Below are positions 1 to 64,000 of a DNA stretch of 64,000 nucleotides, piece by piece. Source of the stretch: Mumia quercus (lineage in GTDB: Bacteria; Actinomycetota; Actinomycetes; Propionibacteriales; Nocardioidaceae); assembly GCF_025506335.1 (NCBI RefSeq), contig NZ_JANZYO010000004.1, forward strand, positions 434,001-498,000, given 5' to 3'. A program made the position numbers and the translations under genes. Every line of letters begins with the position of its first letter. Positions within the stretch are counted from its first letter, which is position 1. The notes under the pieces were generated by a model that did no database searches, was not told where the DNA came from, and was given only the letters and a program-made list of their open reading frames with translations.

Positions 1-234
1 GAGCGACAGCTCCAGGCGCTCCTGTGGTCGCCGTTCGTCGGCCAGCGGCTGACGTCGCTCGTCTCGACGACGAAGACCGACGACCTCGCCACGGTGGCCG
101 ACCTCGCCGCCCGGGGCGACATCCGGCCCGTGCTCGACGCGACCTACCCGCTCGACGCCTTCCCGGACGCCATGCGCAGGCTCGTGGACGGCGACGTCCT
201 CGGCAAGGTGGTCATCGCGGTGCGTGAGGGCTGA
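1..234 (+). CDS. Zinc-type MDR alcohol/quinone dehydrogenase, C-terminal fragment
   Basis: Only the last 77 codons lie in the window, read from the first base and ending in TGA at 232-234. The tail pattern 'DAFPDAMRRLVDGDVLGK' followed by VVIAV is the usual end of medium-chain dehydrogenase/reductase proteins, where a helix precedes the closing GK-V-V strand. The cofactor site and any zinc ligands lie outside the window, so substrate and cofactor cannot be assigned. It abuts the convergent serine hydrolase gene with no intergenic base. A related MDR protein is encoded at 36235-37203. Confidence 0.75.
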   Translation, partial: ERQLQALLWSPFVGQRLTSLVSTTKTDDLATVADLAARGDIRPVLDATYPLDAFPDAMRRLVDGDVLGKVVIAVREG

Positions 235-1383
235 TCACGCCCACGCTGCGCGCCAGAACGCCTCGAACACCGCCGTCGGCTCGGGCGAGGCCCACATCTG
301 GTTGGTGAGCATCACGGCGACGACGTCGGTGACGGGGTCGATCCACAGGGTTGAGCCCGTCCCGCCGTCCCACCCGTACGAGCCCGCCCGTCGACCGTCA
401 GAGTGGTCGGCCGTCGCCACCCCGAACCCGAGCCCCCAGCCCGACCGGCCGTCCTCATCGATCCGAGCGACGCGGGGGCGGGTCGCCTCGGCGAGGACCT
501 CCCGCGACAGCACACGGGTCCCGTCGGCGGCGAGGCCACCTGCGCGGAGCATCCGACCGAACGCGGCGAGGTCCTCGACGGTCGAGACCAGGCCGTCGCC
601 GGCGTTGGGGAAGGCGGGGGGCCGCGACCACTGGCCGTCCGCCGGGTCGTACGGGCGCAGCGGACCGCCGTCGTACGGGAGCCAGTGCGGGCCGAGCCGT
701 CCTGCCACGTCGGCGGGAGCGCCGAACCCGGTGCTCGCCATACCCAGCGGTTCGAGCACGCGGTCCGCGAGCACCTGCGGCAGCGGTGCGCCGGCGGCCC
801 GGGCGATCAGGACGCCGAGGACCTCGCTGCCCGTGTGGTAGAGCCAGCGCTCGCCGGGCTGGTACGAGAGCGGGACGGCGCCGACGGCACGCATCCAGGT
901 GTCGGGGTCGGGGTTGACCTGCGGGGCGGGCGGTCCGGCCTGCAGCCCCGCCTCGGCGAGCGCCGAGAGCACCGGTCCGGGGAAGGGGCCGGTGAAGTCG
1001 AGCCCGATCCCCAGCCGCAGCTCGAGGACGTCGGCGACCGTAAGCGGGCGCGCCGCGGGGACGGTGTCGTCGAGCGGGCCCGCCGGGTCGCGCAGGACGC
1101 GCCGGTGGGCGAGCTCGGGGAGCCAGCGCTCGACGGGGGCGTCCAGCGTGAGTGTCCCGTCGTCGAGGAGCGACAGCGCGGCTGCGGCGACGACCGGCTT
1201 GGTCACCGACGAGAGCCGGAACGGGGTGTCGGGCCGTACGGGTGTGGGGTCGTCGGGTCCGTACGTCCCGTGGGCGCCGACGGCGACCTCGCCACCTCGG
1301 GCGACCACCCAGGCGAGGCCCGGCGGCGCTGAGGCCTCGGCGTACGGGGTGACGGCTCGGGCGACGTGGTGCTGCAGATCCAT
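235..1383 (-). CDS. Serine hydrolase of the beta-lactamase / penicillin-binding (class C) family
   Basis: The 382-residue protein belongs to the esterase/beta-lactamase-like serine hydrolases. The SxxK nucleophile motif is visible as S59-V-T-K62. A Tyr motif (ERWLYHTGSE) and a late glycine-rich GWDGGTGS segment stand where family members have YxN and KTG/HxG. No signal peptide is evident, so it is probably cytoplasmic and acts on small esters or peptides; the substrate is unknown. The ATG is preceded by GAGGAGACCC. It lies downstream of the FG-GAP gene on the same strand, separated by a strong hairpin, so it is probably its own transcription unit. Confidence 0.85.
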   Translation of the reverse strand: MDLQHHVARAVTPYAEASAPPGLAWVVARGGEVAVGAHGTYGPDDPTPVRPDTPFRLSSVTKPVVAAAALSLLDDGTLTLDAPVERWLPELAHRRVLRDPAGPLDDTVPAARPLTVADVLELRLGIGLDFTGPFPGPVLSALAEAGLQAGPPAPQVNPDPDTWMRAVGAVPLSYQPGERWLYHTGSEVLGVLIARAAGAPLPQVLADRVLEPLGMASTGFGAPADVAGRLGPHWLPYDGGPLRPYDPADGQWSRPPAFPNAGDGLVSTVEDLAAFGRMLRAGGLAADGTRVLSREVLAEATRPRVARIDEDGRSGWGLGFGVATADHSDGRRAGSYGWDGGTGSTLWIDPVTDVVAVMLTNQMWASPEPTAVFEAFWRAAWA

Positions 1384-1410
1384 GGGTCTCCTCGGGGTCC
1401 CTGGATCGAC

Positions 1411-1447
1411 CGGGCCGGGACACCGAACTCATCGGTGCCCCGGCCCG
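1411..1447 (-). terminator. Strong stem-loop between FG-GAP gene and serine hydrolase gene
   Basis: Two 16-nt arms (1411-1426 and 1432-1447) pair with a single mismatch around a 5-nt loop. The hairpin sits just after the stop of the minus-strand FG-GAP gene. There is no T-run on the minus strand, so this is a GC-rich, U-poor terminator candidate, common in high-GC actinobacteria. Confidence 0.6.
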
Positions 1448-1466
1448 CAGGTGTGGCCGCGTCGGA

Positions 1467-2957
1467 TCAGCGGGTGTGGCTCCAGATCCCGACCTTGTTG
1501 ATCTCGAAGCTGGAGAACACGAGGTCGCTGTTCCCGTCGTGGTCGAGGTCGGCGATCTTCGCGCCGCCGGCCTGTCCCCAGCCCTCCGACTCCGGCAGCA
1601 CGTGCTGGGCGAAGACTCCGGGGGCGGTCTGCTCGATCCAGTAGAGGCGGAAGGCGCCGTCGCCGGAGACGGCGAGGTCGAGATCGCCGTCGCCGTCGAT
1701 GTCACCGAAGCCGGTCTTGCCGGGAGCCGCCTGTCCGGGGCGCGGGCTCGCGGTGAACTCGGCACCGGGGTCGACCGTCGAGGCGAGGGGGGCGACCGAC
1801 CACGGCGCGCGCGGGTCGGCGCCCGGGGTCAGGAGGAACACGTCGGGCTCGGCGCGCAGGAACACCGGCGGACCCGGGTTGCCTGCGGTGGTGTTGGTGT
1901 GGTTGACGCCGACCCAGCGGTCCTCGCCGTCACCGAAGAGGTTGTCGACACGGTGGAGGCTGAACGACGGGCCCTGGCCGCGGCTGATCTCGTGCTTCTC
2001 GAAGTCGGAGGCCGTCACGCCGTCTGCGGCGGTGCCGACGCGCTCGAACCACACGAACGAGGCCTCGCCGGTGGGCGGTCCGACCACGACCGGGCTGACC
2101 CCGAAGTACTGAGCCGAGGCGATGTCGAGGTCGCCGTCACCGTCCACGTCGGTCACGACCGGGCTGCTGCCGCCACCGTCCGCGAGTGCGACCGGGGGCG
2201 CGAACCCACCCTTCCCGTCGCCCTTGAGGAACTGGAGCTCGACGACGTCGTCGGTGGTGTCCGACGGGTTGAAGCCCTGCTCGCCCACGGTGACGATGTC
2301 CTTGCGGCCGTCGCCGTCGAAGTCGACGAACTGGAGGTCGTGGTAGGAGAACGGGCTGTCGGTGATGACGTCGTGGCGCTTCCACTCACGCAGCTCGGCG
2401 AGACACTTCTTGAGCTGGGCGACGCCGCGAGAGGTCCGTGGGCACGTCGTGAGCGCGAGCAGCTCGCGCACGCTGCGGGGGTTGTCGCGGTTCTCCCACC
2501 AGGTCAGCGAGCCCCGGCTGAAGCCCATCCCCGAGTCCCAGAAGTAGCCGGCCGGCTGGATGATGTCGGTGTCGCCGTCCCGGTCCACGTCGGCCAGCGT
2601 CGGCTCGCTCGGGAAGATGATGCCGTCCGACGGCTCGACGACGGGCGTCGTGGTCCAGCGGTCGACCCCTCCGCCGCGCTTGCGGCCCGCGTTCTCGTAC
2701 AGCGTCACGCTGCCCGGCTCGGGCAGGGCCGAGGGGCCCTGCATCGTGAGCTTGCCGTAGCGGGTCGAGACCAGCTCGGGGCGCGCGTCGCCGACGAGGT
2801 CGCCCACCGCGGTGAAGGCGGGGCCGACGGCGTCCTCGGCGATGACGGTCCGGGTGAAGTCGCCGACGTCCGCAGAGGCGGGGCCGGCGGCGGTGGTGAC
2901 GGCGGCGGCGGTGGCGAACGCCAGCGCAGTCACGGTCGTGCGAGCGGGGGTACGCAT
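1467..2957 (-). CDS. Secreted FG-GAP/VCBS repeat protein
   Basis: A 496-residue protein with an Arg-start, Ala-rich signal peptide ending near ASA|DV. Repeated calcium-binding Asp motifs such as DVDRDGDTD, DFDGDGRKD, DVDGDGDLD, DIDGDGDLD and DLDHDGNSD mark FG-GAP/VCBS beta-propeller blades along the chain. Such proteins are exported and act as binding scaffolds; no catalytic domain is visible and the ligand is unknown. I chose the ATG at 2957 because it follows AAAGGAG at good spacing and directly starts the signal peptide; an upstream in-frame start at 3017 would add 20 residues before the signal peptide. A palindrome lies just upstream. Confidence 0.8.
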   Translation of the reverse strand: MRTPARTTVTALAFATAAAVTTAAGPASADVGDFTRTVIAEDAVGPAFTAVGDLVGDARPELVSTRYGKLTMQGPSALPEPGSVTLYENAGRKRGGGVDRWTTTPVVEPSDGIIFPSEPTLADVDRDGDTDIIQPAGYFWDSGMGFSRGSLTWWENRDNPRSVRELLALTTCPRTSRGVAQLKKCLAELREWKRHDVITDSPFSYHDLQFVDFDGDGRKDIVTVGEQGFNPSDTTDDVVELQFLKGDGKGGFAPPVALADGGGSSPVVTDVDGDGDLDIASAQYFGVSPVVVGPPTGEASFVWFERVGTAADGVTASDFEKHEISRGQGPSFSLHRVDNLFGDGEDRWVGVNHTNTTAGNPGPPVFLRAEPDVFLLTPGADPRAPWSVAPLASTVDPGAEFTASPRPGQAAPGKTGFGDIDGDGDLDLAVSGDGAFRLYWIEQTAPGVFAQHVLPESEGWGQAGGAKIADLDHDGNSDLVFSSFEINKVGIWSHTR

Positions 2958-2979
2958 GACGCTGCTCCTTTGAGCACGG

Positions 2980-2996
2980 CGTTCCGAAACGGAACG
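2980..2996 (-). promoter_or_regulatory. Palindromic operator candidate upstream of FG-GAP gene
   Basis: Perfect inverted repeat CGTTCCG-AAA-CGGAACG, 23 bases upstream of the start codon of the secreted FG-GAP gene. Its shape and position suit a repressor site. The regulator is unknown, and a hairpin in the 5' untranslated region is the alternative. Confidence 0.4.
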
Positions 2997-3062
2997 GTGT
3001 TTCACAAGTCGGAGCACTCTCGCACACGCATGGGTGCCGCGTCGAGGGTCGGGCAGATTCCG

Positions 3063-5099
3063 TCAGGCGTCCCAGGACTTCGCGACGAGCGTGAGGACGT
3101 CGTACGTGGCGACCGGTGCGCCCTCCGCGTTCGTGACGACGGCGTCCCAACGGACCTCGCCGTAGTCGGCGTTCGCGCGCGGCGTGACCTGCTTGACCGT
3201 CAGCGTCACGGCGATGGCGTCGTCGGCCTTGACCGGCGTGAGGAACCGCAGGTTGTCGACACCGAAGTTCGCGAGGACCGGTCCGGGGTCCGGATCGACG
3301 AAGAGCCCTGCGGCGAGCGAGACCACCAGGTAGCCGTGCGCGACGATGCCGCCGAAGAGCGGGTTCGCGGCTGCCGCCTCCTCGTCGGTGTGGGCGTAGA
3401 AGGTGTCGCCGGTCAGCGCGGCGAAGCGGTCGATGTCCTCGCGGGTGACCGTTCGGGGCTCGGAGGCGATCGTGTCGCCGATGTGCAGGTCCGCGAGGCT
3501 CTTGCGGAAGGGGTGGGTGCCGTCGTCGCGTCGGGCGGCCCCTGTCGTCCACCGCCCGGTGATCGCGGTGAGCATGTCCGGCGACGCCTGCACCGCCGTG
3601 CGCTGCATGTGGTGCAGCACGGCGCGGACGCCGCCGAGCTCCTCGCCGCCGCCGGCGCGGCCGGGGCCGCCGTGGACGAGGACGGGCAGCGGCGAGCCGT
3701 GGCCGGTGGACTCGCCGGCGTCGTCCCGGTCGAGCACGAGCAGGCGTCCGTGCCACGGCGCGAGCCCGAGCGTGAGCGTACGGGCGACGTCGGGGTCGTG
3801 CGTGACGATCGAGCCCGCGAGGCTGCCGCGTCCACGGGCGGCCAGCGCGACGGCGTCGTCGAGGTCGTCGTAGGTGAGGACCGTGCTGACCGGCCCGAAC
3901 GGCTCGACGTCGTGCGGCTCGGTCGCGCCGCGACGGGCGTGCAGGAGCACCGGCCCCAGGAAGGCGCCGCGCTCGGCGTCCGCACCGGTGACCTCGGGGT
4001 GGTCCGGGTCGCCGAAGACGACGTCCGCGGTGCTGCGCAGCGCCTCCACCGCCTTGCGGACCTCGTCGCGCTGGGCGAGGCTCACCAGCGGTCCCATCCG
4101 TACGTCGGGGTCGGTGGGGTCGCCGACGCTCACGCGAGAGAGGCGCTCCCGCAGGGCCTCGACGACGGTCGCGGCCATCGGCTCCGGGACGAGGACCCGC
4201 CGGATGGCGGTGCACTTCTGGCCGGCCTTCGCCGTCATCTCGGTCACGACGCCCTTGACGAAGAGGTCGAGCTCGGGGGCGTCCTCGGTGACGTCCGGAC
4301 CGAGGATCGAGCAGTTCAGCGAGTCGGCCTCGACGTTGAGCCGGACGCCGCCGGTCGCGATCGACGGATGGTCGCGCAGCACGTTCGCGGTGTGGGCCGA
4401 GCCGGTGAACGCGACCGAGTCCTGCGGCCCGAGCTCGTACAGAAGGGTGCCGGCGTCGCCGCAGACGAGCTGGAGCGCGCCCTCGGGGAGGAGCCCCGAC
4501 TCGATGATCTGCCGTACGAGCGCCTCGGCCACGTACGCGGTCGGGCTGGCGGGCTTCACGACCGTCGGGAGCCCGGCGAGGAACGCCGGGGCGAGCTTCT
4601 CGAGCATCCCCCACGCCGGGAAGTTGAAGGCGTTGATCTGCACCGCGACACCCGGGCGGGACGTGAAGAGGTGCTGCCCGACGAAGGTCCCGCCCTTGCC
4701 GAGCGGCTCGGGCGGGCCGTCGAGGACGATCGTGTCGTTCGGCAGCTCGCGGGTGCCCTTGCTCGCGTAGGAGAAGAGCGTGCCGATGCCGCCGTCGACG
4801 TCGATCGCGGCGTCACGCCGGGTCGCCCCCGCCCGCGCCGACAGGTCGTACAGCAGGTCCTTCTCGGCGCCGAGGTGCTTGGCCAGCGCCTTGAGGAGGC
4901 CGGCGCGCTCGTGGAAGGTCAGCGAGCGGAGCGCCGGACCACCGACCTCGCGTGCGTACGCGACCATCGCGGGGACGTCCAGCCCGTTGCTCGAGACGCG
5001 GGCCACCTCGTCTCCTGTGGTCGCGTCGAGGAGCGGCCTCCCCTCGTCCGGGGCGGCGTGCCAGCGTCCGGCGACGTAGCTCTCCAGCAGTGTGCTCAC
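3063..5099 (-). CDS. paaZ: Bifunctional PaaZ: oxepin-CoA hydrolase / semialdehyde dehydrogenase
   Basis: The 678-residue protein matches the usual length of PaaZ, which opens the oxepin-CoA ring and oxidises the resulting aldehyde in the phenylacetyl-CoA pathway. Residues 1 to about 525 form an aldehyde dehydrogenase domain with E257 (NVEADSLN) and nucleophile C296 ([10 protein letters not shown]). Residues from about 535 form a MaoC-like hydratase domain with D565 and H570 in TGDTFYAH, the same five-residue spacing as I recall for E. coli PaaZ. Both active sites look intact. It is transcribed divergently from paaA across an 86-bp gap containing a palindromic operator, so the two arms are probably co-regulated. 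Confidence 0.95.
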
Positions 5100-5145
5100 G
5101 GGGCCCCCAGGTGTCGTTGCGCGTGGGCGATGACCCGTGTCACAG

Positions 5146-5169
5146 TATTACAGAACGATCGGTCAGTAA
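5146..5169. promoter_or_regulatory. TetR-type (PaaR-like) palindromic operator between paaZ and paaA
   Basis: An imperfect 22-bp dyad at 5148-5169 is centred on CGATCG (5156-5161), with 18 of 22 positions symmetric; half-site TTACtGAcCGA. It is the only clear dyad in the divergent promoter region. The resemblance to ACCG/CGGT-type sites of actinobacterial PaaR is from memory. The TetR gene at 9312-9932 is the likely cognate regulator (inference). Confidence 0.6.
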
Positions 5170-5185
5170 ATCCCTGGAGGACGCC

Positions 5186-6127
5186 ATGACTGCGACGGCG
5201 CAGGAGACCGAGCTCCTCGCGGACTTCGAGCAGACGCTCGCGCGCCACGACCGCATCGAGCCGCGTGACTGGATGCCCGAGCGCTACCGCAAGACGCTCG
5301 TCCGCCAGATCGCCCAGCACGCCCACTCCGAGATCATCGGGATGCAGCCCGAGGGCGCGTGGATCACGCGGGCGCCGTCACTGCGGCGCAAGGCGATCCT
5401 GCTCGCGAAGGTGCAGGACGAGGCCGGCCACGGGCTCTACCTCTACTCCGCCTGCGAGACCCTGGGCGTCTCGCGCCAGCAGCTGACCGAGCTGCTGCTC
5501 GCGGGCAAGCAGAAGTACTCCTCGATCTTCAACTACCCCACCCCCTCGTACGCCGACGTCGGCACCATCGGCTGGCTCGTCGACGGCGCGGCGATCTGCA
5601 ACCAGGTGCCGCTGTGCCGCACCTCGTACGGGCCGTACGGGCGGGCGATGATCCGGATCTGCAAAGAGGAGTCGTTCCACCAGCGCCAGGGCTACGAGCT
5701 GCTGATGACGATGATGGGCGGCACCGACGAGCAGCGTGCGATGGTCCAGGAGTCCGTCGACCGGTTCTGGTGGCCGTCGCTGATGATGTTCGGGCCGCCG
5801 GACGCGCAGTCGCCGAACACCGCGCAGTCGATGGCGTGGGGCATCAAGCGCGACACCAACGACGAGCTGCGGCAGAAGTTCGTCGACATGACCGTCCCTC
5901 AGGCCGACGCGCTCGGTGTCACGCTGCCCGACCCCGCGCTCGCGTGGAACGAGGAGCGCGGGCACTACGACTTCGGCGAGCCCGACTGGGACGAGCTGAC
6001 CGCCGTCATCAGCGGCGACGGCCCGTGCAACGCCCAGCGGATGGCGCATCGCCGCCGCGCGCACGACGACGGTGCGTGGGTCCGCGAGGCAGCGACCGCG
6101 TACGCGGCGGGCGGCGGTGACCGATGA
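5186..6127 (+). CDS. paaA: Phenylacetyl-CoA 1,2-epoxidase catalytic subunit PaaA
   Basis: A 313-residue subunit of the ring-epoxidising multicomponent monooxygenase PaaABCE, which converts phenylacetyl-CoA to the 1,2-epoxide. The di-iron carboxylate ligands appear in KVQDEAGHG and [11 protein letters not shown], the two E-x-x-H type helices of this ferritin-like fold. The start is the ATG at 5186 after CTGGAGG; the open frame extends 78 codons upstream through the operator and has no family similarity there. It begins the paaABCDE-paaI operon. Its stop overlaps paaB as ATGA. Confidence 0.95.
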
Positions 6128-6417
6128 CCGACGTGAAGGCCGAGTGGCCGCTCTACGAGGTGTTCGTCCGCGGCAAGCGCGGGCTCAACCACGTCCACGT
6201 CGGCTCGCTGCACGCGGCCGACGACGCGATGGCGTTGCGGCACGCCCGCGACGTCTACACGCGCCGGAACGAGGGCGTGAGCATCTGGGTCGTCCGGTCC
6301 GACGCGATCACCGCTTCGAGCCCGGACGAGAAGGACCCGCTCTTCGCGCCCAGCGGGGACAAGGTCTACCGGCACCCGACGTTCTACGAGATCCCCGACG
6401 ACGTCCCGCACATGTGA
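6124..6417 (+). CDS. paaB: Phenylacetyl-CoA epoxidase structural subunit PaaB
   Basis: A 97-residue protein starting at an ATGA overlap with paaA. It has the PaaB pattern [20 protein letters not shown] near the N-terminus, and the length is normal for the family. PaaB is a small non-catalytic subunit needed for assembly of the epoxidase complex. It is translationally coupled to paaA and followed 10 nt later by paaC. Confidence 0.95.
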
Positions 6418-6427
6418 GGACCGCGAC

Positions 6428-7339
6428 GTGACCGACACGACCGACAACCCGTACGAGGGCCTCTACGGCGGCGACGCCTCGCACTGGGCGTTCGGGACCG
6501 GGTTCGAGGACCCGCTCGCGACGCTCGGCGACACGCGCGTGCCGGAGGGCGTCGACCCGCGCGACCTGGCGGCGTACGCCGTGATGCTCGCCGACGACGC
6601 GCTCGTGCTGTCCCACCGCCTCTCCGAGTGGTGCAGCAACGCGCCCGACCTCGAGGAGGACGTGGCGCTCGCGAACGTGGCGCTGGACCTGCTCGGCCAG
6701 GCGCGCCTGCTCTACGCGCGGGCGGCGACCATCGACCCCGAGAGCGTCCCTGGCGTCCCGGACGGGTCGCCGGTGCCGGCCGAGGACGCGTACGCGTTCT
6801 TCCGCGACGCCGGTGAGTTCCGCAACGTCGGCCTGGTCGAGCGTTGCGACGAGGACTTCGCCGACGCCGTCGTCCGGCTCCTCCTGGTGGCGTCGTGGCG
6901 GCTTGCCGTCATGGAGCGCCTGCGCGCCGGCTCCGACCCCGTGCTGGCGGCGGTCGCGGCGAAGGCGGTCAAGGAGCTCGCCTACCACCGCGACTACGCC
7001 GGTCGTTGGGTCGTCACGCTCGCGCGCGGCACCGAGGAGTCACGACGACGCGTCCAGGCGGCGCGCGAGCGCGTGTGGCGGTGGCGTGCCGAGCTCGGCG
7101 CGACCCACCCGGTCGAGGAACGGGTCGCGCAGGCGGGGGCTGGTGTCGACCCGGCAGCCGTGGACGACGAGGTCGATGCGGTGCTCCGCCAGGTGTGGGA
7201 CGCCGGCGACCTCGACGTCCCGCCGCGCGAGGCCGTACCGGCCCCCCGTGGTCGCGACGGGCACCACACCGACGCGCTGACGGACCTTCTCGAGGAGATG
7301 CAGAGCGTCGCGCGCGCCCATCCTCTGGGGAGGTGGTGA
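6428..7339 (+). CDS. paaC: Phenylacetyl-CoA epoxidase structural subunit PaaC
   Basis: A 303-residue ferritin-like subunit that pairs with PaaA in the epoxidase and lacks a full metal site in characterised members. Helical segments around ALVLSHRLSEWCSNAP and VALDLLGQARLLY and the late AYHRDYAG region are typical. Translation starts at GTG (6428), preceded by GAGGACCGC. The C-terminus ends with LLEEMQSVARAHPLGRW. It lies in the middle of the paa operon with 10 nt before it and a near-overlap with paaD. Confidence 0.92.
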   Translation: MTDTTDNPYEGLYGGDASHWAFGTGFEDPLATLGDTRVPEGVDPRDLAAYAVMLADDALVLSHRLSEWCSNAPDLEEDVALANVALDLLGQARLLYARAATIDPESVPGVPDGSPVPAEDAYAFFRDAGEFRNVGLVERCDEDFADAVVRLLLVASWRLAVMERLRAGSDPVLAAVAAKAVKELAYHRDYAGRWVVTLARGTEESRRRVQAARERVWRWRAELGATHPVEERVAQAGAGVDPAAVDDEVDAVLRQVWDAGDLDVPPREAVPAPRGRDGHHTDALTDLLEEMQSVARAHPLGRW

Positions 7340-7341
7340 CG

Positions 7342-7830
7342 GTGCGAACCCCGTACGAGGTGGCGGCCGCGGTCACCGACCCGGAGATGCCGATGCTCAC
7401 CCTCGACGACCTCGGGGTGCTCCGCGACGTCGCGGACGACGGGGACAGCGTGGTCGTGACGATCACCCCCACGTACTCCGGTTGCCCGGCGGTGGCGGCG
7501 ATGCGCGACGACCTCGTCCGCGTGCTCGACGAGGAAGGGTTCGACGACGTCCGGGTCGAGGTGGTGCTGGCTCCCGCGTGGTCGAGCGACTGGATCTCTG
7601 CGCGCGGTCGACGGGCGCTCGCCGCGCACGGCCTGTCGGCGCCCGGGCCGGCCCCGCGACGGGACGGGCCCGTGACCCTGGCACTCACGCCCACCCGCCG
7701 CGACGTGCGGTGCCCGCGGTGCCACTCGTCCGAGGTGGCGGTGACGTCGGAGTTCGGGCCGACGCCGTGCACGGCGCTCTACCGGTGCGCGACCTGCCTC
7801 GAGCCGTTCGAGCACGTCAAGGAGATCTGA
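7342..7830 (+). CDS. paaD: PaaD, SUF-type iron-sulfur assembly factor of the phenylacetate pathway
   Basis: A 162-residue protein with an N-terminal MIP18/DUF59 domain (VTDPEMPMLTLDDLGVL, then TYSGCPA) and a C-terminal four-cysteine metal-binding segment (CPRC ... C ... CATC). PaaD is thought to help assemble iron-sulfur or di-iron centres of the epoxidase. I chose GTG at 7342 because GGGGAGG lies 8 nt upstream; GTGs at 7336 and 7333 are alternatives that would overlap the paaC stop. The stop overlaps paaE as TGATG. Confidence 0.92.
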   Translation: MRTPYEVAAAVTDPEMPMLTLDDLGVLRDVADDGDSVVVTITPTYSGCPAVAAMRDDLVRVLDEEGFDDVRVEVVLAPAWSSDWISARGRRALAAHGLSAPGPAPRRDGPVTLALTPTRRDVRCPRCHSSEVAVTSEFGPTPCTALYRCATCLEPFEHVKEI

Positions 7831-8918
7831 TGACGCTCGCCTCGCCCGAGTCCCGCACGCGCCGGTCGGCGTCGTTCCACGCGCTGACCGTCGCCGCGGT
7901 CGAGCGGCTGACCGACGACGCCGTGGCGGTGACCTTCGACGTCCCCGACGACCTGCGCGAGGAGTACGCGTTCGCCGCGGGTCAGTCCGTGACCCTGCGG
8001 CGGGTCGTCGACGGGCAGGAGCATCGTCGGTCGTACTCGATCTGCGCACCGGTCGGTTCCCCGCTGCGCATCGGGGTGCGCACGATCCCCGACGGGCTGT
8101 TCTCCCGGTGGCTCGCCGACGAGGTGGTGCCGGGGACGCGCGTCGAGGTGCTGCCTCCGACCGGAAGCTTCCGTGCCGACCCCGACGAGGGCGGCCGCCA
8201 TCTCTGCATCGCCGCCGGCTCCGGCATCACACCGATGCTGTCGATCGCGAGCACGGTCCTCACCCACCCGGCCGCCGAGGTCACGCTCCTGTACGGCAAC
8301 CGGACGGCCGCGAGCGTGATGTTCGCCGAGGAGCTCGCCGACCTGAAGAACCGCTACGGCCCGCGCTTCGACCTCGTGCACGTGCTGTCGCGCGAGCCGC
8401 GCGACGTCGAGCTCTTCTCCGGACGCCTCGACGCCGACCGGCTCCGCCGGCTGCTCACCGTCCTCGTCCCGGTCGCCGACGTCGACCACGTCTGGCTGTG
8501 CGGGCCCTTCGGGATGCTCAGCGAGGCGCGCACGGTCCTCTCCGAGCTCGGCGTGCCTGACGAGCGGGTCCACGTCGAGCTGTTCTACGTCGACGAACCG
8601 CCGCCGGAGGTCCGCCACGTCGATCCCGCGCTCGACGGGGTGACGAGCGACGTGACCGTCGTCCTCGACGGACGGAGCACGACCACGCCGATGCTGCGGG
8701 ACGAGCCGATCCTCGACTCTGCGCAGCGCGGCCGCGCGGACCTGCCGTTCGCCTGCAAGGGCGGCGTCTGCGGGACCTGCCGCGCACACGTGAGCGAGGG
8801 CGAGGTGGACCTGCGACGCAACTACGCGTTGACCGAGGACGAGCTCGCCCGCGGGTTCGTCCTCACGTGCCAGTCGTACCCCGTCAGCGAGCGCCTCACC
8901 GTGGACTTCGACGCATGA
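7830..8918 (+). CDS. paaE: Phenylacetyl-CoA epoxidase reductase PaaE
   Basis: A 362-residue reductase that passes electrons from NADPH to the PaaA di-iron site. An N-terminal ferredoxin-NADP reductase module has the FAD motif RSYS near residue 70 and GSGITPMLSI for nucleotide binding. The C-terminal plant-type 2Fe-2S ferredoxin has ligands in CKGGVCGTC plus a later Cys in FVLTCQSYP. Domain order and length are those of PaaE. The ATG overlaps the paaD stop, and the stop overlaps the paaI ATG. Confidence 0.94.
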   Translation: MTLASPESRTRRSASFHALTVAAVERLTDDAVAVTFDVPDDLREEYAFAAGQSVTLRRVVDGQEHRRSYSICAPVGSPLRIGVRTIPDGLFSRWLADEVVPGTRVEVLPPTGSFRADPDEGGRHLCIAAGSGITPMLSIASTVLTHPAAEVTLLYGNRTAASVMFAEELADLKNRYGPRFDLVHVLSREPRDVELFSGRLDADRLRRLLTVLVPVADVDHVWLCGPFGMLSEARTVLSELGVPDERVHVELFYVDEPPPEVRHVDPALDGVTSDVTVVLDGRSTTTPMLRDEPILDSAQRGRADLPFACKGGVCGTCRAHVSEGEVDLRRNYALTEDELARGFVLTCQSYPVSERLTVDFDA

Positions 8919-9325
8919 GCGCTGACGGACCCGCCGCCATGTGGGCGGCCGACGCGGCCAGCAAGGCGCTCGGGATGGACTGCGAGCACGTCGCGCCCGG
9001 CGAGGCCAGGGTGTCGATGGTCGTGCGTGACGACATGGTGAACGGGCACGGGCTCTGTCACGGCGGCCTGGTGGCCGCGCTCGCCGACAGCACGTTCGCG
9101 CTCGCCTGCAACGGCTACGGGGAGGTGACCGTCGCCGCCGGGTTCGACATCACCTTCCTGGCGCCGGCACACCGAGGCGACACCCTCGTCGCGGAGGCGG
9201 TCGAGCGAGCACGGAGCGGGCGCTCGGGCGTGTACGACGTGACCGTACGCCGCCGGTCCGACGCGACGACGATCGCGGAGTTCCGTGGTCGCAGCCGCAG
9301 CGTCGGGTCGCTCAGCGCTCCCTGA
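8915..9325 (+). CDS. paaI: Hotdog-fold thioesterase PaaI
   Basis: A 136-residue hotdog thioesterase. The motif NGHGLCHGGLVAALADS carries the catalytic region, and the length is typical. PaaI hydrolyses phenylacetyl-CoA and hydroxylated derivatives and is viewed as a rescue enzyme that frees CoA when the pathway stalls. It starts at an ATGA overlap with paaE and ends 14 bp inside the convergent TetR gene. No paaK ligase follows. Confidence 0.92.
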   Translation: MSADGPAAMWAADAASKALGMDCEHVAPGEARVSMVVRDDMVNGHGLCHGGLVAALADSTFALACNGYGEVTVAAGFDITFLAPAHRGDTLVAEAVERARSGRSGVYDVTVRRRSDATTIAEFRGRSRSVGSLSAP

Positions 9326-9932
9326 GCGCCAGCCCGTCGAAGGCCAGCGTCGCCACGGCGTCGGCGAGCACGGCGGTGTCGACGGGGCCGCCGGGGCGGT
9401 ACCACTCGACCAGCGAGTTGACCATGCCGAAGAGCAGGCGGCTGATGAGGTCCGGGTCGATGTCGGCACGCAGGGCGCCTTCGGCCACGGCGTCCTCGAC
9501 GAGTCCGCTGAGCCGCTCGTCGATCGCGCGCCGCCGCGCCAGCGCGCGCTGCTCCACCTCGCTGTTGCCGTGCACGCGCAGCAGCAGCGTCACCGACGGC
9601 AGGTGAGCGACGAGCACCTCGACGCTCTGCTGTACCGCCGCCCGCAGGCGGTCGTACGCGCTCGTGCCGGGACGTTCCTGAACGGCCTCACCGATCACAG
9701 CTTCGAGTCCGTCGAGCGCCTCGTCCAGCGCGAGGGCCAGGAGGTGCTCCTTGCTGGGGACGTGGTGGTAGATCGCCGACTTGGTCAGGCCGAGCTCACG
9801 GGCGAGGTCGCCGACGCTGGTCGCGTCGTAGCCCTGACGGTTGAACAGGTCGACCGCACGGCGGAGCACCGTCTCCTGGTCGTACCCGGGGCGGCCGCGC
9901 CGCGCCGTACCTCCCGTCGAGCCGGTCACCAT
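9312..9932 (-). CDS. TetR family regulator, probable PaaR
   Basis: A 206-residue TetR protein with an N-terminal helix-turn-helix (TSVGDLARELGLTKSAIYHHVPSKEHLL) at about residues 39-67 and a ligand domain that resembles acyl-CoA-responsive TetR proteins. It closes the phenylacetate cluster convergently and overlaps paaI by 14 bp. By position it is the likely repressor acting at the paaZ-paaA palindrome, with phenylacetyl-CoA as the expected effector (inference from PaaR in other actinobacteria). Confidence 0.82.
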   Translation of the reverse strand: MVTGSTGGTARRGRPGYDQETVLRRAVDLFNRQGYDATSVGDLARELGLTKSAIYHHVPSKEHLLALALDEALDGLEAVIGEAVQERPGTSAYDRLRAAVQQSVEVLVAHLPSVTLLLRVHGNSEVEQRALARRRAIDERLSGLVEDAVAEGALRADIDPDLISRLLFGMVNSLVEWYRPGGPVDTAVLADAVATLAFDGLALRER

Positions 9933-10023
9933 GGCCTCAGGCTCTCACAGACGACGAGAGGCAGTCACGACTCGGTGCAAGGTCTGGGGTCCGTGGAGGT
10001 GCCGCACTAGTCTCGGGGTCGAC

Positions 10024-11268
10024 ATGGACGAGAGCGACGTGCCCGACCGCGGCGAGACGGCGGAGCCGCCCCTGCGCCGTCGGCGGTGGTGGATCGCCGC
10101 GGCCGTCGGTGTCGTCGGGGTGTGCGTCGCGGTGGTCGCCGTCTTCCTGGTCCGTGGGCCGCTCGCCGGCGCCGACGAGGACGACCCGCGCGGCGACGCG
10201 TCCCCCGCGACCCAGGAGCCGATGACGTCGACCGCGTCGCCCTGCGTGACGATCCCCCGGCTCCGTACGCTCGCCGACCTGCAGAGCATCGTCGACACGA
10301 CCCGCGGAGGACCGGCGCTCCAGGGCGCCGACGTGGGCGCCGACCTCGAGCTCGAGGACGGACGCCGGATCTGGGTGATGGGTGACACGCTGCGCGCGCC
10401 CGACTTCGAGGGTCAACGCTTTGTCCGCAACTCGATGCTGCTCATCTCCGACGGCTGTGCGCAGACGGTCCTCCCGGAGGACCGCGGCGCGCTGATCCCG
10501 GACCGCTCGGACGGGGTCGGCTACTGGCCCATGTCGATCGGGCGCGTCCACCGCAACGGCGTCGACGTGGTCGGTGTCGGGGTGCAACGGGTGCGCAGCA
10601 GCGGCGGCGTCGCGAGCACGGACTTCGAGAACCTCGGTCCCGCGATCGCCGTGTTCCACGTCGAGCCGGGCGGTGTCCCGCAGCTCGTCGAGGTGAAGGA
10701 CCTCGGCCGCGACGACCCGAGCCGCAAGCGGCCCACGTGGGGCGCGGCCGTGGCGGTCTCGGACGAGTGGGTCTATCTGTACGGCACCGCCAACCCCGAG
10801 GTCGAGGGCGTCTTCGGCTACTCGCTGCGGGTGGCGCGCGTGCACATCGACCACCTGCGAGACCAGTCCATGTGGCGCTACTGGGACGGGTCGGAGTGGA
10901 GCCGCAGCGCCGACCGGGCGGTCGAGCTGATCCCCGCCCAGGGCGGCGTGTCCCAGACGCTCAGCGTGTTCGAGCAGGACGGGTCCTGGTACGCGGTGAG
11001 CAAGCAGGACGAGTTCCTCGGGCAGGACCTCGTGATCTGGAAGGCGCCCGCGCCGACGGGCCCGTTCACGCGGGCGTCCACGGTCGCGCGGATCCCGTCC
11101 AACGCGGTCACGGGCCAGCTCCGCTACATGCCGCTCGCCCATCCCGCGATCCTCCCCAAGGCGGGAACGGTCGTCGTCTCGTACAGCCGCAACAACACCG
11201 ACGTCGGCAAGGTCGAGGCCAACCCGTTCCTCTACCGTCCGGCGTTCATCCGCGTACGCCTGCCTTGA
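10024..11268 (+). CDS. Membrane-anchored DUF4185-like beta-propeller protein
   Basis: A 414-residue protein with a cytoplasmic acidic/Arg-rich N-terminus, one membrane segment (about residues 22-44, WIAAAVGVVGVCVAVVAVFL) and a large extracytoplasmic domain. Segments such as IWVMGDTL, YWPMSIG, VYLYGT, WKAPAPTGPF and LPKAGTVVVSYSRNN resemble DUF4185/glycosidase-like five-bladed propellers. Those proteins are of unknown function, possibly carbohydrate binding or cleaving. A TAGTCT hexamer lies 10 nt before the ATG. The gene stands alone, divergent from the paa TetR gene. Confidence 0.65.
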   Translation: MDESDVPDRGETAEPPLRRRRWWIAAAVGVVGVCVAVVAVFLVRGPLAGADEDDPRGDASPATQEPMTSTASPCVTIPRLRTLADLQSIVDTTRGGPALQGADVGADLELEDGRRIWVMGDTLRAPDFEGQRFVRNSMLLISDGCAQTVLPEDRGALIPDRSDGVGYWPMSIGRVHRNGVDVVGVGVQRVRSSGGVASTDFENLGPAIAVFHVEPGGVPQLVEVKDLGRDDPSRKRPTWGAAVAVSDEWVYLYGTANPEVEGVFGYSLRVARVHIDHLRDQSMWRYWDGSEWSRSADRAVELIPAQGGVSQTLSVFEQDGSWYAVSKQDEFLGQDLVIWKAPAPTGPFTRASTVARIPSNAVTGQLRYMPLAHPAILPKAGTVVVSYSRNNTDVGKVEANPFLYRPAFIRVRLP

Positions 11269-11344
11269 CGCGCGCCCGCGTGTCCTCGCACACCGGGCGC
11301 ACAAGCACCCTTAGTGTGCGGAACAGGACGAACGAGGGGGCGCC

Positions 11345-11908
11345 ATGACCGATCTTGCCGGGACCATCACGTCAGCCACGAGGTCTGCCTGGTGGATCGT
11401 GGTCCTCCGCGGTGTCATCGCGATCGCGTTCGGCATCCTCGCTCTCGTCTATCCCGAGACCACGGCCAAGGCGATCGTCATCGTCTTCGGCATCTGGGCG
11501 CTCGCCGACGGCGTCATGGCGCTGGTCAGCATCGTCACCGGTGGCGGGCGGGCGTGGGGATGGTTGCTGCTCGAAGGTGTCCTCGGCATCGCCGCCGGCG
11601 TCATCGCCTTCCGCGAGCCGGAGATCACCGTGTTCGCCCTCGTCCTCGTGATCGCGTTCTGGTCGCTGATGATCGGCGTGCTCGAGGTGTCGGGGTCCCT
11701 CCAGCTGCGCCAGGTGCCCGGCAGCGGATGGGGATGGCTTCTCGCCGCCGGCATCGCGTCGCTGCTCTTCGGCATCCTGCTGATCGCCAACCCGGGCATC
11801 GGTGCCGCGACCCTTCTCGTCCTCATCGGGATCTACGCGCTCGTGATCGGCGTCTTCTGGCTGATCAGCGCGTTCCTGTTCCGCAAGGCGGTCAACCAGC
11901 TCGCCTAA
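11345..11908 (+). CDS. HdeD/DUF308 family membrane protein
   Basis: A 187-residue polytopic protein with about six hydrophobic segments and the internal repeat of the HdeD family, seen in FGILALVYPE, AAGVIAFREPE and LLFGILLIANPG. HdeD in E. coli is linked to acid resistance; the role here is unknown. The start follows GAGGGGGCGCC. A TAGTGT -10-like hexamer lies at 11312. A near-perfect bidirectional terminator follows the stop. Confidence 0.82.
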   Translation: MTDLAGTITSATRSAWWIVVLRGVIAIAFGILALVYPETTAKAIVIVFGIWALADGVMALVSIVTGGGRAWGWLLLEGVLGIAAGVIAFREPEITVFALVLVIAFWSLMIGVLEVSGSLQLRQVPGSGWGWLLAAGIASLLFGILLIANPGIGAATLLVLIGIYALVIGVFWLISAFLFRKAVNQLA

Positions 11909-11921
11909 GGGCCACAGGCGC

Positions 11922-11958
11922 CAACGCCCCACGCTGCGACCAGGGCCGTGGGGCGTTG
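11922..11958. terminator. Bidirectional hairpin between HdeD-like and P450 genes
   Basis: Perfect 12-bp arms CAACGCCCCACG (11922-11933) and CGTGGGGCGTTG (11947-11958) around a 13-nt loop, lying between two convergent genes. T-rich sequence is scarce on both sides. It probably ends both transcripts. Confidence 0.65.
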
Positions 11959-11978
11959 TGCTGCTGGTTTCGGTGCGC

Positions 11979-13259
11979 TCAGCCGTACAGGCGTACCGGC
12001 ATGGCGTCGACCCCGTACACGATCGAGCGCTGGCGGAACGCGAGCTCGCTCGGGTCGACGGCGAGCGTCATGTCGGGGAAGCGGCGGAAGAGGCGCGGGT
12101 ACGCGGCGCGCAGCTCCATGCGCGCCAGCTCGGCGCCGACGCAGCGGTGGAAGCCGTAGCCGAAGGTGATGTGGGAGACGGGCCAGTCGCGGTGCGGGTT
12201 GAAGTGCTCGAGGTCGGGGCCGCTGGTGCGGTGGTCGCGGTTGGCGCCCGACAGGGAGCAGACGACGACGTCGCCCTTCGCGATCTGCTGACCGAACAGC
12301 TGGTGGTCGACCTTGGCGAACCGCGGGAACGCGACCTGCACGACCGTGAGGTAGCGCAGCATCTCCTCCACGACCGGGTCGACGAACGTGTCGTCGGTGA
12401 TGAGGCGGCGACGCGTCTCATGATCGTTCATCAGCACCATCGCCCCGAGGGCGATCGTGCTCGCGGTCGTCTCGTGGCCGCCGGTGAATGCGCCGTCGGC
12501 GAGGCCGCCGAGGTCGTAGTCGGAGATCTCGTCGCCGACCTCCTCGATGATCTTGCCGATCAGGCCGTCACCGGGGGCGTCGCGCTGCGCCTTGGTGGCG
12601 TTCATGAGGAAGGTGCGCGACTCCGAGATCGCGCCGAAGCTGGCGGCACCCCCGCCGGAGACGTCGAAGCGGGCCGAGCCGAGGGCGAAGAACTCCTCGC
12701 GAGATTCGTCGGGCAGGCCGAGCAGCTCGCAGATGACGAGGAACGGCACCGCGAACGCGAAGTCGGCCATCAGGTCGACCTCGGGGCCCTTCGCCTCCAT
12801 CACCTCGAGCTGGCGCTCGATGATCTCGTCGATCTTCGGCGTGAGGCGGGCGAGCCGCCGCATCGTGAACTCGGGCGTGAGGAGCTTGCGCAGGCGCGTG
12901 TGCTCGGGCGGGTCGGTGAAGCCGAGACCACCGATGTCGCCGTCGGCGGCGCCGACCTCGCCGACGAGCGGGCGGATGTCGTTGCTGTACGACGTGCGGT
13001 CGGCCAGCACCGCCTGCGCCTCGGCGTAGCCTGTGACGAGCCAGATGTTCATGCCGAACAGGCTCGCGAGGCGCTTCACGGGGGCCTCCGCACGGGCCCT
13101 CGCCAAGGCGGGGACGGGGTCCAGCCCCTCGCGTCGCAGGGGCATCAGCCAGCGGTTCGGGACGAAGGTCAGCTTCGAGAGATCGATGCCGTCCTTCTGC
13201 GACCGCAGGACCGTCCGCTGCGCGACCCACGTGAGCAGGTCTGTCGTCATCTTGCGCAT
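11979..13259 (-). CDS. Cytochrome P450
   Basis: A 426-residue soluble bacterial P450. The I-helix oxygen-binding motif is GGHETT (260-265), the EXXR motif is E299-M-L-R302, and the haem-binding loop is FGYGFHRCVG with Cys373 as thiolate ligand. The key residues are intact, so a monooxygenase using external ferredoxin is expected; the substrate is unknown. No ferredoxin or reductase gene is adjacent. An alternative start three codons in (13250) is possible, and neither start has a strong ribosome site. Confidence 0.92.
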   Translation of the reverse strand: MRKMTTDLLTWVAQRTVLRSQKDGIDLSKLTFVPNRWLMPLRREGLDPVPALARARAEAPVKRLASLFGMNIWLVTGYAEAQAVLADRTSYSNDIRPLVGEVGAADGDIGGLGFTDPPEHTRLRKLLTPEFTMRRLARLTPKIDEIIERQLEVMEAKGPEVDLMADFAFAVPFLVICELLGLPDESREEFFALGSARFDVSGGGAASFGAISESRTFLMNATKAQRDAPGDGLIGKIIEEVGDEISDYDLGGLADGAFTGGHETTASTIALGAMVLMNDHETRRRLITDDTFVDPVVEEMLRYLTVVQVAFPRFAKVDHQLFGQQIAKGDVVVCSLSGANRDHRTSGPDLEHFNPHRDWPVSHITFGYGFHRCVGAELARMELRAAYPRLFRRFPDMTLAVDPSELAFRQRSIVYGVDAMPVRLYG

Positions 13260-13314
13260 AGTCCGACAAGGTTAACGTCAGCGCAGGCCGATCCTGCCGC
13301 CGCTTGAGCCGATC

Positions 13315-13692
13315 TCAGGGATGACCCTGAGGACTTTCAGGGAGCATCTCGACCAGGACCGGTACGGCGCTGCGCTCGATCGGCTTCGTGGCCGTGACGA
13401 GGGTCAGGACAGCGCCGTCGCCGCGTGCGCGAAGGGCGGCGAGCGCGTCCCGTCCGGACGGTGTCTCGAGCTCTGACCGGTAGCGGCGGACGAACTCCTC
13501 GTACGGCAGGCCCTCGTGGTGCAGTGCGTTGCGGAGGTCGGTGCTCGGAGCGACGTCCTTGTCCCACGAGTCCAGGGCGAGCGCGTCCTTGCGGACCCCG
13601 CGTGGCCACAGGCGGTCGACAAGGACCCGTACGCCGTCGTCGTCCGACGGCGGGTCGTACGCGCGCTTGCCCTGGATCCGGAGCGGTCCCAT
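13315..13692 (-). CDS. DUF488 (YeaO-like) family protein
   Basis: A 125-residue protein with the DUF488 signature KRAYDPPSDDDGVRVLVDRLWPRG near the start and DLRNALHH ... FVRRYRSEL further on. The function is unknown in characterised genomes. I start it at the ATG at 13692, where family similarity begins. The open frame runs 56 codons further upstream, but only through the palindromic repeat, where it encodes low-complexity sequence. Confidence 0.82.
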   Translation of the reverse strand: MGPLRIQGKRAYDPPSDDDGVRVLVDRLWPRGVRKDALALDSWDKDVAPSTDLRNALHHEGLPYEEFVRRYRSELETPSGRDALAALRARGDGAVLTLVTATKPIERSAVPVLVEMLPESPQGHP

Positions 13693-13738
13693 GCCCCTAG
13701 TCAGCCACGGGACCGCTCCCGATGCTCGCCCAGCCGCT

Positions 13739-13897
13739 GCGCCCGCCCCGTGTCCCGCCCCGTGTCCCGCCCCCGAGGGTTTGCCACGCTGGCGCGGCAA
13801 ACCCTCGGGGACGGGCCGTGGTTGCCGCGCCAACCAGGGTTTCCCACGCTGGCGTGGCAAACCGCACGAGGTACGGGGCGGGGCACGGGGCGGGCGC
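13739..13897. repeat. Nested palindromic repeat, class A copy 1
   Basis: Outer 23-nt arms (13739-13761 and 13875-13897) pair with one mismatch. Inside are hairpins at 13775-13806 and 13838-13863 built on GGTTTGCCACGC-type words, with GGTTGCCGCGCCAACC between them. A 44-nt block (13822-13865) matches the reverse complement of 22701-22744 at 43 positions, so this is a dispersed element and not just a terminator. It fills the gap between the DUF488 gene and the nuclease gene. Confidence 0.8.
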
Positions 13898-13905
13898 GGC
13901 GGGGG

Positions 13906-16683
13906 TCAGCGTCCGAAGACGCGCACCGTCACGGTGGCCTGCGACGCCGCGTGGGTGGCGTCGCCGGAGTAGCGGACCGTCAGCTCGTGCGTCCCCGGCG
14001 GGAGCGCCTTCACCGGCAGCGCGACGAGCGTCACCCCGAGGACGAGGCGCTGGCTCGCGAGAACGGTGTCACCCCTGAGGACGTCGACCGTCCCCGTGGC
14101 GCGCGGCTTGACCTGGGCTGCGACGAGCGGACCGAACAGCGGCGACACACCTGGCGTCGCGACCGCGCTGACCGTTGTCGGCGTGAGCTGCTCCTCCAGC
14201 GCGATCCCGACGAGTGCCGGGTCGTGGTCGCTCGAGCGGAACGGGCTCTCGTCGTAGAAGTCCGTCGCGTTGGCGTGGTAGCGGCTGTACTCGTACGCGA
14301 TCGGCTCCATCGCGTTGATCGACCAGACGCCCATGCCCGTGATGTCCGGCGCCGCGGCCGGCGACGCGAACACGTGGTCGAGCGAGCCGATCTCACCCTC
14401 GAACTGGTACGTCTCCGCCGTCTTGTACTCCTCCTCGAGATCGACGTAGCCGGCCTCGCGCAGGACCGTGATCGGGTCCTCCTTCGAGTACGCGTTGAGG
14501 TCGCCCGTGAGGTAGACCTTCTCGGTCCCGGCCGCAGCCTTGACCTCGTCGGCGAAGGCGACGAGCGACTGGGCCTGCTGGACCCGCTCGGCGTTGCCGG
14601 CACCCTGGTCGGGATCGGGTGTGCCGGAGCGCTTCGACTTGAAGTGGTTGACGATCGCGACGAAGCGGTCGGCCTCCGTGCCGGCCACCGGCTGGAAGGC
14701 CTGCGCGAGCGGCTCACGGGCGTCGGCGAACGCAGGATCGCCCACGAGCACCGTCGACTCACCGACGGTCTCGACGACCGACGGCTTGTAGATGAACGCC
14801 GTACGGATGAAGTCCTGCTCGTCCAGCGGCGGCAGCGTGGCCGGCGACGGGACGTACGCCCAGGTCCCTGCACCGGCGTCGGCGTTGAGCGCCTCGGTCA
14901 GCGCGGCGAGCGCGGTGTCGCGCTCCTGGCCGTAGTACTTCGCGGAGTTCTCGATCTCCTCCAGCGACACGACGTCGGCGTCGAGGGTGTTGATGGCGGT
15001 GACGATCTTGGCCTGCTGCCGGGCGAAGCTCGCGTCGTCGGCCGCACCCCGCGGGCCGGCGTTCCCGGGGCACTCGTCGACCGTCGTCGGCAGGCCGTCG
15101 CGGTCGAGGAAGTAGACGCACTCGATGCCGGTGGCCGCCTTGTAGTCCTCGCCCGTCGTCGTGAAGTAGTTGAGGACGTTGAACGCCGCCAGCTTCACGT
15201 CACCGCCGACCTGCGGTGGCGAGGCGGGACGCTCGGCTCCGCTGAACGTGGCGGGGAGAACGTCGTTGGCGTCGTCCGCCGTCAGCTGTGCCGTCGGCTG
15301 GAGCTTCCAGGCGTTGTTGCGGTAGTCGAGCACGACGTCCTTCGTGAAGGTCGCCTTCGCTCCGACCCGGATCGTGGTGTCGGCGTCGATCCACGGCATC
15401 GGGGTGAACCGACCGCCGCCCGTGTAGTTGGTCGAGGAGCCGTCGTCCAGGGTGATCCGCTTGGTCGCGTTCGCCGCCTTCACCGCCTGCGACTCCGCGC
15501 CGGGTGCGGCGACCTCGGTCGGGACGTACAGCGGCGAGTCGCCGGCGGCGAGGCCGATCTCGGCGAAGGTGTTCGTCGTGTAGTTGTTCGTCACCGTGAA
15601 AGAGCCGGTCGGCGTGACGAGCATGCCCTCCAGCGCCTCGCGGTCAGCGTCCCCGAGCGGCAGCGCCAACGCCGACGACTTGACGGCCTCGGCAGGCTCG
15701 GCGAGCACCTCGACGTCAGCAGCCGACGGCGTGATCTGCGTGAGCCCGTTGAACTCGACGACGGGGCCGGTGATCTTCACGTGGTCGCCCTGAGCGACCT
15801 TGGCGACGGCGGCGCTGCCGAAGACGAAGAGTCCGTCCGAGGCGCCGGGTGTGGCGTCGTTCGCACCGCCGCTGCCCGCGGTCTGGAGGTAGAAACCGTT
15901 GAAGCCACCGGTCGGGTACGCCGCGGTGACGACGCCCTGCGTGATGACGGTGTCCCCCTCGTACGGACTGGCGGCACCGGTCCCCTGGATCTCGGCGATC
16001 GTCCGCTCGACGACCGGGTTCGGGGCGGGCACACAGGCTTCGCCGCACGCCGTCGGAGTTGGCGCGGCCGCCGTGAAGTCGGCGCTGTTGTCGTCGGTGT
16101 CCTCACCGTCCGTACGGTTGAGCGACGAGGTGACCGAGTAGCCGCTGGCCTTGGGCGCGGTCTCGTACGTGTTGGACACGCCGTACCCGAGCACGTCGAC
16201 GACGGCCGGGTTCGCGAGCACCGTGGCACCGTCGCCGGTGAGGGTGGCGTCGGACGACGAGAGCGCGAGCGTGCCGCCGTTGGCGTTGCCGGAGAAGGCG
16301 ATCGTGGACGCCACGTCGGGGGTCGGCAGCGGCGCGCCGTTGGTCGCGTTCGCGTTGCCGCTCACCAGGTAGTGGCCGCCGGGCGGGATGGTCCCCGAGA
16401 GGGCGATCTTGCCGGTGAAGCCGCTGGTGGACGAGTACGAGCGGTACTGCACCGTCCACCCGTCGACGTCGATCTCCTCGTCGGTCGGGTTGTGGAGCTC
16501 GACGAACTTGTTGAGGTAGGTCGCGCCGGCGCTGCCGCCGTTGAGGTACGCCTCGTTGATCACGAGGTGGTCGGCGGGTGCGGCGCTGGCGGGTGCGGCG
16601 AAGGCAGCCAGGCCGCCGGCCGCGAGGGCGCCTGCCGCGAGGAGCGACGTGACGCGTGAGCCGCGTCGTACGGAGAGAGACAC
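13906..16683 (-). CDS. Secreted ExeM/NucH-like endonuclease with lamin-tail and Ig-like domains
   Basis: A 925-residue exported nuclease. A signal peptide ending near ASA|AP is followed by a lamin-tail domain (LVINEAYLNGGS ... FVELHNPTDE), then an OB-like region (DTVITQGVVTAAY). The endonuclease/exonuclease/phosphatase domain shows VKLAAFNVLNYF, SLEEIENS, YLTGDLNAY and SSDHDPAL, covering the metal and His-Asp catalytic motifs. The last ~90 residues form an Ig-like domain (LTVRYSGDATHAASQATVTV). I chose GTG at 16683 because AGGAGG lies 6 nt upstream. It would degrade extracellular DNA. It follows the 5'-nucleotidase gene on the same strand after a strong hairpin. Confidence 0.88.
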   Translation of the reverse strand: MSLSVRRGSRVTSLLAAGALAAGGLAAFAAPASAAPADHLVINEAYLNGGSAGATYLNKFVELHNPTDEEIDVDGWTVQYRSYSSTSGFTGKIALSGTIPPGGHYLVSGNANATNGAPLPTPDVASTIAFSGNANGGTLALSSSDATLTGDGATVLANPAVVDVLGYGVSNTYETAPKASGYSVTSSLNRTDGEDTDDNSADFTAAAPTPTACGEACVPAPNPVVERTIAEIQGTGAASPYEGDTVITQGVVTAAYPTGGFNGFYLQTAGSGGANDATPGASDGLFVFGSAAVAKVAQGDHVKITGPVVEFNGLTQITPSAADVEVLAEPAEAVKSSALALPLGDADREALEGMLVTPTGSFTVTNNYTTNTFAEIGLAAGDSPLYVPTEVAAPGAESQAVKAANATKRITLDDGSSTNYTGGGRFTPMPWIDADTTIRVGAKATFTKDVVLDYRNNAWKLQPTAQLTADDANDVLPATFSGAERPASPPQVGGDVKLAAFNVLNYFTTTGEDYKAATGIECVYFLDRDGLPTTVDECPGNAGPRGAADDASFARQQAKIVTAINTLDADVVSLEEIENSAKYYGQERDTALAALTEALNADAGAGTWAYVPSPATLPPLDEQDFIRTAFIYKPSVVETVGESTVLVGDPAFADAREPLAQAFQPVAGTEADRFVAIVNHFKSKRSGTPDPDQGAGNAERVQQAQSLVAFADEVKAAAGTEKVYLTGDLNAYSKEDPITVLREAGYVDLEEEYKTAETYQFEGEIGSLDHVFASPAAAPDITGMGVWSINAMEPIAYEYSRYHANATDFYDESPFRSSDHDPALVGIALEEQLTPTTVSAVATPGVSPLFGPLVAAQVKPRATGTVDVLRGDTVLASQRLVLGVTLVALPVKALPPGTHELTVRYSGDATHAASQATVTVRVFGR

Positions 16684-16716
16684 CTTGATCCTCCTGGATC
16701 GGTGGGTGGAAGAGAA

Positions 16717-16752
16717 CGGCCCGGGCACACGAGGGAGCGTGTGCCCGGGCCG
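16717..16752 (-). terminator. Perfect 15-bp hairpin after the 5'-nucleotidase gene
   Basis: Arms CGGCCCGGGCACACG (16717-16731) and its exact complement (16738-16752) surround a 6-nt loop, 7 nt beyond the stop of the minus-strand 5'-nucleotidase gene. There is no U-tract. Probable GC-type terminator separating that gene from the nuclease gene. Confidence 0.7.
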
Positions 16753-16759
16753 AAGCGGC

Positions 16760-19405
16760 TCAGCGGCGCTTCTTGACGGTGACGGTCAGCGAGGTGCTGC
16801 CGCCCTTCACGGTGGACGAGCCCGCGTACGTGACGCGCAGCTTCTTCTTGCCCTTGCTCGTGAACTTCTTCAGCGTGACGGTGGCCTTGCCGTTGCGGGC
16901 CGTGGCGGTGCCGACCTTCTTGCCCTTGTACGTCACGGTGACCTTGCCGTTCGCCGGGACTCCGGCCGGGGTGTTCACCGTGACGGCGATCTTGGCCTTG
17001 GTCTTCTTGGCCCGGATCGTCTGCGTCTTCTTCTTCGCCTTCACCGCGGACGCCGACTTGGCCACGGTGAGCGCGACGGTCGTGCTCGAGGCGGCGACCT
17101 TCGCGTCACCGGAGTACGCGACGCTCAGCGTGTGCCGTCCCGGGGCGAGCGCCTTCTTCTTGATCGGGACGGTGACCTTCCCGTTCCGGACCGTCCCGGT
17201 GCCGAGCACCTTGGTCCCCGCCTTGACGGTCACCGTGCCGGTGGCCGTCGGCGGGGTGACGGTGACCTGCACCGCTGCGGCCTTGCCGTAGTCGGCGCCG
17301 CGCACGACGGCCTTGACCGACGACGACGCCTTGACCACCGTGACCGGGATGTGGACGACGGTGTTCGTGGGCTCCGCGGTCACGACGAGGTCGTACGTCC
17401 CGGGGGCGCCGGGCGCCTTGAAGGTGACCGTCGTCGTCCCGTTCGTGACGTCGAAGTCACCGAGCGGCGAGCCGTCCAGCGTGGCCGTCACCTTGGTGTT
17501 CTGCGGGCTGTCGAGCGACGTGAGGTCGAGCTTCTGCAGCGTGACGCTGCCGGCCGCGCCCGGGACGAGGCCGGAGGGAGCGGCGCCCGCGAGCCGGACC
17601 GAGCGGCGCGCGAACGACGGCTCGACGGGCGACTTCTCCTCCAGGTACGAGATCCAGGCGTCACGGTCGAGGAGCCCGGAGTCCTTCGGCGCCGTCCCGT
17701 CCGCGAGGACGTGGAAGTTGTCCTGGCCGGTGACGAGGAAGCTGAACGTCCCGATCCGGTAGTCCTTGTCGAGGTCGATCGGCTCGCCGTTGATCGTCAC
17801 CGAGTCGATGACGCCCTTCTTGCGCGGGTTGCCCTGCGGGTCGGCGGGGACGGACGGGTCGTCGACCTCGTGGTAGGTGTACGAGACGTTGTCCGACAGG
17901 CCGAGCTGGAGGTACGCCCGCGACGGGACCCCGCCGTCGGCGTCGCGCTGCCACTGCTGCTCGAGCAGTGTGACGAACTGCGCGCCCGTCAGCGTGACGG
18001 ACGAGAGGTTGTTGGCGAACGGGAGCACGCTGTTGGCCTCGGCGAACGTCACGACGCCGTCGGTGTTCGCCGGGTTGGTGCTGGTGTCACCGGCGTAGAG
18101 GAGCTCGGCGCGCAGACCGCCGGGGTTGGCCACGCCGATCTCGGCGTTGCCGCCCTGGGCGTCGTCGAGGCTCTCGCGCAGCGCGTTGGCAACGAGGTTG
18201 CCGAGGGTGGACTCAGAGCCGCGGTCGTCGCGTACGCCGGTCGCCGCCGGCGTCGGGTGCGTGTAGACGCCGTTCTCGTACGTGCCGCCGACGAGCGCGG
18301 TCGTGATGTCGTCGGCGATCGTCGCGACGGGCTGGTTGCCGACCTCAGCGGCGTTCTCGAGCGCAGCGTCGACGATCGTCTTCACCTCGGCGACCCGCGG
18401 GTACGTGTTGACCAGGTCGGTGTCGCTGGCCGTCGTACGCGCGACGACCGCACGCGTGGTGGCGACGACCTCGTCGGTCGCGGTGTCGTACGTGATCTCG
18501 ACCTTCGCGACGCCCTCGCCGTAGTTGCCGGACTGCACCAGCGGACGGGTGCCCGTCTCGCCGGGGATCGGCGCGTCGTACGCGTAGCGCTGGTGGGTGT
18601 GGCCGGTGAAGATCGCGTCGACCGCTGCGGCGGTGTCGTTGACCATGTGCGCGAAGACCGGGCTGGCCGCGACCTGCTGCTGGAGCGTGGCGGCGGTGTC
18701 GGAGAGCGGGGCGCCCTCGTGGTAGCTCGCGATCACGAGGTCGGCCTCACCGTTGGCCTCATTGCCGTCCTTGAGCTCGCCCGCCACCCGGTTAACGGCC
18801 TCGACCGGGTCGCCGAAGTCGATGTCGGCGATCCCGGCGGCGCTGACGAGCGCCCGGGTCTCCTCTGTCACGACGCCGATGATGGCCACGTCGACACCCT
18901 TGACGGTGTACTCGGCGTACTCGGGGAGGACGGGATCCTCGGTGCCCTTGTCGTACACGTTCGCGCCCAGGAAGACCGGCTGGCCGAAGCGGTTCTCGCC
19001 CATCCGCGGGATCACGCGGTCGGTGAGGTCGGCGAAGCCCTGGTCGAACTCGTGGTTGCCGACGGCGGAGTTGTCGAGCTGCAGCGCCTTGAGGACGTCG
19101 ATCGTGGGGTTGTCGTCGTCGACGGCGGAGGCGAAGAGCGAGCCGCCGATGTTGTCGCCCGCAGCGACGAAGACGGTGCTGTCCTCCCCGCCCGCGGCGC
19201 GCAGCTGCTCGACCGTGCCGGCGAACTTCACGGTGTTGGCGTCGATCCGGCCGTGGAAGTCGTTGATGCCGAGGAAGGTCAGCTTCACCTCGTCCTCGGG
19301 CGCCGCCGAGGCGGTGGGGGCGACGGACAGCGGCGCCGAGACGAGCGCGGCGGTGGCGGCGAAAAGGGTGGATCGCCGCAAGAGAGTACGGTGACTGGGG
19401 CGCAT
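16760..19405 (-). CDS. Secreted UshA-like 5'-nucleotidase / metallophosphoesterase with Ig-like domains
   Basis: An 881-residue exported enzyme. After the signal peptide (ASA|AP) the metallophosphoesterase domain shows GINDFHGRID, AGDNIGG, VGNHEFD and FTGHTHQRY, the full dimetal ligand set. The 5'-nucleotidase C-terminal domain follows (NPGGLRAELLYAG). The C-terminal third has two Ig-like repeats (LSVAYSGDAKVAAS, LRVTYAGSSTVKGG) rich in lysine. It would dephosphorylate extracellular nucleotides to nucleosides. It neighbours a secreted nuclease with the same type of Ig-like end. The ATG follows GAGGAGACCCCTC. Confidence 0.9.
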   Translation of the reverse strand: MRPSHRTLLRRSTLFAATAALVSAPLSVAPTASAAPEDEVKLTFLGINDFHGRIDANTVKFAGTVEQLRAAGGEDSTVFVAAGDNIGGSLFASAVDDDNPTIDVLKALQLDNSAVGNHEFDQGFADLTDRVIPRMGENRFGQPVFLGANVYDKGTEDPVLPEYAEYTVKGVDVAIIGVVTEETRALVSAAGIADIDFGDPVEAVNRVAGELKDGNEANGEADLVIASYHEGAPLSDTAATLQQQVAASPVFAHMVNDTAAAVDAIFTGHTHQRYAYDAPIPGETGTRPLVQSGNYGEGVAKVEITYDTATDEVVATTRAVVARTTASDTDLVNTYPRVAEVKTIVDAALENAAEVGNQPVATIADDITTALVGGTYENGVYTHPTPAATGVRDDRGSESTLGNLVANALRESLDDAQGGNAEIGVANPGGLRAELLYAGDTSTNPANTDGVVTFAEANSVLPFANNLSSVTLTGAQFVTLLEQQWQRDADGGVPSRAYLQLGLSDNVSYTYHEVDDPSVPADPQGNPRKKGVIDSVTINGEPIDLDKDYRIGTFSFLVTGQDNFHVLADGTAPKDSGLLDRDAWISYLEEKSPVEPSFARRSVRLAGAAPSGLVPGAAGSVTLQKLDLTSLDSPQNTKVTATLDGSPLGDFDVTNGTTTVTFKAPGAPGTYDLVVTAEPTNTVVHIPVTVVKASSSVKAVVRGADYGKAAAVQVTVTPPTATGTVTVKAGTKVLGTGTVRNGKVTVPIKKKALAPGRHTLSVAYSGDAKVAASSTTVALTVAKSASAVKAKKKTQTIRAKKTKAKIAVTVNTPAGVPANGKVTVTYKGKKVGTATARNGKATVTLKKFTSKGKKKLRVTYAGSSTVKGGSTSLTVTVKKRR

Positions 19406-19541
19406 GAGGGGTCTCCTCGGGAGTGTCGTGATTCGCCGACCCTAGCGACCGGCAATGTCGAACGCTGCCCCAAAGGGTGACGTTTCAGCAACCAGCACAT
19501 GGCGACAATTGACAATTCGGACAGCGTCGAAGGGGGTACGT

Positions 19542-20171
19542 GTGGGGCGCGACCACTACCTCGTGCCGGCGGGCGACGGTGACGCGACGATCGAGATCAA
19601 AGGGTCGCGCTTTCTCGGCTGGGTCCGCAGGGTCGACTCCGAAGAGGAGGCGCGGGCGTACGTGGCGCAGGCGCGGCGGGACTTCTTCGACGCGCGCCAC
19701 CACTGCTCAGCGTTCGTGATCGGCGCCGACGGGGCGCTCCAGCGCAGCAACGACGACGGAGAGCCGAGCGGAACGGCCGGTGCACCGATGCTCGAGGTGC
19801 TCGTCCGCCGCGAGGTCCGCGACGTGGTCGCCGTGGTCACGCGCTGGTTCGGCGGCACGCTGCTGGGCGCCGGCGGCCTCGTCCGCGCCTACTCCGAGAC
19901 GACGGCGGCCGCCCTCGATGCCGCGGGGGTGGTCCGCCGCGAGCGTCGCGTCCTGGTCTCCGTCGAAGTCGGCCACACCGACGCGGGCAAGGTCGAGAAC
20001 GAGCTGCGTTCGCGTGGGGTGGAGGTGACCGGCGTCGCGTACGGGGCGCAGACCGTACGCCTCGACGTCGCGGCGTGGCCGGACGCGGTCGACTCCTTGC
20101 GCGAGCAGGTCGCGGTCCTCACCCGGGGCGCTGGGGATCTGCGGGTGGGCGAGTCGGTCTGGATGCCGTGA
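19542..20171 (+). CDS. YigZ/IMPACT family protein
   Basis: A 209-residue protein with the UPF0029/IMPACT pattern: KGSRFLGWVRRV near the start, ARHHCSAFVIG, then NDDGEPSGTAGAPMLEVL and RWFGGTLLGAGGLVRAYS. A ferredoxin-like C-terminal domain of the YigZ type follows. Cellular function is not settled; eukaryotic IMPACT binds Gcn1. I start at GTG 19542 after GAAGGGGG; an in-frame ATG at 19455 would add 29 residues without family similarity. Confidence 0.85.
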   Translation: MGRDHYLVPAGDGDATIEIKGSRFLGWVRRVDSEEEARAYVAQARRDFFDARHHCSAFVIGADGALQRSNDDGEPSGTAGAPMLEVLVRREVRDVVAVVTRWFGGTLLGAGGLVRAYSETTAAALDAAGVVRRERRVLVSVEVGHTDAGKVENELRSRGVEVTGVAYGAQTVRLDVAAWPDAVDSLREQVAVLTRGAGDLRVGESVWMP

Positions 20172-20188
20172 GTGGGTACGGTCAGGGC

Positions 20189-20401
20189 ATGGCGAAGAAG
20201 CAGTGGTCCGACCTGTCCTCCACTCAGCAGCGTGCCGTCGTCGCGCTCGGAGCGGCCGAGGTCGTCCTCACGACGGCCGCGCTCGTGAGCCTGGCGCGCC
20301 GGCCCGCCGAGCGGGTGCGGGGGTCGAAGGCCGCCTGGGTCGCCGGCTGCTTCGTCCAGCCCGTCGGCCCGATCGCCTACTTCCTCCTCGGTCGCCGCTG
20401 A
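20189..20401 (+). CDS. Small PLDc_N-domain membrane protein
   Basis: A 70-residue protein with two hydrophobic segments; the second (WVAGCFVQPVGPIAYFLLGRR) is the signature of the phospholipase-D N-terminal membrane module (PLDc_N), here without any PLD catalytic domain. The function is unknown. A TACGGT hexamer at 20177-20182 ends 6 nt before the ATG, suggesting a leaderless transcript separate from the yigZ-like gene 17 nt upstream. Confidence 0.75.
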   Translation: MAKKQWSDLSSTQQRAVVALGAAEVVLTTAALVSLARRPAERVRGSKAAWVAGCFVQPVGPIAYFLLGRR

Positions 20402-20417
20402 ACCGAGGTCCGGCGGG

Positions 20418-20948
20418 TCACAGCGCGTCGAGGCGGTCCAGCACGTCGCGTACGTGGTCGAGGGACCGCGGATGGGCCAGCCCGGTGGTGTCGTCGAAGT
20501 AGAGCCCGTCGCCGATCAGCTGCACCGTACGGGCGAGCGCGTCGTCGCCGTAGTGCTCGGCGAGCACCGCGAACCAGCCGTTGCGCAGCTCCGCGAGCGT
20601 CTCGCGGGCCCGTACGTCGTCCTGCGCGACGCGTGAGGTGGCGATGAGACCGCGGTCGAAGGCCGAGCCGGTGTCGACCGAGGTCTCGAGGTAGTAGCGG
20701 ACCGGTCCCTGCGGCGCGTCCTTCATCTTGACGACGTCGTCGCGGCCCTGCTCCTTGAGGCGGTCGAGCATGGCGTCGACCATCGCGTCCTTGCTGGGGA
20801 AGTGGTAGAGCAGCCCGCCCTTCGACACCTCGGCCCGCGCGGCGACGGCATCGAGCGTCGCGATCTTGCCGCCCCCCTCCACCAGGAGCATCTCGAAGGC
20901 GTCGAGGATGCGGTCGCGCGTCGCAGCGCCATCGGAGCGTACGGACAT
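20418..20948 (-). CDS. TetR family regulator of the adjacent MFS transporter
   Basis: A 176-residue TetR protein. The helix-turn-helix lies at about residues 30-55 (ATLDAVAARAEVSKGGLLYHFPSKDAMV), and the C-terminal domain resembles drug-responsive regulators. It is divergent from the DHA2 transporter, and two dyad sites lie in the 193-bp gap, so it probably represses the transporter and itself. On the minus strand TAGGGT (20961-20956) ends 7 nt before the ATG, suggesting leaderless translation. Confidence 0.85.
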   Translation of the reverse strand: MSVRSDGAATRDRILDAFEMLLVEGGGKIATLDAVAARAEVSKGGLLYHFPSKDAMVDAMLDRLKEQGRDDVVKMKDAPQGPVRYYLETSVDTGSAFDRGLIATSRVAQDDVRARETLAELRNGWFAVLAEHYGDDALARTVQLIGDGLYFDDTTGLAHPRSLDHVRDVLDRLDAL

Positions 20949-21057
20949 GCGTCACACCCTAGCCGTCGTGACGTCATGCGTTCCGCGGGTCGGCACCCGC
21001 AGAACGTATGACGTCGTGGCCCGGCCGCACGGGTGGCGCAGAACACCCCGAATTCGT

Positions 21058-21103
21058 TTGTCTGCACCGTCCGGACGGGAATACTCTGTACCGGCTGGAC
21101 GGT
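21058..21103 (+). promoter_or_regulatory. Promoter and TetR operator pair for the MFS transporter
   Basis: TTGTCT (21058-21063), an 18-bp spacer and TACTCT (21082-21087) make a plausible promoter. The spacer holds the perfect palindrome CCGTCCGGACGG (21067-21078), and a second related dyad ACCGGCTGGACGGT covers 21090-21103, 24 bp downstream centre to centre. The paired CCG/CGG sites suit binding by the adjacent TetR protein. Confidence 0.55.
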
Positions 21104-21141
21104 TAACCCGACGTACGCATCGAGACCTCGAGGGAACAGAG

Positions 21142-22677
21142 ATGAGCACCCGCACCACGCCACTCCAGGTGGCACCGACCCCTGCACGCGCCGGCTGGCG
21201 TCAGTGGGCGGCGCTGGGTGTCCTCATGCTCCCCGTCCTCATGGTCAGCATGGACAACACGGTGCTCAGCTTCGCGCTGCCCGACATCAGCTCGTCGCTG
21301 CACCCGTCCGGCACCGCGCTGCTGTGGGTCGTCGACATCTACGCGCTCATGCTCGCCGGCCTGCTCGTGGCGATGGGATCGCTGGGTGACCGGCTCGGTC
21401 GGCGACGCCTGCTCGTCATCGGCGCCGTCGGTTTCGCGGCCGTCTCGTACGCGGCCGCACAGTCGACCGACATCTCCCACCTGATCGTCGCGCGCGCCCT
21501 GCTCGGCGTCTTCGGAGCGACGCTGATGCCGTCCACGCTCTCGCTGCTGCGCAACATCTTCGTCGACCGCCAGCAGCGTCGGCTCGCGATCGCGGTCTGG
21601 GCTGCCGGGTTCTCGGCAGGTGCCGCCTTCGGCCCGATCATCGGCGGCTGGCTCCTCGAGCACTTCACCTGGGGGTCGGTCTTCTTGATCAACCTGCCGG
21701 TCGTGGCGCTCCTCGTCCCGCTCGCGCTGTGGCTCGTGCCCGAGTCGCGCGACCCGAACCCGGGTCCGATCGACGTCGTCAGCATCGTCTTGTCGATGAC
21801 GACGATGCTGCCGATCGTGTACGCCATCAAGTCGTACGCCGAGCACGGACTCACGAGTGCCGTGACGTCGGCCGTCGTGATCGGCGTCGTCAGCCTCGTG
21901 GCGTTCGTGCGCCGTCAGCTGCGGCGTCCGACCCCGCTGGTCGACGTCCGGCTCTTCTCGAACCGCGTGTTCTCCGGAGCACTCGTCGCGAACCTGCTGA
22001 GCCTGATGGGCCTGACGGGTTTCCTCTACTTCGGTGCGCAGTTCCTGCAGCTCGTCGTCGGCCTCGACCCGCTCGACGCCGCGCTCGTCCTCATCCCAGG
22101 CCTGCTCGGCACGATCGTCGCCGGGCTCACGGCGGTCCGGCTCGTGCCGATCTTCGGCGTGCGGGCTGTGGTGAGCGCGAGCTTCGCGCTCTCGGCGGCG
22201 GGCTATGCGATCGCCGCATTCGTCGGGGAGGTCCCGACGGCGTGGTCGATCGCGGTCGCGTTCCTCGTCCTCGGGATCGGCATCGGCTTCGCCGAGACGT
22301 TGACCAACGACGTCGTGGTCTCGAGCGTGCCGGCCGAGAAAGCGGGCGCCGCGTCCGCGCTGTCGGAGACGGCGTACGAGATCGGTGCCGTGCTCGGCAC
22401 CGCCGTGCTGGGCGGCATCCTCACCGCGACGTACCGCGCCCAGGTCGCCGTGCCGCCGCTGGCAGGGACCGAGGCGCAGCGCGAGGCCGCCGGCCAGACC
22501 CTCGGTGGCGCGATGGACCTCGCGGGGCAGATCCCGGAGCAGGTCGCCCACTGGCTCGTGTCGTCGGCGCACCTCGCGTTCGACCACGCCATCCAGACCA
22601 CGACGTCCGTGGCGATCGTCATCGCCCTCGGCGCCGCCGTCGTCTCCTGGTTCACCCTCCGCGACGCCGACCGCTGA
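21142..22677 (+). CDS. DHA2-family (14-TMS) MFS drug efflux transporter
   Basis: A 511-residue membrane protein with about 14 hydrophobic segments. The DHA2 motif VVDIYALMLAGLL, motif A GDRLGRRRLL and an antiporter-type segment (FSAGAAFGPIIGGWLLEHFTW) are clear. QacA/SmvA-like transporters export cationic drugs and dyes by proton exchange; the substrate here is unknown. The ATG lies about 40 nt downstream of the operator-containing promoter. A class A palindromic repeat follows the stop. Confidence 0.9.
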   Translation: MSTRTTPLQVAPTPARAGWRQWAALGVLMLPVLMVSMDNTVLSFALPDISSSLHPSGTALLWVVDIYALMLAGLLVAMGSLGDRLGRRRLLVIGAVGFAAVSYAAAQSTDISHLIVARALLGVFGATLMPSTLSLLRNIFVDRQQRRLAIAVWAAGFSAGAAFGPIIGGWLLEHFTWGSVFLINLPVVALLVPLALWLVPESRDPNPGPIDVVSIVLSMTTMLPIVYAIKSYAEHGLTSAVTSAVVIGVVSLVAFVRRQLRRPTPLVDVRLFSNRVFSGALVANLLSLMGLTGFLYFGAQFLQLVVGLDPLDAALVLIPGLLGTIVAGLTAVRLVPIFGVRAVVSASFALSAAGYAIAAFVGEVPTAWSIAVAFLVLGIGIGFAETLTNDVVVSSVPAEKAGAASALSETAYEIGAVLGTAVLGGILTATYRAQVAVPPLAGTEAQREAAGQTLGGAMDLAGQIPEQVAHWLVSSAHLAFDHAIQTTTSVAIVIALGAAVVSWFTLRDADR

Positions 22678-22700
22678 CCCCCGCGGCGCCCGCCTCCCTT

Positions 22701-22790
22701 GCGGTTTGCCACGCCAGCGTGGGAAACCGTGGTTGGCGCGGCAAGCATGCCCCGCCAACCGGAGCTGCCCACGCTGGCGTGGCAAACCGC
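22701..22790. repeat. Palindromic repeat, class A copy 2
   Basis: A 90-bp nested palindrome. Outer arms of 23 nt (22701-22723 and 22768-22790) pair perfectly, and an inner hairpin (22731-22760) pairs 12 of 13 positions. Its first 44 nt match the complement of 13822-13865 at 43 positions. It lies between the convergent MFS and M6 protease genes and could also stop transcription in both directions. Confidence 0.8.
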
Positions 22791-22812
22791 AGCGGAGGGG
22801 GCGGGAACGAGA

Positions 22813-22845
22813 GCGGGTCCCCGGGTACGAAACCCGGGGACCCGC
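22813..22845 (-). terminator. Perfect 14-bp hairpin after M6 protease gene
   Basis: GCGGGTCCCCGGGT (22813-22826) and its exact complement (22832-22845) surround a 5-nt loop, 16 nt beyond the stop of the minus-strand protease gene. There is no T-run. Probable terminator. Confidence 0.65.
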
Positions 22846-22861
22846 CTCGTACGCGATCAGA

Positions 22862-25267
22862 TCAGTTGATCTTGATCTTCATCGAGGTGCCCTTCTGCTG
22901 CAGCACCTTGACCTTCACGCCGACGGCCGGGAGCTTGACACCGTGGTTCGGCAGCTCCTCGTACCAGTATTTCTTGGTGTCGTTGAAGGTCGGCTGCGCC
23001 GGCTGCGCCCGGATGTAGCTGGGCTTGCCGTTCGTGTGCAGCGTCATCGAGTCGGCCTTGATGAGCCCGAACGGCGCGTCGTACACCTGGATGCGTGCAC
23101 GCCACGGCGCCCCGGTCGCGATGTTGATGATCGGCTCCGGGTGGGCGTCGATCGGCAGGTTGCGTCCCTGACCGGGGTGGTCGGTGGTGTTGTTGTCACG
23201 CACCGACGTGTCCCAGTACGAGATGAGCAGGCCCTGGCCGTAACGGTAGTGCTCCACCCAGTCCGGCTTCGTGTTCATGAACCCGAAGTTGTACGGCCCG
23301 GTCTGGAGGTACTTGTCGTAGCCGACGTACGACCGGTGGCCCATGACGTAATAGTTGTCGTAGTCCCTGGCCGTGGTCGCCGCGACGATGCTGAACCCGT
23401 TGAACGTCCACGCCGCGCCGCCGTCCTCGGCGCCGTCGGACAGGACGGTGGCGCCGTCGGCGGTCACCGTGACGTCGTCGAGGAACAGGCCGGGCATCGC
23501 GAGCCCGCCATCGGTCTTGTAGTACGCACGGAAGAGGATCTTCTGGCCCGCGTACGCGTCGAGCGGGATCGCGAGGTCGCCCCACTCCGGGTGGTCGCCG
23601 TCGATCGCCGGCGTGCCCGAGGTGTCCTGACCGTAGTCCTCGCCGTCGATCGTGCCGGCCAGCGCCTTCCAGGTCGCGCCGCCGTCGGTCGAGACCTGGA
23701 AGTACGCGTAGTCGTACCCCTCCTCGATCGAGTAGCGCGCCTGCGCGGTCAGCGAAGCCGACGTCTTGCCCGTGAGGTCGAGCTCGGTCGTCATCGCGTT
23801 GGCCAGGTCGTCGCCGGAGCCGGAGTAGAACTGGTAGTCACCCGACGCCGGTGCTCCGTTGTCGTGCTCGACCGGCTTCTTCGGCAGCACGACGACCGCG
23901 CCCTGGGCCTTGTCGGAGTTCCACTCCTGCGGACCGAGCTCCAACTTCTTGGACTGCTTGTACGAGACGGCCTCGTAGTCGAGCCAGCCCAGCTGCAGCT
24001 TCTCCCACGCGCCGAGGTCACCCGGTCGCGTACCGAGCGGCTCGCCCTTGCCGTTGAGGCGGCTCTGCGCCATCAGGGTCCAGTACTCGTTGGAGTTGTC
24101 GCCCTTGCTGGTCGTGTCGTACGCGTCCGGCAGGCCGAGGTCGTGGCCGTACTCGTGGACGAACACCGAGAGCCCGCCGTTCTCCGGCTGGATCGTGTAG
24201 TCGCCGACCCACACCCCGGAGTCGCCGATCTCGGTGCCGCCGAGCGGGTTCTGCTGGGGGCCGGTGAGCCCGGCGTCGGTGATGAAGGCGTACCAGCGGT
24301 GCGACCAGATGGCGTCGCTGCCGTACAGCGGATCGCCGTCGGCCTCGTCACCGCCGGCGTGCACGATCTGGAAGTGGTCGATGTAGCCGTCCGGCTCGTT
24401 GAAGTTGCCGTCGCCGTCGTAGTCGTAGCGGTCGTACTCGTCGTACGTCTGCAGCGTCTTGGCGATCTGCTCGTCGGTCTGGCCGGCTTCCTTCTGGTCG
24501 GCCACCCAGGCGGTGAGCGCGTCGCGGATGAGGTCCCAGGTGGTGGCGTCCTCACGGCCGTAGCGGGCCTGGTTGTAGGGCACCTTCACCCAGTCCGAGA
24601 CGGTGCCGTCGATGGTGTAGCGGCCTGACGACTGCGCCTCGTAGTACGTCTTGACGGACTCGACGCCCTTGCCGGTGCCGAAGTAGATGTCCTCGTAGTG
24701 CTCGCGGTTGTAGTCCGCCTGCCAGACCGTCGAGTTGTCCTTCGTACGGTCGGGCTCGGGGATCTGGTTGACCTGCGGGCCGTCGAAGCGCTGGGGCTCG
24801 ACCGCGTTCGGATCGAAGTCGTCCCAGCCGTCGTCGGGGTAGTCCGGGTGACGCTGGTCGCCGAACTCGGCGAGGATCACGAAGACCTTGTCGGCGCGCT
24901 CCTGCGCGAGCTCGACGTACTGGTCCTGCTTCTGCGCCTTCTTGCCGCCGCGTGCCTCGAACGCCTTGCGTCCGCGCTTGGTGGCCTGGGCAGCGGCGTC
25001 GGCCGGCGCGTACGACGAGCCGACCTTGACGACCTCGGAGCCGTTCCTCGTGACGGGCTTCGCCTCGCCGTTGACGACGGAGGTGAGGGCCTCCTCGCGA
25101 AGTGCGCGTCGCTTGTCCTCGAGCGGGTTGGGGAGCTCGTGGGCCTTGGCGGCACGGTCGGCGGTGGTGACGGGTGGTGCGGGTTGTGCGGACCCTGGTG
25201 CGGCGTAGACGGCCCCGAACGAGGCCGCGACACCCAAGGTGATGAGTGCCGTGCTGAGACGTCTCAA
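22862..25267 (-). CDS. Secreted immune-inhibitor-A-type M6 metalloprotease
   Basis: An 801-residue exported zinc protease. A signal peptide (to about SAQ) and a pro-region precede the peptidase M6 domain. Zinc ligands are seen in H371-E-Y-G-H375-DLGLPD381, an HExxHxxGxxD site. Calcium-type Asp motifs (YDGDGNFNEPDG) and C-terminal MAM/PCB-like beta domains follow. InhA-like proteases degrade host or environmental proteins. The start is TTG at 25267 after AGGGGAGAAG. It is divergent from the PNP operon. Confidence 0.88.
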   Translation of the reverse strand: MRRLSTALITLGVAASFGAVYAAPGSAQPAPPVTTADRAAKAHELPNPLEDKRRALREEALTSVVNGEAKPVTRNGSEVVKVGSSYAPADAAAQATKRGRKAFEARGGKKAQKQDQYVELAQERADKVFVILAEFGDQRHPDYPDDGWDDFDPNAVEPQRFDGPQVNQIPEPDRTKDNSTVWQADYNREHYEDIYFGTGKGVESVKTYYEAQSSGRYTIDGTVSDWVKVPYNQARYGREDATTWDLIRDALTAWVADQKEAGQTDEQIAKTLQTYDEYDRYDYDGDGNFNEPDGYIDHFQIVHAGGDEADGDPLYGSDAIWSHRWYAFITDAGLTGPQQNPLGGTEIGDSGVWVGDYTIQPENGGLSVFVHEYGHDLGLPDAYDTTSKGDNSNEYWTLMAQSRLNGKGEPLGTRPGDLGAWEKLQLGWLDYEAVSYKQSKKLELGPQEWNSDKAQGAVVVLPKKPVEHDNGAPASGDYQFYSGSGDDLANAMTTELDLTGKTSASLTAQARYSIEEGYDYAYFQVSTDGGATWKALAGTIDGEDYGQDTSGTPAIDGDHPEWGDLAIPLDAYAGQKILFRAYYKTDGGLAMPGLFLDDVTVTADGATVLSDGAEDGGAAWTFNGFSIVAATTARDYDNYYVMGHRSYVGYDKYLQTGPYNFGFMNTKPDWVEHYRYGQGLLISYWDTSVRDNNTTDHPGQGRNLPIDAHPEPIINIATGAPWRARIQVYDAPFGLIKADSMTLHTNGKPSYIRAQPAQPTFNDTKKYWYEELPNHGVKLPAVGVKVKVLQQKGTSMKIKIN

Positions 25268-25375
25268 GACTTCTCCCCTTCTGCAACGGATGGGACCCGG
25301 GCCGATCGGCCCGGCGGGTCCGCATCGCCCCCAGAGGCGCAGATGTAGTTGCGGCGAGGAACGAGGCGCACCGAA

Positions 25376-25399
25376 CCCTCAACATAGAAGGCTTGAGGG
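25376..25399. promoter_or_regulatory. Inverted repeat in the M6 protease / PNP divergent region
   Basis: CCCTCAA (25376-25382) and TTGAGGG (25393-25399) form a 7-bp inverted repeat with a 10-nt gap, in the 250-bp space between divergent genes. A second palindrome GAAGATCTTC lies at 25445-25454. Either may be an operator. The rest of the gap shows no gene. Confidence 0.35.
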
Positions 25400-25517
25400 G
25401 GTGCGTCTAGACCGAAAGTGCTGTTGATCTCGGAGGGTTTTGAAGAAGATCTTCGTGGGTACCGTGGTCGGTCTTTTGCCCTCCCCAGACGGACCCTCGG
25501 CGTGCCAGGATGCCTTC

Positions 25518-26369
25518 ATGCACGAGGATGCGGCACGGACGGCCGCGCGCTGGATCGCCACGGCCAGCGATGTGCCCGTGCACCACGCGGTCGTCGTCCT
25601 CGGGTCCGGATGGGCTGGTGCGCAGCCGGCGATCGGCGAGCCGACGTGGGTCGTCCCGAGTGCGGACGTCCCTGGCTTCCTCGACCCCGTCGCGCCCGGC
25701 CACGCCGGCCGGATCGCCTCCGTCCCGTTGCGCACCGACCACGGTGCGACGGCCCGCGTCCTGGTGATCAGCGGCAGGACCCACCTGTACGAGGGGCACG
25801 GTGCCCGCGCGGTCGTCCACGGTGTCCGTACGGCTGCCGCGGCGGGCGCCCGCACCTGCGTCCTCACCAACGCCAACGGTTCCCTCTGGCCCCAGTGGCC
25901 GACCGGGACCGGGGTCCTCGTCGCCGACCACCTCGACCTCGCGGCGGCGTCGCCGGTGACCGGTGGCACCTTCGTCGACCTCACCGACTGCTGGTCCGCA
26001 CGGTTGCGGGCGGTCGCGCGCAGCAGGGACATCGCGCTCGTCGAGGGCACGTACGCGATGCTGCGCGGCCCGGAGTACCAGACCACCGCGGAGCTGAGGG
26101 CGCTGCGCGCACTCGGCGCCCACGTCGTCGGCATGTCGTCCGTCTTGGAGGCGATCGCGGCGCGCTCGGCCGGGATGGAGGTGCTCGGCCTCTCCGTGGT
26201 GACGACCAACGAGCTCGACGACGACGGGAACCGCCTCGCCGTCACCGACCCCGAGAGCGTCGTTGCTGCCGCCGCACAGGCCGCGACCGGGCTCGGGAGC
26301 ACGATCCACGGCGTTCTCGCGGCAACCCTTCTCGCGCCCGAGCCAGCCCTCCCGGAGGAAGTCCGATGA
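25518..26369 (+). CDS. punA: Purine nucleoside phosphorylase (trimeric type)
   Basis: A 283-residue enzyme of the PNP/MTAP family, which splits purine nucleosides with phosphate into base and ribose-1-phosphate. Motifs seen: phosphate loop VVLGSGW, ISGRTHLYEGH, LTNANGS, GTYAMLRGPEYQTTAE and the substrate segment VVGMSSVLEAIAA ... TTNELDDDG. Length fits the trimeric class. I start at ATG 25518; CAGGAT ends 6 nt upstream, suggesting leaderless translation, and an upstream in-frame start at 25440 adds an unlikely 26 residues. It overlaps the NCS1 permease gene as ATGA. Confidence 0.9.
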   Translation: MHEDAARTAARWIATASDVPVHHAVVVLGSGWAGAQPAIGEPTWVVPSADVPGFLDPVAPGHAGRIASVPLRTDHGATARVLVISGRTHLYEGHGARAVVHGVRTAAAAGARTCVLTNANGSLWPQWPTGTGVLVADHLDLAAASPVTGGTFVDLTDCWSARLRAVARSRDIALVEGTYAMLRGPEYQTTAELRALRALGAHVVGMSSVLEAIAARSAGMEVLGLSVVTTNELDDDGNRLAVTDPESVVAAAAQAATGLGSTIHGVLAATLLAPEPALPEEVR

Positions 26370-27877
26370 CGATGCAGCCACCCCCGCCCCGCCGCGAGCC
26401 GCTCCCGGGCGCCGGTCCGGTCAGCGCCCCCACGAGCGCCATCGAGGCGAACGGGATCAACGTGATCGACGAGTCCGAGCGCAAGGGCACGCCCCGGTCG
26501 CTCTTCTGGCCGTGGTGCGCGTCCAACATCTCGGTCTTCGGCGTCGCGTACGGCGCGTACTTCCTCGACTTCGGCGTCTCGTTCTGGCAGGCGCTGGTCG
26601 CCGGGCTCCTCGGCACGGTGCTCTCGTTCCTGCTGGTCGGCATCGTCTCGATCGCCGGCAAGCGGGGCTCCGCGCCGACGATGGTGCTGTCGCGGGCCGC
26701 TTTCGGGATCCGCGGCAACGCGCTGCCGGCCGCGGTGTCGTACGTGCTGCTCGTCGGGTGGGAGACGGTCCTCGTCGCGCTCGCGGCGCTGGCGAGCGCG
26801 ACGGTGATCACCGAGCTCGGAGGGGGCGGTGGCGACGGGGCGCGCATCCTCGGGTTCGCGCTGACGGCGGTGGTGGTGATCGTCGCGGGCATCCTCGGGT
26901 TCGACACGATCATGCGGCTGCAGCGGTGGATCACGATCGCCACGGCGGTGCTCACCGTCGGTTATGTCGCGCTCACGATCGACCACGTCGACTGGGACGC
27001 GGTGACGTCGCTGCCGTCGGGCGGTGCGGCCGCGGTCATCGGCCTCGCCGTGTTCGCGACGGCGGGCTTCGGCATCAGCTGGGTCAACTCCGGCGCGGAC
27101 TACTCGCGCTACCTCCCCCGTACGGCGCCGGCGGGCGGCGTCGTCTTCTGGACCACGGTCGGCGGCGCCATCGCGCCGGTCTTCCTCGTCCTGTACGGCC
27201 TGCTGCTCGCCGGGTCGGACCCGGCGCTGTTCGCCGCGCTCAACGCCGACCCGATCGGCACGCTCGTGACGCTGCTGCCGACGTGGTACCTCGTCCCGTT
27301 CTTCCTGGTGGCGCTCGCCGGTCTCGTGGGCGGGGCGGTGCTCGACATCTACTCCTCGGGTCTGGCGCTGCTCACGCTCGGCCTGAAGACGCCGCGCTGG
27401 GTGGCCGCCGCGATCGACGGCGTGATCATGGTGGTCGGCGCGATCTACTTCCTGTGGTTCGCCGACGACTTCTTCGGCCCGTTCCAGGCGTTCCTCATCA
27501 CGCTCGCGGTGCCCATCGCCGCGTGGGCCGGCATCTTCGTCGCCGACCTCGCGCTGCGCCGTCGCGACTATGCGGCGCTCGACCTGTACGACCCGCGCGG
27601 GCGCTACGGCGCGTGGAACGTGGCGACGGTGGCGTGGTTCGCGCTCGCGGTGTTCGTCGGGTGGGGCATGGTGACGAAGGCGTGGAACGCACCCGACTGG
27701 CTCGGCTGGCTGGGCTACCTCCTCGAGCCGCTCGGTCTCGGCGGCCGCAAGGGCGAGTGGGCCCTCGCGAACCTCGGCGTCGTCGCTGCCCTCGTGATCG
27801 GCTTCCTCGGCTACCTGCTCACCGGACGCCGCCAGGTCGCCCGCCAGGAGGCGGAGCGGTCCGTCCGCGCACGATGA
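26366..27877 (+). CDS. NCS1 family purine/cytosine permease
   Basis: A 503-residue transporter with about 12 membrane segments. The NCS1 pattern is clear in FWPWCASNISVFGV, VLSRAAFGIRGN and DYSRYLPRTAP, most like the purine-cytosine permease branch. Such proteins bring in nucleobases with protons or sodium. Coupling by ATGA overlap to purine nucleoside phosphorylase suggests purine uptake and salvage. Its own stop overlaps the next gene, also as ATGA. Confidence 0.9.
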   Translation: MTMQPPPPRREPLPGAGPVSAPTSAIEANGINVIDESERKGTPRSLFWPWCASNISVFGVAYGAYFLDFGVSFWQALVAGLLGTVLSFLLVGIVSIAGKRGSAPTMVLSRAAFGIRGNALPAAVSYVLLVGWETVLVALAALASATVITELGGGGGDGARILGFALTAVVVIVAGILGFDTIMRLQRWITIATAVLTVGYVALTIDHVDWDAVTSLPSGGAAAVIGLAVFATAGFGISWVNSGADYSRYLPRTAPAGGVVFWTTVGGAIAPVFLVLYGLLLAGSDPALFAALNADPIGTLVTLLPTWYLVPFFLVALAGLVGGAVLDIYSSGLALLTLGLKTPRWVAAAIDGVIMVVGAIYFLWFADDFFGPFQAFLITLAVPIAAWAGIFVADLALRRRDYAALDLYDPRGRYGAWNVATVAWFALAVFVGWGMVTKAWNAPDWLGWLGYLLEPLGLGGRKGEWALANLGVVAALVIGFLGYLLTGRRQVARQEAERSVRAR

Positions 27878-28695
27878 GGATCGCGGTCACGGGTGCGTCC
27901 GGGAACGTCGGCGGCCAGGTCGTCTCGCTGCTCACCGCAGCCGGCGGGGACGAGGTGGTGGGGCTGTCACGGCGTGGGCCGGTGCCCGCGGACTACGACG
28001 ACCCGGCCTCGTTGCGCGCCGCGCTGACGGGGATCGACACGCTCGTCCTCGTCACGAGCGACGGCGAGGCGGCGCGGGTCCTGACGCATCACGCGCACCT
28101 CGTGAGCGCTGTCGAGCAGACGGGTGTCGGCCACGTGGTCGCCCTGTCCGGTCTGGACACCGACCTCGCGTCGCCGTTCTGCTACGCCTACACCAACGGG
28201 GTCCTCGAAGCACAGCTCTCCCGTACGGGGTGCGCCGTGTCGGTCGTCCGCGCGTCGCTCTTCGCGGAGTTCTTCGCCGGGTTCCTCGATGCCGCACGAG
28301 CGACCGGCGAGCTGCGGTTGCCGGCCAGCGACGCACGCGTCTCGCTGGTGTCGCGTGCGGACGTCGCCCGGTGCCTCGCCGTACTGGCGCGCGCGGAGCC
28401 GACGGGACGCGCCCACGAGGTCACCGGACCGGCCGCGCTCTCGATGCACGACGTCGCCGCGGTCGCCGGACGGGCGTGGGACACCCCGGTCTCCTACGCC
28501 GACGTGGACGAGCCGACGTTCGTCGCGCAGACGGCACGCAGCGGCGAGTCGCCGTGGTGGACCTATGCTTACGCGTCGATGTTCGCGTCCATCCGCGAGC
28601 GTCGCTGGGACGCGGTGTCGGCCGAGGTCCGCACGCTCACCGGTCGCGACCCGGTCCCGTTCGACGCAGCGTGTGAATTCCGTGCCACCAGGTGA
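27874..28695 (+). CDS. NmrA-like NAD(P)-binding SDR protein
   Basis: A 273-residue atypical short-chain dehydrogenase. The N-terminal nucleotide motif is TGASGNVGGQV, and no catalytic YxxxK is obvious, as in NmrA/QorB-type redox sensors or reductases. It is third in the PNP-permease operon with an ATGA overlap. Its role there is unclear; a redox-sensing or quinone-reducing function is possible. It is convergent with the MocR-like gene, 20 bp away. Confidence 0.82.
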   Translation: MRIAVTGASGNVGGQVVSLLTAAGGDEVVGLSRRGPVPADYDDPASLRAALTGIDTLVLVTSDGEAARVLTHHAHLVSAVEQTGVGHVVALSGLDTDLASPFCYAYTNGVLEAQLSRTGCAVSVVRASLFAEFFAGFLDAARATGELRLPASDARVSLVSRADVARCLAVLARAEPTGRAHEVTGPAALSMHDVAAVAGRAWDTPVSYADVDEPTFVAQTARSGESPWWTYAYASMFASIRERRWDAVSAEVRTLTGRDPVPFDAACEFRATR

Positions 28696-28715
28696 CACCG
28701 AATCCACACGATCGC

Positions 28716-30077
28716 TCACCCCACGGCGTGCGTGACGTCCGCGGCGACGAGCCAGGCGACGCTCGCGTGGTCCGCGCGGAGGCCGGCGGTCGCGAGCCGG
28801 ACATGACGGGGCCCCACGGTCGGTCCGGCGACGTCGGTCCCGGTCCTCGCCCGGATGCCGGCGCGCGCGAGGCGTCGTACGGTCACGTGCGCATCGGGCA
28901 CCCGCACCCACATCGCCAGCCCGTCGACGCCTGGAACGGCGAGGCCGCGGCGCCGCAGCGCGCGGGCGAGCGTGTGCCAACGGCGCGCGTACCGCCAGCG
29001 CGCCTGCGCGACCATCGCCTGCACGACCGGGTCGCCCAGCATCAGCGCCAGCGTCCGCTGCGCCATCGCAGGCGGGAACGAGCCGGTGATGTTCTGCCGG
29101 GCTCGGAGCCGCTCGACGACCGCCGAGGCGCCCCCGACGAGGGCCATCCGCACCGTCGGGCCGTGCGAGCGCTGGTACCCGCGGACCAGCACGGTCTGCT
29201 CCGGCAGCCACCTACCGACCGACGCGGCCGTCTCGGTGGCGAGCCCGGCCGCGCTGTCCTCCTCGACCACGAGCACCTCCCGTTCGGCGAGCACGGAGGC
29301 GAGCGCGTGGGCGCGGTCCTCGGTCACGCGATGCGCCAGCGGGTCGGCCAGCCGGGGCTGCAGCACGACCATGACCGGCCGCGCGGCGAGGGCTGAGGCG
29401 AGCGCGTCCGGCACCATCCCGGCGCTGTCGCAGGCGACGTGCAGCACCTGGGCGCGCACTGCGGAGAGGACGGCGCGCGTCTCGGGCGAGCACGCCTCCT
29501 CCACGACGACGCGGTCGCCGGGGTGCACGACGAGCGCGGCGAGCTGGGCCAACGCGTCGGCGAAGCCCCACGCGACCGCCAGCCCGTCCGGCACGAACGG
29601 CCACGAGCCGTACGCGACCCGCGCGAGGTCGTCGTCGACGTCGCTGCTCTCCGAGTGCCGCCAGGCCAGACGCTCGGCTGCTGCCGCCAGGTGAGGGCCA
29701 GGGTCCGGGACGAGGTCGACGTCGTACGCCGAGGTCGCGAGGTCGATCCGCACCGGACGGTCGTGAACGTCGTACGGGTCAGGCCGCTCGTTCGAGGGAA
29801 GGCTGAGGTCGTGGACGAAGGTGCCGTTGCGGCCGTCGGAGCGGACGAGCCGCTCGTGGCGCAGCAGGGCCCACGCGGTGGCGACGGTGGTGGCGCCGAC
29901 GTGCAGCGCGGCGGCCGTGGCGCGGACCGTGGGGAGCCGGGTGCCGTCACGGAGCGTCCCCTGCCGGATGAGGCGGGCGACGTGGTCGGCGATCCCTCGG
30001 GCGGACGGTTCGGCCACGCCGGCGGCGAGCCGCGCGGCAGGCATCGACGTGCTGGTGCGACCGGGCTCTCCCCCCAT
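28716..30077 (-). CDS. MocR-type GntR/aminotransferase regulator lacking the PLP lysine
   Basis: A 453-residue protein. Residues about 25-95 form a GntR winged helix (LIRQGTLRDGTRLPTVRATAAALHVGATTVATAWALL), and the rest is a fold-type I aminotransferase-like domain. The segment that normally reads SFSKSxGPDLRLA, with the Schiff-base lysine, here reads GYQRSHGPTVRMA, so R303 replaces lysine. The usual Asn of the NP motif is also altered (PRLADPLA). It may bind a ligand without forming a PLP aldimine, or be apo-regulated. It is divergent from the M14 peptidase gene. Confidence 0.85.
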   Translation of the reverse strand: MGGEPGRTSTSMPAARLAAGVAEPSARGIADHVARLIRQGTLRDGTRLPTVRATAAALHVGATTVATAWALLRHERLVRSDGRNGTFVHDLSLPSNERPDPYDVHDRPVRIDLATSAYDVDLVPDPGPHLAAAAERLAWRHSESSDVDDDLARVAYGSWPFVPDGLAVAWGFADALAQLAALVVHPGDRVVVEEACSPETRAVLSAVRAQVLHVACDSAGMVPDALASALAARPVMVVLQPRLADPLAHRVTEDRAHALASVLAEREVLVVEEDSAAGLATETAASVGRWLPEQTVLVRGYQRSHGPTVRMALVGGASAVVERLRARQNITGSFPPAMAQRTLALMLGDPVVQAMVAQARWRYARRWHTLARALRRRGLAVPGVDGLAMWVRVPDAHVTVRRLARAGIRARTGTDVAGPTVGPRHVRLATAGLRADHASVAWLVAADVTHAVG

Positions 30078-30120
30078 GACGAATTCTTAGCGGCGCCGCA
30101 GACGCGCCGCCACCCCACTG

Positions 30121-30163
30121 TCCGGATGCGGCCACGGCTACCGGCAAGTCCGCACAATCCGGA
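30121..30163. promoter_or_regulatory. Two TCCGGA sites in the MocR / M14 peptidase divergent region
   Basis: TCCGGA occurs at 30121-30126 and 30158-30163, 37 bp apart, between the MocR-like regulator and the M14 gene. MocR proteins often bind repeated half-sites near their own promoters, so these are operator candidates. A 7-bp hairpin (30215-30232) and TAACGT (30199-30204) lie further towards the peptidase gene. Confidence 0.35.
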
Positions 30164-30254
30164 ACAAGCGAGACGGTCCGACGCCCGTGAATGGTCCTTA
30201 ACGTGAGGCAACCTCGCCGCGCACCCGCGGCGGGACCTCGTGGAAGGGCATCAC

Positions 30255-32909
30255 ATGGCACACAGACGAATGCTGTCCGCCGCCGTGGTCACGGCGTCGG
30301 TCGCCTTGCTCGGGACAAGCCTGGTCGCCTCCTCCGCCACCGCGGAGGCGCCGTACCGGGTCAACCTGCCGGCCGCTGTCGACGGCATCCCCACCCCGGA
30401 GGAGTTCTTCGGGTTCGAGATGGGGACGGAGGGGAAGCTCGCCGCCTACCCCGACGTCCTCGACTACATGAAGGACATCGCCAAGAAGTCCGACCGCGTC
30501 GACTACGAGACGGTCGGCGAGACGACGATGGGCAACGAGTACGCGACGGTCTTCATCAGCGCGCCGAAGAACCTCGAGCGCCTCGACGAGATCGTCGAGA
30601 TGAACCAGAAGCTCTCCGACCCGCGCAACACCTCGCAGGCCGAGGCGAAGGCGCTCGCGCGCGAGAGCGTCCCGATCTACCACCTCGAGGCGACGATCCA
30701 TTCCACCGAGGTCGGCAACGGCCAGGCGATCAACGACATCGTCCACCGCCTCGCGACCGAGGACTCCGCCTTCACCGACGAGGTCCTCAACAACGCGGTG
30801 ATCATGCTCGTCCCGTCGCAGAACCCCGACGGCCAGCACCTCGTCGTCGACCACTTCAACCGCACGGCGGGCACGAACCTCGCGCGGACGTACCCGGACC
30901 TCTACCACAAGTACACCGGGCACGACGACAACCGTGACTGGACGATGTTCACGCAGGTCGAGGCGCAGTACCGGCTCGAGCTGGAGAAGAAGTTCCGCCC
31001 GGTGATGACGCACATCATGCACCAGCAGGGCAACTCCGGTGAGCGTCTCTTCGTCCCGCCGTACGGAGGCGTGACCAGCGCGAACGTGCCGCCGAACATG
31101 AACGCCTCCAGCTCGGCGATCGGGCAGCACGCGATGCGTCAGCTCGCCGCCGAGGGCAAGTCCGGCGTGGGCACGCAGGACTACCACATCTTCTGGACCC
31201 TGGAGCAGCCCGTCGGGTTCTTCCCGTTCACCGGCACCGGTGCGTTCCTCACCGAGATCGCGTCGGTCGTCGACCTCGCGTACCCGCAGAAGTCGAGCGA
31301 CGGTAAGCCGCTCGGCCCGCAGGTGCCGACCCAGGCACTGATCGAGCCGTACGAGAAGGACACCTGGACGCTCAAGGACATCGTCGAGTACGCCAACACG
31401 GCCACGTACGCGGGCATGGAGTACGTCGCACAGAACGGCGAGAAGCTGCTGTACGACAACCTGTGGTCCGTCCCCGCGGAGTACATGGAGGACGGCGTGA
31501 AGTCGGGCGTCGAGGCGTACGTCGTCGAGGCCGACCAGCGCGACCCGTACGCGACGTACGAGATGCTCGAGCGGCTGGAGTGGACGCAGGTCGAGATCGA
31601 CCGGGCAGCCGCGCCGTTCACCGCGGCAGGCAAGCAGTACGCCGCGGGGTCGTACGTGATCAAGACCAAGCAGCCGCGCGGCAACTGGGTCGACCAGGTG
31701 CTCGGCAAGGACTCCTACCCCACCGACGACCTCCCGTACGCCGAGGCGACCACGAGTCTGCCGCTCCAGATGGGCGTCGCGGTCGACGAGGTCAAGGAGG
31801 AGTTCGACGCCTCGCTCGAGCGCGTCGAGTCGGTCGAGGTGCCATCGGTGACGATGCCGGCAGCGCCGGGTGCCGCAGGGGCGTACCTGGTGCGGCCGGA
31901 GTCGTACGGCACGATCCAGGTCGTCGCCGCGCTGCAGAAGTCGAACATCACCACGTTCCGCGCCGGCAAGGAGTTCAAGGACGGCGGCACGACCTACCCG
32001 GCGGGCACGTACGTGATCCCGGCGACGCCGCAGGCGCGCTCGGTGCTCGCGACGGCGACGAAGAAGGTCGGCATCCCGGTCGCCGCGACGGCGTCCGCGC
32101 CGAAGGTCGAGGGCATCCAGCTCAAGCCGCGTACGCGGGTCGGCCTGCTGCGCGGGGCGAACAACATGCCCGGCGGTTGGGACATGTGGCTGATGGACCA
32201 GTACAAGGTCAACTACGAGGTCGTCGGGGCGCAGGACTTCCAGAGCGGCCGGCTCATCGACGTCTACGACACGATCGTGCTGCCGCAGGGCATCTCGACG
32301 GCGCGGATCGTCGACGGGCTCGACCAGAACCGGTACGACGAGGAGTTCGCATGGGCGTACGGCGTGGGTGAGAAGGGCTGGAAGAAGCTCCGCCAGTTCG
32401 TCCGGCAGGGCGGCACGCTGCTGGCGATCGGCAGCTCGGTCGCCACGGCGAAGGACCTGCTCGACCTGCCGATCGAGCCGGCGCTGCCGACCGACCGGAA
32501 CGTGTTCGCCACCGGCGGCAGCCTGCTCAACCACGAGTTCGACAGCTCCGACATGGTCGCGTGGGGCATGCCGGACGAGTGGCCGGTGTGGCTCTACAAC
32601 ACGCAGGCCTGGACGCCGACCGGCAAGAAGGCCGACGTCGTGTCGACGTACCCGGAGTCGGACGTGCTGGCCAGCGGCTACCTCAAGGGTGAGGAGCACG
32701 TCGCGGGCGAGGCGAACGTGGTCTCGTTCGACATCGGCAAGGGCAAGGTGGTGACGTACGGGTCGGAGATCACGTTCCGCTCGCTGCCGCGCTCGTCGTT
32801 CAACCTGCTCTACAACGCGGTGTACGGCGGACCTGCGGCGGAGGTGAACAAGACCCAGCTCAAGAAGCTGAAGCCCGCCTTCGCACCGAACGGCACCCTG
32901 CTGCCGTAG
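30255..32909 (+). CDS. Secreted M14-family zinc carboxypeptidase-like protein
   Basis: An 884-residue exported protein. A signal peptide to about TATAEA precedes the peptidase M14 domain with H149-S-T-E152 and H256 (HIMHQQG) as zinc ligands, plus NPDGQ and HDDNRDW. The C-terminal half (from about residue 560) has a glutamine-amidotransferase-like fold (RPESYGTIQVV ... YDTIVLPQG). This long form is common in secreted peptidases of actinobacteria and Bacteroidetes; the substrate is unknown. The ATG at 30255 follows GGAAGGG, and an in-frame GTG at 30240 is less likely. Confidence 0.85.
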   Translation: MAHRRMLSAAVVTASVALLGTSLVASSATAEAPYRVNLPAAVDGIPTPEEFFGFEMGTEGKLAAYPDVLDYMKDIAKKSDRVDYETVGETTMGNEYATVFISAPKNLERLDEIVEMNQKLSDPRNTSQAEAKALARESVPIYHLEATIHSTEVGNGQAINDIVHRLATEDSAFTDEVLNNAVIMLVPSQNPDGQHLVVDHFNRTAGTNLARTYPDLYHKYTGHDDNRDWTMFTQVEAQYRLELEKKFRPVMTHIMHQQGNSGERLFVPPYGGVTSANVPPNMNASSSAIGQHAMRQLAAEGKSGVGTQDYHIFWTLEQPVGFFPFTGTGAFLTEIASVVDLAYPQKSSDGKPLGPQVPTQALIEPYEKDTWTLKDIVEYANTATYAGMEYVAQNGEKLLYDNLWSVPAEYMEDGVKSGVEAYVVEADQRDPYATYEMLERLEWTQVEIDRAAAPFTAAGKQYAAGSYVIKTKQPRGNWVDQVLGKDSYPTDDLPYAEATTSLPLQMGVAVDEVKEEFDASLERVESVEVPSVTMPAAPGAAGAYLVRPESYGTIQVVAALQKSNITTFRAGKEFKDGGTTYPAGTYVIPATPQARSVLATATKKVGIPVAATASAPKVEGIQLKPRTRVGLLRGANNMPGGWDMWLMDQYKVNYEVVGAQDFQSGRLIDVYDTIVLPQGISTARIVDGLDQNRYDEEFAWAYGVGEKGWKKLRQFVRQGGTLLAIGSSVATAKDLLDLPIEPALPTDRNVFATGGSLLNHEFDSSDMVAWGMPDEWPVWLYNTQAWTPTGKKADVVSTYPESDVLASGYLKGEEHVAGEANVVSFDIGKGKVVTYGSEITFRSLPRSSFNLLYNAVYGGPAAEVNKTQLKKLKPAFAPNGTLLP

Positions 32910-32921
32910 CGCGCCACCCGC

Positions 32922-32996
32922 CCCGTCCCCGATTCGGGCACTTGTCCACCTTTCGCGTTGCCGAAAGCGTGGCGAACTGCCCGAATCGGGGACGGG
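32922..32996. repeat. Palindromic repeat, class B copy 1 (75 bp)
   Basis: Perfect 19-bp arms CCCGTCCCCGATTCGGGCA (32922-32940) and complement (32978-32996), with an inner hairpin around CTTTCG-CGAAAG. It is exactly the same length as the element at 49311-49385 and agrees with it at about 53 of 75 positions by eye. It lies between the convergent M14 and carbonic anhydrase genes and may also act as terminator. Confidence 0.75.
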
Positions 32997-33000
32997 TGCG

Positions 33001-33525
33001 TTACTGCGCGTCGCGGTGGAGGTCGGAGAGTGCGAGGTAGTTGCGGGCGTTGCGGGTGAGACCTTCGCGCTCCTCGGCGCTGAGCTCGCGGCGGACCTTG
33101 CCGGGGACCCCGGCGACCAGCGAGCCCGGCGGGATGTCGGCACCCTCGAGCACGACCGCCCCTGCGGCGACCATCGAACCCGCGCCGATCCGCGCGCCGT
33201 TGAGCACGACGGCGCCCATCCCGATGAGGGCGTCGTCCTCGACGGTGCACCCGTGGAGCACTGCGCGGTGGCCGACGGAGACACCGCTGCCCAGCGTCAG
33301 CGGCTTGTCGGTGTCGACGTGGAACACGCAGCCGTCTTGGACGTTGCTGCGCTCGCCGATGGTGATCGGGGCGTTGTCGGCGCGCAGCACCGCGCCGTAC
33401 CAGACGCTCGCCTGCGGACCGAGGGTCACGGCGCCGGTCAGCACGGCGGTGGGAGCGACGTACGAGGTGGGGTCGAGGTCGGGGCTGGTCCCGGCGATGG
33501 TGCGGAGCAGAGGTGCGTCGGTCAT
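33001..33525 (-). CDS. Gamma-class carbonic anhydrase / left-handed beta-helix protein
   Basis: A 174-residue hexapeptide-repeat protein (LTGAVTLGPQASVWYGAVLRAD, VQDGCVFHVD, VGHRAVLHGCTVEDDALIGMGAVVLNGARIG). Three His residues (FHVD, GHRAVLHG) are where gamma carbonic anhydrases bind zinc. Related proteins include PaaY, a thioesterase of phenylacetate clusters, so PaaY-like activity cannot be excluded. I start at ATG 33525, where family similarity begins. The upstream CACGAT hexamer, 7 nt before ATG, hints at leaderless expression. Confidence 0.83.
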   Translation of the reverse strand: MTDAPLLRTIAGTSPDLDPTSYVAPTAVLTGAVTLGPQASVWYGAVLRADNAPITIGERSNVQDGCVFHVDTDKPLTLGSGVSVGHRAVLHGCTVEDDALIGMGAVVLNGARIGAGSMVAAGAVVLEGADIPPGSLVAGVPGKVRRELSAEEREGLTRNARNYLALSDLHRDAQ

Positions 33526-33556
33526 GGAGCCGATCGTGCCACGGCTCACACGTCGC

Positions 33557-34108
33557 TCATCCGAGGAGTGCGCGCCGGGCCATCTGCGTGAGGAGCTCGG
33601 CCATCGCGTCCTCGGAGATGCGCGCACTGTGCGGCGTGGAGTTGAGGAGCCCGAAGGTGGCCTGGACAGCGGCGCGGGCCGTGCGCTGGTCCAGCTCGGG
33701 TCGCAGGGCGCGCAGGACCTCGACCCAGGCGTCGACGTAGTCGAGCTGCAGCGCGCGCACCGTCGCACGGCTGGCGGTGTCGAGGTTGGTCCACTCCCGC
33801 TCCTGCACCACGATCAGCGCCGGGTTGGTGAGCGCGAAGTCGATGTGGAACGCGACGAGCGAGTCGAGGGCGGCCTTGGGGTCGCCTGCCGAGGCCAGCC
33901 GTGCGCGGCCTCCGCTCTGCAGGGTCTGGCTGATCCCGACCAGCATGTCGGACAGGATCGCGTCCTTGCCGGCGAAGTGGCGGTAGAGCGCCGGACCCGA
34001 GATCCCGCACGCGGCACCGATGTCGTGGACCGAGACTCCGTGGAAGCCGCGCTCGGCGAAGAGCGAGGCGGCGGTGCGGAGGATCTGCTCCTGGCGAGTC
34101 GTGACCAC
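33557..34108 (-). CDS. TetR family transcriptional regulator
   Basis: A 183-residue TetR protein with helix-turn-helix VSVHDIGAACGISGPALYRHFAGKDAIL at about residues 25-52. Its C-terminal domain resembles regulators of lipid and acyl-CoA metabolism. Translation begins at GTG 34108; TAGCAT (minus strand, 34120-34115) ends 6 nt before it, a leaderless arrangement. No target is certain. It could bind the GTAAGCG-type sites at 37.2 and 54.1 kb (speculative). Confidence 0.83.
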   Translation of the reverse strand: MVTTRQEQILRTAASLFAERGFHGVSVHDIGAACGISGPALYRHFAGKDAILSDMLVGISQTLQSGGRARLASAGDPKAALDSLVAFHIDFALTNPALIVVQEREWTNLDTASRATVRALQLDYVDAWVEVLRALRPELDQRTARAAVQATFGLLNSTPHSARISEDAMAELLTQMARRALLG

Positions 34109-34174
34109 GCAGTCATGCTAGGTCGCCGCAGGCGCGCAGGACGGGAGGGGCGACGGCGAAGTCCGGGGGCAGAG

Positions 34175-34207
34175 AAAAAGCGGCCGGCGGGGGTGCCGCC
34201 GGCCGCT
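34175..34207 (-). terminator. U-tailed intrinsic terminator on the minus strand
   Basis: AGCGGCCGGCGG (34179-34190) and its exact complement (34196-34207) surround a 5-nt loop. On the minus strand the hairpin is followed directly by five T residues (34179-34175), the only clear U-tract terminator I found apart from the attenuator. No minus-strand gene lies just upstream of it, which suggests a short untranslated transcript. Confidence 0.6.
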
Positions 34208-34340
34208 GGTGCCCGTGAGCGGTCTCGGGTCCGCTCACGAACGGTTCTCCTCCGCGTCACGGGGGCCGCGCGGAGGAGATCGGGGTGCTACAGGAAGAAA
34301 TCTGCCACGAATTCACCGAGATGGGAATGGCATAATGCTG
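34175..34340 (-). ncRNA. Candidate small RNA in the 34.1-34.5 kb gap
   Basis: The 364-bp gap 34109-34472 holds no convincing protein gene. On the minus strand it reads an AT-richer stretch, then three consecutive hairpins (34279-34246 with 11-bp arms, 34238-34215 with 8-bp arms, and the U-tailed terminator). This order suits a small RNA or a long leader. The 5' end is a guess. The plus-strand view would be the 5' region of the HTH gene at 34473. Confidence 0.3.
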
Positions 34341-34472
34341 CCGTGTCGCCAATACGACACCCTTCGGGCCGCGGAGAGCGCGGAACAGGAGGAATTCGCG
34401 CAAACCACTCCCTGCCCCCGCGTGCGGCGTGGAAAGATCCGCCAAGCGCCCGGACAGACAAGGAGGGGACGC

Positions 34473-35435
34473 GTGCTCGAGATCCTCGGCCTTGCCCCCG
34501 ACGAGTACGACCTGTACCGGGTCCTCGTCGAGTCGGCGAGCGCGACCCCGTCGGAGCTCGCCTCGACCCTCGACGTGGACGTCGACGACGTGACTGCCTA
34601 CCTCGAGTCGCTCGAGCAGCGAGGACTCGTCGGCCGGCACGTCAGCGGCGACCACGAGCACTTCACCGCCTCGCCCCCGAGCGTCGCGATCGGCTCCCTC
34701 ATCGTGGAGCGCCAGCGCTGGCTGCGCCGCGCCGAGATCGAGCTCGAACGCCTCAACGAGCTCTACCGCAAGGCGGGCGACGAACGTACGGCCTCCGACC
34801 TCGTCGACCTCGTCCCCGGCCGCCAGGCGGGGATGCAGCGCGTGGCCCAGCTCCTGCGAGCCGCCCGGCGCGAGGTCAGGCTCACCGTGCGTACGACCAA
34901 GCTCACGACGGCGGAGTACGACTTCGCCGAGGAGCGCCGCGGCGTCGAGCGCGGGGTCCGCTTCCGGGTCCTCGCCGAGCGCGGGGTCCTCGACCGGCCC
35001 AACATGCTCACGGAGTTCCACGACGGCCAGGGCATCGACGTCCGCCTGGCGCCGTCGCTCCCGTCGCGGCTGCTCGTCGTGGACTCCGAGGTGGCGATGG
35101 TCCCGGTCATGGCGTCGCCTGACGACCTCTCCGGCGGTGCGCTGATCGTCCACCGCAGCGGCATCCTCGACAGCCTCATCGCTCTCTTCGAAGGGCTCTG
35201 GTCCCACGGCACCCCGCTCCTCCAGAGCTCGCCGTCGTCCCCGGACGACCTCGAGGAGACCGACGCGCGCATCCTCCGTCTGCTCAACGCCGGCCTGACG
35301 GATCACAAGGTCTCCAACCAGCTCGGGCTGTCGGCGCGGACGGTCCAGCGTCGGATGAGCCGCCTCATGGAGCGCGCCGGGGTCGAGACCCGGCTGCAGC
35401 TCGGGGTGGCGGCGAAGCAGCGCGGCTGGCTCTAG
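34473..35435 (+). CDS. TrmB-like / LuxR-type helix-turn-helix regulator
   Basis: A 320-residue regulator. The N-terminus is a TrmB-like winged helix (YRVLVESASATPSELASTLDVDVDDVTAYLESLEQRGLV), the middle a ligand or phospholipase-D-like sensing region, and the C-terminus a LuxR-type helix-turn-helix (AGLTDHKVSNQLGLSARTVQRRMSRLMERAGV). This architecture is frequent in actinobacteria, often of unknown target. GTG 34473 follows AAGGAGGGG; an in-frame ATG at 34335 would add 46 residues. A short hairpin GTGTCG-CGACAC (34343-34360) lies upstream. Confidence 0.8.
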   Translation: MLEILGLAPDEYDLYRVLVESASATPSELASTLDVDVDDVTAYLESLEQRGLVGRHVSGDHEHFTASPPSVAIGSLIVERQRWLRRAEIELERLNELYRKAGDERTASDLVDLVPGRQAGMQRVAQLLRAARREVRLTVRTTKLTTAEYDFAEERRGVERGVRFRVLAERGVLDRPNMLTEFHDGQGIDVRLAPSLPSRLLVVDSEVAMVPVMASPDDLSGGALIVHRSGILDSLIALFEGLWSHGTPLLQSSPSSPDDLEETDARILRLLNAGLTDHKVSNQLGLSARTVQRRMSRLMERAGVETRLQLGVAAKQRGWL

Positions 35436-36130
35436 CGTCGTCCACCTCTCGGTCTGTGGCTGAGGTGTCGGCCGGTCACGAGGACGGCGAGCAGGAGGAC
35501 CAGCTGGAACGCGGGCACCACCGGCCGCGCGAAGCTGACGAGCGCCGCACCTGCGGTGGCGCCGACGACGAGGGCGGCGAGGATGCGGGCGGACCGCGAG
35601 ATGCCCCGAGGGTGCAGGTCGGCGGCGACCTTGGCGACCAAGGTCGTGAGCGTTCCTGTGAGGTACGTCGAGGACATGCCGCTGACGCCGAACCGCAGGA
35701 TCGCGCTCGCCTGGATCCCCAGGGCCGTTGCGCTGAGCGCCAGCAGCGGCAGGACCCACACCTGCCGGGGCTCGCTGTCCAGCGCCCACCAGCCGACGGC
35801 GTACACGGCGAGGAGGACGAGCTCGAGCCCGAGTGCCACGTTGATGCGCGCCGGCCAGACGTTGTCCCCCGGGTGAGGGCGACCGGCCACCCTGGCGCCG
35901 ACGGCGACGCCCACGACGTACGCCACCAGGGCGGTCGCCACCACGCCGAGCGCGGTGGCGTCGCGTGAGCCGGCCGCTACGCCGACGAGCACGAGGTTGC
36001 CGGTCATCACCGAGGTGAACGCGCTGCCGAGAGCGAGGAAGCTGATCGCGTCCGTGGCGCCGCTGAGGACGGCGAGCGCCGCGACTGCGCGGTCTCGTGC
36101 CAGGACTTCGGGGGCAGGATGCTCTGCCAC
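35432..36130 (-). CDS. DUF1275 (YoaK) family membrane protein
   Basis: A 232-residue polytopic protein with about six hydrophobic segments. The DUF1275 signature is seen in LSGATDAISFLALGSAFTSVMTGNLVLVG and FGVSGMSSTYLTGTLTTL. The function is unknown. It overlaps the convergent HTH gene by 4 bp. Its divergent neighbour is the quinone oxidoreductase gene with a SoxR/MerR-like promoter. Confidence 0.85.
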   Translation of the reverse strand: MAEHPAPEVLARDRAVAALAVLSGATDAISFLALGSAFTSVMTGNLVLVGVAAGSRDATALGVVATALVAYVVGVAVGARVAGRPHPGDNVWPARINVALGLELVLLAVYAVGWWALDSEPRQVWVLPLLALSATALGIQASAILRFGVSGMSSTYLTGTLTTLVAKVAADLHPRGISRSARILAALVVGATAGAALVSFARPVVPAFQLVLLLAVLVTGRHLSHRPRGGRR

Positions 36131-36173
36131 GGCGACGACCGTACACGCGTCGAGGAGACTCCGCGGATCGCGC

Positions 36174-36204
36174 TTGACCTCAAGTCGACTTGAGCGTCGA
36201 GACT
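36174..36204 (+). promoter_or_regulatory. MerR/SoxR-type promoter
   Basis: A -35 TTGACC (36174-36179) is followed by a 19-bp spacer and GAGACT (36199-36204). The spacer carries the perfect 16-bp palindrome CTCAAGTCGACTTGAG (36179-36194). The long spacer with a central dyad is the hallmark of MerR-family activation. The palindrome closely resembles the SoxR site CCTCAAGTTAACTTGAGG (from memory). No merR-like gene is adjacent. Confidence 0.65.
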
Positions 36205-36234
36205 CGCAGCATTCCGTCCGACGAAGGAGATCCG

Positions 36235-37203
36235 ATGCGCGCAGTGCAGGTCAGCGGGTACGGCGGCCCCGAGGTGCTGGAGGTCGTCGACCTCCCGGTT
36301 CCCTCGCCTGGTCCCGGTGAGGTCGGGATCGAGGTGGCGGTGGCGGACGTGATCTTCCTCGACACGCTGCTGCGCGGAGGCGGAGGTCAGCAGTGGGGGA
36401 TGTCGGTGCCGTACGTCCCCGGCGGTGCCGTCGTCGGGACGGTGCGCGCGGTCGGCGACGGCGTGGCCGAGGCGTGGATCGGGCAGCGTGTGCTGGCCCG
36501 TACGGGGACCGCGGGCGCGTCCGCCGAGCACGCGGTGGCGTCGGTCGCGCTCGTCGTACCGCTCGACGCGGACCTCGACGACGGCGAGGCGGCCGCGCTG
36601 TCACGTGACGGCGTCACGTCGATCCGTCTGCTCGACGTCACCCGGGTGGATCGAGGCGACCGCGTGCTCATCAACGCCGCTGCGGGTGGTGCGGGGGCGC
36701 TGCTCGTGCAGGCGGCGCTCGCGCGCGGGGCGTCGGTGGTGGGGGCGGCTCGCGGGGAGCGCAAGCTCGCGCTCGTCCGTGAGCTCGGAGCCGAGGCCGT
36801 CGACTACTCGGAGCCGGGATGGACGGAGAAAGCCCTCGCCGCGTTCGGGGGGCGGCGGCCGACCGTGCTGCTGGAGGGTGCCGGTGGGACGCCAGGACAG
36901 GAGGCGTTCACGGTGCTCGCCGACGGCGGGCGGCTCGTCGCGTACGGGGCGGCGGGCGGGTTCTTGCAGCCCGACCCGGATGAGGTCCGCCGACGGGGGC
37001 TGGAGGTCGACGGCATCACCGGCGTCCAGCTCCCGGACAACCAGGTGCGCGCATTGATGGGCCATGCCCTGGAGCTGCTGCGCGAGGGGTTCTGGTCGCC
37101 GGTGATCCGGCAGCGGTACCCGCTCGAGCGGTTGGCCGACGCCCACCGCGGCCTCGAGGAGAGGACCGCGGTGGCGAAGACGCTGATCGACGTGCGTCCT
37201 TGA
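36235..37203 (+). CDS. MDR-superfamily quinone oxidoreductase
   Basis: A 322-residue zinc-independent medium-chain reductase of the QOR type, with MRAVQVSGYGGPEVLEVVDLP at the start and nucleotide-binding INAAAGGAGALLVQAA. Zinc ligands of alcohol dehydrogenases (GHE and the four-Cys loop) are absent. Such enzymes reduce quinones or enones with NADPH. Expression from a SoxR-like promoter suggests a response to redox-cycling compounds. The ATG follows GAAGGAGATCCG. Confidence 0.86.
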   Translation: MRAVQVSGYGGPEVLEVVDLPVPSPGPGEVGIEVAVADVIFLDTLLRGGGGQQWGMSVPYVPGGAVVGTVRAVGDGVAEAWIGQRVLARTGTAGASAEHAVASVALVVPLDADLDDGEAAALSRDGVTSIRLLDVTRVDRGDRVLINAAAGGAGALLVQAALARGASVVGAARGERKLALVRELGAEAVDYSEPGWTEKALAAFGGRRPTVLLEGAGGTPGQEAFTVLADGGRLVAYGAAGGFLQPDPDEVRRRGLEVDGITGVQLPDNQVRALMGHALELLREGFWSPVIRQRYPLERLADAHRGLEERTAVAKTLIDVRP

Positions 37204-37229
37204 CCGCTGAGTAAGCGCTCGCTTAGCGT
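37200..37229 (+). promoter_or_regulatory. Lipase promoter with TetR-type operator GTAAGCG-N2-CGCTTAG
   Basis: TTGACC (37200-37205), an 18-bp spacer and TAGCGT (37224-37229) form a good promoter. The dyad GTAAGCGCTCGCTTAG (37211-37226) fills the spacer and touches the -10, suited to repression. Nearly the same dyad occurs at 54076-54091 before the acyl-CoA dehydrogenase genes. Confidence 0.6.
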
Positions 37230-37273
37230 CGTGGATCACATCGCACTCTCGACCGTACGAGTCAGGAGCCCTC

Positions 37274-38605
37274 GTGAAGCGAGCACTCAGCGTCGTTGTC
37301 GCCGCCCTCTTCCTCGTCCTCGGCACGCTCACGGCGCCGGCCGCCGCCGATCGGGGCTCAGGTGGGCGGCAACCCGATCCTCGACCGATCGTCTTCGTGC
37401 ACGGGTCAGCGGGGTCGGCCAGCCAGTTCCAGACGCCGGCGCTGCGGTTCGCGAGCAACGGGTACGACGTCGCTGACATCGAGGCGGTCGAGTACGACAC
37501 GCAGTTCCAGAGCAACTCGCTCGTCCAGGTGCACGAGCGGATCGACACTGCGGTCGCGGCGCTCCTGGAGCGGACCGGCGCCGACAGGGTCGACCTCGTC
37601 GGCCACTCCCTCGGCACGTACGTCTCGCAGCAGTACCTCGTCAGCTCCCCGGCTCGTGCGGCTCGGGTGGCGCACTACGTCAACGTCGACGGCGTGACGG
37701 CGTCGTCCCCGCCGGGAGGCGTCGACACCCTGGCGTTGTGGGCCGAGCCGTGGCGCTACCCCGGAGTCACCCGCGAGATCACCGGTGCCACGAACGTCGA
37801 CCTCGGCGAGCAGGGACACACCGAGGCGGTCACCTCCGTGGAGAGCTTCCGTGCGATGTTCCGGTTCTTCAACGGTCGCGAGCCCACGACCGTCGAGGTC
37901 GAGCCGGAGCGCGGCCCGCGTGAGGTGTCCGGACGCGTGCACTTCTTCGTGAGCAACCTGCCGGTCGTCGACGGCACGCTGCGCGTCTTTCGGCTGAACC
38001 CGGCCACCGGCGCCCGTCTCGGGCGGCCCGTCGCCACGTTCGCGGTGACCGACGGAGCCTTCGGCCCGTTCCGTGCGACGCCCCAGACCCGCTACGAGCT
38101 CGAGCTCACGCGCGGCGAGATCACGCACCACTTCTACACCGAGCCGTTCACGCGGTCCGACCGGTTCGTCCGTCTTCTCACCGACCAGCCGGGCGGGATC
38201 GTCCGGAGCATCATGACGTCCTCGCCACGGCACACCAACCTCACGATCAGCCGCAACAAGGAGTGGTGGAGCGACCAGGCGGGGCGCAACGACACCCTTA
38301 CCATCGACGGCGTCTCGGTGCTCGACGGCATCGCCCCACGCACGAAGCGGGCGATCGGCCTCGCCGTGGGCGACAAGGGCGCTGACGGCGTGAGCGTGCT
38401 CGGCCAGCCGATCGCCGAGTTCGCGGCGGTGCCCTTCATCACCGGCGTCGACTACGTCATGAAGGCGGGCGGTTCGACGCCGAGCGCGCGAGGGCTGCGG
38501 CTGCGCGTGGAGCCGCGAGACGGCACGCGGACGCACGCGCTGACCGTCCCGGCGTGGCCGTCGTCGGACCACTGGGTCTCGGTGCAGTTCGACGCGCACG
38601 ACTGA
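37274..38605 (+). CDS. Secreted alpha/beta-hydrolase lipase
   Basis: A 443-residue exported protein. The signal peptide ends near PAAA|DR. The lipase fold has PIVFVHGSAGSASQF (oxyanion loop) and nucleophile S112 in GHSLG. A beta-rich C-terminal part follows (VSGRVHFFVSNLPVVDGTLRVF), as in PHB-depolymerase or lipase-like secreted esterases. It probably releases fatty acids from lipids outside the cell. The start is GTG 37274 after AGGAG. The GTAAGCG-type operator suggests control together with fatty-acid or steroid catabolism. Confidence 0.85.
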   Translation: MKRALSVVVAALFLVLGTLTAPAAADRGSGGRQPDPRPIVFVHGSAGSASQFQTPALRFASNGYDVADIEAVEYDTQFQSNSLVQVHERIDTAVAALLERTGADRVDLVGHSLGTYVSQQYLVSSPARAARVAHYVNVDGVTASSPPGGVDTLALWAEPWRYPGVTREITGATNVDLGEQGHTEAVTSVESFRAMFRFFNGREPTTVEVEPERGPREVSGRVHFFVSNLPVVDGTLRVFRLNPATGARLGRPVATFAVTDGAFGPFRATPQTRYELELTRGEITHHFYTEPFTRSDRFVRLLTDQPGGIVRSIMTSSPRHTNLTISRNKEWWSDQAGRNDTLTIDGVSVLDGIAPRTKRAIGLAVGDKGADGVSVLGQPIAEFAAVPFITGVDYVMKAGGSTPSARGLRLRVEPRDGTRTHALTVPAWPSSDHWVSVQFDAHD

Positions 38606-38610
38606 CGCTC

Positions 38611-38640
38611 TTGGTGGCGGGGGTTAACAACCGTTAACAT
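38611..38640 (+). promoter_or_regulatory. Leaderless promoter with GTTAAC operator for acyl-CoA carboxylase operon
   Basis: TTGGTG (38611-38616), an 18-bp spacer and TAACAT (38635-38640) are followed after 6 nt by the ATG at 38647, so transcription would start at the first base of the coding region. There is no ribosome-binding site. GTTAAC-AACC-GTTAAC (38623-38638) is an inverted repeat overlapping the -10, a likely repressor site. Confidence 0.6.
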
Positions 38641-38646
38641 CTCCCC

Positions 38647-40197
38647 ATGCACCCCACCGGCATGCGTGAACTCGTCGCCGAGCTCCGCGAGCGCCTCGCC
38701 GTCGTGCGGACCGGCGGGTCCGCGCGCGCTCGCGAGAAGCACGAGAAGCGCGGCAAGCTCTTCGTCCGCGACCGCGTCGACCGGCTCCTCGACCCCGGCT
38801 CGCCGTTCCTCGAGATCGCGCCGCTCGCGGCGTACGGGATGTACGGGGCCGACGGTGACCCGTACGCGGTCCCGAGCGCCGGCGTGGTCGCCGGCATCGG
38901 GCGCGTATCGGGACGCGAGTGCGTGGTCGTGGCGAACGACGCGACCGTCAAGGGCGGCACGTACTACCCGCTGACGGTCAAGAAGCACCTGCGCGCCCAG
39001 ACCATCGCGCAGGAGAACCGCCTTCCGTGCCTCTACCTCGTGGACTCCGGCGGCGCGTTCCTGCCGATGCAGGACGAGGTGTTCCCCGACCGCGAGCACT
39101 TCGGCCGCATCTTCTACAACCAGGCGCAGATGTCGGCGCAGGGCATCCCGCAGATCGCGGCCGTGATGGGATCGTGCACGGCCGGCGGCGCCTACGTGCC
39201 GGCGATGAGCGACGAAACCGTCATCGTCCGCGACCAGGGCACGATCTTCCTCGGTGGTCCTCCGCTCGTGAAGGCGGCCACGGGTGAGGTCGTCACCGCC
39301 GAGGAGCTCGGCGGCGGCGAGGTCCACGCGCGAAGGTCCGGCGTCGTCGACCACCTCGCCGACGACGACGCGCACGCGCTGGCGATCCTGCGCAGCATCG
39401 TCGCGACCTTCGAGCGCCGCACCCCGCCGAGCCTCGAGCGCGCCGAGGTCGTGGAGCCGCTGGAGGACCCGCAGAGCCTGTACGACGTCGTCCCGACCGA
39501 CTCGCGCACCCCGTACGACGTCCGCGAGGTGATCCGCCGGGTGGTGGACGGCTCGTCGTTCCACGAGTTCAAGCCGCTGTACGGCGAGACGCTCGTGTGC
39601 GCGTTCGCCCGCATCTGGGGCTACCCGGTCGCGATCGTGGCCAACAACGGCATCCTCTTCTCGGAGTCGTCGCTCAAGGGCGCGCACTTCATCGAGCTCG
39701 CCAACCAGCGCGGCATCCCCTTGGTGTTCCTGCAGAACATCACCGGCTTCATGGTCGGACGCGAGTACGAGAACGGCGGTATCGCCAAGGACGGCGCCAA
39801 GCTCGTCACCGCGGTCGCATCGTCGGTCGTGCCGCGGTTCACCGTCGTCATCGGCGGGTCGTTCGGTGCGGGCAACTACGGCATGTCCGGGCGCGCGTAC
39901 GACCCTCGCTTCCTGTGGATGTGGCCCAACGCCAAGATCTCGGTGATGGGCGGCGAGCAGGCGGCGTCGGTGCTCGCGACCGTGCGCGGATTCGACTCGG
40001 CCGAGGAGGAAGAGGCGTTCAAGGCGCCGATCCGGGCCCAGTACGAAGAGCAGGGCTCGGCGTACTACTCGACCGCGCGGCTGTGGGACGACGGCATCAT
40101 CGACCCCGCCGACACCCGGCGTGTGCTCGGCATGGCGCTGCAGGCGTCGTCGCACGCGCCGATCCCCGAACCCCACTACGGCGTCTTCCGGATGTGA
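38647..40197 (+). CDS. Acyl-CoA carboxylase carboxyltransferase (methylcrotonyl-CoA type beta subunit)
   Basis: A 516-residue carboxyltransferase subunit with both crotonase-like halves: [44 protein letters not shown] and the C-terminal [17 protein letters not shown]. These patterns match methylcrotonyl-CoA carboxylase beta subunits (AccD1/LiuB group). With the biotin carboxylase and HMG-CoA lyase genes downstream, it most likely carboxylates 3-methylcrotonyl-CoA in leucine breakdown. Translation appears leaderless. Confidence 0.92.
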
Positions 40198-40202
40198 GCG
40201 CG

Positions 40203-42293
40203 ATGACTGATCCGAATCCCCCCGCTGGTCGAGTAGCCGAGCCGCGCTCCTCCGCTGGTCGAGTAGCCGAGCCGCGCTCCTCCGCTGGTCGAGTAGCCGA
40301 GCCGCTAGGCGAGGCGTATCGAGACCCGGGTCTCGATACGCCCTCCGCTAGCGCTCCGGGCTACTCGACCAGCCAGGTGGGTGCTTCGGGCTACTCGACC
40401 AGCCAGGTGGGTGCTTCGGGCTACTCGACCAGCCAGGTGGGCGCTTCCCGATTCACGTCCGTCCTCGTCGCCAACCGCGGCGAGATCGCGGTCCGTGTCG
40501 TCCGTGCGGTGCAGGCCGCCGGCCTGCGCGCTGTCGCGGTCCATTCCGACCTCGACGCCACCGCGCCGCACGTGCGCCTCGCCGACCACGCCGAGCGCAT
40601 CTCGTCGTACCTCGACGTGGACGCCGTCATCGACGCGGCGCGACGCAGCGGCGCCCAGGCGGTCCACCCGGGGTACGGGTTCCTGTCCGAGCGCGCCGAC
40701 GCCGCCCGCGCGGTCGTCGACGCCGGGCTCGTCTGGATCGGGCCGAGCCCCGACGTCATCGACCTGATGGGCCGCAAGGACCGTGCCCGCGAGGTCGCCG
40801 AGCGTGCCGGGGTGCCCGTCACGCGTCGGTACGAGCCGGACGCGGTGCCCGCCGACGCGTACCCGGTCCTCGTCAAGGCCGCCGCCGGCGGCGGTGGCAA
40901 GGGCATGCGCGTCGTGCGTGACGCAGCCGACCTGACCGACGCGCTCGCGGCGGCCCGACGCGAGGCGGCGAGCGCGTTCGGCGACGACACCCTCCTCGTC
41001 GAGGAGTACGTCGAGCGCGGGCGTCACGTCGAGGTGCAGGTGATCGGCGACGAGCACGGCACCGTCTTGCACCTGTTCGAACGCGACTGCTCGGCGCAGC
41101 GTCGCCACCAGAAGGTCCTCGAGGAGGCGCCGGCGCCGACGATCTCCGACGCCACCCGCGCCCGTCTGACCGGCGCGGCCGTCGCGCTCGCGAGCGAGGT
41201 CGGCTACGTCAACGCGGGCACGGTCGAGTTCCTCGTGCACGGCGCGGACGACACCGAGGTCGCGTTCCTCGAGATGAACACGCGCCTTCAGGTCGAGCAC
41301 CCCGTCACCGAGGCGATCACCGGGCTCGACCTCGTCGCGCTCCAGCTCCAGATCGCACAGGGGTTGCCGCTGCCCCTGGCTCAGGCCGACGTGACGGCGA
41401 CCGGTCACGCCATCGAGGCCCGCGTCTACGCCGAGGACCCGTACGCGGGGTTCCTGCCGCAAGCGGGTCGTGCCACTCAGGTCGTGTGGCCCGACCACGT
41501 CCGCGTCGACGCGGCGCTCGAGTCCGGCGCGGAGGTGACCACCTCGTACGACCCGATGCTCGGCAAGGTGATCGCGCACGCGCCCGACCGGGACACGGCC
41601 CGCGCCGCGCTCGTCGACGCGCTGGACCGCACCGCCGTCTTCGGCATCACGACGAACACCGGCTTCCTGCGGCGCCTCGTCGCATCCGACGCGTTCGGGG
41701 ACGCGGCGATCCACACCGCGTGGCTCGACTCGCCCGCGGCCGGCGAGCTGACGACGCGTCCGGAGGTCCCCGGCGCCGCCGTCGACACCGCGGCCCGCGC
41801 GTGGGCGCGCGCTCGCGTCGCCCCGGGCGATGACCCGTTCGGCGCTGCCGACGGCTGGCGCTCGGCGGGCGACGCGGCGCCGGTGCTGGTGTCGCTGGTG
41901 GATGCCGACGGCGTCGCGGTCGAGCGGGCGCTGCCCGCGGGGTCGTACGAGGCGCCCCTGGCCGACCTCGCGTCGGTCGACCACACCGGCGTGACCGTGG
42001 CGCACGAGGGACAGGCGTGGCGGTTCCGCCACCCCGACCCGGCACGCGACCGCGTGGCAGAAGGTGCCGGTGACGCGGACGTCGTCTCTCCCATGCCGGG
42101 CACGGTCCTCTCCGTCTCCGTGAAGGAAGGTGAGACGGTGGAGGAAGGTCAGGTCCTCGGCGTCGTGGAGGCGATGAAGATGGAGATCGCGCTCAAGGCC
42201 CCGTACGCGGGTGCCGTCGCCCACGTCGGCGTCCGCGCCGGTGACCAGGTCGCCCTGGGCGCGCTGCTGTTCTCGATGGAGGTCGACGCATGA
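40203..42293 (+). CDS. Acyl-CoA carboxylase biotin carboxylase/biotin carrier subunit with translated repeat insert
   Basis: A 696-residue alpha subunit. The biotin carboxylase domain starts at about residue 83 (FTSVLVANRGEIAVR), with ATP-grasp motifs KAAAGGGGKGMR and FLEMNTRLQVEHPVTE. The C-terminal biotinyl domain carries EAMKME with K659. Residues 7-82 are encoded by a palindromic repeat and read as three PAGRVAEPRS-like units, a linker and three GYSTSQVGAS units; normal homologues begin near residue 83. ATG 40203 lies 5 nt after the upstream stop; in-frame GTGs at 40377, 40407 and 40437 are alternatives without a ribosome site. It acts with the preceding carboxyltransferase. Confidence 0.9.
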   Translation: MTDPNPPAGRVAEPRSSAGRVAEPRSSAGRVAEPLGEAYRDPGLDTPSASAPGYSTSQVGASGYSTSQVGASGYSTSQVGASRFTSVLVANRGEIAVRVVRAVQAAGLRAVAVHSDLDATAPHVRLADHAERISSYLDVDAVIDAARRSGAQAVHPGYGFLSERADAARAVVDAGLVWIGPSPDVIDLMGRKDRAREVAERAGVPVTRRYEPDAVPADAYPVLVKAAAGGGGKGMRVVRDAADLTDALAAARREAASAFGDDTLLVEEYVERGRHVEVQVIGDEHGTVLHLFERDCSAQRRHQKVLEEAPAPTISDATRARLTGAAVALASEVGYVNAGTVEFLVHGADDTEVAFLEMNTRLQVEHPVTEAITGLDLVALQLQIAQGLPLPLAQADVTATGHAIEARVYAEDPYAGFLPQAGRATQVVWPDHVRVDAALESGAEVTTSYDPMLGKVIAHAPDRDTARAALVDALDRTAVFGITTNTGFLRRLVASDAFGDAAIHTAWLDSPAAGELTTRPEVPGAAVDTAARAWARARVAPGDDPFGAADGWRSAGDAAPVLVSLVDADGVAVERALPAGSYEAPLADLASVDHTGVTVAHEGQAWRFRHPDPARDRVAEGAGDADVVSPMPGTVLSVSVKEGETVEEGQVLGVVEAMKMEIALKAPYAGAVAHVGVRAGDQVALGALLFSMEVDA
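40222..40447. repeat. Tandem-triplicated inverted repeat inside the biotin carboxylase gene
   Basis: Three 30-nt units starting CCGCTGGTCGAGTAGCCGAG (40222, 40252, 40282) lead to a perfect 30-nt palindrome with arms GGCGTATCGAGACCC (40313-40342). Three 30-nt units containing GGGCTACTCGACCAGCCAGG follow (40358, 40388, 40418). The two unit types are complementary around CTGGTCGAGTAGCC. All units are 10 codons long, so the reading frame is kept. Similar single-copy palindromes are, as I recall, widespread in Nocardioidaceae intergenic DNA. Confidence 0.92.
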
Positions 42294-43219
42294 GCCTGCC
42301 TGCCGTCCACCACGACCCTAGCCTTCCGGAGCGGGTGACGATCTACGAGGTCGGCGCGCGCGACGGTCTCCAAAACGAGTCGGGCGTGATCCCGCTCGCG
42401 ACCAAGCGGGAGTTCGTGCAGCGGCTCACCGTGGCGGGTCTCCCGGTGGTCGAGGCGACCAGCTTCGTGCATCCGAAGTGGGTCCCGCAGCTGGCCGACG
42501 CCGCCGATCTCGTGGCCGCGCTCGACCTGCACGGCCCCACGCCGTACCCCGTCCTCGTCCCCAACGAACGCGGCCTCGACCGCGCGCTCGAAGCGGGCGT
42601 CACCCACGTCGCGATCTTCGGCAGCGCCACCGAGACGTTCGCGAGCAAGAACCTCAACAGCACGTACGAGGACCAGTTCGCGATGTTCGAGCCGGTCGTA
42701 CGCCGCGCGCTCGACGCCGGTGTGAAGGTGCGGGCGTACCTCTCGATGTGCTTCGGAGACCCCTGGGAGGGCGAGGTCGCGCTCGACCGCGTCGTCACGG
42801 CCGGAGAGCGGCTGCTCGGCATGGGCGCGTACGAGCTGTCGCTCGGGGACACGATCGGCGTCGGCACCGCGCACCACGTCGAGGCACTGCTCGACGCCTT
42901 CGGGGAGGCCGGCGTGGGTGTCGACCGCCTCGCGATGCACTTCCACGACACGTACGGGCAGGCGCTCGCCAACACGTACGCGGCGCTGCGGCACGGGGTC
43001 ACGACCTTCGACGCGTCCGCCGGCGGCCTCGGCGGCTGCCCGTACGCGAAGTCCGCGACCGGCAACCTCGCGACCGAGGACCTCGTGTGGATGCTCGACG
43101 GGCTCGGCATCGCGCACGGTGTCGACCTGCCCGCGTTGGCGCAGACCAGCGTGTGGATGGCCGAGCAGCTGGGATGTCCGTCGCCGTCTGCGGTCGTACG
43201 GGCGCTCACGGCCGGCTGA
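42290..43219 (+). CDS. mvaB: Hydroxymethylglutaryl-CoA lyase
   Basis: A 309-residue HMGL-like TIM barrel that splits HMG-CoA to acetoacetate and acetyl-CoA, the last step of leucine degradation. Motifs: YEVGARDGLQNE at the start, LSLGDTIGVGT, the metal ligands in AMHFHDTYGQ and the signature GGLGGCPYAKSATGNLATED with its catalytic Cys. It starts at an ATGA overlap with the biotin carboxylase gene. Isovaleryl-CoA dehydrogenase and methylglutaconyl-CoA hydratase genes are not in this cluster. Confidence 0.94.
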   Translation: MSLPAVHHDPSLPERVTIYEVGARDGLQNESGVIPLATKREFVQRLTVAGLPVVEATSFVHPKWVPQLADAADLVAALDLHGPTPYPVLVPNERGLDRALEAGVTHVAIFGSATETFASKNLNSTYEDQFAMFEPVVRRALDAGVKVRAYLSMCFGDPWEGEVALDRVVTAGERLLGMGAYELSLGDTIGVGTAHHVEALLDAFGEAGVGVDRLAMHFHDTYGQALANTYAALRHGVTTFDASAGGLGGCPYAKSATGNLATEDLVWMLDGLGIAHGVDLPALAQTSVWMAEQLGCPSPSAVVRALTAG

Positions 43220-43236
43220 GCGCCTACGCTGCCGGG

Positions 43237-43935
43237 ATGGCCGTCCGCACGCTCCCGCTGCTGCCCTGCTCCTCGATCGACGACATCACGGACTTCTACG
43301 AAGCGCTCGGCTTCACGACGACCTACCGCCAGACCCGACCCAACCCGTACGTCGCGGTCGAGCGTGACGGGCTGGAGCTCCACTACTTCGGCATGCCCGG
43401 GTTCGACCCGGCGGACTCGTACGGCTCGTGCGTCGTGCTCGTGGAGGACACAGAGCCGTGGTTCGAGGCGCTCGCCGTCGGCCTGCGCGCGCGTCACGGC
43501 AGGCTGCCGCTGACCGGCATCCCGCGCATCACCCGGCCGCGCCGCCGCAAGAACGCTGGCGGCCTCTCCGGCTTCAGCCTGATCGACCCCGGCGGCAACT
43601 GGGTCAGGTTCATGCGTGTCGCGAAGGCCGAGCCGGATCCCGCCCCCGCTGACGAGAGCCGCCTCGCCACGGCGTACGCGAACGCGGTCGTCCTCGCCGA
43701 CTCGCACGGCGACCCGGCGCAGGCGGCGAAGATCCTCGCCGGCGCGCTCGCCCGTGACGACGCGGGTCCGAGCGGTGACCGTGACCAGGCGCTCGCGTAC
43801 CTGGCGGAGCTCCAGCTGCGGACGGGCGACGGCGCAGCCGCCGCTGTCACGCTGGACGCGCTCAGCGACCGCCCCCTCGAGCCCGAGATCGAGGCGGCGG
43901 TCGCCGATCTGCGCGCGTCGCTCAGCCGCGCTTGA
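43237..43935 (+). CDS. Glyoxalase/bleomycin-resistance domain protein with helical C-terminus
   Basis: A 232-residue protein. Residues 1-125 form a VOC domain (LPCSSIDDITDFYEALGF, ending IDPGGNWVRFMR), and residues about 140-230 are Ala-rich helices resembling a short TPR-like repeat (LATAYANAVVLADSHGDPAQAAKIL). VOC proteins include dioxygenases, isomerases and drug-binding proteins; nothing decides here. TACGCT ends 6 nt before the ATG, suggesting leaderless expression. Its end overlaps the convergent gene by 14 bp. Confidence 0.78.
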   Translation: MAVRTLPLLPCSSIDDITDFYEALGFTTTYRQTRPNPYVAVERDGLELHYFGMPGFDPADSYGSCVVLVEDTEPWFEALAVGLRARHGRLPLTGIPRITRPRRRKNAGGLSGFSLIDPGGNWVRFMRVAKAEPDPAPADESRLATAYANAVVLADSHGDPAQAAKILAGALARDDAGPSGDRDQALAYLAELQLRTGDGAAAAVTLDALSDRPLEPEIEAAVADLRASLSRA

Positions 43936-44467
43936 CGTAGCGGCTGAAGCGCGTGACCTCGTCGTAGAAGTCGTGACCCGGCCCGACCCGAGCGAGGATC
44001 GCGGCCTTCGCCTTGACCCGCTTGCCTGTGGTCTTCGTCAGGCAGCGGACAGGGACGGAGATCGTGGTCTTCTTCCCCTTCCACGAGGTCTTGATGCCCG
44101 TGCACGGCAGCACCGTGAACGAGCTCGGGTCGTCACCGCGCTGCCACCCGAGGATCTTGTCGGTGACCTTGCCCGCGCTGTTGCGCTTGACGGCCACGAT
44201 GTACTTCCACCGGCCGCTGTCCCGCGTCTTGATAATGAGGTCCGTGGACGCGAGCCTCTTCTTGTCGCCGTGCGGGATCGTGAGCACCCCGGACACGCGT
44301 GCGGTCCCGTTCTTCACCTTCAGCTGGGTGATGTCGGCGACGCGCGGAGCGTCGCCCCGCGGGTCCTTCACGACCGCCGAGGCGGCGTGCGCCGTGCCCG
44401 GGACCATGCCGACCGCGAGGACCGCGCCTGCGGTCACCGCGCCGATGCGTACGAGTCGTCTCGTCAT
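43922..44467 (-). CDS. Secreted protein of unknown function
   Basis: A 181-residue protein with a clear signal peptide (RRLVRIGAVTAGAVLAVGM, cleavage near AHA|AS). The mature part begins VKDPRGDAPRVADITQLKV, a pattern seen in small exported beta-sandwich proteins of actinobacteria, and is Lys/Arg-rich with two Cys that may form a disulphide. No catalytic motif is recognised. The ATG follows AAGGGGG. It is divergent from furA. Confidence 0.75.
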   Translation of the reverse strand: MTRRLVRIGAVTAGAVLAVGMVPGTAHAASAVVKDPRGDAPRVADITQLKVKNGTARVSGVLTIPHGDKKRLASTDLIIKTRDSGRWKYIVAVKRNSAGKVTDKILGWQRGDDPSSFTVLPCTGIKTSWKGKKTTISVPVRCLTKTTGKRVKAKAAILARVGPGHDFYDEVTRFSRYVKRG

Positions 44468-44553
44468 GACGTACCCCCTTGTTCGTCAGTTCTCGGCCTC
44501 GTCCATGGCAGCACAGGCCGGGGGTCACCCCGAGTCGTTCGTCACCGAGCCCT

Positions 44554-44586
44554 TTTCTTGACTCATTCAAGAAACGCCGTCACACT
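44554..44586 (+). promoter_or_regulatory. FurA-type operator and leaderless furA promoter
   Basis: Arms TTTCTTGA (44554-44561) and TCAAGAAA (44567-44574) form a perfect dyad with a 5-nt centre. TTGACT (44558-44563) inside it, a 17-bp spacer and CACACT (44581-44586) give a promoter whose start would fall on the furA ATG at 44593. The dyad covering the -35 suits FurA autorepression, as known for furA-katG in mycobacteria and Streptomyces. Confidence 0.65.
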
Positions 44587-44592
44587 GGAGAC

Positions 44593-47305
<2,713 letters not shown>

Positions 47306-47329
47306 GATCTGGCAGCCACCTGAACGACG

Positions 47330-47361
47330 AGGGCGCCCCGACCGGATGGTCGGGGCGCCCT
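47330..47361 (+). terminator. katG terminator
   Basis: AGGGCGCCCCGACC (47330-47343) and its exact complement (47348-47361) surround a 4-nt loop, 24 nt after the katG stop, followed by TCTCGT. A strong hairpin with a weak U-tail. Confidence 0.8.
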
Positions 47362-47390
47362 TCTCGTACGTTCAGCGGGTCGTCAGCGCC

Positions 47391-47420
47391 GGTGGGTTCA
47401 GCGCTGGTGGGTTCAGCGCT
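47391..47420. repeat. Two tandem 15-bp units at the 3' end of the EcsC-family gene
   Basis: GGTGGGTTCAGCGCT occurs twice in tandem (47391-47405, 47406-47420), with a degenerate copy before it. The second unit overlaps the stop of the EcsC-like gene. It is probably a local slippage duplication. Confidence 0.5.
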
Positions 47421-48105
47421 GGGGCGGAAGGCGCCGGTCGCGCAGCTCCTTGCGGGCGTACGCGGCGAGCTGCGCCGTGTGACGGGCGTCGGCGACCGCG
47501 CCGACGCCTCCACCGAGGATCGGCACCTTGCGCAGGAAAACGCTCGCCCCCTGCTTGCCGCTGACCCGCCCGAACAGCGCGCTCGTGACCTCCCGCGCGA
47601 TCCGCTCGTCGAGCGCCGGGTCGTGGACCGGGGAAGTCGCCAGGCCCATCGGCGTGGTCGGCAGGCGCCCGTCCTTGATCGCCTTCGCGACCTCGTCCTT
47701 GCCGAGCAGCGTGGCCATCACGGCGTTGCGGACGCGCGGGTCGTCGAGGTCGTACCCGCGCAGGTAGGCGATCGCGGCGACGAGGTGGCACTGGAGCAGC
47801 GCGAGCCCGGCCACGTTGGCGGGGATCGTCACCACCATCGAGGCCACGCCGCCGAGGTTCGTCAAGAACCCCTGCGCGCTCGCGTACCGGACATGGATGC
47901 CGACGACCTCTCCGATGGCGTCCTCGACGCGGCCTCCGGCGAGCGCGAGACGGGCGTCGCACGCGACTCGTACCGGCTTGAAGGGCCCGACGCCGTCGAT
48001 CGCCCGGTCGAGCAGCACCCGGACGTAGCCCGCCGTCACCTTCGGGCCCGCCGACATGGCGACGCGCGGTGCGACGAACTTTGCGGTGCTCTTTGCGATC
48101 CCCAC
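47413..48105 (-). CDS. EcsC family protein
   Basis: A 230-residue EcsC-type protein with amphipathic and Ala-rich helices (GVASMVVTIPANVAGLALLQCHLVAAIAYLRGYDLDDPRVRNAV). The family is named after a protein encoded with an ABC transporter in Bacillus; its role is unknown. GTG 48105 is chosen because GAGGAGG stands just upstream; the open frame extends 15 codons further. It is divergent from aat. Confidence 0.8.
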   Translation of the reverse strand: MGIAKSTAKFVAPRVAMSAGPKVTAGYVRVLLDRAIDGVGPFKPVRVACDARLALAGGRVEDAIGEVVGIHVRYASAQGFLTNLGGVASMVVTIPANVAGLALLQCHLVAAIAYLRGYDLDDPRVRNAVMATLLGKDEVAKAIKDGRLPTTPMGLATSPVHDPALDERIAREVTSALFGRVSGKQGASVFLRKVPILGGGVGAVADARHTAQLAAYARKELRDRRLPPQR

Positions 48106-48169
48106 GGGGCCTCCTCGACGTTGCGCCCATCGTAGGTGAGACCCCCACAAGGCTGACTAGAGTCGAGCC

Positions 48170-48841
48170 GTGACGCCGAAGCCTCTCGGACCCAACCGCT
48201 GGGAGTTCGACCAGGACTCGTGGCCTGACGACGACTTCGTGGGTGTCGGCGCCGACCTCGCCCCGGAGACGCTCGTCGCGGCCTACGCCACCGGGCTCTT
48301 CCCGATGCCGGTCGAGCCGGGAGGCCCGATGGGGTGGTGGTCACCGCTGCGGCGCGGCGTCCTGCGCCTGGACCGGCTGCGTGTGACGCGTTCGTTGCGC
48401 AAGTCCGCCAAGAGGTTCACGATCACGATCGACACGGCTTTCGACGAGGTCGTCGCGGCCTGCGCCGACCCGGCTCGGGACGGGGCCTGGATCGACAGCC
48501 AGATCGGGCTCGCGTACAGCCGTCTGCACCGGCTGGGCTGGGCGCACTCGGTCGAGGCCCGCAACGCCGACGGGGTCCTCGTCGGTGGTCTGTACGGCGT
48601 CGCGATCGGCGGACTCTTCGCAGGTGAGAGCATGTTTCACCGGGAACGCGACGCCTCGAAGGCGGCCCTGGTCGGCCTGGTCGGGGTGCTGTCCGACGAG
48701 TACGGCGCGCAGAGGCTGGTCGACACCCAGTGGCAGACCCCGCACCTGGCGTCGCTGGGGGTCGAGGAGTGGCCGCGCGACGAGTATCTCGCCGCCCTCC
48801 CGAGGGTCCTCGACACTCCGCTTCCGGCCACGTGGCGCTGA
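48170..48841 (+). CDS. aat: Leucyl/phenylalanyl-tRNA-protein transferase
   Basis: A 223-residue Aat enzyme that adds Leu or Phe from aminoacyl-tRNA to N-terminal Arg or Lys of proteins, marking them for ClpS/ClpAP-type degradation. Motifs: GLFPMPVEPGGPMGWWSP, then DGAWIDSQIGLAYSRLHRLGWAHSVE and GESMFHRERDASKAALV. It starts at GTG 48170. TAGAGT (48158-48163) ends 6 nt before it, with no ribosome-binding site, so it is probably leaderless. Confidence 0.93.
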   Translation: MTPKPLGPNRWEFDQDSWPDDDFVGVGADLAPETLVAAYATGLFPMPVEPGGPMGWWSPLRRGVLRLDRLRVTRSLRKSAKRFTITIDTAFDEVVAACADPARDGAWIDSQIGLAYSRLHRLGWAHSVEARNADGVLVGGLYGVAIGGLFAGESMFHRERDASKAALVGLVGVLSDEYGAQRLVDTQWQTPHLASLGVEEWPRDEYLAALPRVLDTPLPATWR

Positions 48842-48978
48842 AACGGACATGGCGGTGGGCTACTGTCGACACGCACCACACCGGCGTGGGGCGCTGGAAA
48901 TCCGGGGATCTCGGGCATTTCTTCCTATGCTGGTGTGCGTCACAAGACAACTGACCACACGCACGTCGGAGGAATCCC

Positions 48979-49251
48979 GTGAACCGTACTGAACTCGTAG
49001 CCGCTGTCGCCGAGACTGCCGGCACCACCAAGGCCGACGCCGATGCGGTCCTCAGCGCCTTCGGCGACACGCTCATCGACGCCGTGGGCAAGGGTGAGAA
49101 GGTCCAGATCCCGGGCCTGCTGACCGTTGAGCGTGTCGAGCGCGCCGCGCGCACCGGCCGCAACCCCGCGACCGGCGAGACCCTGGAGATCCCCGCCGGC
49201 TACGGCGTCAAGGTCACCGCGGGCAGCAAGCTCAAGAGCGCCGTCAAGTAA
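48979..49251 (+). CDS. hup: HU-type histone-like DNA-binding protein
   Basis: A 90-residue HU protein (NRTELVAAVAETAGTTKADAD, then FGDTLIDAVGKGEKVQIPG and the DNA-arm GRNPATGETLEIPA). It is the short form, without the long Lys/Ala-rich tail of some actinobacterial HupB proteins. It compacts DNA and assists replication and recombination. The start is GTG after GGAGGAATCCC. TATGCT (48926-48931) is a possible -10. A perfect 15-bp terminator follows. Confidence 0.94.
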   Translation: MNRTELVAAVAETAGTTKADADAVLSAFGDTLIDAVGKGEKVQIPGLLTVERVERAARTGRNPATGETLEIPAGYGVKVTAGSKLKSAVK

Positions 49252-49258
49252 GACGCAC

Positions 49259-49304
49259 CGCGAAGGGGCCCGGCCACGCGACCAGCGGACCGGGCCCCTT
49301 CGCG
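49259..49304 (+). terminator. hup terminator
   Basis: CGCGAAGGGGCCCGG (49259-49273) and its exact complement (49290-49304) form a 15-bp stem with a 16-nt loop, 8 nt after the hup stop. Suited to a highly expressed gene. Confidence 0.75.
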
Positions 49305-49310
49305 TACCCT

Positions 49311-49385
49311 CCCGTCCCCGACTTGGGCAGTTCTCCCCCGATTTGCGGCCGGATTCGGTGGCGTACTGCCCAAATCGGGGACGAG
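49311..49385. repeat. Palindromic repeat, class B copy 2 (75 bp)
   Basis: Arms CCCGTCCCCGACTTGGGCA (49311-49329) and 49367-49385 pair at 17 of 19 positions. It has the same 75-bp length as 32922-32996 and about 53 identical positions. It lies between the hup terminator and the Fpg-family gene, whose promoter probably begins at its right edge. Confidence 0.75.
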
Positions 49386-49401
49386 GCGGCACACTGGGCA
49401 C

Positions 49402-50292
49402 GTGCCGGAGCTGCCCGAGGTCGCCGCGCTGGTGGACGACCTGTCACGACGCCTGGGGGTCACCGAGGGTGAACCCCGCGCGATCGCGGCTGCCTACCCG
49501 GCGGCGATCAGCGCCCTCAAGACGTACGACCCGCCCGTCAGCGCGCTGTCGGGACTTCTGGTCGACGGCGTGACGCGCCGCGGCAAGTTCCTCGACATCG
49601 AAGCCGGCGGGCTCCACCTGATCATCCACCTCGCCCGGGCCGGCTGGCTGCGCTGGAAGGACGAGCAGCCGAAGGCGCCCCCGCGCCCCGGGGGCGGCAA
49701 GAACCCGCTCGCGTTCCGCATCGTGCTCGATGACGGCTCGGGCTTCGACCTCACCGAGGCGGGCACCAAGAAGGGCCTCGCCGTCTACCTCGTACGCGAC
49801 CCCGCCGAGGTGCCCGGCATCGCGCGCCTGGGTCCGGAACCGCTCGACGAGGCGTTCACACGCGACGCGCTGCGCGACATCCTCACGGCAGCCGGACGCG
49901 CCCAGATCAAGGGCGTGCTGCGCGACCAGTCGCAGATCGCCGGCATCGGCAACGCGTACTCGGACGAGATCCTCCACGTCGCGAAGATGTCGCCGTTCAA
50001 GCCCGCGAGCACGGTCGCGGCCTCGGAGGAGGACCTGACGGCGCTGTACGAGGCGATCGGCAGCACGCTGCGCGACGCGATCGCACGCTCCGACGGGCTG
50101 GCCGCAGCGGAGCTCAAGAAGGAGAAGAAGTCGGGCATGCGCGTGCACGCCCGTACCGGCGAGAAGTGCGACGTCTGCGGCGACACGATCCGCGAGGTCT
50201 CGTTCGCGGACTCGTCGCTGCAGTACTGCCCCACGTGCCAGACCGGCGGCAAACCGCTGGCCGACCGCCGGATGTCGAAGCTGCTGCGCTGA
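49402..50292 (+). CDS. Fpg/Nei-family DNA glycosylase
   Basis: A 296-residue base-excision repair enzyme. The start GTG gives mature PELPEV, with the catalytic N-terminal Pro and Glu. RRGKFLDI holds the conserved Lys, QIKGVLRDQSQIAGIGNAYSDEILH is the helix-two-turn-helix, and the C-terminal zinc finger has CDVC and CPTC. It excises oxidised bases and cuts the strand. CACACT (49390-49395) ends 6 nt before the GTG, the same spacing as at furA, so translation may be leaderless. Confidence 0.93.
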   Translation: MPELPEVAALVDDLSRRLGVTEGEPRAIAAAYPAAISALKTYDPPVSALSGLLVDGVTRRGKFLDIEAGGLHLIIHLARAGWLRWKDEQPKAPPRPGGGKNPLAFRIVLDDGSGFDLTEAGTKKGLAVYLVRDPAEVPGIARLGPEPLDEAFTRDALRDILTAAGRAQIKGVLRDQSQIAGIGNAYSDEILHVAKMSPFKPASTVAASEEDLTALYEAIGSTLRDAIARSDGLAAAELKKEKKSGMRVHARTGEKCDVCGDTIREVSFADSSLQYCPTCQTGGKPLADRRMSKLLR

Positions 50293-50298
50293 GTCGGC

Positions 50299-50613
50299 TC
50301 AGACCAGCGGACGGCCGGCCTGGTGCCAGGAGATGACACCGCCGGCGAGGTTGACGGCGTCGACCCCGCGCTGCTGGAGGAACGCGGTCGCGCGCGCGGA
50401 GCGGCCCCCGGCGTGGCAGTAGACCAGCACCTGACCGTCCGCCGGCACCTCGTCGGCGCGCTCGGCGAGCTGACCGAGCGGGATGTGCAGCGCTCCGTCG
50501 ATGTGGCCGGCGGCCCACTCGTCGTCCTCGCGCACGTCGAGCACGACCAGCTCTGCGGGCACGGGATCGGGTACGCCGGAGACCTCGACGGTCGGGATGC
50601 TGATGTCGTCCAT
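50299..50613 (-). CDS. Single-domain rhodanese
   Basis: A 104-residue rhodanese-fold protein with active-site loop YCHAGGRS (sulfur-accepting Cys) and the family start VVLDVREDDEWAAGHIDGALHIPLG. Such proteins carry persulfide sulfur or act in cyanide/thiosulfate metabolism. ATG 50613 is preferred because GGGAGG lies 8 nt upstream; the frame has ATGs at 50622 and 50640. It is convergent with the glycosylase gene, 6 bp away. Confidence 0.9.
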   Translation of the reverse strand: MDDISIPTVEVSGVPDPVPAELVVLDVREDDEWAAGHIDGALHIPLGQLAERADEVPADGQVLVYCHAGGRSARATAFLQQRGVDAVNLAGGVISWHQAGRPLV

Positions 50614-50753
50614 GCGGGACATCCTCCCAGGGGCCGGCAAGCCGGGGCGACGCGAGCGGCCGCGTGCGCCGGGGCCAGGGCTCGGAGGGTCCCGTGTTGG
50701 CTAGGCTTGGCACGGCCGGTCGCACGTGGCTCACCGGTCCGAGGAGGGACACC

Positions 50754-51668
50754 ATGTCGCAAGGCCCGCAGGACCCGTACGGCCGCCCGTACACGCAGCA
50801 GCAGCCGCACTGGTCGACGCCGCACGCGCCGCCCACCTCGAGCGGGCGTGACGTCGAGCAGCCCTCGCCGTGGGGCAAGGTCGCCGTGGTCGGCCTCGTG
50901 CTCGGCGCCCTGGCGGCGCTCGGGTACGGCGTGTACGCCCTCACGTCCCGCCGCGGGATCTTCGCCGACCTCGCGGACGACCCGTCCTTGGTGAGCCGCA
51001 GCGCCGCCGAGAACAGCGACTCGCTCAACACCATCCTGGCCGGCGTCGCCGTCGCCGTCCTCGTGGTCGCGTTCGTCCTGTGGATCCTCGCGATCGCGCA
51101 GGGTCGCGGTCGCACCGGACTCGGCTGGGCCGGCCTCGGCCTCGCCGTGCTCGGCGCCGTCGCGGCTGGCGTCGGCGCGTTCCTCACGGTCGGCGTCGAG
51201 GACGTCGACGACGTGGACACGGCCGTCCTCGGCTACCTCGTGGTCGGCATCGGCATGGTGGTCGTCGCCCTCGGCTTCGTCCTCGGTGTGCTCGCGCTGC
51301 TCGCGACCCGCGACTCGGGACCGTCCGCGCAGCGCCGCCCGGAGCCCAACCCGGCGTACGGCCAGCCGCCGCAGCAGCCGCAGCAGCAGCCCCGCCCGCA
51401 GCAGTACGGCCAGCCGGAGCCGACGCAGCAGTTCCCGCGCCCGCAGTACGGCCAGCCGGGGCAGCAGCCGCAGCAGCCCCCGTACGGCCACCCGCAGCAG
51501 CCTTCGTACGGCCAGCCCGGCCAGCCCGGCCAGCAGCCGCAGCAGCCTCCGTACGGCCAGCCGGGCCAGCAGCCCCCGTACGGGCAGCCGCCGCAGGGTC
51601 CGGGCCAGCAGTACGGGCACCCCGGCCAGCCGCCGTACCCGCAGCAGGGTCCGTCCGAGCGTCAGTGA
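50754..51668 (+). CDS. Membrane protein with Pro/Gln/Gly/Tyr-rich C-terminal repeats
   Basis: A 304-residue protein. A short hydrophilic N-terminus (MSQGPQDPYGRPY) is followed by four hydrophobic segments between about residues 40 and 185, then a ~115-residue tail of YGQPGQQPQQPP-like repeats. Similar tails occur in actinobacterial membrane proteins of unknown function and may mediate protein contacts at the membrane. The ATG follows GAGGAGGGACACC. A 16-bp palindrome (51665-51680) overlaps the stop. Confidence 0.75.
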   Translation: MSQGPQDPYGRPYTQQQPHWSTPHAPPTSSGRDVEQPSPWGKVAVVGLVLGALAALGYGVYALTSRRGIFADLADDPSLVSRSAAENSDSLNTILAGVAVAVLVVAFVLWILAIAQGRGRTGLGWAGLGLAVLGAVAAGVGAFLTVGVEDVDDVDTAVLGYLVVGIGMVVVALGFVLGVLALLATRDSGPSAQRRPEPNPAYGQPPQQPQQQPRPQQYGQPEPTQQFPRPQYGQPGQQPQQPPYGHPQQPSYGQPGQPGQQPQQPPYGQPGQQPPYGQPPQGPGQQYGHPGQPPYPQQGPSERQ

Positions 51669-51705
51669 CCGCGCGGTCACTCTCACCGATCTCAGGAGTA
51701 CAAGC

Positions 51706-52566
51706 ATGGGCAAGCGTTCCCGCCGCCGGGTGAAGCCGGAGAAGGTCGAGCGGATGCCGTTCCGCGCCCGGACGTTCGAAGGACTTCCGGGTGAGTGCGA
51801 CCTCGTCGCGCTGCGCGAGTTCGTCCCGGCGGCGACCGCGACCCTCGGGCTTCGCAAGGAGCTCGACACCGACCGGAGCGTCCGCTTCGTCACTCTCCTG
51901 CCGTCCGCGTCCGCGGGGCTGGTGCGACCCGACGGTGAGATCTGGGTGGGCCTGCAGGTCCAGCACAACTTCGGTGACGTGAGCCGTGACCTGGCCGCCG
52001 TCATCCAGCAGGGCCTGGAGATCCCGGCGGGCACCGAGATCGTCCTCACCGACCCGGGCGTGGGCGAGCGTCTCCAGGACGTCATCGACCCCGACTCCGA
52101 GATCGCGGTCGACGTCCAGGAGGGGTTCGACTTCTGGACCGCCGGCATCGACGACCCGACCGGTGACGTCGCGGCAGCGATCGAGCAGGCGAACGAGATC
52201 GTCTCGCCGACCGTGCGGCTGGAGGAGGTCGACGCGGCGTACTGGACGCAGCTGGGCGAGCGCCAGTTCCTCCGCTGGGTGATGCCGTACGAGGAGGACG
52301 CGCTCCTGACCGCGCTGGCACGGCTGCGGGCCGCCGGCGAGGACCGGCTCGGCGAGCACGTCCGGCTCATCGGCTCGTTCCGTGCGCACGGCCTCCTCGT
52401 CCCCGTGTGGGACATGGAGGAGCCGACCCCGGCGGTCGAGCTCGAGGGTCCGGCCGCAGCGTTTGAAGGCCGACTCAAGGAGGCGCTGGCCGATTCGACG
52501 CCTTTGACCACCGAGCAGCGCGGGGCGCGGAACGGTCTCGCAAACCGCCAGATCACTGTCCGCTGA
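51706..52566 (+). CDS. DUF5926 family protein
   Basis: A 286-residue soluble protein starting GKRSRRRVKPEKVERMPFRARTFEGLPGE, which is typical of DUF5926 proteins conserved in actinobacteria. Acidic segments and the late RQFLRWVMPYEEDALLTALARL are also conserved in type. The function is unknown. The ATG follows CTCAGGAG. It lies 37 bp after the Pro-rich membrane protein gene and may be cotranscribed. Confidence 0.78.
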   Translation: MGKRSRRRVKPEKVERMPFRARTFEGLPGECDLVALREFVPAATATLGLRKELDTDRSVRFVTLLPSASAGLVRPDGEIWVGLQVQHNFGDVSRDLAAVIQQGLEIPAGTEIVLTDPGVGERLQDVIDPDSEIAVDVQEGFDFWTAGIDDPTGDVAAAIEQANEIVSPTVRLEEVDAAYWTQLGERQFLRWVMPYEEDALLTALARLRAAGEDRLGEHVRLIGSFRAHGLLVPVWDMEEPTPAVELEGPAAAFEGRLKEALADSTPLTTEQRGARNGLANRQITVR

Positions 52567-52593
52567 GGGAGAAAACCCGCATTGTGAGCATCT

Positions 52594-52648
52594 CGTGACC
52601 CAGGTCACGAAGTCGCCACTTGTACGACTGTTCAGGATGGCTTAGGCT
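52594..52648 (+). promoter_or_regulatory. Promoter with CRP-like site upstream of the DAHP synthase leader
   Basis: TTGTAC (52620-52625), a 17-bp spacer and TAGGCT (52643-52648) form a good promoter. Upstream, GTGA-N6-TCAC (52595-52608) is a CRP/GlxR-type dyad. The 392-bp gap 52567-52958 therefore holds a promoter, a leader peptide and an attenuator. The rest, 52650-52770, shows no recognised element. Confidence 0.5.
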
Positions 52649-52775
52649 CATGGTCAGGCCCCGGTCGTTGCTGTATCCCCCGTCAGCAGCGGCTGGGGTT
52701 TCCCAATGCCCCGAGCAGCTGAGCCCGATGCCCCGGAGATCTTGCGGCCGCGGGCTGCGTGCTAGCCTCGTCCCC

Positions 52776-52841
52776 ATGTTGAGCGGGCGATTTTATGGGC
52801 ACGACGTGCTGGTGAAGCCAGCGGTCGGTGCCCACGGCTGA
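52776..52841 (+). CDS. Phe-Tyr leader peptide of the DAHP synthase attenuator
   Basis: A 21-residue open frame starting MLSGRFYGHD. Phe6 and Tyr7 are encoded by TTT and TAT, AT-ending codons that are rare in this 70% GC genome, which suits ribosome stalling. TAGCCT (52763-52768) lies 7 nt before the ATG, so a leaderless transcript is possible in addition to the upstream promoter. The stop lies 34 nt before the terminator hairpin. The product is expected to have no function of its own. Confidence 0.65.
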   Translation: MLSGRFYGHDVLVKPAVGAHG

Positions 52842-52901
52842 GTCCCCAGCACCCACCCGCACAGCTAGCCAGCACAGGCACGGACCACTCGGTCCGTGCC
52901 T
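52823..52901 (+). promoter_or_regulatory. Transcription attenuator: antiterminator and terminator
   Basis: Terminator arms AGGCACGGACC (52876-52886) and GGTCCGTGCCT (52891-52901) pair perfectly around ACTC and are followed by TTCGTC. Segment GGTCGGTGCC (52823-52832), inside the leader peptide, can pair at 9 of 10 positions with the terminator's left arm and so prevent it. GTGCTGG (52806-52812) can also pair with CCAGCAC at 52846 or 52869. These are mutually exclusive structures, as in classical amino-acid attenuation. Confidence 0.7.
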
Positions 52902-52958
52902 TTCGTCATTCGTGGCGGTGCCGGCAAGGAAAGCGGCGCCGCCGAGAGGAAGCGCCAG

Positions 52959-54047
52959 ATGTCTCCGAGCACCACCCCCGCCGTCCGTACGACCAGCGAC
53001 CTGCGAGTGCGCACGCTCGAGCCGCTCGAGCCGCCGCGTGAGGTCGTCGCGTCCCGTCCGCTGAGCGCGTCCGCTGCGGCCCTGGTGACCCGCGCCCGTG
53101 AGGCCGCGGCGGCGATCATGGCCGGGCGCGACGACCGGCTCCTCGTCCTCGTCGGTCCTTGCTCCATCCACGACCCGAGCGCGGCCCTCGACTACGCGCA
53201 CCGCCTCGCCCCGCTCCGGGAGGCGTACGCCGACGAGCTCGAGATCGTGATGCGGGTCTACTTCGAGAAGCCGCGGACCACGATCGGCTGGAAGGGCCTC
53301 ATCAACGACCCCGGCATGGACGAGACGTACGACGTACGCCGCGGTCTGCGGCTCGCCCGCACGGTGCTCCTCGACGTCCTCGCGACAGGCCTGCCTGCGG
53401 GGACGGAGCTGCTGGAGCCCACGAGCCCGCAGTACCTCGCCGACGCGGTGTCGTGGGGTGCCATCGGAGCCCGTACGCCGGAGAGCCAGGTGCACCGGCA
53501 GATGGTGTCCGGCCTGTCGATGCCCGTCGGGTTCAAGAACGCGACGGACGGCTCGGTCCAGGCCGCGATCGACGGGTGCCGCGCGGCCGAGGCGGAGCAG
53601 ACGTTCTTCGGGATCGACGACGAGGGACGTGCCTGTGCGGTCTCCACGAGCGGCAACCCCGACTGCCACGTGATCCTGCGCGGAGGCCACAGCGGCCCCA
53701 ACTACGGGGCGGACTCGCGCCGGGCGGCCCTGGCGCTGCTCGAGAAGGCGGGGATGCCGCAGCGCCTGGTCGTCGACGCGAGCCACGGCAACTCCGGCAA
53801 GGACCACGTCCGTCAGGCTGCCGTGGTGCGCGAGATCGCCCACGACGTGGCTGCCGGTGATGCCGGGATCGGCGGCGTGATGCTGGAGAGCTTCCTCGTG
53901 CCGGGCAAGCAGTCCCCCGCCCCGAGCGGCCTCACGTACGGGCAGAGCGTCACCGACGCGTGCATCGGCTGGGACGTCACCGCCGACCTCCTCGAGGAGC
54001 TCGCGACTGCCTCGCAAGCCCGGCGCCAGCGCCGTGCTCTCGCCTAG
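52959..54047 (+). CDS. Class I 3-deoxy-7-phosphoheptulonate (DAHP) synthase
   Basis: A 362-residue enzyme that condenses phosphoenolpyruvate and erythrose-4-phosphate in the first step of aromatic amino acid synthesis. AroFGH-type motifs are visible: LVGPCSIHDP, KPRTTIGWKGL, GFKNATDGS, GGHSGPNYGA and DASHGNSGKDH. The ATG at 52959 follows GAGAGGAAG, and the N-terminal extension typical of feedback-regulated enzymes is present. The preceding attenuator with Phe and Tyr codons suggests regulation by those amino acids. Confidence 0.93.
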   Translation: MSPSTTPAVRTTSDLRVRTLEPLEPPREVVASRPLSASAAALVTRAREAAAAIMAGRDDRLLVLVGPCSIHDPSAALDYAHRLAPLREAYADELEIVMRVYFEKPRTTIGWKGLINDPGMDETYDVRRGLRLARTVLLDVLATGLPAGTELLEPTSPQYLADAVSWGAIGARTPESQVHRQMVSGLSMPVGFKNATDGSVQAAIDGCRAAEAEQTFFGIDDEGRACAVSTSGNPDCHVILRGGHSGPNYGADSRRAALALLEKAGMPQRLVVDASHGNSGKDHVRQAAVVREIAHDVAAGDAGIGGVMLESFLVPGKQSPAPSGLTYGQSVTDACIGWDVTADLLEELATASQARRQRRALA

Positions 54048-54075
54048 GCTGAGCGTCCTACCCCCGGGTAGGGTT

Positions 54076-54098
54076 CTAAGCGGTCGCTTACCTAGAGT
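54076..54098 (+). promoter_or_regulatory. TetR-type operator and -10 for the acyl-CoA dehydrogenase pair
   Basis: CTAAGCGGTCGCTTAC (54076-54091) is nearly identical to the lipase operator at 37211-37226 read on the other strand. TAGAGT (54093-54098) follows it as a -10 candidate, so a bound repressor would cover the spacer. Confidence 0.6.
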
Positions 54099-54142
54099 GA
54101 GCCCGCAACCGCCCACCACGTCGTACGCATCAGGGAGCGAAC

Positions 54143-55318
54143 ATGAGGCTCGCGCTGTCAGCGGAGGACGCGCAGCTCCAGCAGGAGCTGCGGGAGTTCT
54201 TCACCACCAAGGTCCCTCAGGAGATCCGTGACGCCGTCCGCAACGGCGAGGAGCTCACGAAGGAGCAGATCGTCGCCTCGCAGCAGGCGCTGAACGCCGG
54301 CGGCTACGCCGTCCCGAACTGGCCCGTGGAGTGGGGCGGCAAGGGCTGGACGCCGCTGCAGCGCCACATCTGGCTCGACGAGATGCAGACCGCTGGTGTC
54401 CCCGCGCCGCTGCCGTTCAACGCCGGCATGGTCGGGCCGGTCATCGCGACGTTCGGCTCGCAGGAGCAGAAGGAGCGGTTCCTCCCGGCGACGGCCAACC
54501 TGGACATCTGGTGGTGCCAGGGCTTCTCCGAGCCCGACGCCGGGTCCGACCTTGCGTCCCTGCGCACGACGGCGGTCCGCGACGGTGACGAGTGGGTCGT
54601 CAACGGCCAGAAGACGTGGACGACCCTCGGTCAGCACGCCGACTGGATCTTCTGCCTGGTCCGGACCAACCCGGAGGCGCCGAAGAAGCAGCAGGGCATC
54701 TCGTTCCTGCTCTTCGAGATGTCCACGCCGGGAGTGACCGTCCGCCCGATCAAGCTCATCGACGGCGGGTACGAGGTCAACGAGGTCTTCTTCGACAACG
54801 TCCGCGTGCCTGCCGACCAGCTCGTCGGCGAGGAGAACCGGGGCTGGGACTACGCGAAGTTCCTCCTCGGCAACGAGCGCGACGGCATCGGCGCGACCGG
54901 CAGCACCAAGCTGCGCCTCCAGGTGCTCAAGGAGCACGCGTCGGCGCCGCTGGCCGACGGCACCCGCCCGATCGACGACCCGGCGGTGGCGGCGAGGTTC
55001 GCGTCGCTCGAGAACCAGCTCCTGTCGCTGGAGCTGACGGCGCTGCGGGTTGCCGGAGCCTCGAAGAACGGCAAGCCGGACCCGGTCTCGTCGATTCTCA
55101 AGCTGACCGGCTCGCAGCTGCAGCAGGCGGTCTCCGAGCTCGCCGTCGACGTCGCGGGCGGGGACGTCCTCGCCGCGGGCGCCGGTGACGACTCCGACGT
55201 GCCGATGTGGGCGGGCCACTCGGTGCCGACCTACCTGAACCTCCGCAAGGTGTCGATCTACGGCGGGTCCAACGAGGTCCAGCGCCAGATCATCGCCGGC
55301 ACGATCCTGGGACTGTGA
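54143..55318 (+). CDS. Acyl-CoA dehydrogenase, large subunit of a heteromeric pair
   Basis: A 391-residue FAD enzyme with WCQGFSEPDAGSDLASLRT (FAD and substrate loop), VNGQKTWTT and C-terminal YGGSNEVQRQIIAGTILGL. It resembles the larger partner of alpha2-beta2 acyl-CoA dehydrogenases such as pimeloyl-CoA (PimC) or FadE-type steroid side-chain enzymes. A smaller acyl-CoA dehydrogenase gene follows 9 bp later. The substrate is probably a branched, dicarboxyl or sterol-derived CoA ester (inference). Confidence 0.88.
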   Translation: MRLALSAEDAQLQQELREFFTTKVPQEIRDAVRNGEELTKEQIVASQQALNAGGYAVPNWPVEWGGKGWTPLQRHIWLDEMQTAGVPAPLPFNAGMVGPVIATFGSQEQKERFLPATANLDIWWCQGFSEPDAGSDLASLRTTAVRDGDEWVVNGQKTWTTLGQHADWIFCLVRTNPEAPKKQQGISFLLFEMSTPGVTVRPIKLIDGGYEVNEVFFDNVRVPADQLVGEENRGWDYAKFLLGNERDGIGATGSTKLRLQVLKEHASAPLADGTRPIDDPAVAARFASLENQLLSLELTALRVAGASKNGKPDPVSSILKLTGSQLQQAVSELAVDVAGGDVLAAGAGDDSDVPMWAGHSVPTYLNLRKVSIYGGSNEVQRQIIAGTILGL

Positions 55319-55327
55319 GGGACTGAC

Positions 55328-56446
55328 ATGGATTTCACCTACGACACCGAGCAGGTCGCGCTGCGCGACGCGGTCCGGGGCATCCTCGGCCAGGCCGCCG
55401 GCAACCGCGAGAAGGTCACCGCCAACGAGCCCGGCTGGGACCGTGAGGTCTGGGGCAAGCTCGCCGAGATGGGGCTGCTGGGCCTCCCGTTCGACGAGGC
55501 GTACGACGGCGCGGGCGCGAGCGCGGTCGAGGTCGGGATCGTCGCGCAGGAGATCGGTCGCGTGCTGGCGCCGGAGCCGTTCATCGACGTCGTCGTCGGT
55601 GCCGGGCAGCTGATCGCCGACGCCGGCACGGAGCAGCAGAAGCAGGAGCTCTTGCCGAAGATCGCCGCGGGCGAGCTCGTCGCCGTCGTCGCGCACGCCG
55701 AGCCGCGTGCGCCGCACGGCACCGCTGCGTACGGGGTCACCGCGACGGCGGCCGGGGACGCGTGGACGCTCGACGGCGTCAAGGAGCCCGTACGCCACGG
55801 TGGCGCCGCGGACGTGCTGATCGTGAGCGCCAAGGACGGCGACGCGACGCGGCTGTTCGTCGTCGACGCGAACGCCGCAGGCGTCACGCGCACCACGTAC
55901 GCGACGCCCGACGACTCGTACGCGGCCCGCATCGTGCTGTCCGGCGCTGCGGCGACCCCGCTGGGCGAGGGCGGCGAGGACGCGCTGGCGTCCGCGTTCG
56001 TCCGGCTGCAGACCGCGTACGGCGCCGAGGCGATCGGGGCGATGGAGGTCTCCGTCGAGACCACCGTCGGCTACCTCAAGACACGCAAGCAGTTCGGCGT
56101 GACGCTGTCGAAGTTCCAGGCGCTCACGTTCCGGGCGGCCGACATGTACACCTCGCTCGAGCTCGCCCGCTCGATCTCGATGTGGGCGACGATGTCGCTG
56201 GCCGAGAAGGGGCCTGACGCGCTGGTCGCGTCGCGCCTGCAGGCCGAGCTGGGTCGTACGGGGCGCCACATCAGCCAGGAGTCGATCCAGCTCCACGGTG
56301 GCATCGGCGTGACGGCGGAGTACTCGATCAGCCACTACGCCGCACGGCTGACGGTCCTCGACCGCACGCTCGGCAACCAGGCGTACCACCTCGCCCGCAT
56401 CGCCGACGGCGTCGCCGACCGCGGCATCGTCGAGCTGCTGCGCTGA
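55328..56446 (+). CDS. Acyl-CoA dehydrogenase, small subunit of a heteromeric pair
   Basis: A 372-residue protein with the acyl-CoA dehydrogenase fold but diverged binding motifs: VAHAEPRAPHG replaces the usual SEPDAGSD-type loop, while KTRKQFGVTLSKFQALTFRAADMY and LHGGIGVTAEYSISHY are kept. This is the pattern of small subunits (PimD, FadE27/29-like) that complete the FAD or substrate site of the large partner. It lies 9 bp downstream of the large subunit gene. Confidence 0.86.
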   Translation: MDFTYDTEQVALRDAVRGILGQAAGNREKVTANEPGWDREVWGKLAEMGLLGLPFDEAYDGAGASAVEVGIVAQEIGRVLAPEPFIDVVVGAGQLIADAGTEQQKQELLPKIAAGELVAVVAHAEPRAPHGTAAYGVTATAAGDAWTLDGVKEPVRHGGAADVLIVSAKDGDATRLFVVDANAAGVTRTTYATPDDSYAARIVLSGAAATPLGEGGEDALASAFVRLQTAYGAEAIGAMEVSVETTVGYLKTRKQFGVTLSKFQALTFRAADMYTSLELARSISMWATMSLAEKGPDALVASRLQAELGRTGRHISQESIQLHGGIGVTAEYSISHYAARLTVLDRTLGNQAYHLARIADGVADRGIVELLR

Positions 56447-56459
56447 CGTACGACCACCC

Positions 56460-56526
56460 GGTGAGCCACGTCCGCCACAGGTGAGCCACGACGACCGTCG
56501 CTCACGACCGGCAGACGTGGCTCACC
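56460..56526. repeat. Palindromic intergenic element, class C
   Basis: Perfect 13-bp arms GGTGAGCCACGTC (56460-56472) and complement (56514-56526). Inside, GTGAGC and GCTCAC (56481-56486, 56500-56505) form a second hairpin. The arm GGTGAGCCACG resembles the class A word GGTTTGCCACG. It follows the acyl-CoA dehydrogenase stop and may end transcription. Confidence 0.65.
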
Positions 56527-56540
56527 GCTACTCTGCCGCC

Positions 56541-57026
56541 ATGACGCGACTCCGTACGGCGTGGGCCGCCGCGCCGCTCGCGCTCCTGGTCGGCTGTGGC
56601 TCGGCGGTGGACGAGGGGGCGGCACGGGCCTGCACGATGATCGGCTCGTCCCCGGGCGTCACGGTGACGGTCGAGCCGCCGTTGGCAGCCGAGGCGACCG
56701 CCGTCCGTCTCCACGTCTGCTGGGGCGGGGACTGCGTAGTCGCGGAGTCCTCGCTGCAGCCCGGGCAGGAGGCGGTCGACGAGGGGTGCGACGGCGACGA
56801 CGCCGACGCGGTCTGCAGCGCCCGCGCGACGCCGGACGGCACGATGCGCGGCTTCGTCGCGGTCGAGACGCTCCCGGCCCAGGAGGTCGAGCTGAACGCC
56901 GTCGTCCTCCGGCGCGACGGCACCGAGGCCCACCGCGCCGACACCCGCGTGACGCCGGCGGTCACCTACCCGAACGGCGAGCACTGCGACCCCGGCGGCA
57001 TCCAGACGGCGCTCACGCTCCCCTGA
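56541..57026 (+). CDS. Small lipoprotein of unknown function
   Basis: A 161-residue protein with a short signal peptide and lipobox LLVGC (Cys19), so it is probably anchored to the outer face of the membrane. The mature part has several Cys residues (ACTMIG, HVCWGGDC, EGCDGDD, VCSARA) that may form disulphides, and beta-strand character. No family is recognised. TACTCT (56529-56534) ends 6 nt before the ATG, a leaderless arrangement. It overlaps the edge of the class C palindrome. Confidence 0.72.
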   Translation: MTRLRTAWAAAPLALLVGCGSAVDEGAARACTMIGSSPGVTVTVEPPLAAEATAVRLHVCWGGDCVVAESSLQPGQEAVDEGCDGDDADAVCSARATPDGTMRGFVAVETLPAQEVELNAVVLRRDGTEAHRADTRVTPAVTYPNGEHCDPGGIQTALTLP

Positions 57027-57051
57027 CGCCGCTTCCCCGCGGGCGGGAGCG

Positions 57052-57768
57052 ATGAGTTCCGCCGCCGCGACCGGTCCGCGCTCCATGACGACCTTTCTGC
57101 TCATCCCCGGCGCCGGCGGGCACCCCGGCTACTGGTCCCGGCTCGTGCCTGAGCTCGAGCGCCGAGGCCACACGGCCATCCCCGTCGACATCCCGCAGCA
57201 CGACGAGGCGACGGGCATCGAGGACCACGTCGAAGTCGTGCTGCAGGCAGCGAAGGCACCCGGTACACCCGCCGAACCGCCGGTCGTCGTCGCGCAGTCC
57301 ATGGGCGCGTTCATCGGCCCGCTCGTGTGCGCACGCATCCCCGTGGCCCAGCTGGTCCTGCTCAACCCGATGATCCCGTCGCCAGGTGAGACTCCCGGCC
57401 AGTGGTGGGGAGCGACCGGCAGCTCCGCGGCGCGGCGCGAGGCCGGGTGGGAGGGGTTCGACGTGCAGCGCGACTTCTTCCACGACGTCCCCGACGACCT
57501 GACCGCGATGCTCCTCGAGGGCGAGGACCGAGAGCCGTCGGACCGCTCGTTCGCCGAGCCCTGGCCGGCGGAGCGCTGGCCGGACGTGCCGACGGTGGTG
57601 CTCGCCGGGACCGACGACCGGATCTTCCCGATCGCGTTCCAGCGTCGCGTCGCGCAGGAGCGACTCGGCCTCACGCCGTACGAGATGCCGGGTGGTCACC
57701 TGGTGGCGCTGAGCCGTCCGGTCGAGCTCGCCGACCAGCTGGAGGCGCTCGCCTCCGGACCCGCCTGA
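57052..57768 (+). CDS. Alpha/beta-hydrolase
   Basis: A 238-residue hydrolase with LLIPGAGGHPGYW (oxyanion loop), nucleophile S83 in AQSMGA, a late Asp (GTDDRIFP) and catalytic His (PGGHLVAL). It resembles small esterases and signalling hydrolases of the salicylate-esterase type; the substrate is unknown. ATG 57052 is preceded by GGGAG; an internal ATG at 57085 is an alternative that starts closer to the fold. Confidence 0.82.
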   Translation: MSSAAATGPRSMTTFLLIPGAGGHPGYWSRLVPELERRGHTAIPVDIPQHDEATGIEDHVEVVLQAAKAPGTPAEPPVVVAQSMGAFIGPLVCARIPVAQLVLLNPMIPSPGETPGQWWGATGSSAARREAGWEGFDVQRDFFHDVPDDLTAMLLEGEDREPSDRSFAEPWPAERWPDVPTVVLAGTDDRIFPIAFQRRVAQERLGLTPYEMPGGHLVALSRPVELADQLEALASGPA

Positions 57769-57795
57769 GGCCCACGCGGAAAGTTTCGTCCGCGC

Positions 57796-57826
57796 TGTCG
57801 AAAAGCGCAGCGCTCGTTCGGCGTAC
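57796..57826 (+). promoter_or_regulatory. ECF42-type promoter of YCII module 1
   Basis: TGTCGA (57796-57801), a 17-bp spacer and CGGCGTAC (57819-57826) precede the YCII gene. The downstream GGTGAGAG is shared with module 2 at 61299-61306. TGTCGA as the -35 element of ECF42 sigma targets is from memory. Confidence 0.6.
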
Positions 57827-57884
57827 GGGTGAGAGACGTTTCGACACTAGGGTCGGGACGTCGACACCGAACAGGGAGAACGAC

Positions 57885-58319
57885 ATGCGAGTCATGGTCT
57901 TGATGCAGTCCACGCCGGAGTGGGAGACGCTGGGTCAGATGCCCACCACCGAGATGCTCGCGGCGATGGGCACGTACAACGAAGAGCTCGTCAAGGCGGG
58001 CATCATGCTCGACGGCGACGGGCTGAAGAACAGCAACGAGGGCGCTCGGATCGTGTTCGGCGGCGGTGAGCCTCGCGTCGTCGACGGGCCGTTCACCGAG
58101 AGCAAGGAGCTGCTCGCCGGCTACTGGATCTGGGAGGTCAAGTCCTTCGAGGAGGCCGTCGAGTGGGCGAAGCGGATCCCGCACGACCCCAGCGAGCCCG
58201 GTCAGGTCGAGCTGCGGCCGATCTTCGAGGCGGAGGACTTCGGCGCGGAGTACACGCCCGAGGTGAAGGAGCAGGAGGACCGGATCCGCGAGCAGCTCCA
58301 GCAGCAGCGCGGGTCCTGA
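57885..58319 (+). CDS. YCII/DGPF-domain protein, ECF42 partner 1
   Basis: A 144-residue protein of the YCII-related (DGPF) family: MRVMVLMQ at the start, VVDGPFTESKELLAGYWIWEVKSFEEAVEWAKRIP, and a charged C-terminal tail. DGPF proteins are the constant partners of ECF42 sigma factors; their biochemical role is unknown. The ATG follows AGGGAGAACGAC. The gene has an ECF42-like promoter and is followed 23 bp later by its sigma gene. Confidence 0.9.
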   Translation: MRVMVLMQSTPEWETLGQMPTTEMLAAMGTYNEELVKAGIMLDGDGLKNSNEGARIVFGGGEPRVVDGPFTESKELLAGYWIWEVKSFEEAVEWAKRIPHDPSEPGQVELRPIFEAEDFGAEYTPEVKEQEDRIREQLQQQRGS

Positions 58320-58342
58320 GCCACCGCCGACTGGAGACGCGG

Positions 58343-59623
58343 ATGCCCGGCGACGTCGGTCGCACGATCGACGCGATCTGGAGGATGGAGTCGGCGCGCG
58401 TGGTCGCCGGGCTCGTCCGCGTCGTCCACGACGTCGGGTACGCCGAGGACCTCGCTCAGGACGCGCTGGTCGTCGCGCTCGAGAAGTGGCCGCGCGACGG
58501 CGTCCCCGACAACCCCGGCGCCTGGCTGACGAAGGTCGCCCGCAACCTCGCCGTCGACAAGGTGCGGCGCGAGAAGCGAGGGCGGGAGAAGTACGCGGTC
58601 CTCGCACCGGAGCTCGAGGCACAGCGCCGCGCCGCCACGCCGGACCCGGAGGCCGTCGTCGAGGACCCCGTCGGTGACGACGTGCTCCGGCTCCTGTTCG
58701 TCGCCTGCCACCCGGTGCTCACGCGTGACGCGCAGGTCGCGTTGACCCTGCGGATGCTCGGCGGGTTGTCGACCGACGAGATCGCGCGCGCCTTCCTGGC
58801 GTCGTCGGCGACCGTCGGTCAGCGGATCTCCCGGGCGAAGCGCACGCTCTCCGAGGCGCAGGTCCCGTTCGAGGTGCCGCCGGCCGACGAGCTCCCCGCA
58901 CGTCTCGCCGCGGTGCTCGAGGTCGTCTACCTGATCTTCAACGAGGGCTACTCCGCCAGCTCGGGCGACCGGCTCATCCGCGACGACCTGTGCGGAGAGG
59001 CGATGCGGCTGGGGCGGGTCCTCGCCGCGCTCCTGCCGCGCGAGCCCGAGCCGTACGGGCTGGTCGCGCTGATGGAGATCCAGGCGTCGCGCTTCGCGGC
59101 GCGGACCGACCGTCACGGCGCGCCGGTCCTCCTCGACGACCAGGACCGCTCGCGCTGGGACCGCACCCTGATCCGCCACGGGCTCGGGGCGCTCAACCGC
59201 GCGGTGGCGCTGCGACGTCCCCTCGGTCCGTACACGCTGCAGGCCGCCATCGCGGCCTGCCACGCCCGTGCCACGACGCCGCAGGAGACCGACTGGGAGC
59301 GGATCGTCGCCCTGTACGACGCCCTGGCCGCGCTCAACCCCTCGCCCGTGGTCGAGCTCAACCGTGCCGTCGCCGTCAGCCGGGCGTACGGGGCTGCCGA
59401 GGGCCTGACGGTCCTCGAGCCGCTGCGCCGCGACCCGCGCCTGGCGTCGTACCACCTCCTGCCGAGCGTGCGGGCGGACCTGCTGGTGCGCCTGGGGCGC
59501 GACGCCGAGGCGGCTGCGGAGTTCGAGGCCGCGGCAGCGCTGGCCGGCAACGCGCACGACCGGCGGGCGCTGCTCGAGCTCGCGGCCGCCGCGCAGGAGC
59601 GGGCCGGCGTGCCACGGCGGTGA
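58343..59623 (+). CDS. ECF42-group RNA polymerase sigma factor, copy 1
   Basis: A 426-residue ECF sigma factor. Region 2 (GYAEDLAQDALVVALEKWP ... PGAWLTKVARNLAVDKVRRE) and region 4 (LGGLSTDEIARAFLASSATVGQRISRAKRTL) are followed by a long C-terminal extension with TPR-like repeats (YSASSGDRLIRDDLCGEAMRL, PSPVVELNRAVAVSRAYG), the mark of ECF42. The extension is thought to be needed for activity. It is cotranscribed with YCII protein 1 and convergent with the second module. Confidence 0.92.
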   Translation: MPGDVGRTIDAIWRMESARVVAGLVRVVHDVGYAEDLAQDALVVALEKWPRDGVPDNPGAWLTKVARNLAVDKVRREKRGREKYAVLAPELEAQRRAATPDPEAVVEDPVGDDVLRLLFVACHPVLTRDAQVALTLRMLGGLSTDEIARAFLASSATVGQRISRAKRTLSEAQVPFEVPPADELPARLAAVLEVVYLIFNEGYSASSGDRLIRDDLCGEAMRLGRVLAALLPREPEPYGLVALMEIQASRFAARTDRHGAPVLLDDQDRSRWDRTLIRHGLGALNRAVALRRPLGPYTLQAAIAACHARATTPQETDWERIVALYDALAALNPSPVVELNRAVAVSRAYGAAEGLTVLEPLRRDPRLASYHLLPSVRADLLVRLGRDAEAAAEFEAAAALAGNAHDRRALLELAAAAQERAGVPRR

Positions 59624-59641
59624 GCGTCGGGCGCGGCGCCG

Positions 59642-60895
59642 TCAGGCAGGGAGGTCGCGGATCTTGGCTGCGAGCACGGCGCGGTCCGACGCGTTCTCGG
59701 TGAGCGAGGCGGCACGTTCGAGCTCGGCGCGCGCTTCCTCGTACCGTCCGGCAGTCGCCAGCAGCTCGCCACGGACGCTCGGCAGGAGGTGGTACGACGC
59801 CAGGCGCGCGTCGGCGCACAACGGCTCGAGCACGCGGAGCCCTGCCTCGGCCCCGTACGCGTGGCTGACCGCGACGGCACGGTTGACCTCGACGACGGGC
59901 GAGGGCGCGACGGCCGCCAGCTCGGCGTACAGGCGGGCCATCCCCTCCCAGTCTGTCTCCTCCGGCGTCATGGCACGGGCGTGGCAGGCGGCGATGGCGG
60001 CCTGCAGCGTGAAGACGCCGCCGCCGAGGCGCTGGGCGCGCTCCAGTGCCTCGAGTCCGCGCCGGATCAGCAGCCGGTCCCACCGGCGGCGGTCCTGGGC
60101 GAGCAGCAGCACGGGGTTGCCGTCGGCGTCGGTACGGGCACGCTGGCGAGACGCCTGGATCTCCATCAGCGCGACCAGGCCGTGGACCTCGGCCTCGTCG
60201 GGGGCGAGGGTCGCGAGCATCCGGCCGAGCCGCAGCGCCTCCTCGAGGAGTGCCGGCCGCATCCAGTCGTCGCCGGCGGTCGCCGCGTACCCCTCGTTGA
60301 AGATCAGGTAGACGACCTCGAGCACCGACGCGAGCCGGTCGGCGCGCTGCGCGGCGTCGGGGACCTCGAACGGCACGCCCGACTCCGACAGCGTCCGCTT
60401 GGCGCGCGAGACCCGCTGGCCGATCGTCGCGTCGGCGACGAGGAACGCGCGGGCGATCTCGTGCGTCGTGAGTCCGCCGAGCAGGCGGAGCGTGAGGGCG
60501 ACCCGGGCGTCCGGGCCGAGGACCGGGTGGCAGCACACGAAGACGAGACGCAGCAGGCTGTCCTCGATCGGGGCGTCCACGAGGTCGTCCAGGTCCGCGG
60601 CGGCGGCTTCCCGGCTCGCGCTGAGCTGCGCGACCTCGGCGAGCGCCGAGCGCCGTGTGATCTCTCGTCGTACGTGGTCGATCGCGCGGCGGCGGACGAC
60701 CGTCATGAGCCAGGCCCCAGGACGCCGCGGAACCCCGGACAGCGGCCACTGCTCGAGGGCGGCGACGAGTGCGTCCTGGGCGAGGTCCTCGGCGACGCCG
60801 AGGTCGTGGGTGATCCGGGCGGCGGACGCGACGAGCTTGGCCGCCTCCAGCCTCCAGACCGCCTCGACCTCGGCGACCTCCGGGCTCGGACTCAG
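59642..60895 (-). CDS. ECF42-group RNA polymerase sigma factor, copy 2, probable CTG start
   Basis: A 417-residue paralogue of the sigma factor at 58343. The first ATG in frame (60706) would remove most of region 2, yet the frame upstream encodes a perfect region 2 (VWRLEAAKLVASAARITHD, VAEDLAQDALVAALEQWP, PGAWLMTVVRRRAIDHVRRE) collinear with copy 1. No ATG, GTG or TTG occurs in frame between the upstream TGA and 60706. CTG at 60895-60893 overlaps the YCII stop as CTGA and is the likely start. Region 4 and the TPR-like extension are complete. Confidence 0.85.
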   Translation of the reverse strand: MSPSPEVAEVEAVWRLEAAKLVASAARITHDLGVAEDLAQDALVAALEQWPLSGVPRRPGAWLMTVVRRRAIDHVRREITRRSALAEVAQLSASREAAAADLDDLVDAPIEDSLLRLVFVCCHPVLGPDARVALTLRLLGGLTTHEIARAFLVADATIGQRVSRAKRTLSESGVPFEVPDAAQRADRLASVLEVVYLIFNEGYAATAGDDWMRPALLEEALRLGRMLATLAPDEAEVHGLVALMEIQASRQRARTDADGNPVLLLAQDRRRWDRLLIRRGLEALERAQRLGGGVFTLQAAIAACHARAMTPEETDWEGMARLYAELAAVAPSPVVEVNRAVAVSHAYGAEAGLRVLEPLCADARLASYHLLPSVRGELLATAGRYEEARAELERAASLTENASDRAVLAAKIRDLPA

Positions 60896-61257
60896 GGGGT
60901 GTCACCGCCGTCGTCGGCGATCTGGCGGATCTCGACGCTGATGTCGCCGCCGGCGGCGTCGGCGAACTTGCGCGCCCAGCCCTTGGCTTCCTCCATCGAG
61001 CGAGCCTGGATGAGGGCGAACCCGCCGACGATCTCCTTCGCCTCCGCGAACGGGCCGTCGGTGACGGTGACCTCACCCGCGCGCGAGACCACGCGTGCGG
61101 CGAAGCGGGTGGGCAGCAGGCCCTCGGCCTGGAGGAGGGCTCCGGCTTGCGCCGCCTCCGCCATGAACGCGCCCATCCGCTCGAAGACCTCCGGTGCCGG
61201 CGGGATGCCGGCCTCGAACGTCGCGGCGTCGGTCTTGCTGGTCATCAGGTATCGCAC
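60892..61257 (-). CDS. YCII/DGPF-domain protein, ECF42 partner 2
   Basis: A 121-residue YCII-family protein (RYLMTSKTDAATFEAG, VTDGPFAEAKEIVGGFALIQARSMEEAKGWARKFA), shorter than partner 1 at the C-terminus. GTG 61257 follows AGGAGGCACAC. Its stop overlaps the predicted CTG start of the sigma gene, so the two are translationally coupled. An ECF42-like promoter lies upstream on the minus strand. Confidence 0.88.
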   Translation of the reverse strand: MRYLMTSKTDAATFEAGIPPAPEVFERMGAFMAEAAQAGALLQAEGLLPTRFAARVVSRAGEVTVTDGPFAEAKEIVGGFALIQARSMEEAKGWARKFADAAGGDISVEIRQIADDGGDTP

Positions 61258-61306
61258 GTGTGCCTCCTGTGTCGGGACCGGGCTCGATCGCCCGATGCTC
61301 TCACCT

Positions 61307-61337
61307 GTACGTCGGGCGAGGAGGCCGGTTTTCGACA
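61307..61337 (-). promoter_or_regulatory. ECF42-type promoter of YCII module 2
   Basis: On the minus strand TGTCGA (61337-61332), a 17-bp spacer and CGACGTAC (61314-61307) precede the YCII gene. The spacing equals that of module 1, and TGTCGAAAA and GGTGAGAG flank both. Confidence 0.6.
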
Positions 61338-61381
61338 CGAGGTGGCGACGATCGTGGGACGCCGCCTCTACGGTGGTCGGC

Positions 61382-61852
61382 GTGGACGATCTCGAGATCA
61401 TGCCGGTGGAGGTGGCCGACGAGGACGCAGCGCGAGAGGTGCTCACCGTGCAGCGGGCCGCGTACGCGATCGAGGCCGAGCTCATCGGCTTCCCCGACCT
61501 GCCGATGCTCCACGAGACGCTCGACGAGCTGCGGGCGAGCAAGGAGTCGTTCCTCGGCGCGTACGCGGGCGGGCGGCTGGTCGGGGTCGTGTCGTGGGAC
61601 GTGCTCGAGGACGGCACCGTCGACGTGTTCCGTCTCGTGGTCGACCCCGCTGCACACCGCCGCGGTGTCGCCTCGCTGCTGCTCGAGTCGTTGGCGGCGT
61701 GGGAGCCGACGACCCGCACGATCGTCTCGACGGGGAGCGCGAACGCGCCGGCGCTCGCGCTGTACGCCCGTCACGGGTTCGTCCGGGTCGCAGAGCGCGA
61801 GGTGGCGCCGGGAGTCCGACTGACCGACCTGGAGCGCCGCGAGGTATTTTGA
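61382..61852 (+). CDS. GNAT family N-acetyltransferase
   Basis: A 156-residue acetyltransferase. The acetyl-CoA loop is VDPAAHRRGVASLLL, preceded by the VDVFRLVV strand and followed by ANAPALALYARHGFVRV. The acceptor is unknown. GTG 61382 is preceded by TACGGT with 7 nt between, suggesting leaderless translation; an internal ATG six codons later is an alternative. It is divergent from YCII module 2. Confidence 0.86.
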   Translation: MDDLEIMPVEVADEDAAREVLTVQRAAYAIEAELIGFPDLPMLHETLDELRASKESFLGAYAGGRLVGVVSWDVLEDGTVDVFRLVVDPAAHRRGVASLLLESLAAWEPTTRTIVSTGSANAPALALYARHGFVRVAEREVAPGVRLTDLERREVF

Positions 61853-61855
61853 GGC

Positions 61856-62371
61856 ATGACCACCAAGGAGATCGACTTCGACGGCGGGATCCTCGTCGGC
61901 CACGACGGATCCGACTTCTCCGACCAGGCGGTGCGCTGGGCCCTCGAGTACGGCAAGCTCACGGGCCAGCCCGTGACCGTGGTCCGCGCGTGGGTCCTCA
62001 CGACGGCCCCGCGCCCGAAGACGTGGGAGCCCGGCTACATGCCGCCCCTCGAGGACTTCGCGGCGGCCGTGGTCGAGCGCCTCGAGGAGGACATCGCTCC
62101 GCTCCTCGCCGACTTCTCCGGTGTGGAGGTGCGCACGTGCGCCGTCCACGGCAAGCCTGCGCCGCGCCTCATCGAGGCCTCCGAGAAGGCGTCGACCGTG
62201 GTGGTGGGTCGTCGCGGTCTCGGCGGGTTCAAGGGCCTGGTGCTCGGCTCGGTCAGCGAGCAGGTCGTCCGGCACGCGAAGGCGACCGTCATCGTGGTCA
62301 ACCCCGAGGGTGAGGACGAGACCCCGGACGCCCGCAACGTCTTGGACTCGAGCCTGTCCGACGACGCCTGA
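61856..62371 (+). CDS. Universal stress protein (UspA family)
   Basis: A 171-residue single-domain Usp with ILVGHDGSDFSDQAVRWAL at the start and the ATP-binding motif GRRGLGGFKGLVLGSVSEQVV (G-x2-G-x9-G-S type). A short acidic C-terminal tail follows. Usp proteins of this type bind ATP and aid survival under stress. TATTTT (61845-61850) lies 5 nt before the ATG, only 3 bp after the GNAT stop. Confidence 0.9.
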   Translation: MTTKEIDFDGGILVGHDGSDFSDQAVRWALEYGKLTGQPVTVVRAWVLTTAPRPKTWEPGYMPPLEDFAAAVVERLEEDIAPLLADFSGVEVRTCAVHGKPAPRLIEASEKASTVVVGRRGLGGFKGLVLGSVSEQVVRHAKATVIVVNPEGEDETPDARNVLDSSLSDDA

Positions 62372-62373
62372 GC

Positions 62374-62667
62374 ATGTGGGTCGGCACGATCGAGTTCGAC
62401 CTGCTCCTCGGTGACGTCCACACCCTGAAGGAGAAGCGCGCCTTCGTACGCCCGCTGGTCGCCGACCTGCGGCGTACGTTCGACGTCGCGGTCGCCGAGA
62501 CCGGGGAGCAGGACCTCTACCGGCGCGCTGCCGTCGGCGTGGCGGTCGTCGCCGGCGACAACGGTCACGTCATCGACGTGCTGGACCGCGTGGAGCAGTT
62601 CGTGGCGGCGCGGCCCGAGGTCGACCTGCTGGCGGCGCACCGCGCGTTCTTCAACACCGACGACTGA
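62374..62667 (+). CDS. DUF503 / YlxP family protein
   Basis: A 97-residue protein starting MWVGTIEFDLLLGDVHTLKEKR, the DUF503 signature. In many bacteria ylxP lies between infB and rbfA, suggesting a ribosome-related role; here it stands 2 bp after a universal stress gene instead. The function is unknown. Confidence 0.87.
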   Translation: MWVGTIEFDLLLGDVHTLKEKRAFVRPLVADLRRTFDVAVAETGEQDLYRRAAVGVAVVAGDNGHVIDVLDRVEQFVAARPEVDLLAAHRAFFNTDD

Positions 62668-62715
62668 CGCCGCGGGCCCTTGCGGACGCGGCGGCCTGCG
62701 GCGTACCGTCCTAAA

Positions 62716-62733
62716 TACTCACTTTGTTGACTA
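62716..62733. promoter_or_regulatory. Imperfect dyad upstream of the NTF2-like gene
   Basis: TACTCA (62716-62721) and TGACTA (62728-62733) form a near-inverted repeat in an AT-rich stretch just before the GGAGGG ribosome site and ATG at 62749. Candidate operator, for example of a MarR or TetR protein. Confidence 0.35.
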
Positions 62734-62748
62734 TGCAGGAGGGTCGCG

Positions 62749-63184
62749 ATGGCGAACGCCGCCGAAGGGTTCCGGGCTGGCGGTCGAGGCGCGTGACGTC
62801 GACGCCTTCGACGCCGTGCTCGCGAGCGACGTCACGTTCCACAGCCCGGTGAAGTTCTCGCCGTTCCAGGGTCGCGACGTGGTCAAGCAGGTGCTCTCGC
62901 TCGTGATGGTCGTCTTCGAGGACTTCCGGTACGTGGGCGAGCTCGACGGTGCTGGGTCGCGTGCCGACGAGGGCGACGACGTGCCGGCCGAGATCCTCGT
63001 CTTCCGTGCGACGGTCGACGGCAAGGCGGTGCACGGCATCGACATGCTTCACCTCGGCGAGGACGGTCTCGTGGACGAGCTCACCGTCATGCTCCGCCCT
63101 CTCTCGGCGGTCGAGGCGATGCGCGACGCGATGAACCGCAAGATGGTCGAGGCCGGACTCGCGCCCGCCTCCATCCTGGTCTGA
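62749..63184 (+). pseudogene. NTF2/SnoaL-like protein with a +1 frameshift near the start
   Basis: A good ribosome site (GGAGGG) and ATG at 62749 begin MANAAEGFR, but that frame stops after 15 codons. The next frame continues with LAVEARDVDAFDAVLASDVTF and a full NTF2-like fold to 63184. Removing one G from the GGG at 62774-62776 joins them into a 144-residue protein. The downstream part lacks its own good start (GTG 62816 is inside the fold). It may be a real pseudogene, a sequencing error or a phase-variable tract. Confidence 0.75.
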
Positions 63185-63240
63185 GGGCGGTCTAGCCTGC
63201 GGGTCGCGTCTCGCGCCGCAGGCCCCACCGCAGCGTGCTG

Positions 63241-63266
63241 GCCCCACCGGACGTTTCCGGTGGGGC
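63241..63266. terminator. Hairpin between NTF2-like and WhiB genes
   Basis: GCCCCACCGGA (63241-63251) and its exact complement (63256-63266) surround CGTT, between convergent genes. A weaker CTTTCC/GGAAAG pair follows at about 63272-63295. Probable bidirectional terminator. Confidence 0.6.
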
Positions 63267-63306
63267 GTGCACTTTCCAGTGGGCCCAACGGAAAGCGCAG
63301 CGGCGG

Positions 63307-63618
63307 TCACGCCACGCACGGCTCGGGTTCGCAGTCCTCGCAGTCCTCGCGGGGTGCGACCTTGCGCACCCGGGGGCGTCCGCGTCCACGCTTCGCGGCG
63401 ACGGGGGTGCCCTTCACGAACACCTCGCCACCCCACACGCCCCACGGCTCACGGCGCTCGATCGCCGCCGTGAGGCACAGGTCGCGGATCGGGCACTCCA
63501 GGCACAGCGCCTTCGCTTGCTCGATCTCGTCGGTGTGCTCCGCGAACCACAGGTCGGGCCCGAGCACGCGGCACGGCACGTCAGGAGTGTCGAGCGCGAC
63601 CCTCGCCACGGCGGTCAT
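63307..63618 (-). CDS. WhiB7-like iron-sulfur transcription factor
   Basis: A 103-residue WhiB protein. The four cluster-binding cysteines are C16 and those of CLECPIRDLC. The turn motif EPWGVWGGE and the AT-hook RGRGRPR are those of WhiB7, which binds AT-rich DNA with SigA and activates intrinsic antibiotic resistance genes. A Cys-containing acidic tail (EDCEDCEPEPC) is unusual. The ATG overlaps the stop of a transketolase-like gene, so the long regulatory leader known for whiB7 is absent here. Confidence 0.88.
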   Translation of the reverse strand: MTAVARVALDTPDVPCRVLGPDLWFAEHTDEIEQAKALCLECPIRDLCLTAAIERREPWGVWGGEVFVKGTPVAAKRGRGRPRVRKVAPREDCEDCEPEPCVA

Positions 63619-64000
63619 CCGATCAGCTCCTTGGCTCGTGCGCGGATCCCCATGGCGTCAAGCCCGTGGGCTGCCGCGTGGTCCTTGGGCGAGCCGTAGC
63701 GCCGCAGTTCGACGTCGCGCGGCACGCCCACGTACGCGACGCGGCTGGCGCGGTCGGAGAGCGCGGCGGCCACGGCGGCCGCGCTCGTCCCCTCGAGGTA
63801 CGGCTCCACGACGGCGAGGACGGGGGCCGGGCCGGCGAGGGTCCGCAGGCCGGCGGTGTCGAGCGGGTGCGGGGTCGACGTGTACGCCACGCGTACGGGC
63901 AGGTCACGCGTCGCTTCGAGGACGGTGTCGAGCAGCGGGCCGACCGCGAGGACCAGCGGGCGTACGTGCGCGCCGCCACGGACGAGGTGCAGCAGGCCGT
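63615..64000 (-). CDS. Transketolase C-terminal-domain protein, partial
   Basis: The last ~128 codons of a gene entering from the right edge. The frame is open from the window end and reads HVRPLVLAVGPLLDTVLEAT ... LAVVEPYLEGTSAAAVAAAL ... GLDAMGIRARAKELIG, the transketolase C-terminal domain found in split transketolases and related TPP enzymes. The catalytic part is outside the window. Its stop overlaps the WhiB ATG. Confidence 0.72.
   Translation of the reverse strand, partial: GLLHLVRGGAHVRPLVLAVGPLLDTVLEATRDLPVRVAYTSTPHPLDTAGLRTLAGPAPVLAVVEPYLEGTSAAAVAAALSDRASRVAYVGVPRDVELRRYGSPKDHAAAHGLDAMGIRARAKELIG

Follow-up and report, generated by a model that had tools for sequence, protein, structure and literature searches.

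The locus and its question

DAHP synthase is the gatekeeper of the shikimate pathway. In a 64,000-nt stretch of the Mumia quercus genome (the window; GC content ≈ 71%), the gene for a type I-alpha enzyme is preceded by a small open reading frame (ORF) with adjacent Phe and Tyr codons and by a terminator-like hairpin. This raises the question of whether these parts form an attenuator and, if so, which RNA helices would do the switching. An earlier reading of the sequence alone (the sequence-only reading) had proposed a Phe/Tyr leader-peptide attenuator of the classical kind. The features discussed below are as follows (window positions).

52763–52768, plus strand: − 10-like box TAGCCT (TANNNT), exactly 7 nt 5' of the leader ATG
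52776–52841, plus strand: leader peptide ORF, MLSGRFYGHDVLVKPAVGAHG and stop; homologous leaders in congeners
52791–52796, plus strand: control codons TTT (Phe) and TAT (Tyr), invariant in the genus and rare in the genome
52797–52833, plus strand: 1:2 hairpin, GGGCACGAC..GTC-GGTGCCC
52806–52812, plus strand: segment A, GTGCTGG
52823–52832, plus strand: GGTCGGTGCC, the antiterminator strand of the sequence-only reading
52869–52875, plus strand: segment B, CCAGCAC, directly 5' of the terminator and perfectly paired with A
52876–52901, plus strand: intrinsic terminator-like hairpin, 11 bp, loop ACTC, tail TTTCGTCATTC
52914–52943, plus strand: stretch able to form the hairpin GGCGGTGCCG..CGGCGCCGCC, directly 5' of the Shine–Dalgarno sequence
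52944–52952, plus strand: Shine–Dalgarno sequence GAGAGGAAG of the DAHP synthase gene
52959–54047, plus strand: type I-alpha DAHP synthase gene (aroF/G/H family; TIGR00034, E 1.9e-144)

The gene at 52959–54047 was the sole PF00793 match in the genome. The second DAHP synthase is of type II and is encoded on a different contig (locus L107; G000 contig C9, 330519–331814); inspection of its upstream DNA revealed no aromatic leader ORF. TACCCT is found shortly 5' of its GTG start codon, and this gene, too, may be leaderless. The gene upstream of the leader region ends ≈ 200 bases 5' of it, and a conserved terminator-like hairpin (CCCCCGTCAGCAGCGGCTGGGGTTT, 52677–52701) lies in between.

Leader ORF, control codons and − 10-like box

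The leader ORF extends from an ATG at 52776 to a TGA at 52839–52841 and has 21 codons. TTT (52791–52793) and TAT (52794–52796) are codons 6 and 7 and, as the sequence-only reading had it, adjacent; the control region contains just this one Phe and this one Tyr codon. The same reading had called both codons rare in the genome. The long high-GC3 ORFs of the window comprise 19,787 codons; TTT accounts for 7 of these (0.35 per 1000) and TAT for 5 (0.25 per 1000), and the two never occur side by side. The TANNNT box, which had gone unnoticed, lies exactly 7 nt before the leader ATG; this spacing implies that the transcript would start at or beside the start codon, that is, be leaderless. A scan of the region for consensus promoters and terminators gave no match because its criteria are ill-suited to a GC-rich genome and a short T tract.

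Other leaders show this codon choice as well. In 50 leaders we counted 60 TTT and 8 TTC, and 54 TAT and 1 TAC; for the DAHP synthase genes that follow them the corresponding numbers were 0 and 282, and 2 and 263. The remaining leader codons had G or C at the third position in 77% of cases. Leaders within one family are related and are not independent counts, and the inversion recurs in different families with different peptides. It could stem from slower decoding of TTT and TAT or from an unstructured mRNA start.

Conservation within the genus and family

Six genomes from the genus were covered, among them that of the window, and five carry the type I-alpha gene (congener G004 is the one without it). 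In all five, box, leader, TTT TAT, terminator and gene are kept together, the box in the arrangement TANNNT-N7-RTG, and the leader contains SGRFYG; the homologous leaders of the four congeners are MSGRFYGRDVLVQPAVGA. The sequence-only reading had made itself dependent on conservation of the Phe/Tyr codons in close relatives, and here it held. One block, GCCAGCACAGGCACGGACCAC(A/T)CGGTCCGTGCCTTTCGTCATTCGTGGCGGTGCCGGC, differs at a single loop base and is otherwise invariant; the spacer that follows the stop codon is variable. The block that follows the terminator (52904–52952) is also largely invariant. In the family as a whole the type I-alpha gene is rare (11 of 294 genomes, six of them outside the genus), and all six extra-genus loci reaching the leader region have RWYAYF leaders.

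RNA segments and hairpins

Compared with dinucleotide shuffles, the leader region is more stable by 5.4 sd when folded, and none of 200 shuffles did as well. The 1:2 hairpin (about − 22 to − 25 kcal/mol in the genus) is a protector hairpin that begins at the control codons: its left arm (52797–52805) starts directly after the Tyr codon, and its inner stem consists of A paired with A' (52817–52822). The window's GGGCAC..GGTGCCC is replaced by GGGCGC..GGCGCC in the congeners, a double change from A-U to G-C that keeps the hairpin and is the only double compensatory change in the genus. Segment A, identical across the genus, can pair with A' or with B. Segment B is likewise invariant, the spacer preceding it being variable, and the A:B helix has an energy of − 15.1 to − 18.2 kcal/mol in the genus. 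Like the box, the 1:2 hairpin and segment B were missing from the sequence-only reading. Its perfectly paired terminator was confirmed: AGGCACGGACC-ACTC-GGTCCGTGCCT pairs without interruption over 11 bp. The loop is ACAC in the congeners, and the T tract is short in the window (TTTCGTC) and longer in several relatives.

Beyond the terminator, the stretch 52914–52943 has a left arm that is invariant in the genus and contains B' (52918–52925), which is able to pair with B (− 12.6 to − 13.5 kcal/mol in the genus; − 13.4 with one mismatch in the window). The position of the hairpin directly before the Shine–Dalgarno sequence makes translational control possible. Other folds compete with it in longer sequence, and in some congeners the minimum-energy fold is a different one.

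Leaders across Actinobacteria

A sample of 394 actinomycete genomes was searched with TIGR00034. The model was present in 86 of them, and upstream DNA was taken for 85 loci. When one caller was run on real and on shuffled upstream DNA, 56 of the 85 loci and 0 of 425 shuffles had a small ORF in which aromatic codons stand side by side and whose start is preceded, at 6 to 8 nt, by the box. Most loci without a leader call belong to a single family, f18. Its members (most of L117–L134, L137, L142, L143 and L145) have a type I-alpha enzyme and almost no recognisable aromatic leader; control there must differ or have been lost.

Aromatic leaders (YWRF, RYWF, RWYAYF, RFYF) occupy the same place before type I-alpha genes across Actinobacteria, and the peptides are lineage specific (YWRFIEAPGGA, RYPYFAQAPGGAG, YFWFSRPAPGG, YWRFFEWPA, RWYAYF). 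At L019, a frameshift after TTT (VKRSYWRFLSGRPW...) sets the YWRF leader apart from its relatives, yet the DNA of A, B and terminator is kept. RFYF leaders were present in 12 of 14 Corynebacterium loci, a sample whose genus assignment was itself deduced with the leaders among the criteria. A primer-sequence search of 401 genomes for the exact Corynebacterium glutamicum locus gave no match. Many leaders of the class contain Trp; those of the window's genus have Phe and Tyr only. In the enzyme tree, the genus groups with Streptomyces sp. 150FB and Glycomyces (support 0.94). Because the leaders of both these neighbours contain Trp, the Trp codons were probably lost in the window's genus.

Proteobacterial type I-alpha DAHP synthase genes also have small upstream ORFs packed with aromatic codons, such as MSAKFYFYFFWYLRPLADREG (Burkholderia) and MITVATSYFWYFSYDSSLAAGGSRSI (Bradyrhizobium); the loci concerned are L049, L057, L058, L061, L062, L067, L075, L080, L093, L099, L102 and L106. 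No Rfam match was obtained in the Proteobacterial loci scanned.

Nature of the element

We consider it very likely, on the strength of genus conservation and of the precedent set by C. glutamicum aroR-aroF, that the element acts as an aroR-aroF-type transcription attenuator mediated by the ribosome, through which the supply of charged tRNA-Phe and tRNA-Tyr would set the expression of DAHP synthase. The proposal of the sequence-only reading is thereby supported in this part. Weighing against it are the short T tract of the terminator, the presence of a single Phe and a single Tyr codon, and the congener that lacks the gene.

A different view is that a chance small ORF happens to precede the terminator of an upstream transcript and that nothing is regulated. 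Small ORFs are indeed common, and the upstream gene ends close by; however, that gene already has its own terminator-like hairpin, and chance would have to explain the conservation in the genus, the codon inversion, the fixed distance of the box and the reappearance of such leaders ahead of this enzyme in families far apart. We therefore regard chance as highly improbable. Metabolite sensing by the RNA itself, by a T-box or another ligand-binding leader in place of the ribosome, seems less credible still. In Firmicutes, T-boxes regulate aromatic genes. For ileS they are described in some Actinobacteria (PMC1262725). Yet no Rfam family, the T-box model included, matched the window at gathering or relaxed thresholds, nor did any match ten related loci, and what is conserved here is codons in a reading frame.

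Alternative helices

More than one helix is a candidate for preventing termination. In the finished RNA at equilibrium the terminator always folds, whatever the state, and the switch must therefore be kinetic. Since full-length equilibrium folding cannot discriminate the states, folding was restricted to RNA up to the terminator's left arm. The sequence-only reading had named 52823–52832 as the strand that captures this arm. The pairing of GGTCGGTGCC with the arm (GGCACGGACC) exists, at 9 of 10 positions and − 18.7 kcal/mol in the window, with a G.G mismatch that had not been mentioned. If the edge of the ribosome is placed directly beyond the Tyr codon, the mean probability that the left arm is paired with upstream RNA is ≈ 0.88 in the window species. 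These figures favour a purely classical scheme, with 52823–52832 as the only antiterminator. In the congeners, however, the same calculation gave 0.00 to 0.25, the strand preferring a local partner or A:B forming instead, and a second mismatch (C.A) is fixed there. It is partly offset by extra pairs (8 to 9 of 10 positions and − 16.0 to − 19.1 kcal/mol across the genus), and we accordingly rejected the idea that the congeners have lost this pairing. Among 74 distinct actinobacterial elements it gave no signal (− 7.94 compared with − 7.99 ± 0.17 for permuted partners), nor did it in the Corynebacterium loci, and no general upstream partner for the left arm was found when one was sought class-wide. 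The pairing is thus possible in the genus and lacks class-wide support as the antiterminator; we give the purely classical scheme distinctly less than an even chance.

The pairing that is conserved across Actinobacteria is, from these comparisons, A:B, and it differs from the one first proposed. Among the 74 elements its energy was − 24.7, compared with − 19.5 ± 0.40 for permuted partners (z about − 13; the permutations ignore relatedness, so that z-scores here are inflated and the existence of a pairing is safer than its strength). The two segments also covary: we counted 582 paired cells against 508 ± 7.3 in 500 permutations (maximum 531), a count anchored on the GGC/GCC core, which is hence paired by construction. 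By lineage, A:B positions are variously G-C, A-T or T-A. The Corynebacterium loci gave − 22.05 compared with − 18.58 ± 0.69 (minimum − 21.22 in 2000 permutations). In most loci A:B ends a few nucleotides or less before the terminator. It adjoins the terminator without overlap and hence differs from an ordinary antiterminator. It might act as an anti-antiterminator in this genus, keep the stalled ribosome close to RNA polymerase, or provide a connection with the start of translation.

A more elaborate arrangement would be a three-partner switch, A pairing with A' or B and B with A or B', in which the leader would regulate the start of translation as well, by way of the Shine–Dalgarno hairpin (dual transcriptional and translational attenuation). 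Apart from A:B itself, it draws on B:B', with 591 paired cells outside Corynebacterium compared with 552.6 ± 7.1 and energies of − 17.96 compared with − 16.09 ± 0.33 for permuted partners (z about − 5.7, inflated in the same way); the control pairing A:B' gave no signal. B' usually lies 10 to 18 nt beyond the terminator. In loci of the Rhodococcus, Nocardia and Amycolatopsis type, the terminator's usual place between leader and gene is taken by CGAGCCGG..CCGGCTCG, a hairpin poor in U and the main one there, which also suits a switch of this kind; the terminator finder misassigned a few loci (e.g. L004 and L203). Against it, B:B' is modest in the window and was not significant in the Corynebacterium loci, B' can form only once the terminator has been passed, and the Shine–Dalgarno hairpin is not the preferred fold throughout the genus. 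We consider this arrangement rather unlikely as it stands.

Proposed mechanism

For the attenuator of the aroR-aroF type that we favour, ribosome positions were computed with the standard 15-nt ribosome edge. Transcription would start at or next to the leader ATG, and the ribosome would begin on leaderless mRNA, as the box suggests. When Phe and Tyr are ample, it would pass TTT-TAT and reach the stop codon. There it covers ≈ 52822–52851 and so hides 52823–52832, a geometry that fits the sequence-only reading; the terminator would then form and transcription presumably end. When charged tRNA-Phe or tRNA-Tyr is scarce, the ribosome would stall at codons 6 and 7. When the Tyr codon occupies its A site, it covers RNA up to ≈ 52806 and hides the left arm of the 1:2 hairpin (52797–52805). 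A and 52823–52832 would be free for other partners, and RNA polymerase would read through. The helix that prevents termination may be that of 52823–52832 with the terminator arm, which can form in the genus; A:B is the class-conserved candidate.

As a tentative generalization, to which we give slightly less than even chances, the actinobacterial DAHP synthase leaders may constitute one uncatalogued regulatory RNA class. A leaderless ORF would sense Phe, Tyr and often Trp through TTT, TAT and TGG, and the conserved switch would be the terminator-abutting A:B, exchanged in many lineages for a B:B' that spans the terminator. In such a class, this switch may anchor a stalled ribosome beside RNA polymerase or couple termination with the start of translation.

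Comparison with known systems

The C. glutamicum aroF leader carries Phe-Tyr-Phe (PMC4046766), and its leader aroR has already been put to engineering use by removing it to raise flux (PMC7356990). For aroR, the comparison draws on PMC11802643, PMC7356990 and PMC4046766. Both aroR-aroF and the window have a short leader with Phe and Tyr codons, a terminator, a type I-alpha gene and, in addition, a type II enzyme, and the Corynebacterium loci share the box at the start codon and the A:B helix. The leaders differ in being RFYF in Corynebacterium and RFY (one Phe, one Tyr) in the window. Further features of the window element are its stable 1:2 hairpin, a strand that can pair with the terminator arm and, possibly, B'. 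In the account given in PMC11802643, citing Neshat 2014, transcription of the aroF operon was higher under Phe limitation and Tyr availability was without effect; for this reason, Tyr sensing in the window species may be weak too. The window element very probably belongs to the known aroR kind of attenuator.

With the classical trp and pheA attenuators (1:2, 2:3, 3:4), the element shares control codons at the start of a protector hairpin, a terminator before the gene and a fitting ribosome geometry; it differs in its probably leaderless ORF, in the two different amino acids that it would sense and in a class-conserved alternative helix that does not overlap the terminator. Leaderless leader ORFs are found in other actinobacterial attenuators, namely ilvB of C. 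glutamicum and candidate Cys-rich mycobacterial ORFs (PMC4633059). As would be the case here, translation of a small ORF begins at or close to the first nucleotide there, and the ORF contains codons for the pathway product, but the amino acid and the gene are others. The LEU element, described as a conserved pseudoknot before leuA in Actinobacteria (PMC1262725), is likewise a leader RNA with alternative pairings before an amino acid biosynthesis gene, and differs in being a pseudoknot and in its gene.

In the open-access literature that we searched, we found no description of a class-wide leader family or of A:B. For the Phe and Tyr operons of Actinobacteria, a comparative study of 2005 had reported that conserved upstream RNA structures were lacking (PMC1262725), whereas our survey suggests that aroR-type control spans many Actinobacteria with a type I-alpha enzyme. 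The element offers a testable link between codon choice (TTT and TAT where the genes use TTC and TAC) and ribosome sensing, and its conserved A:B pairing goes beyond what the textbook attenuator scheme explains.
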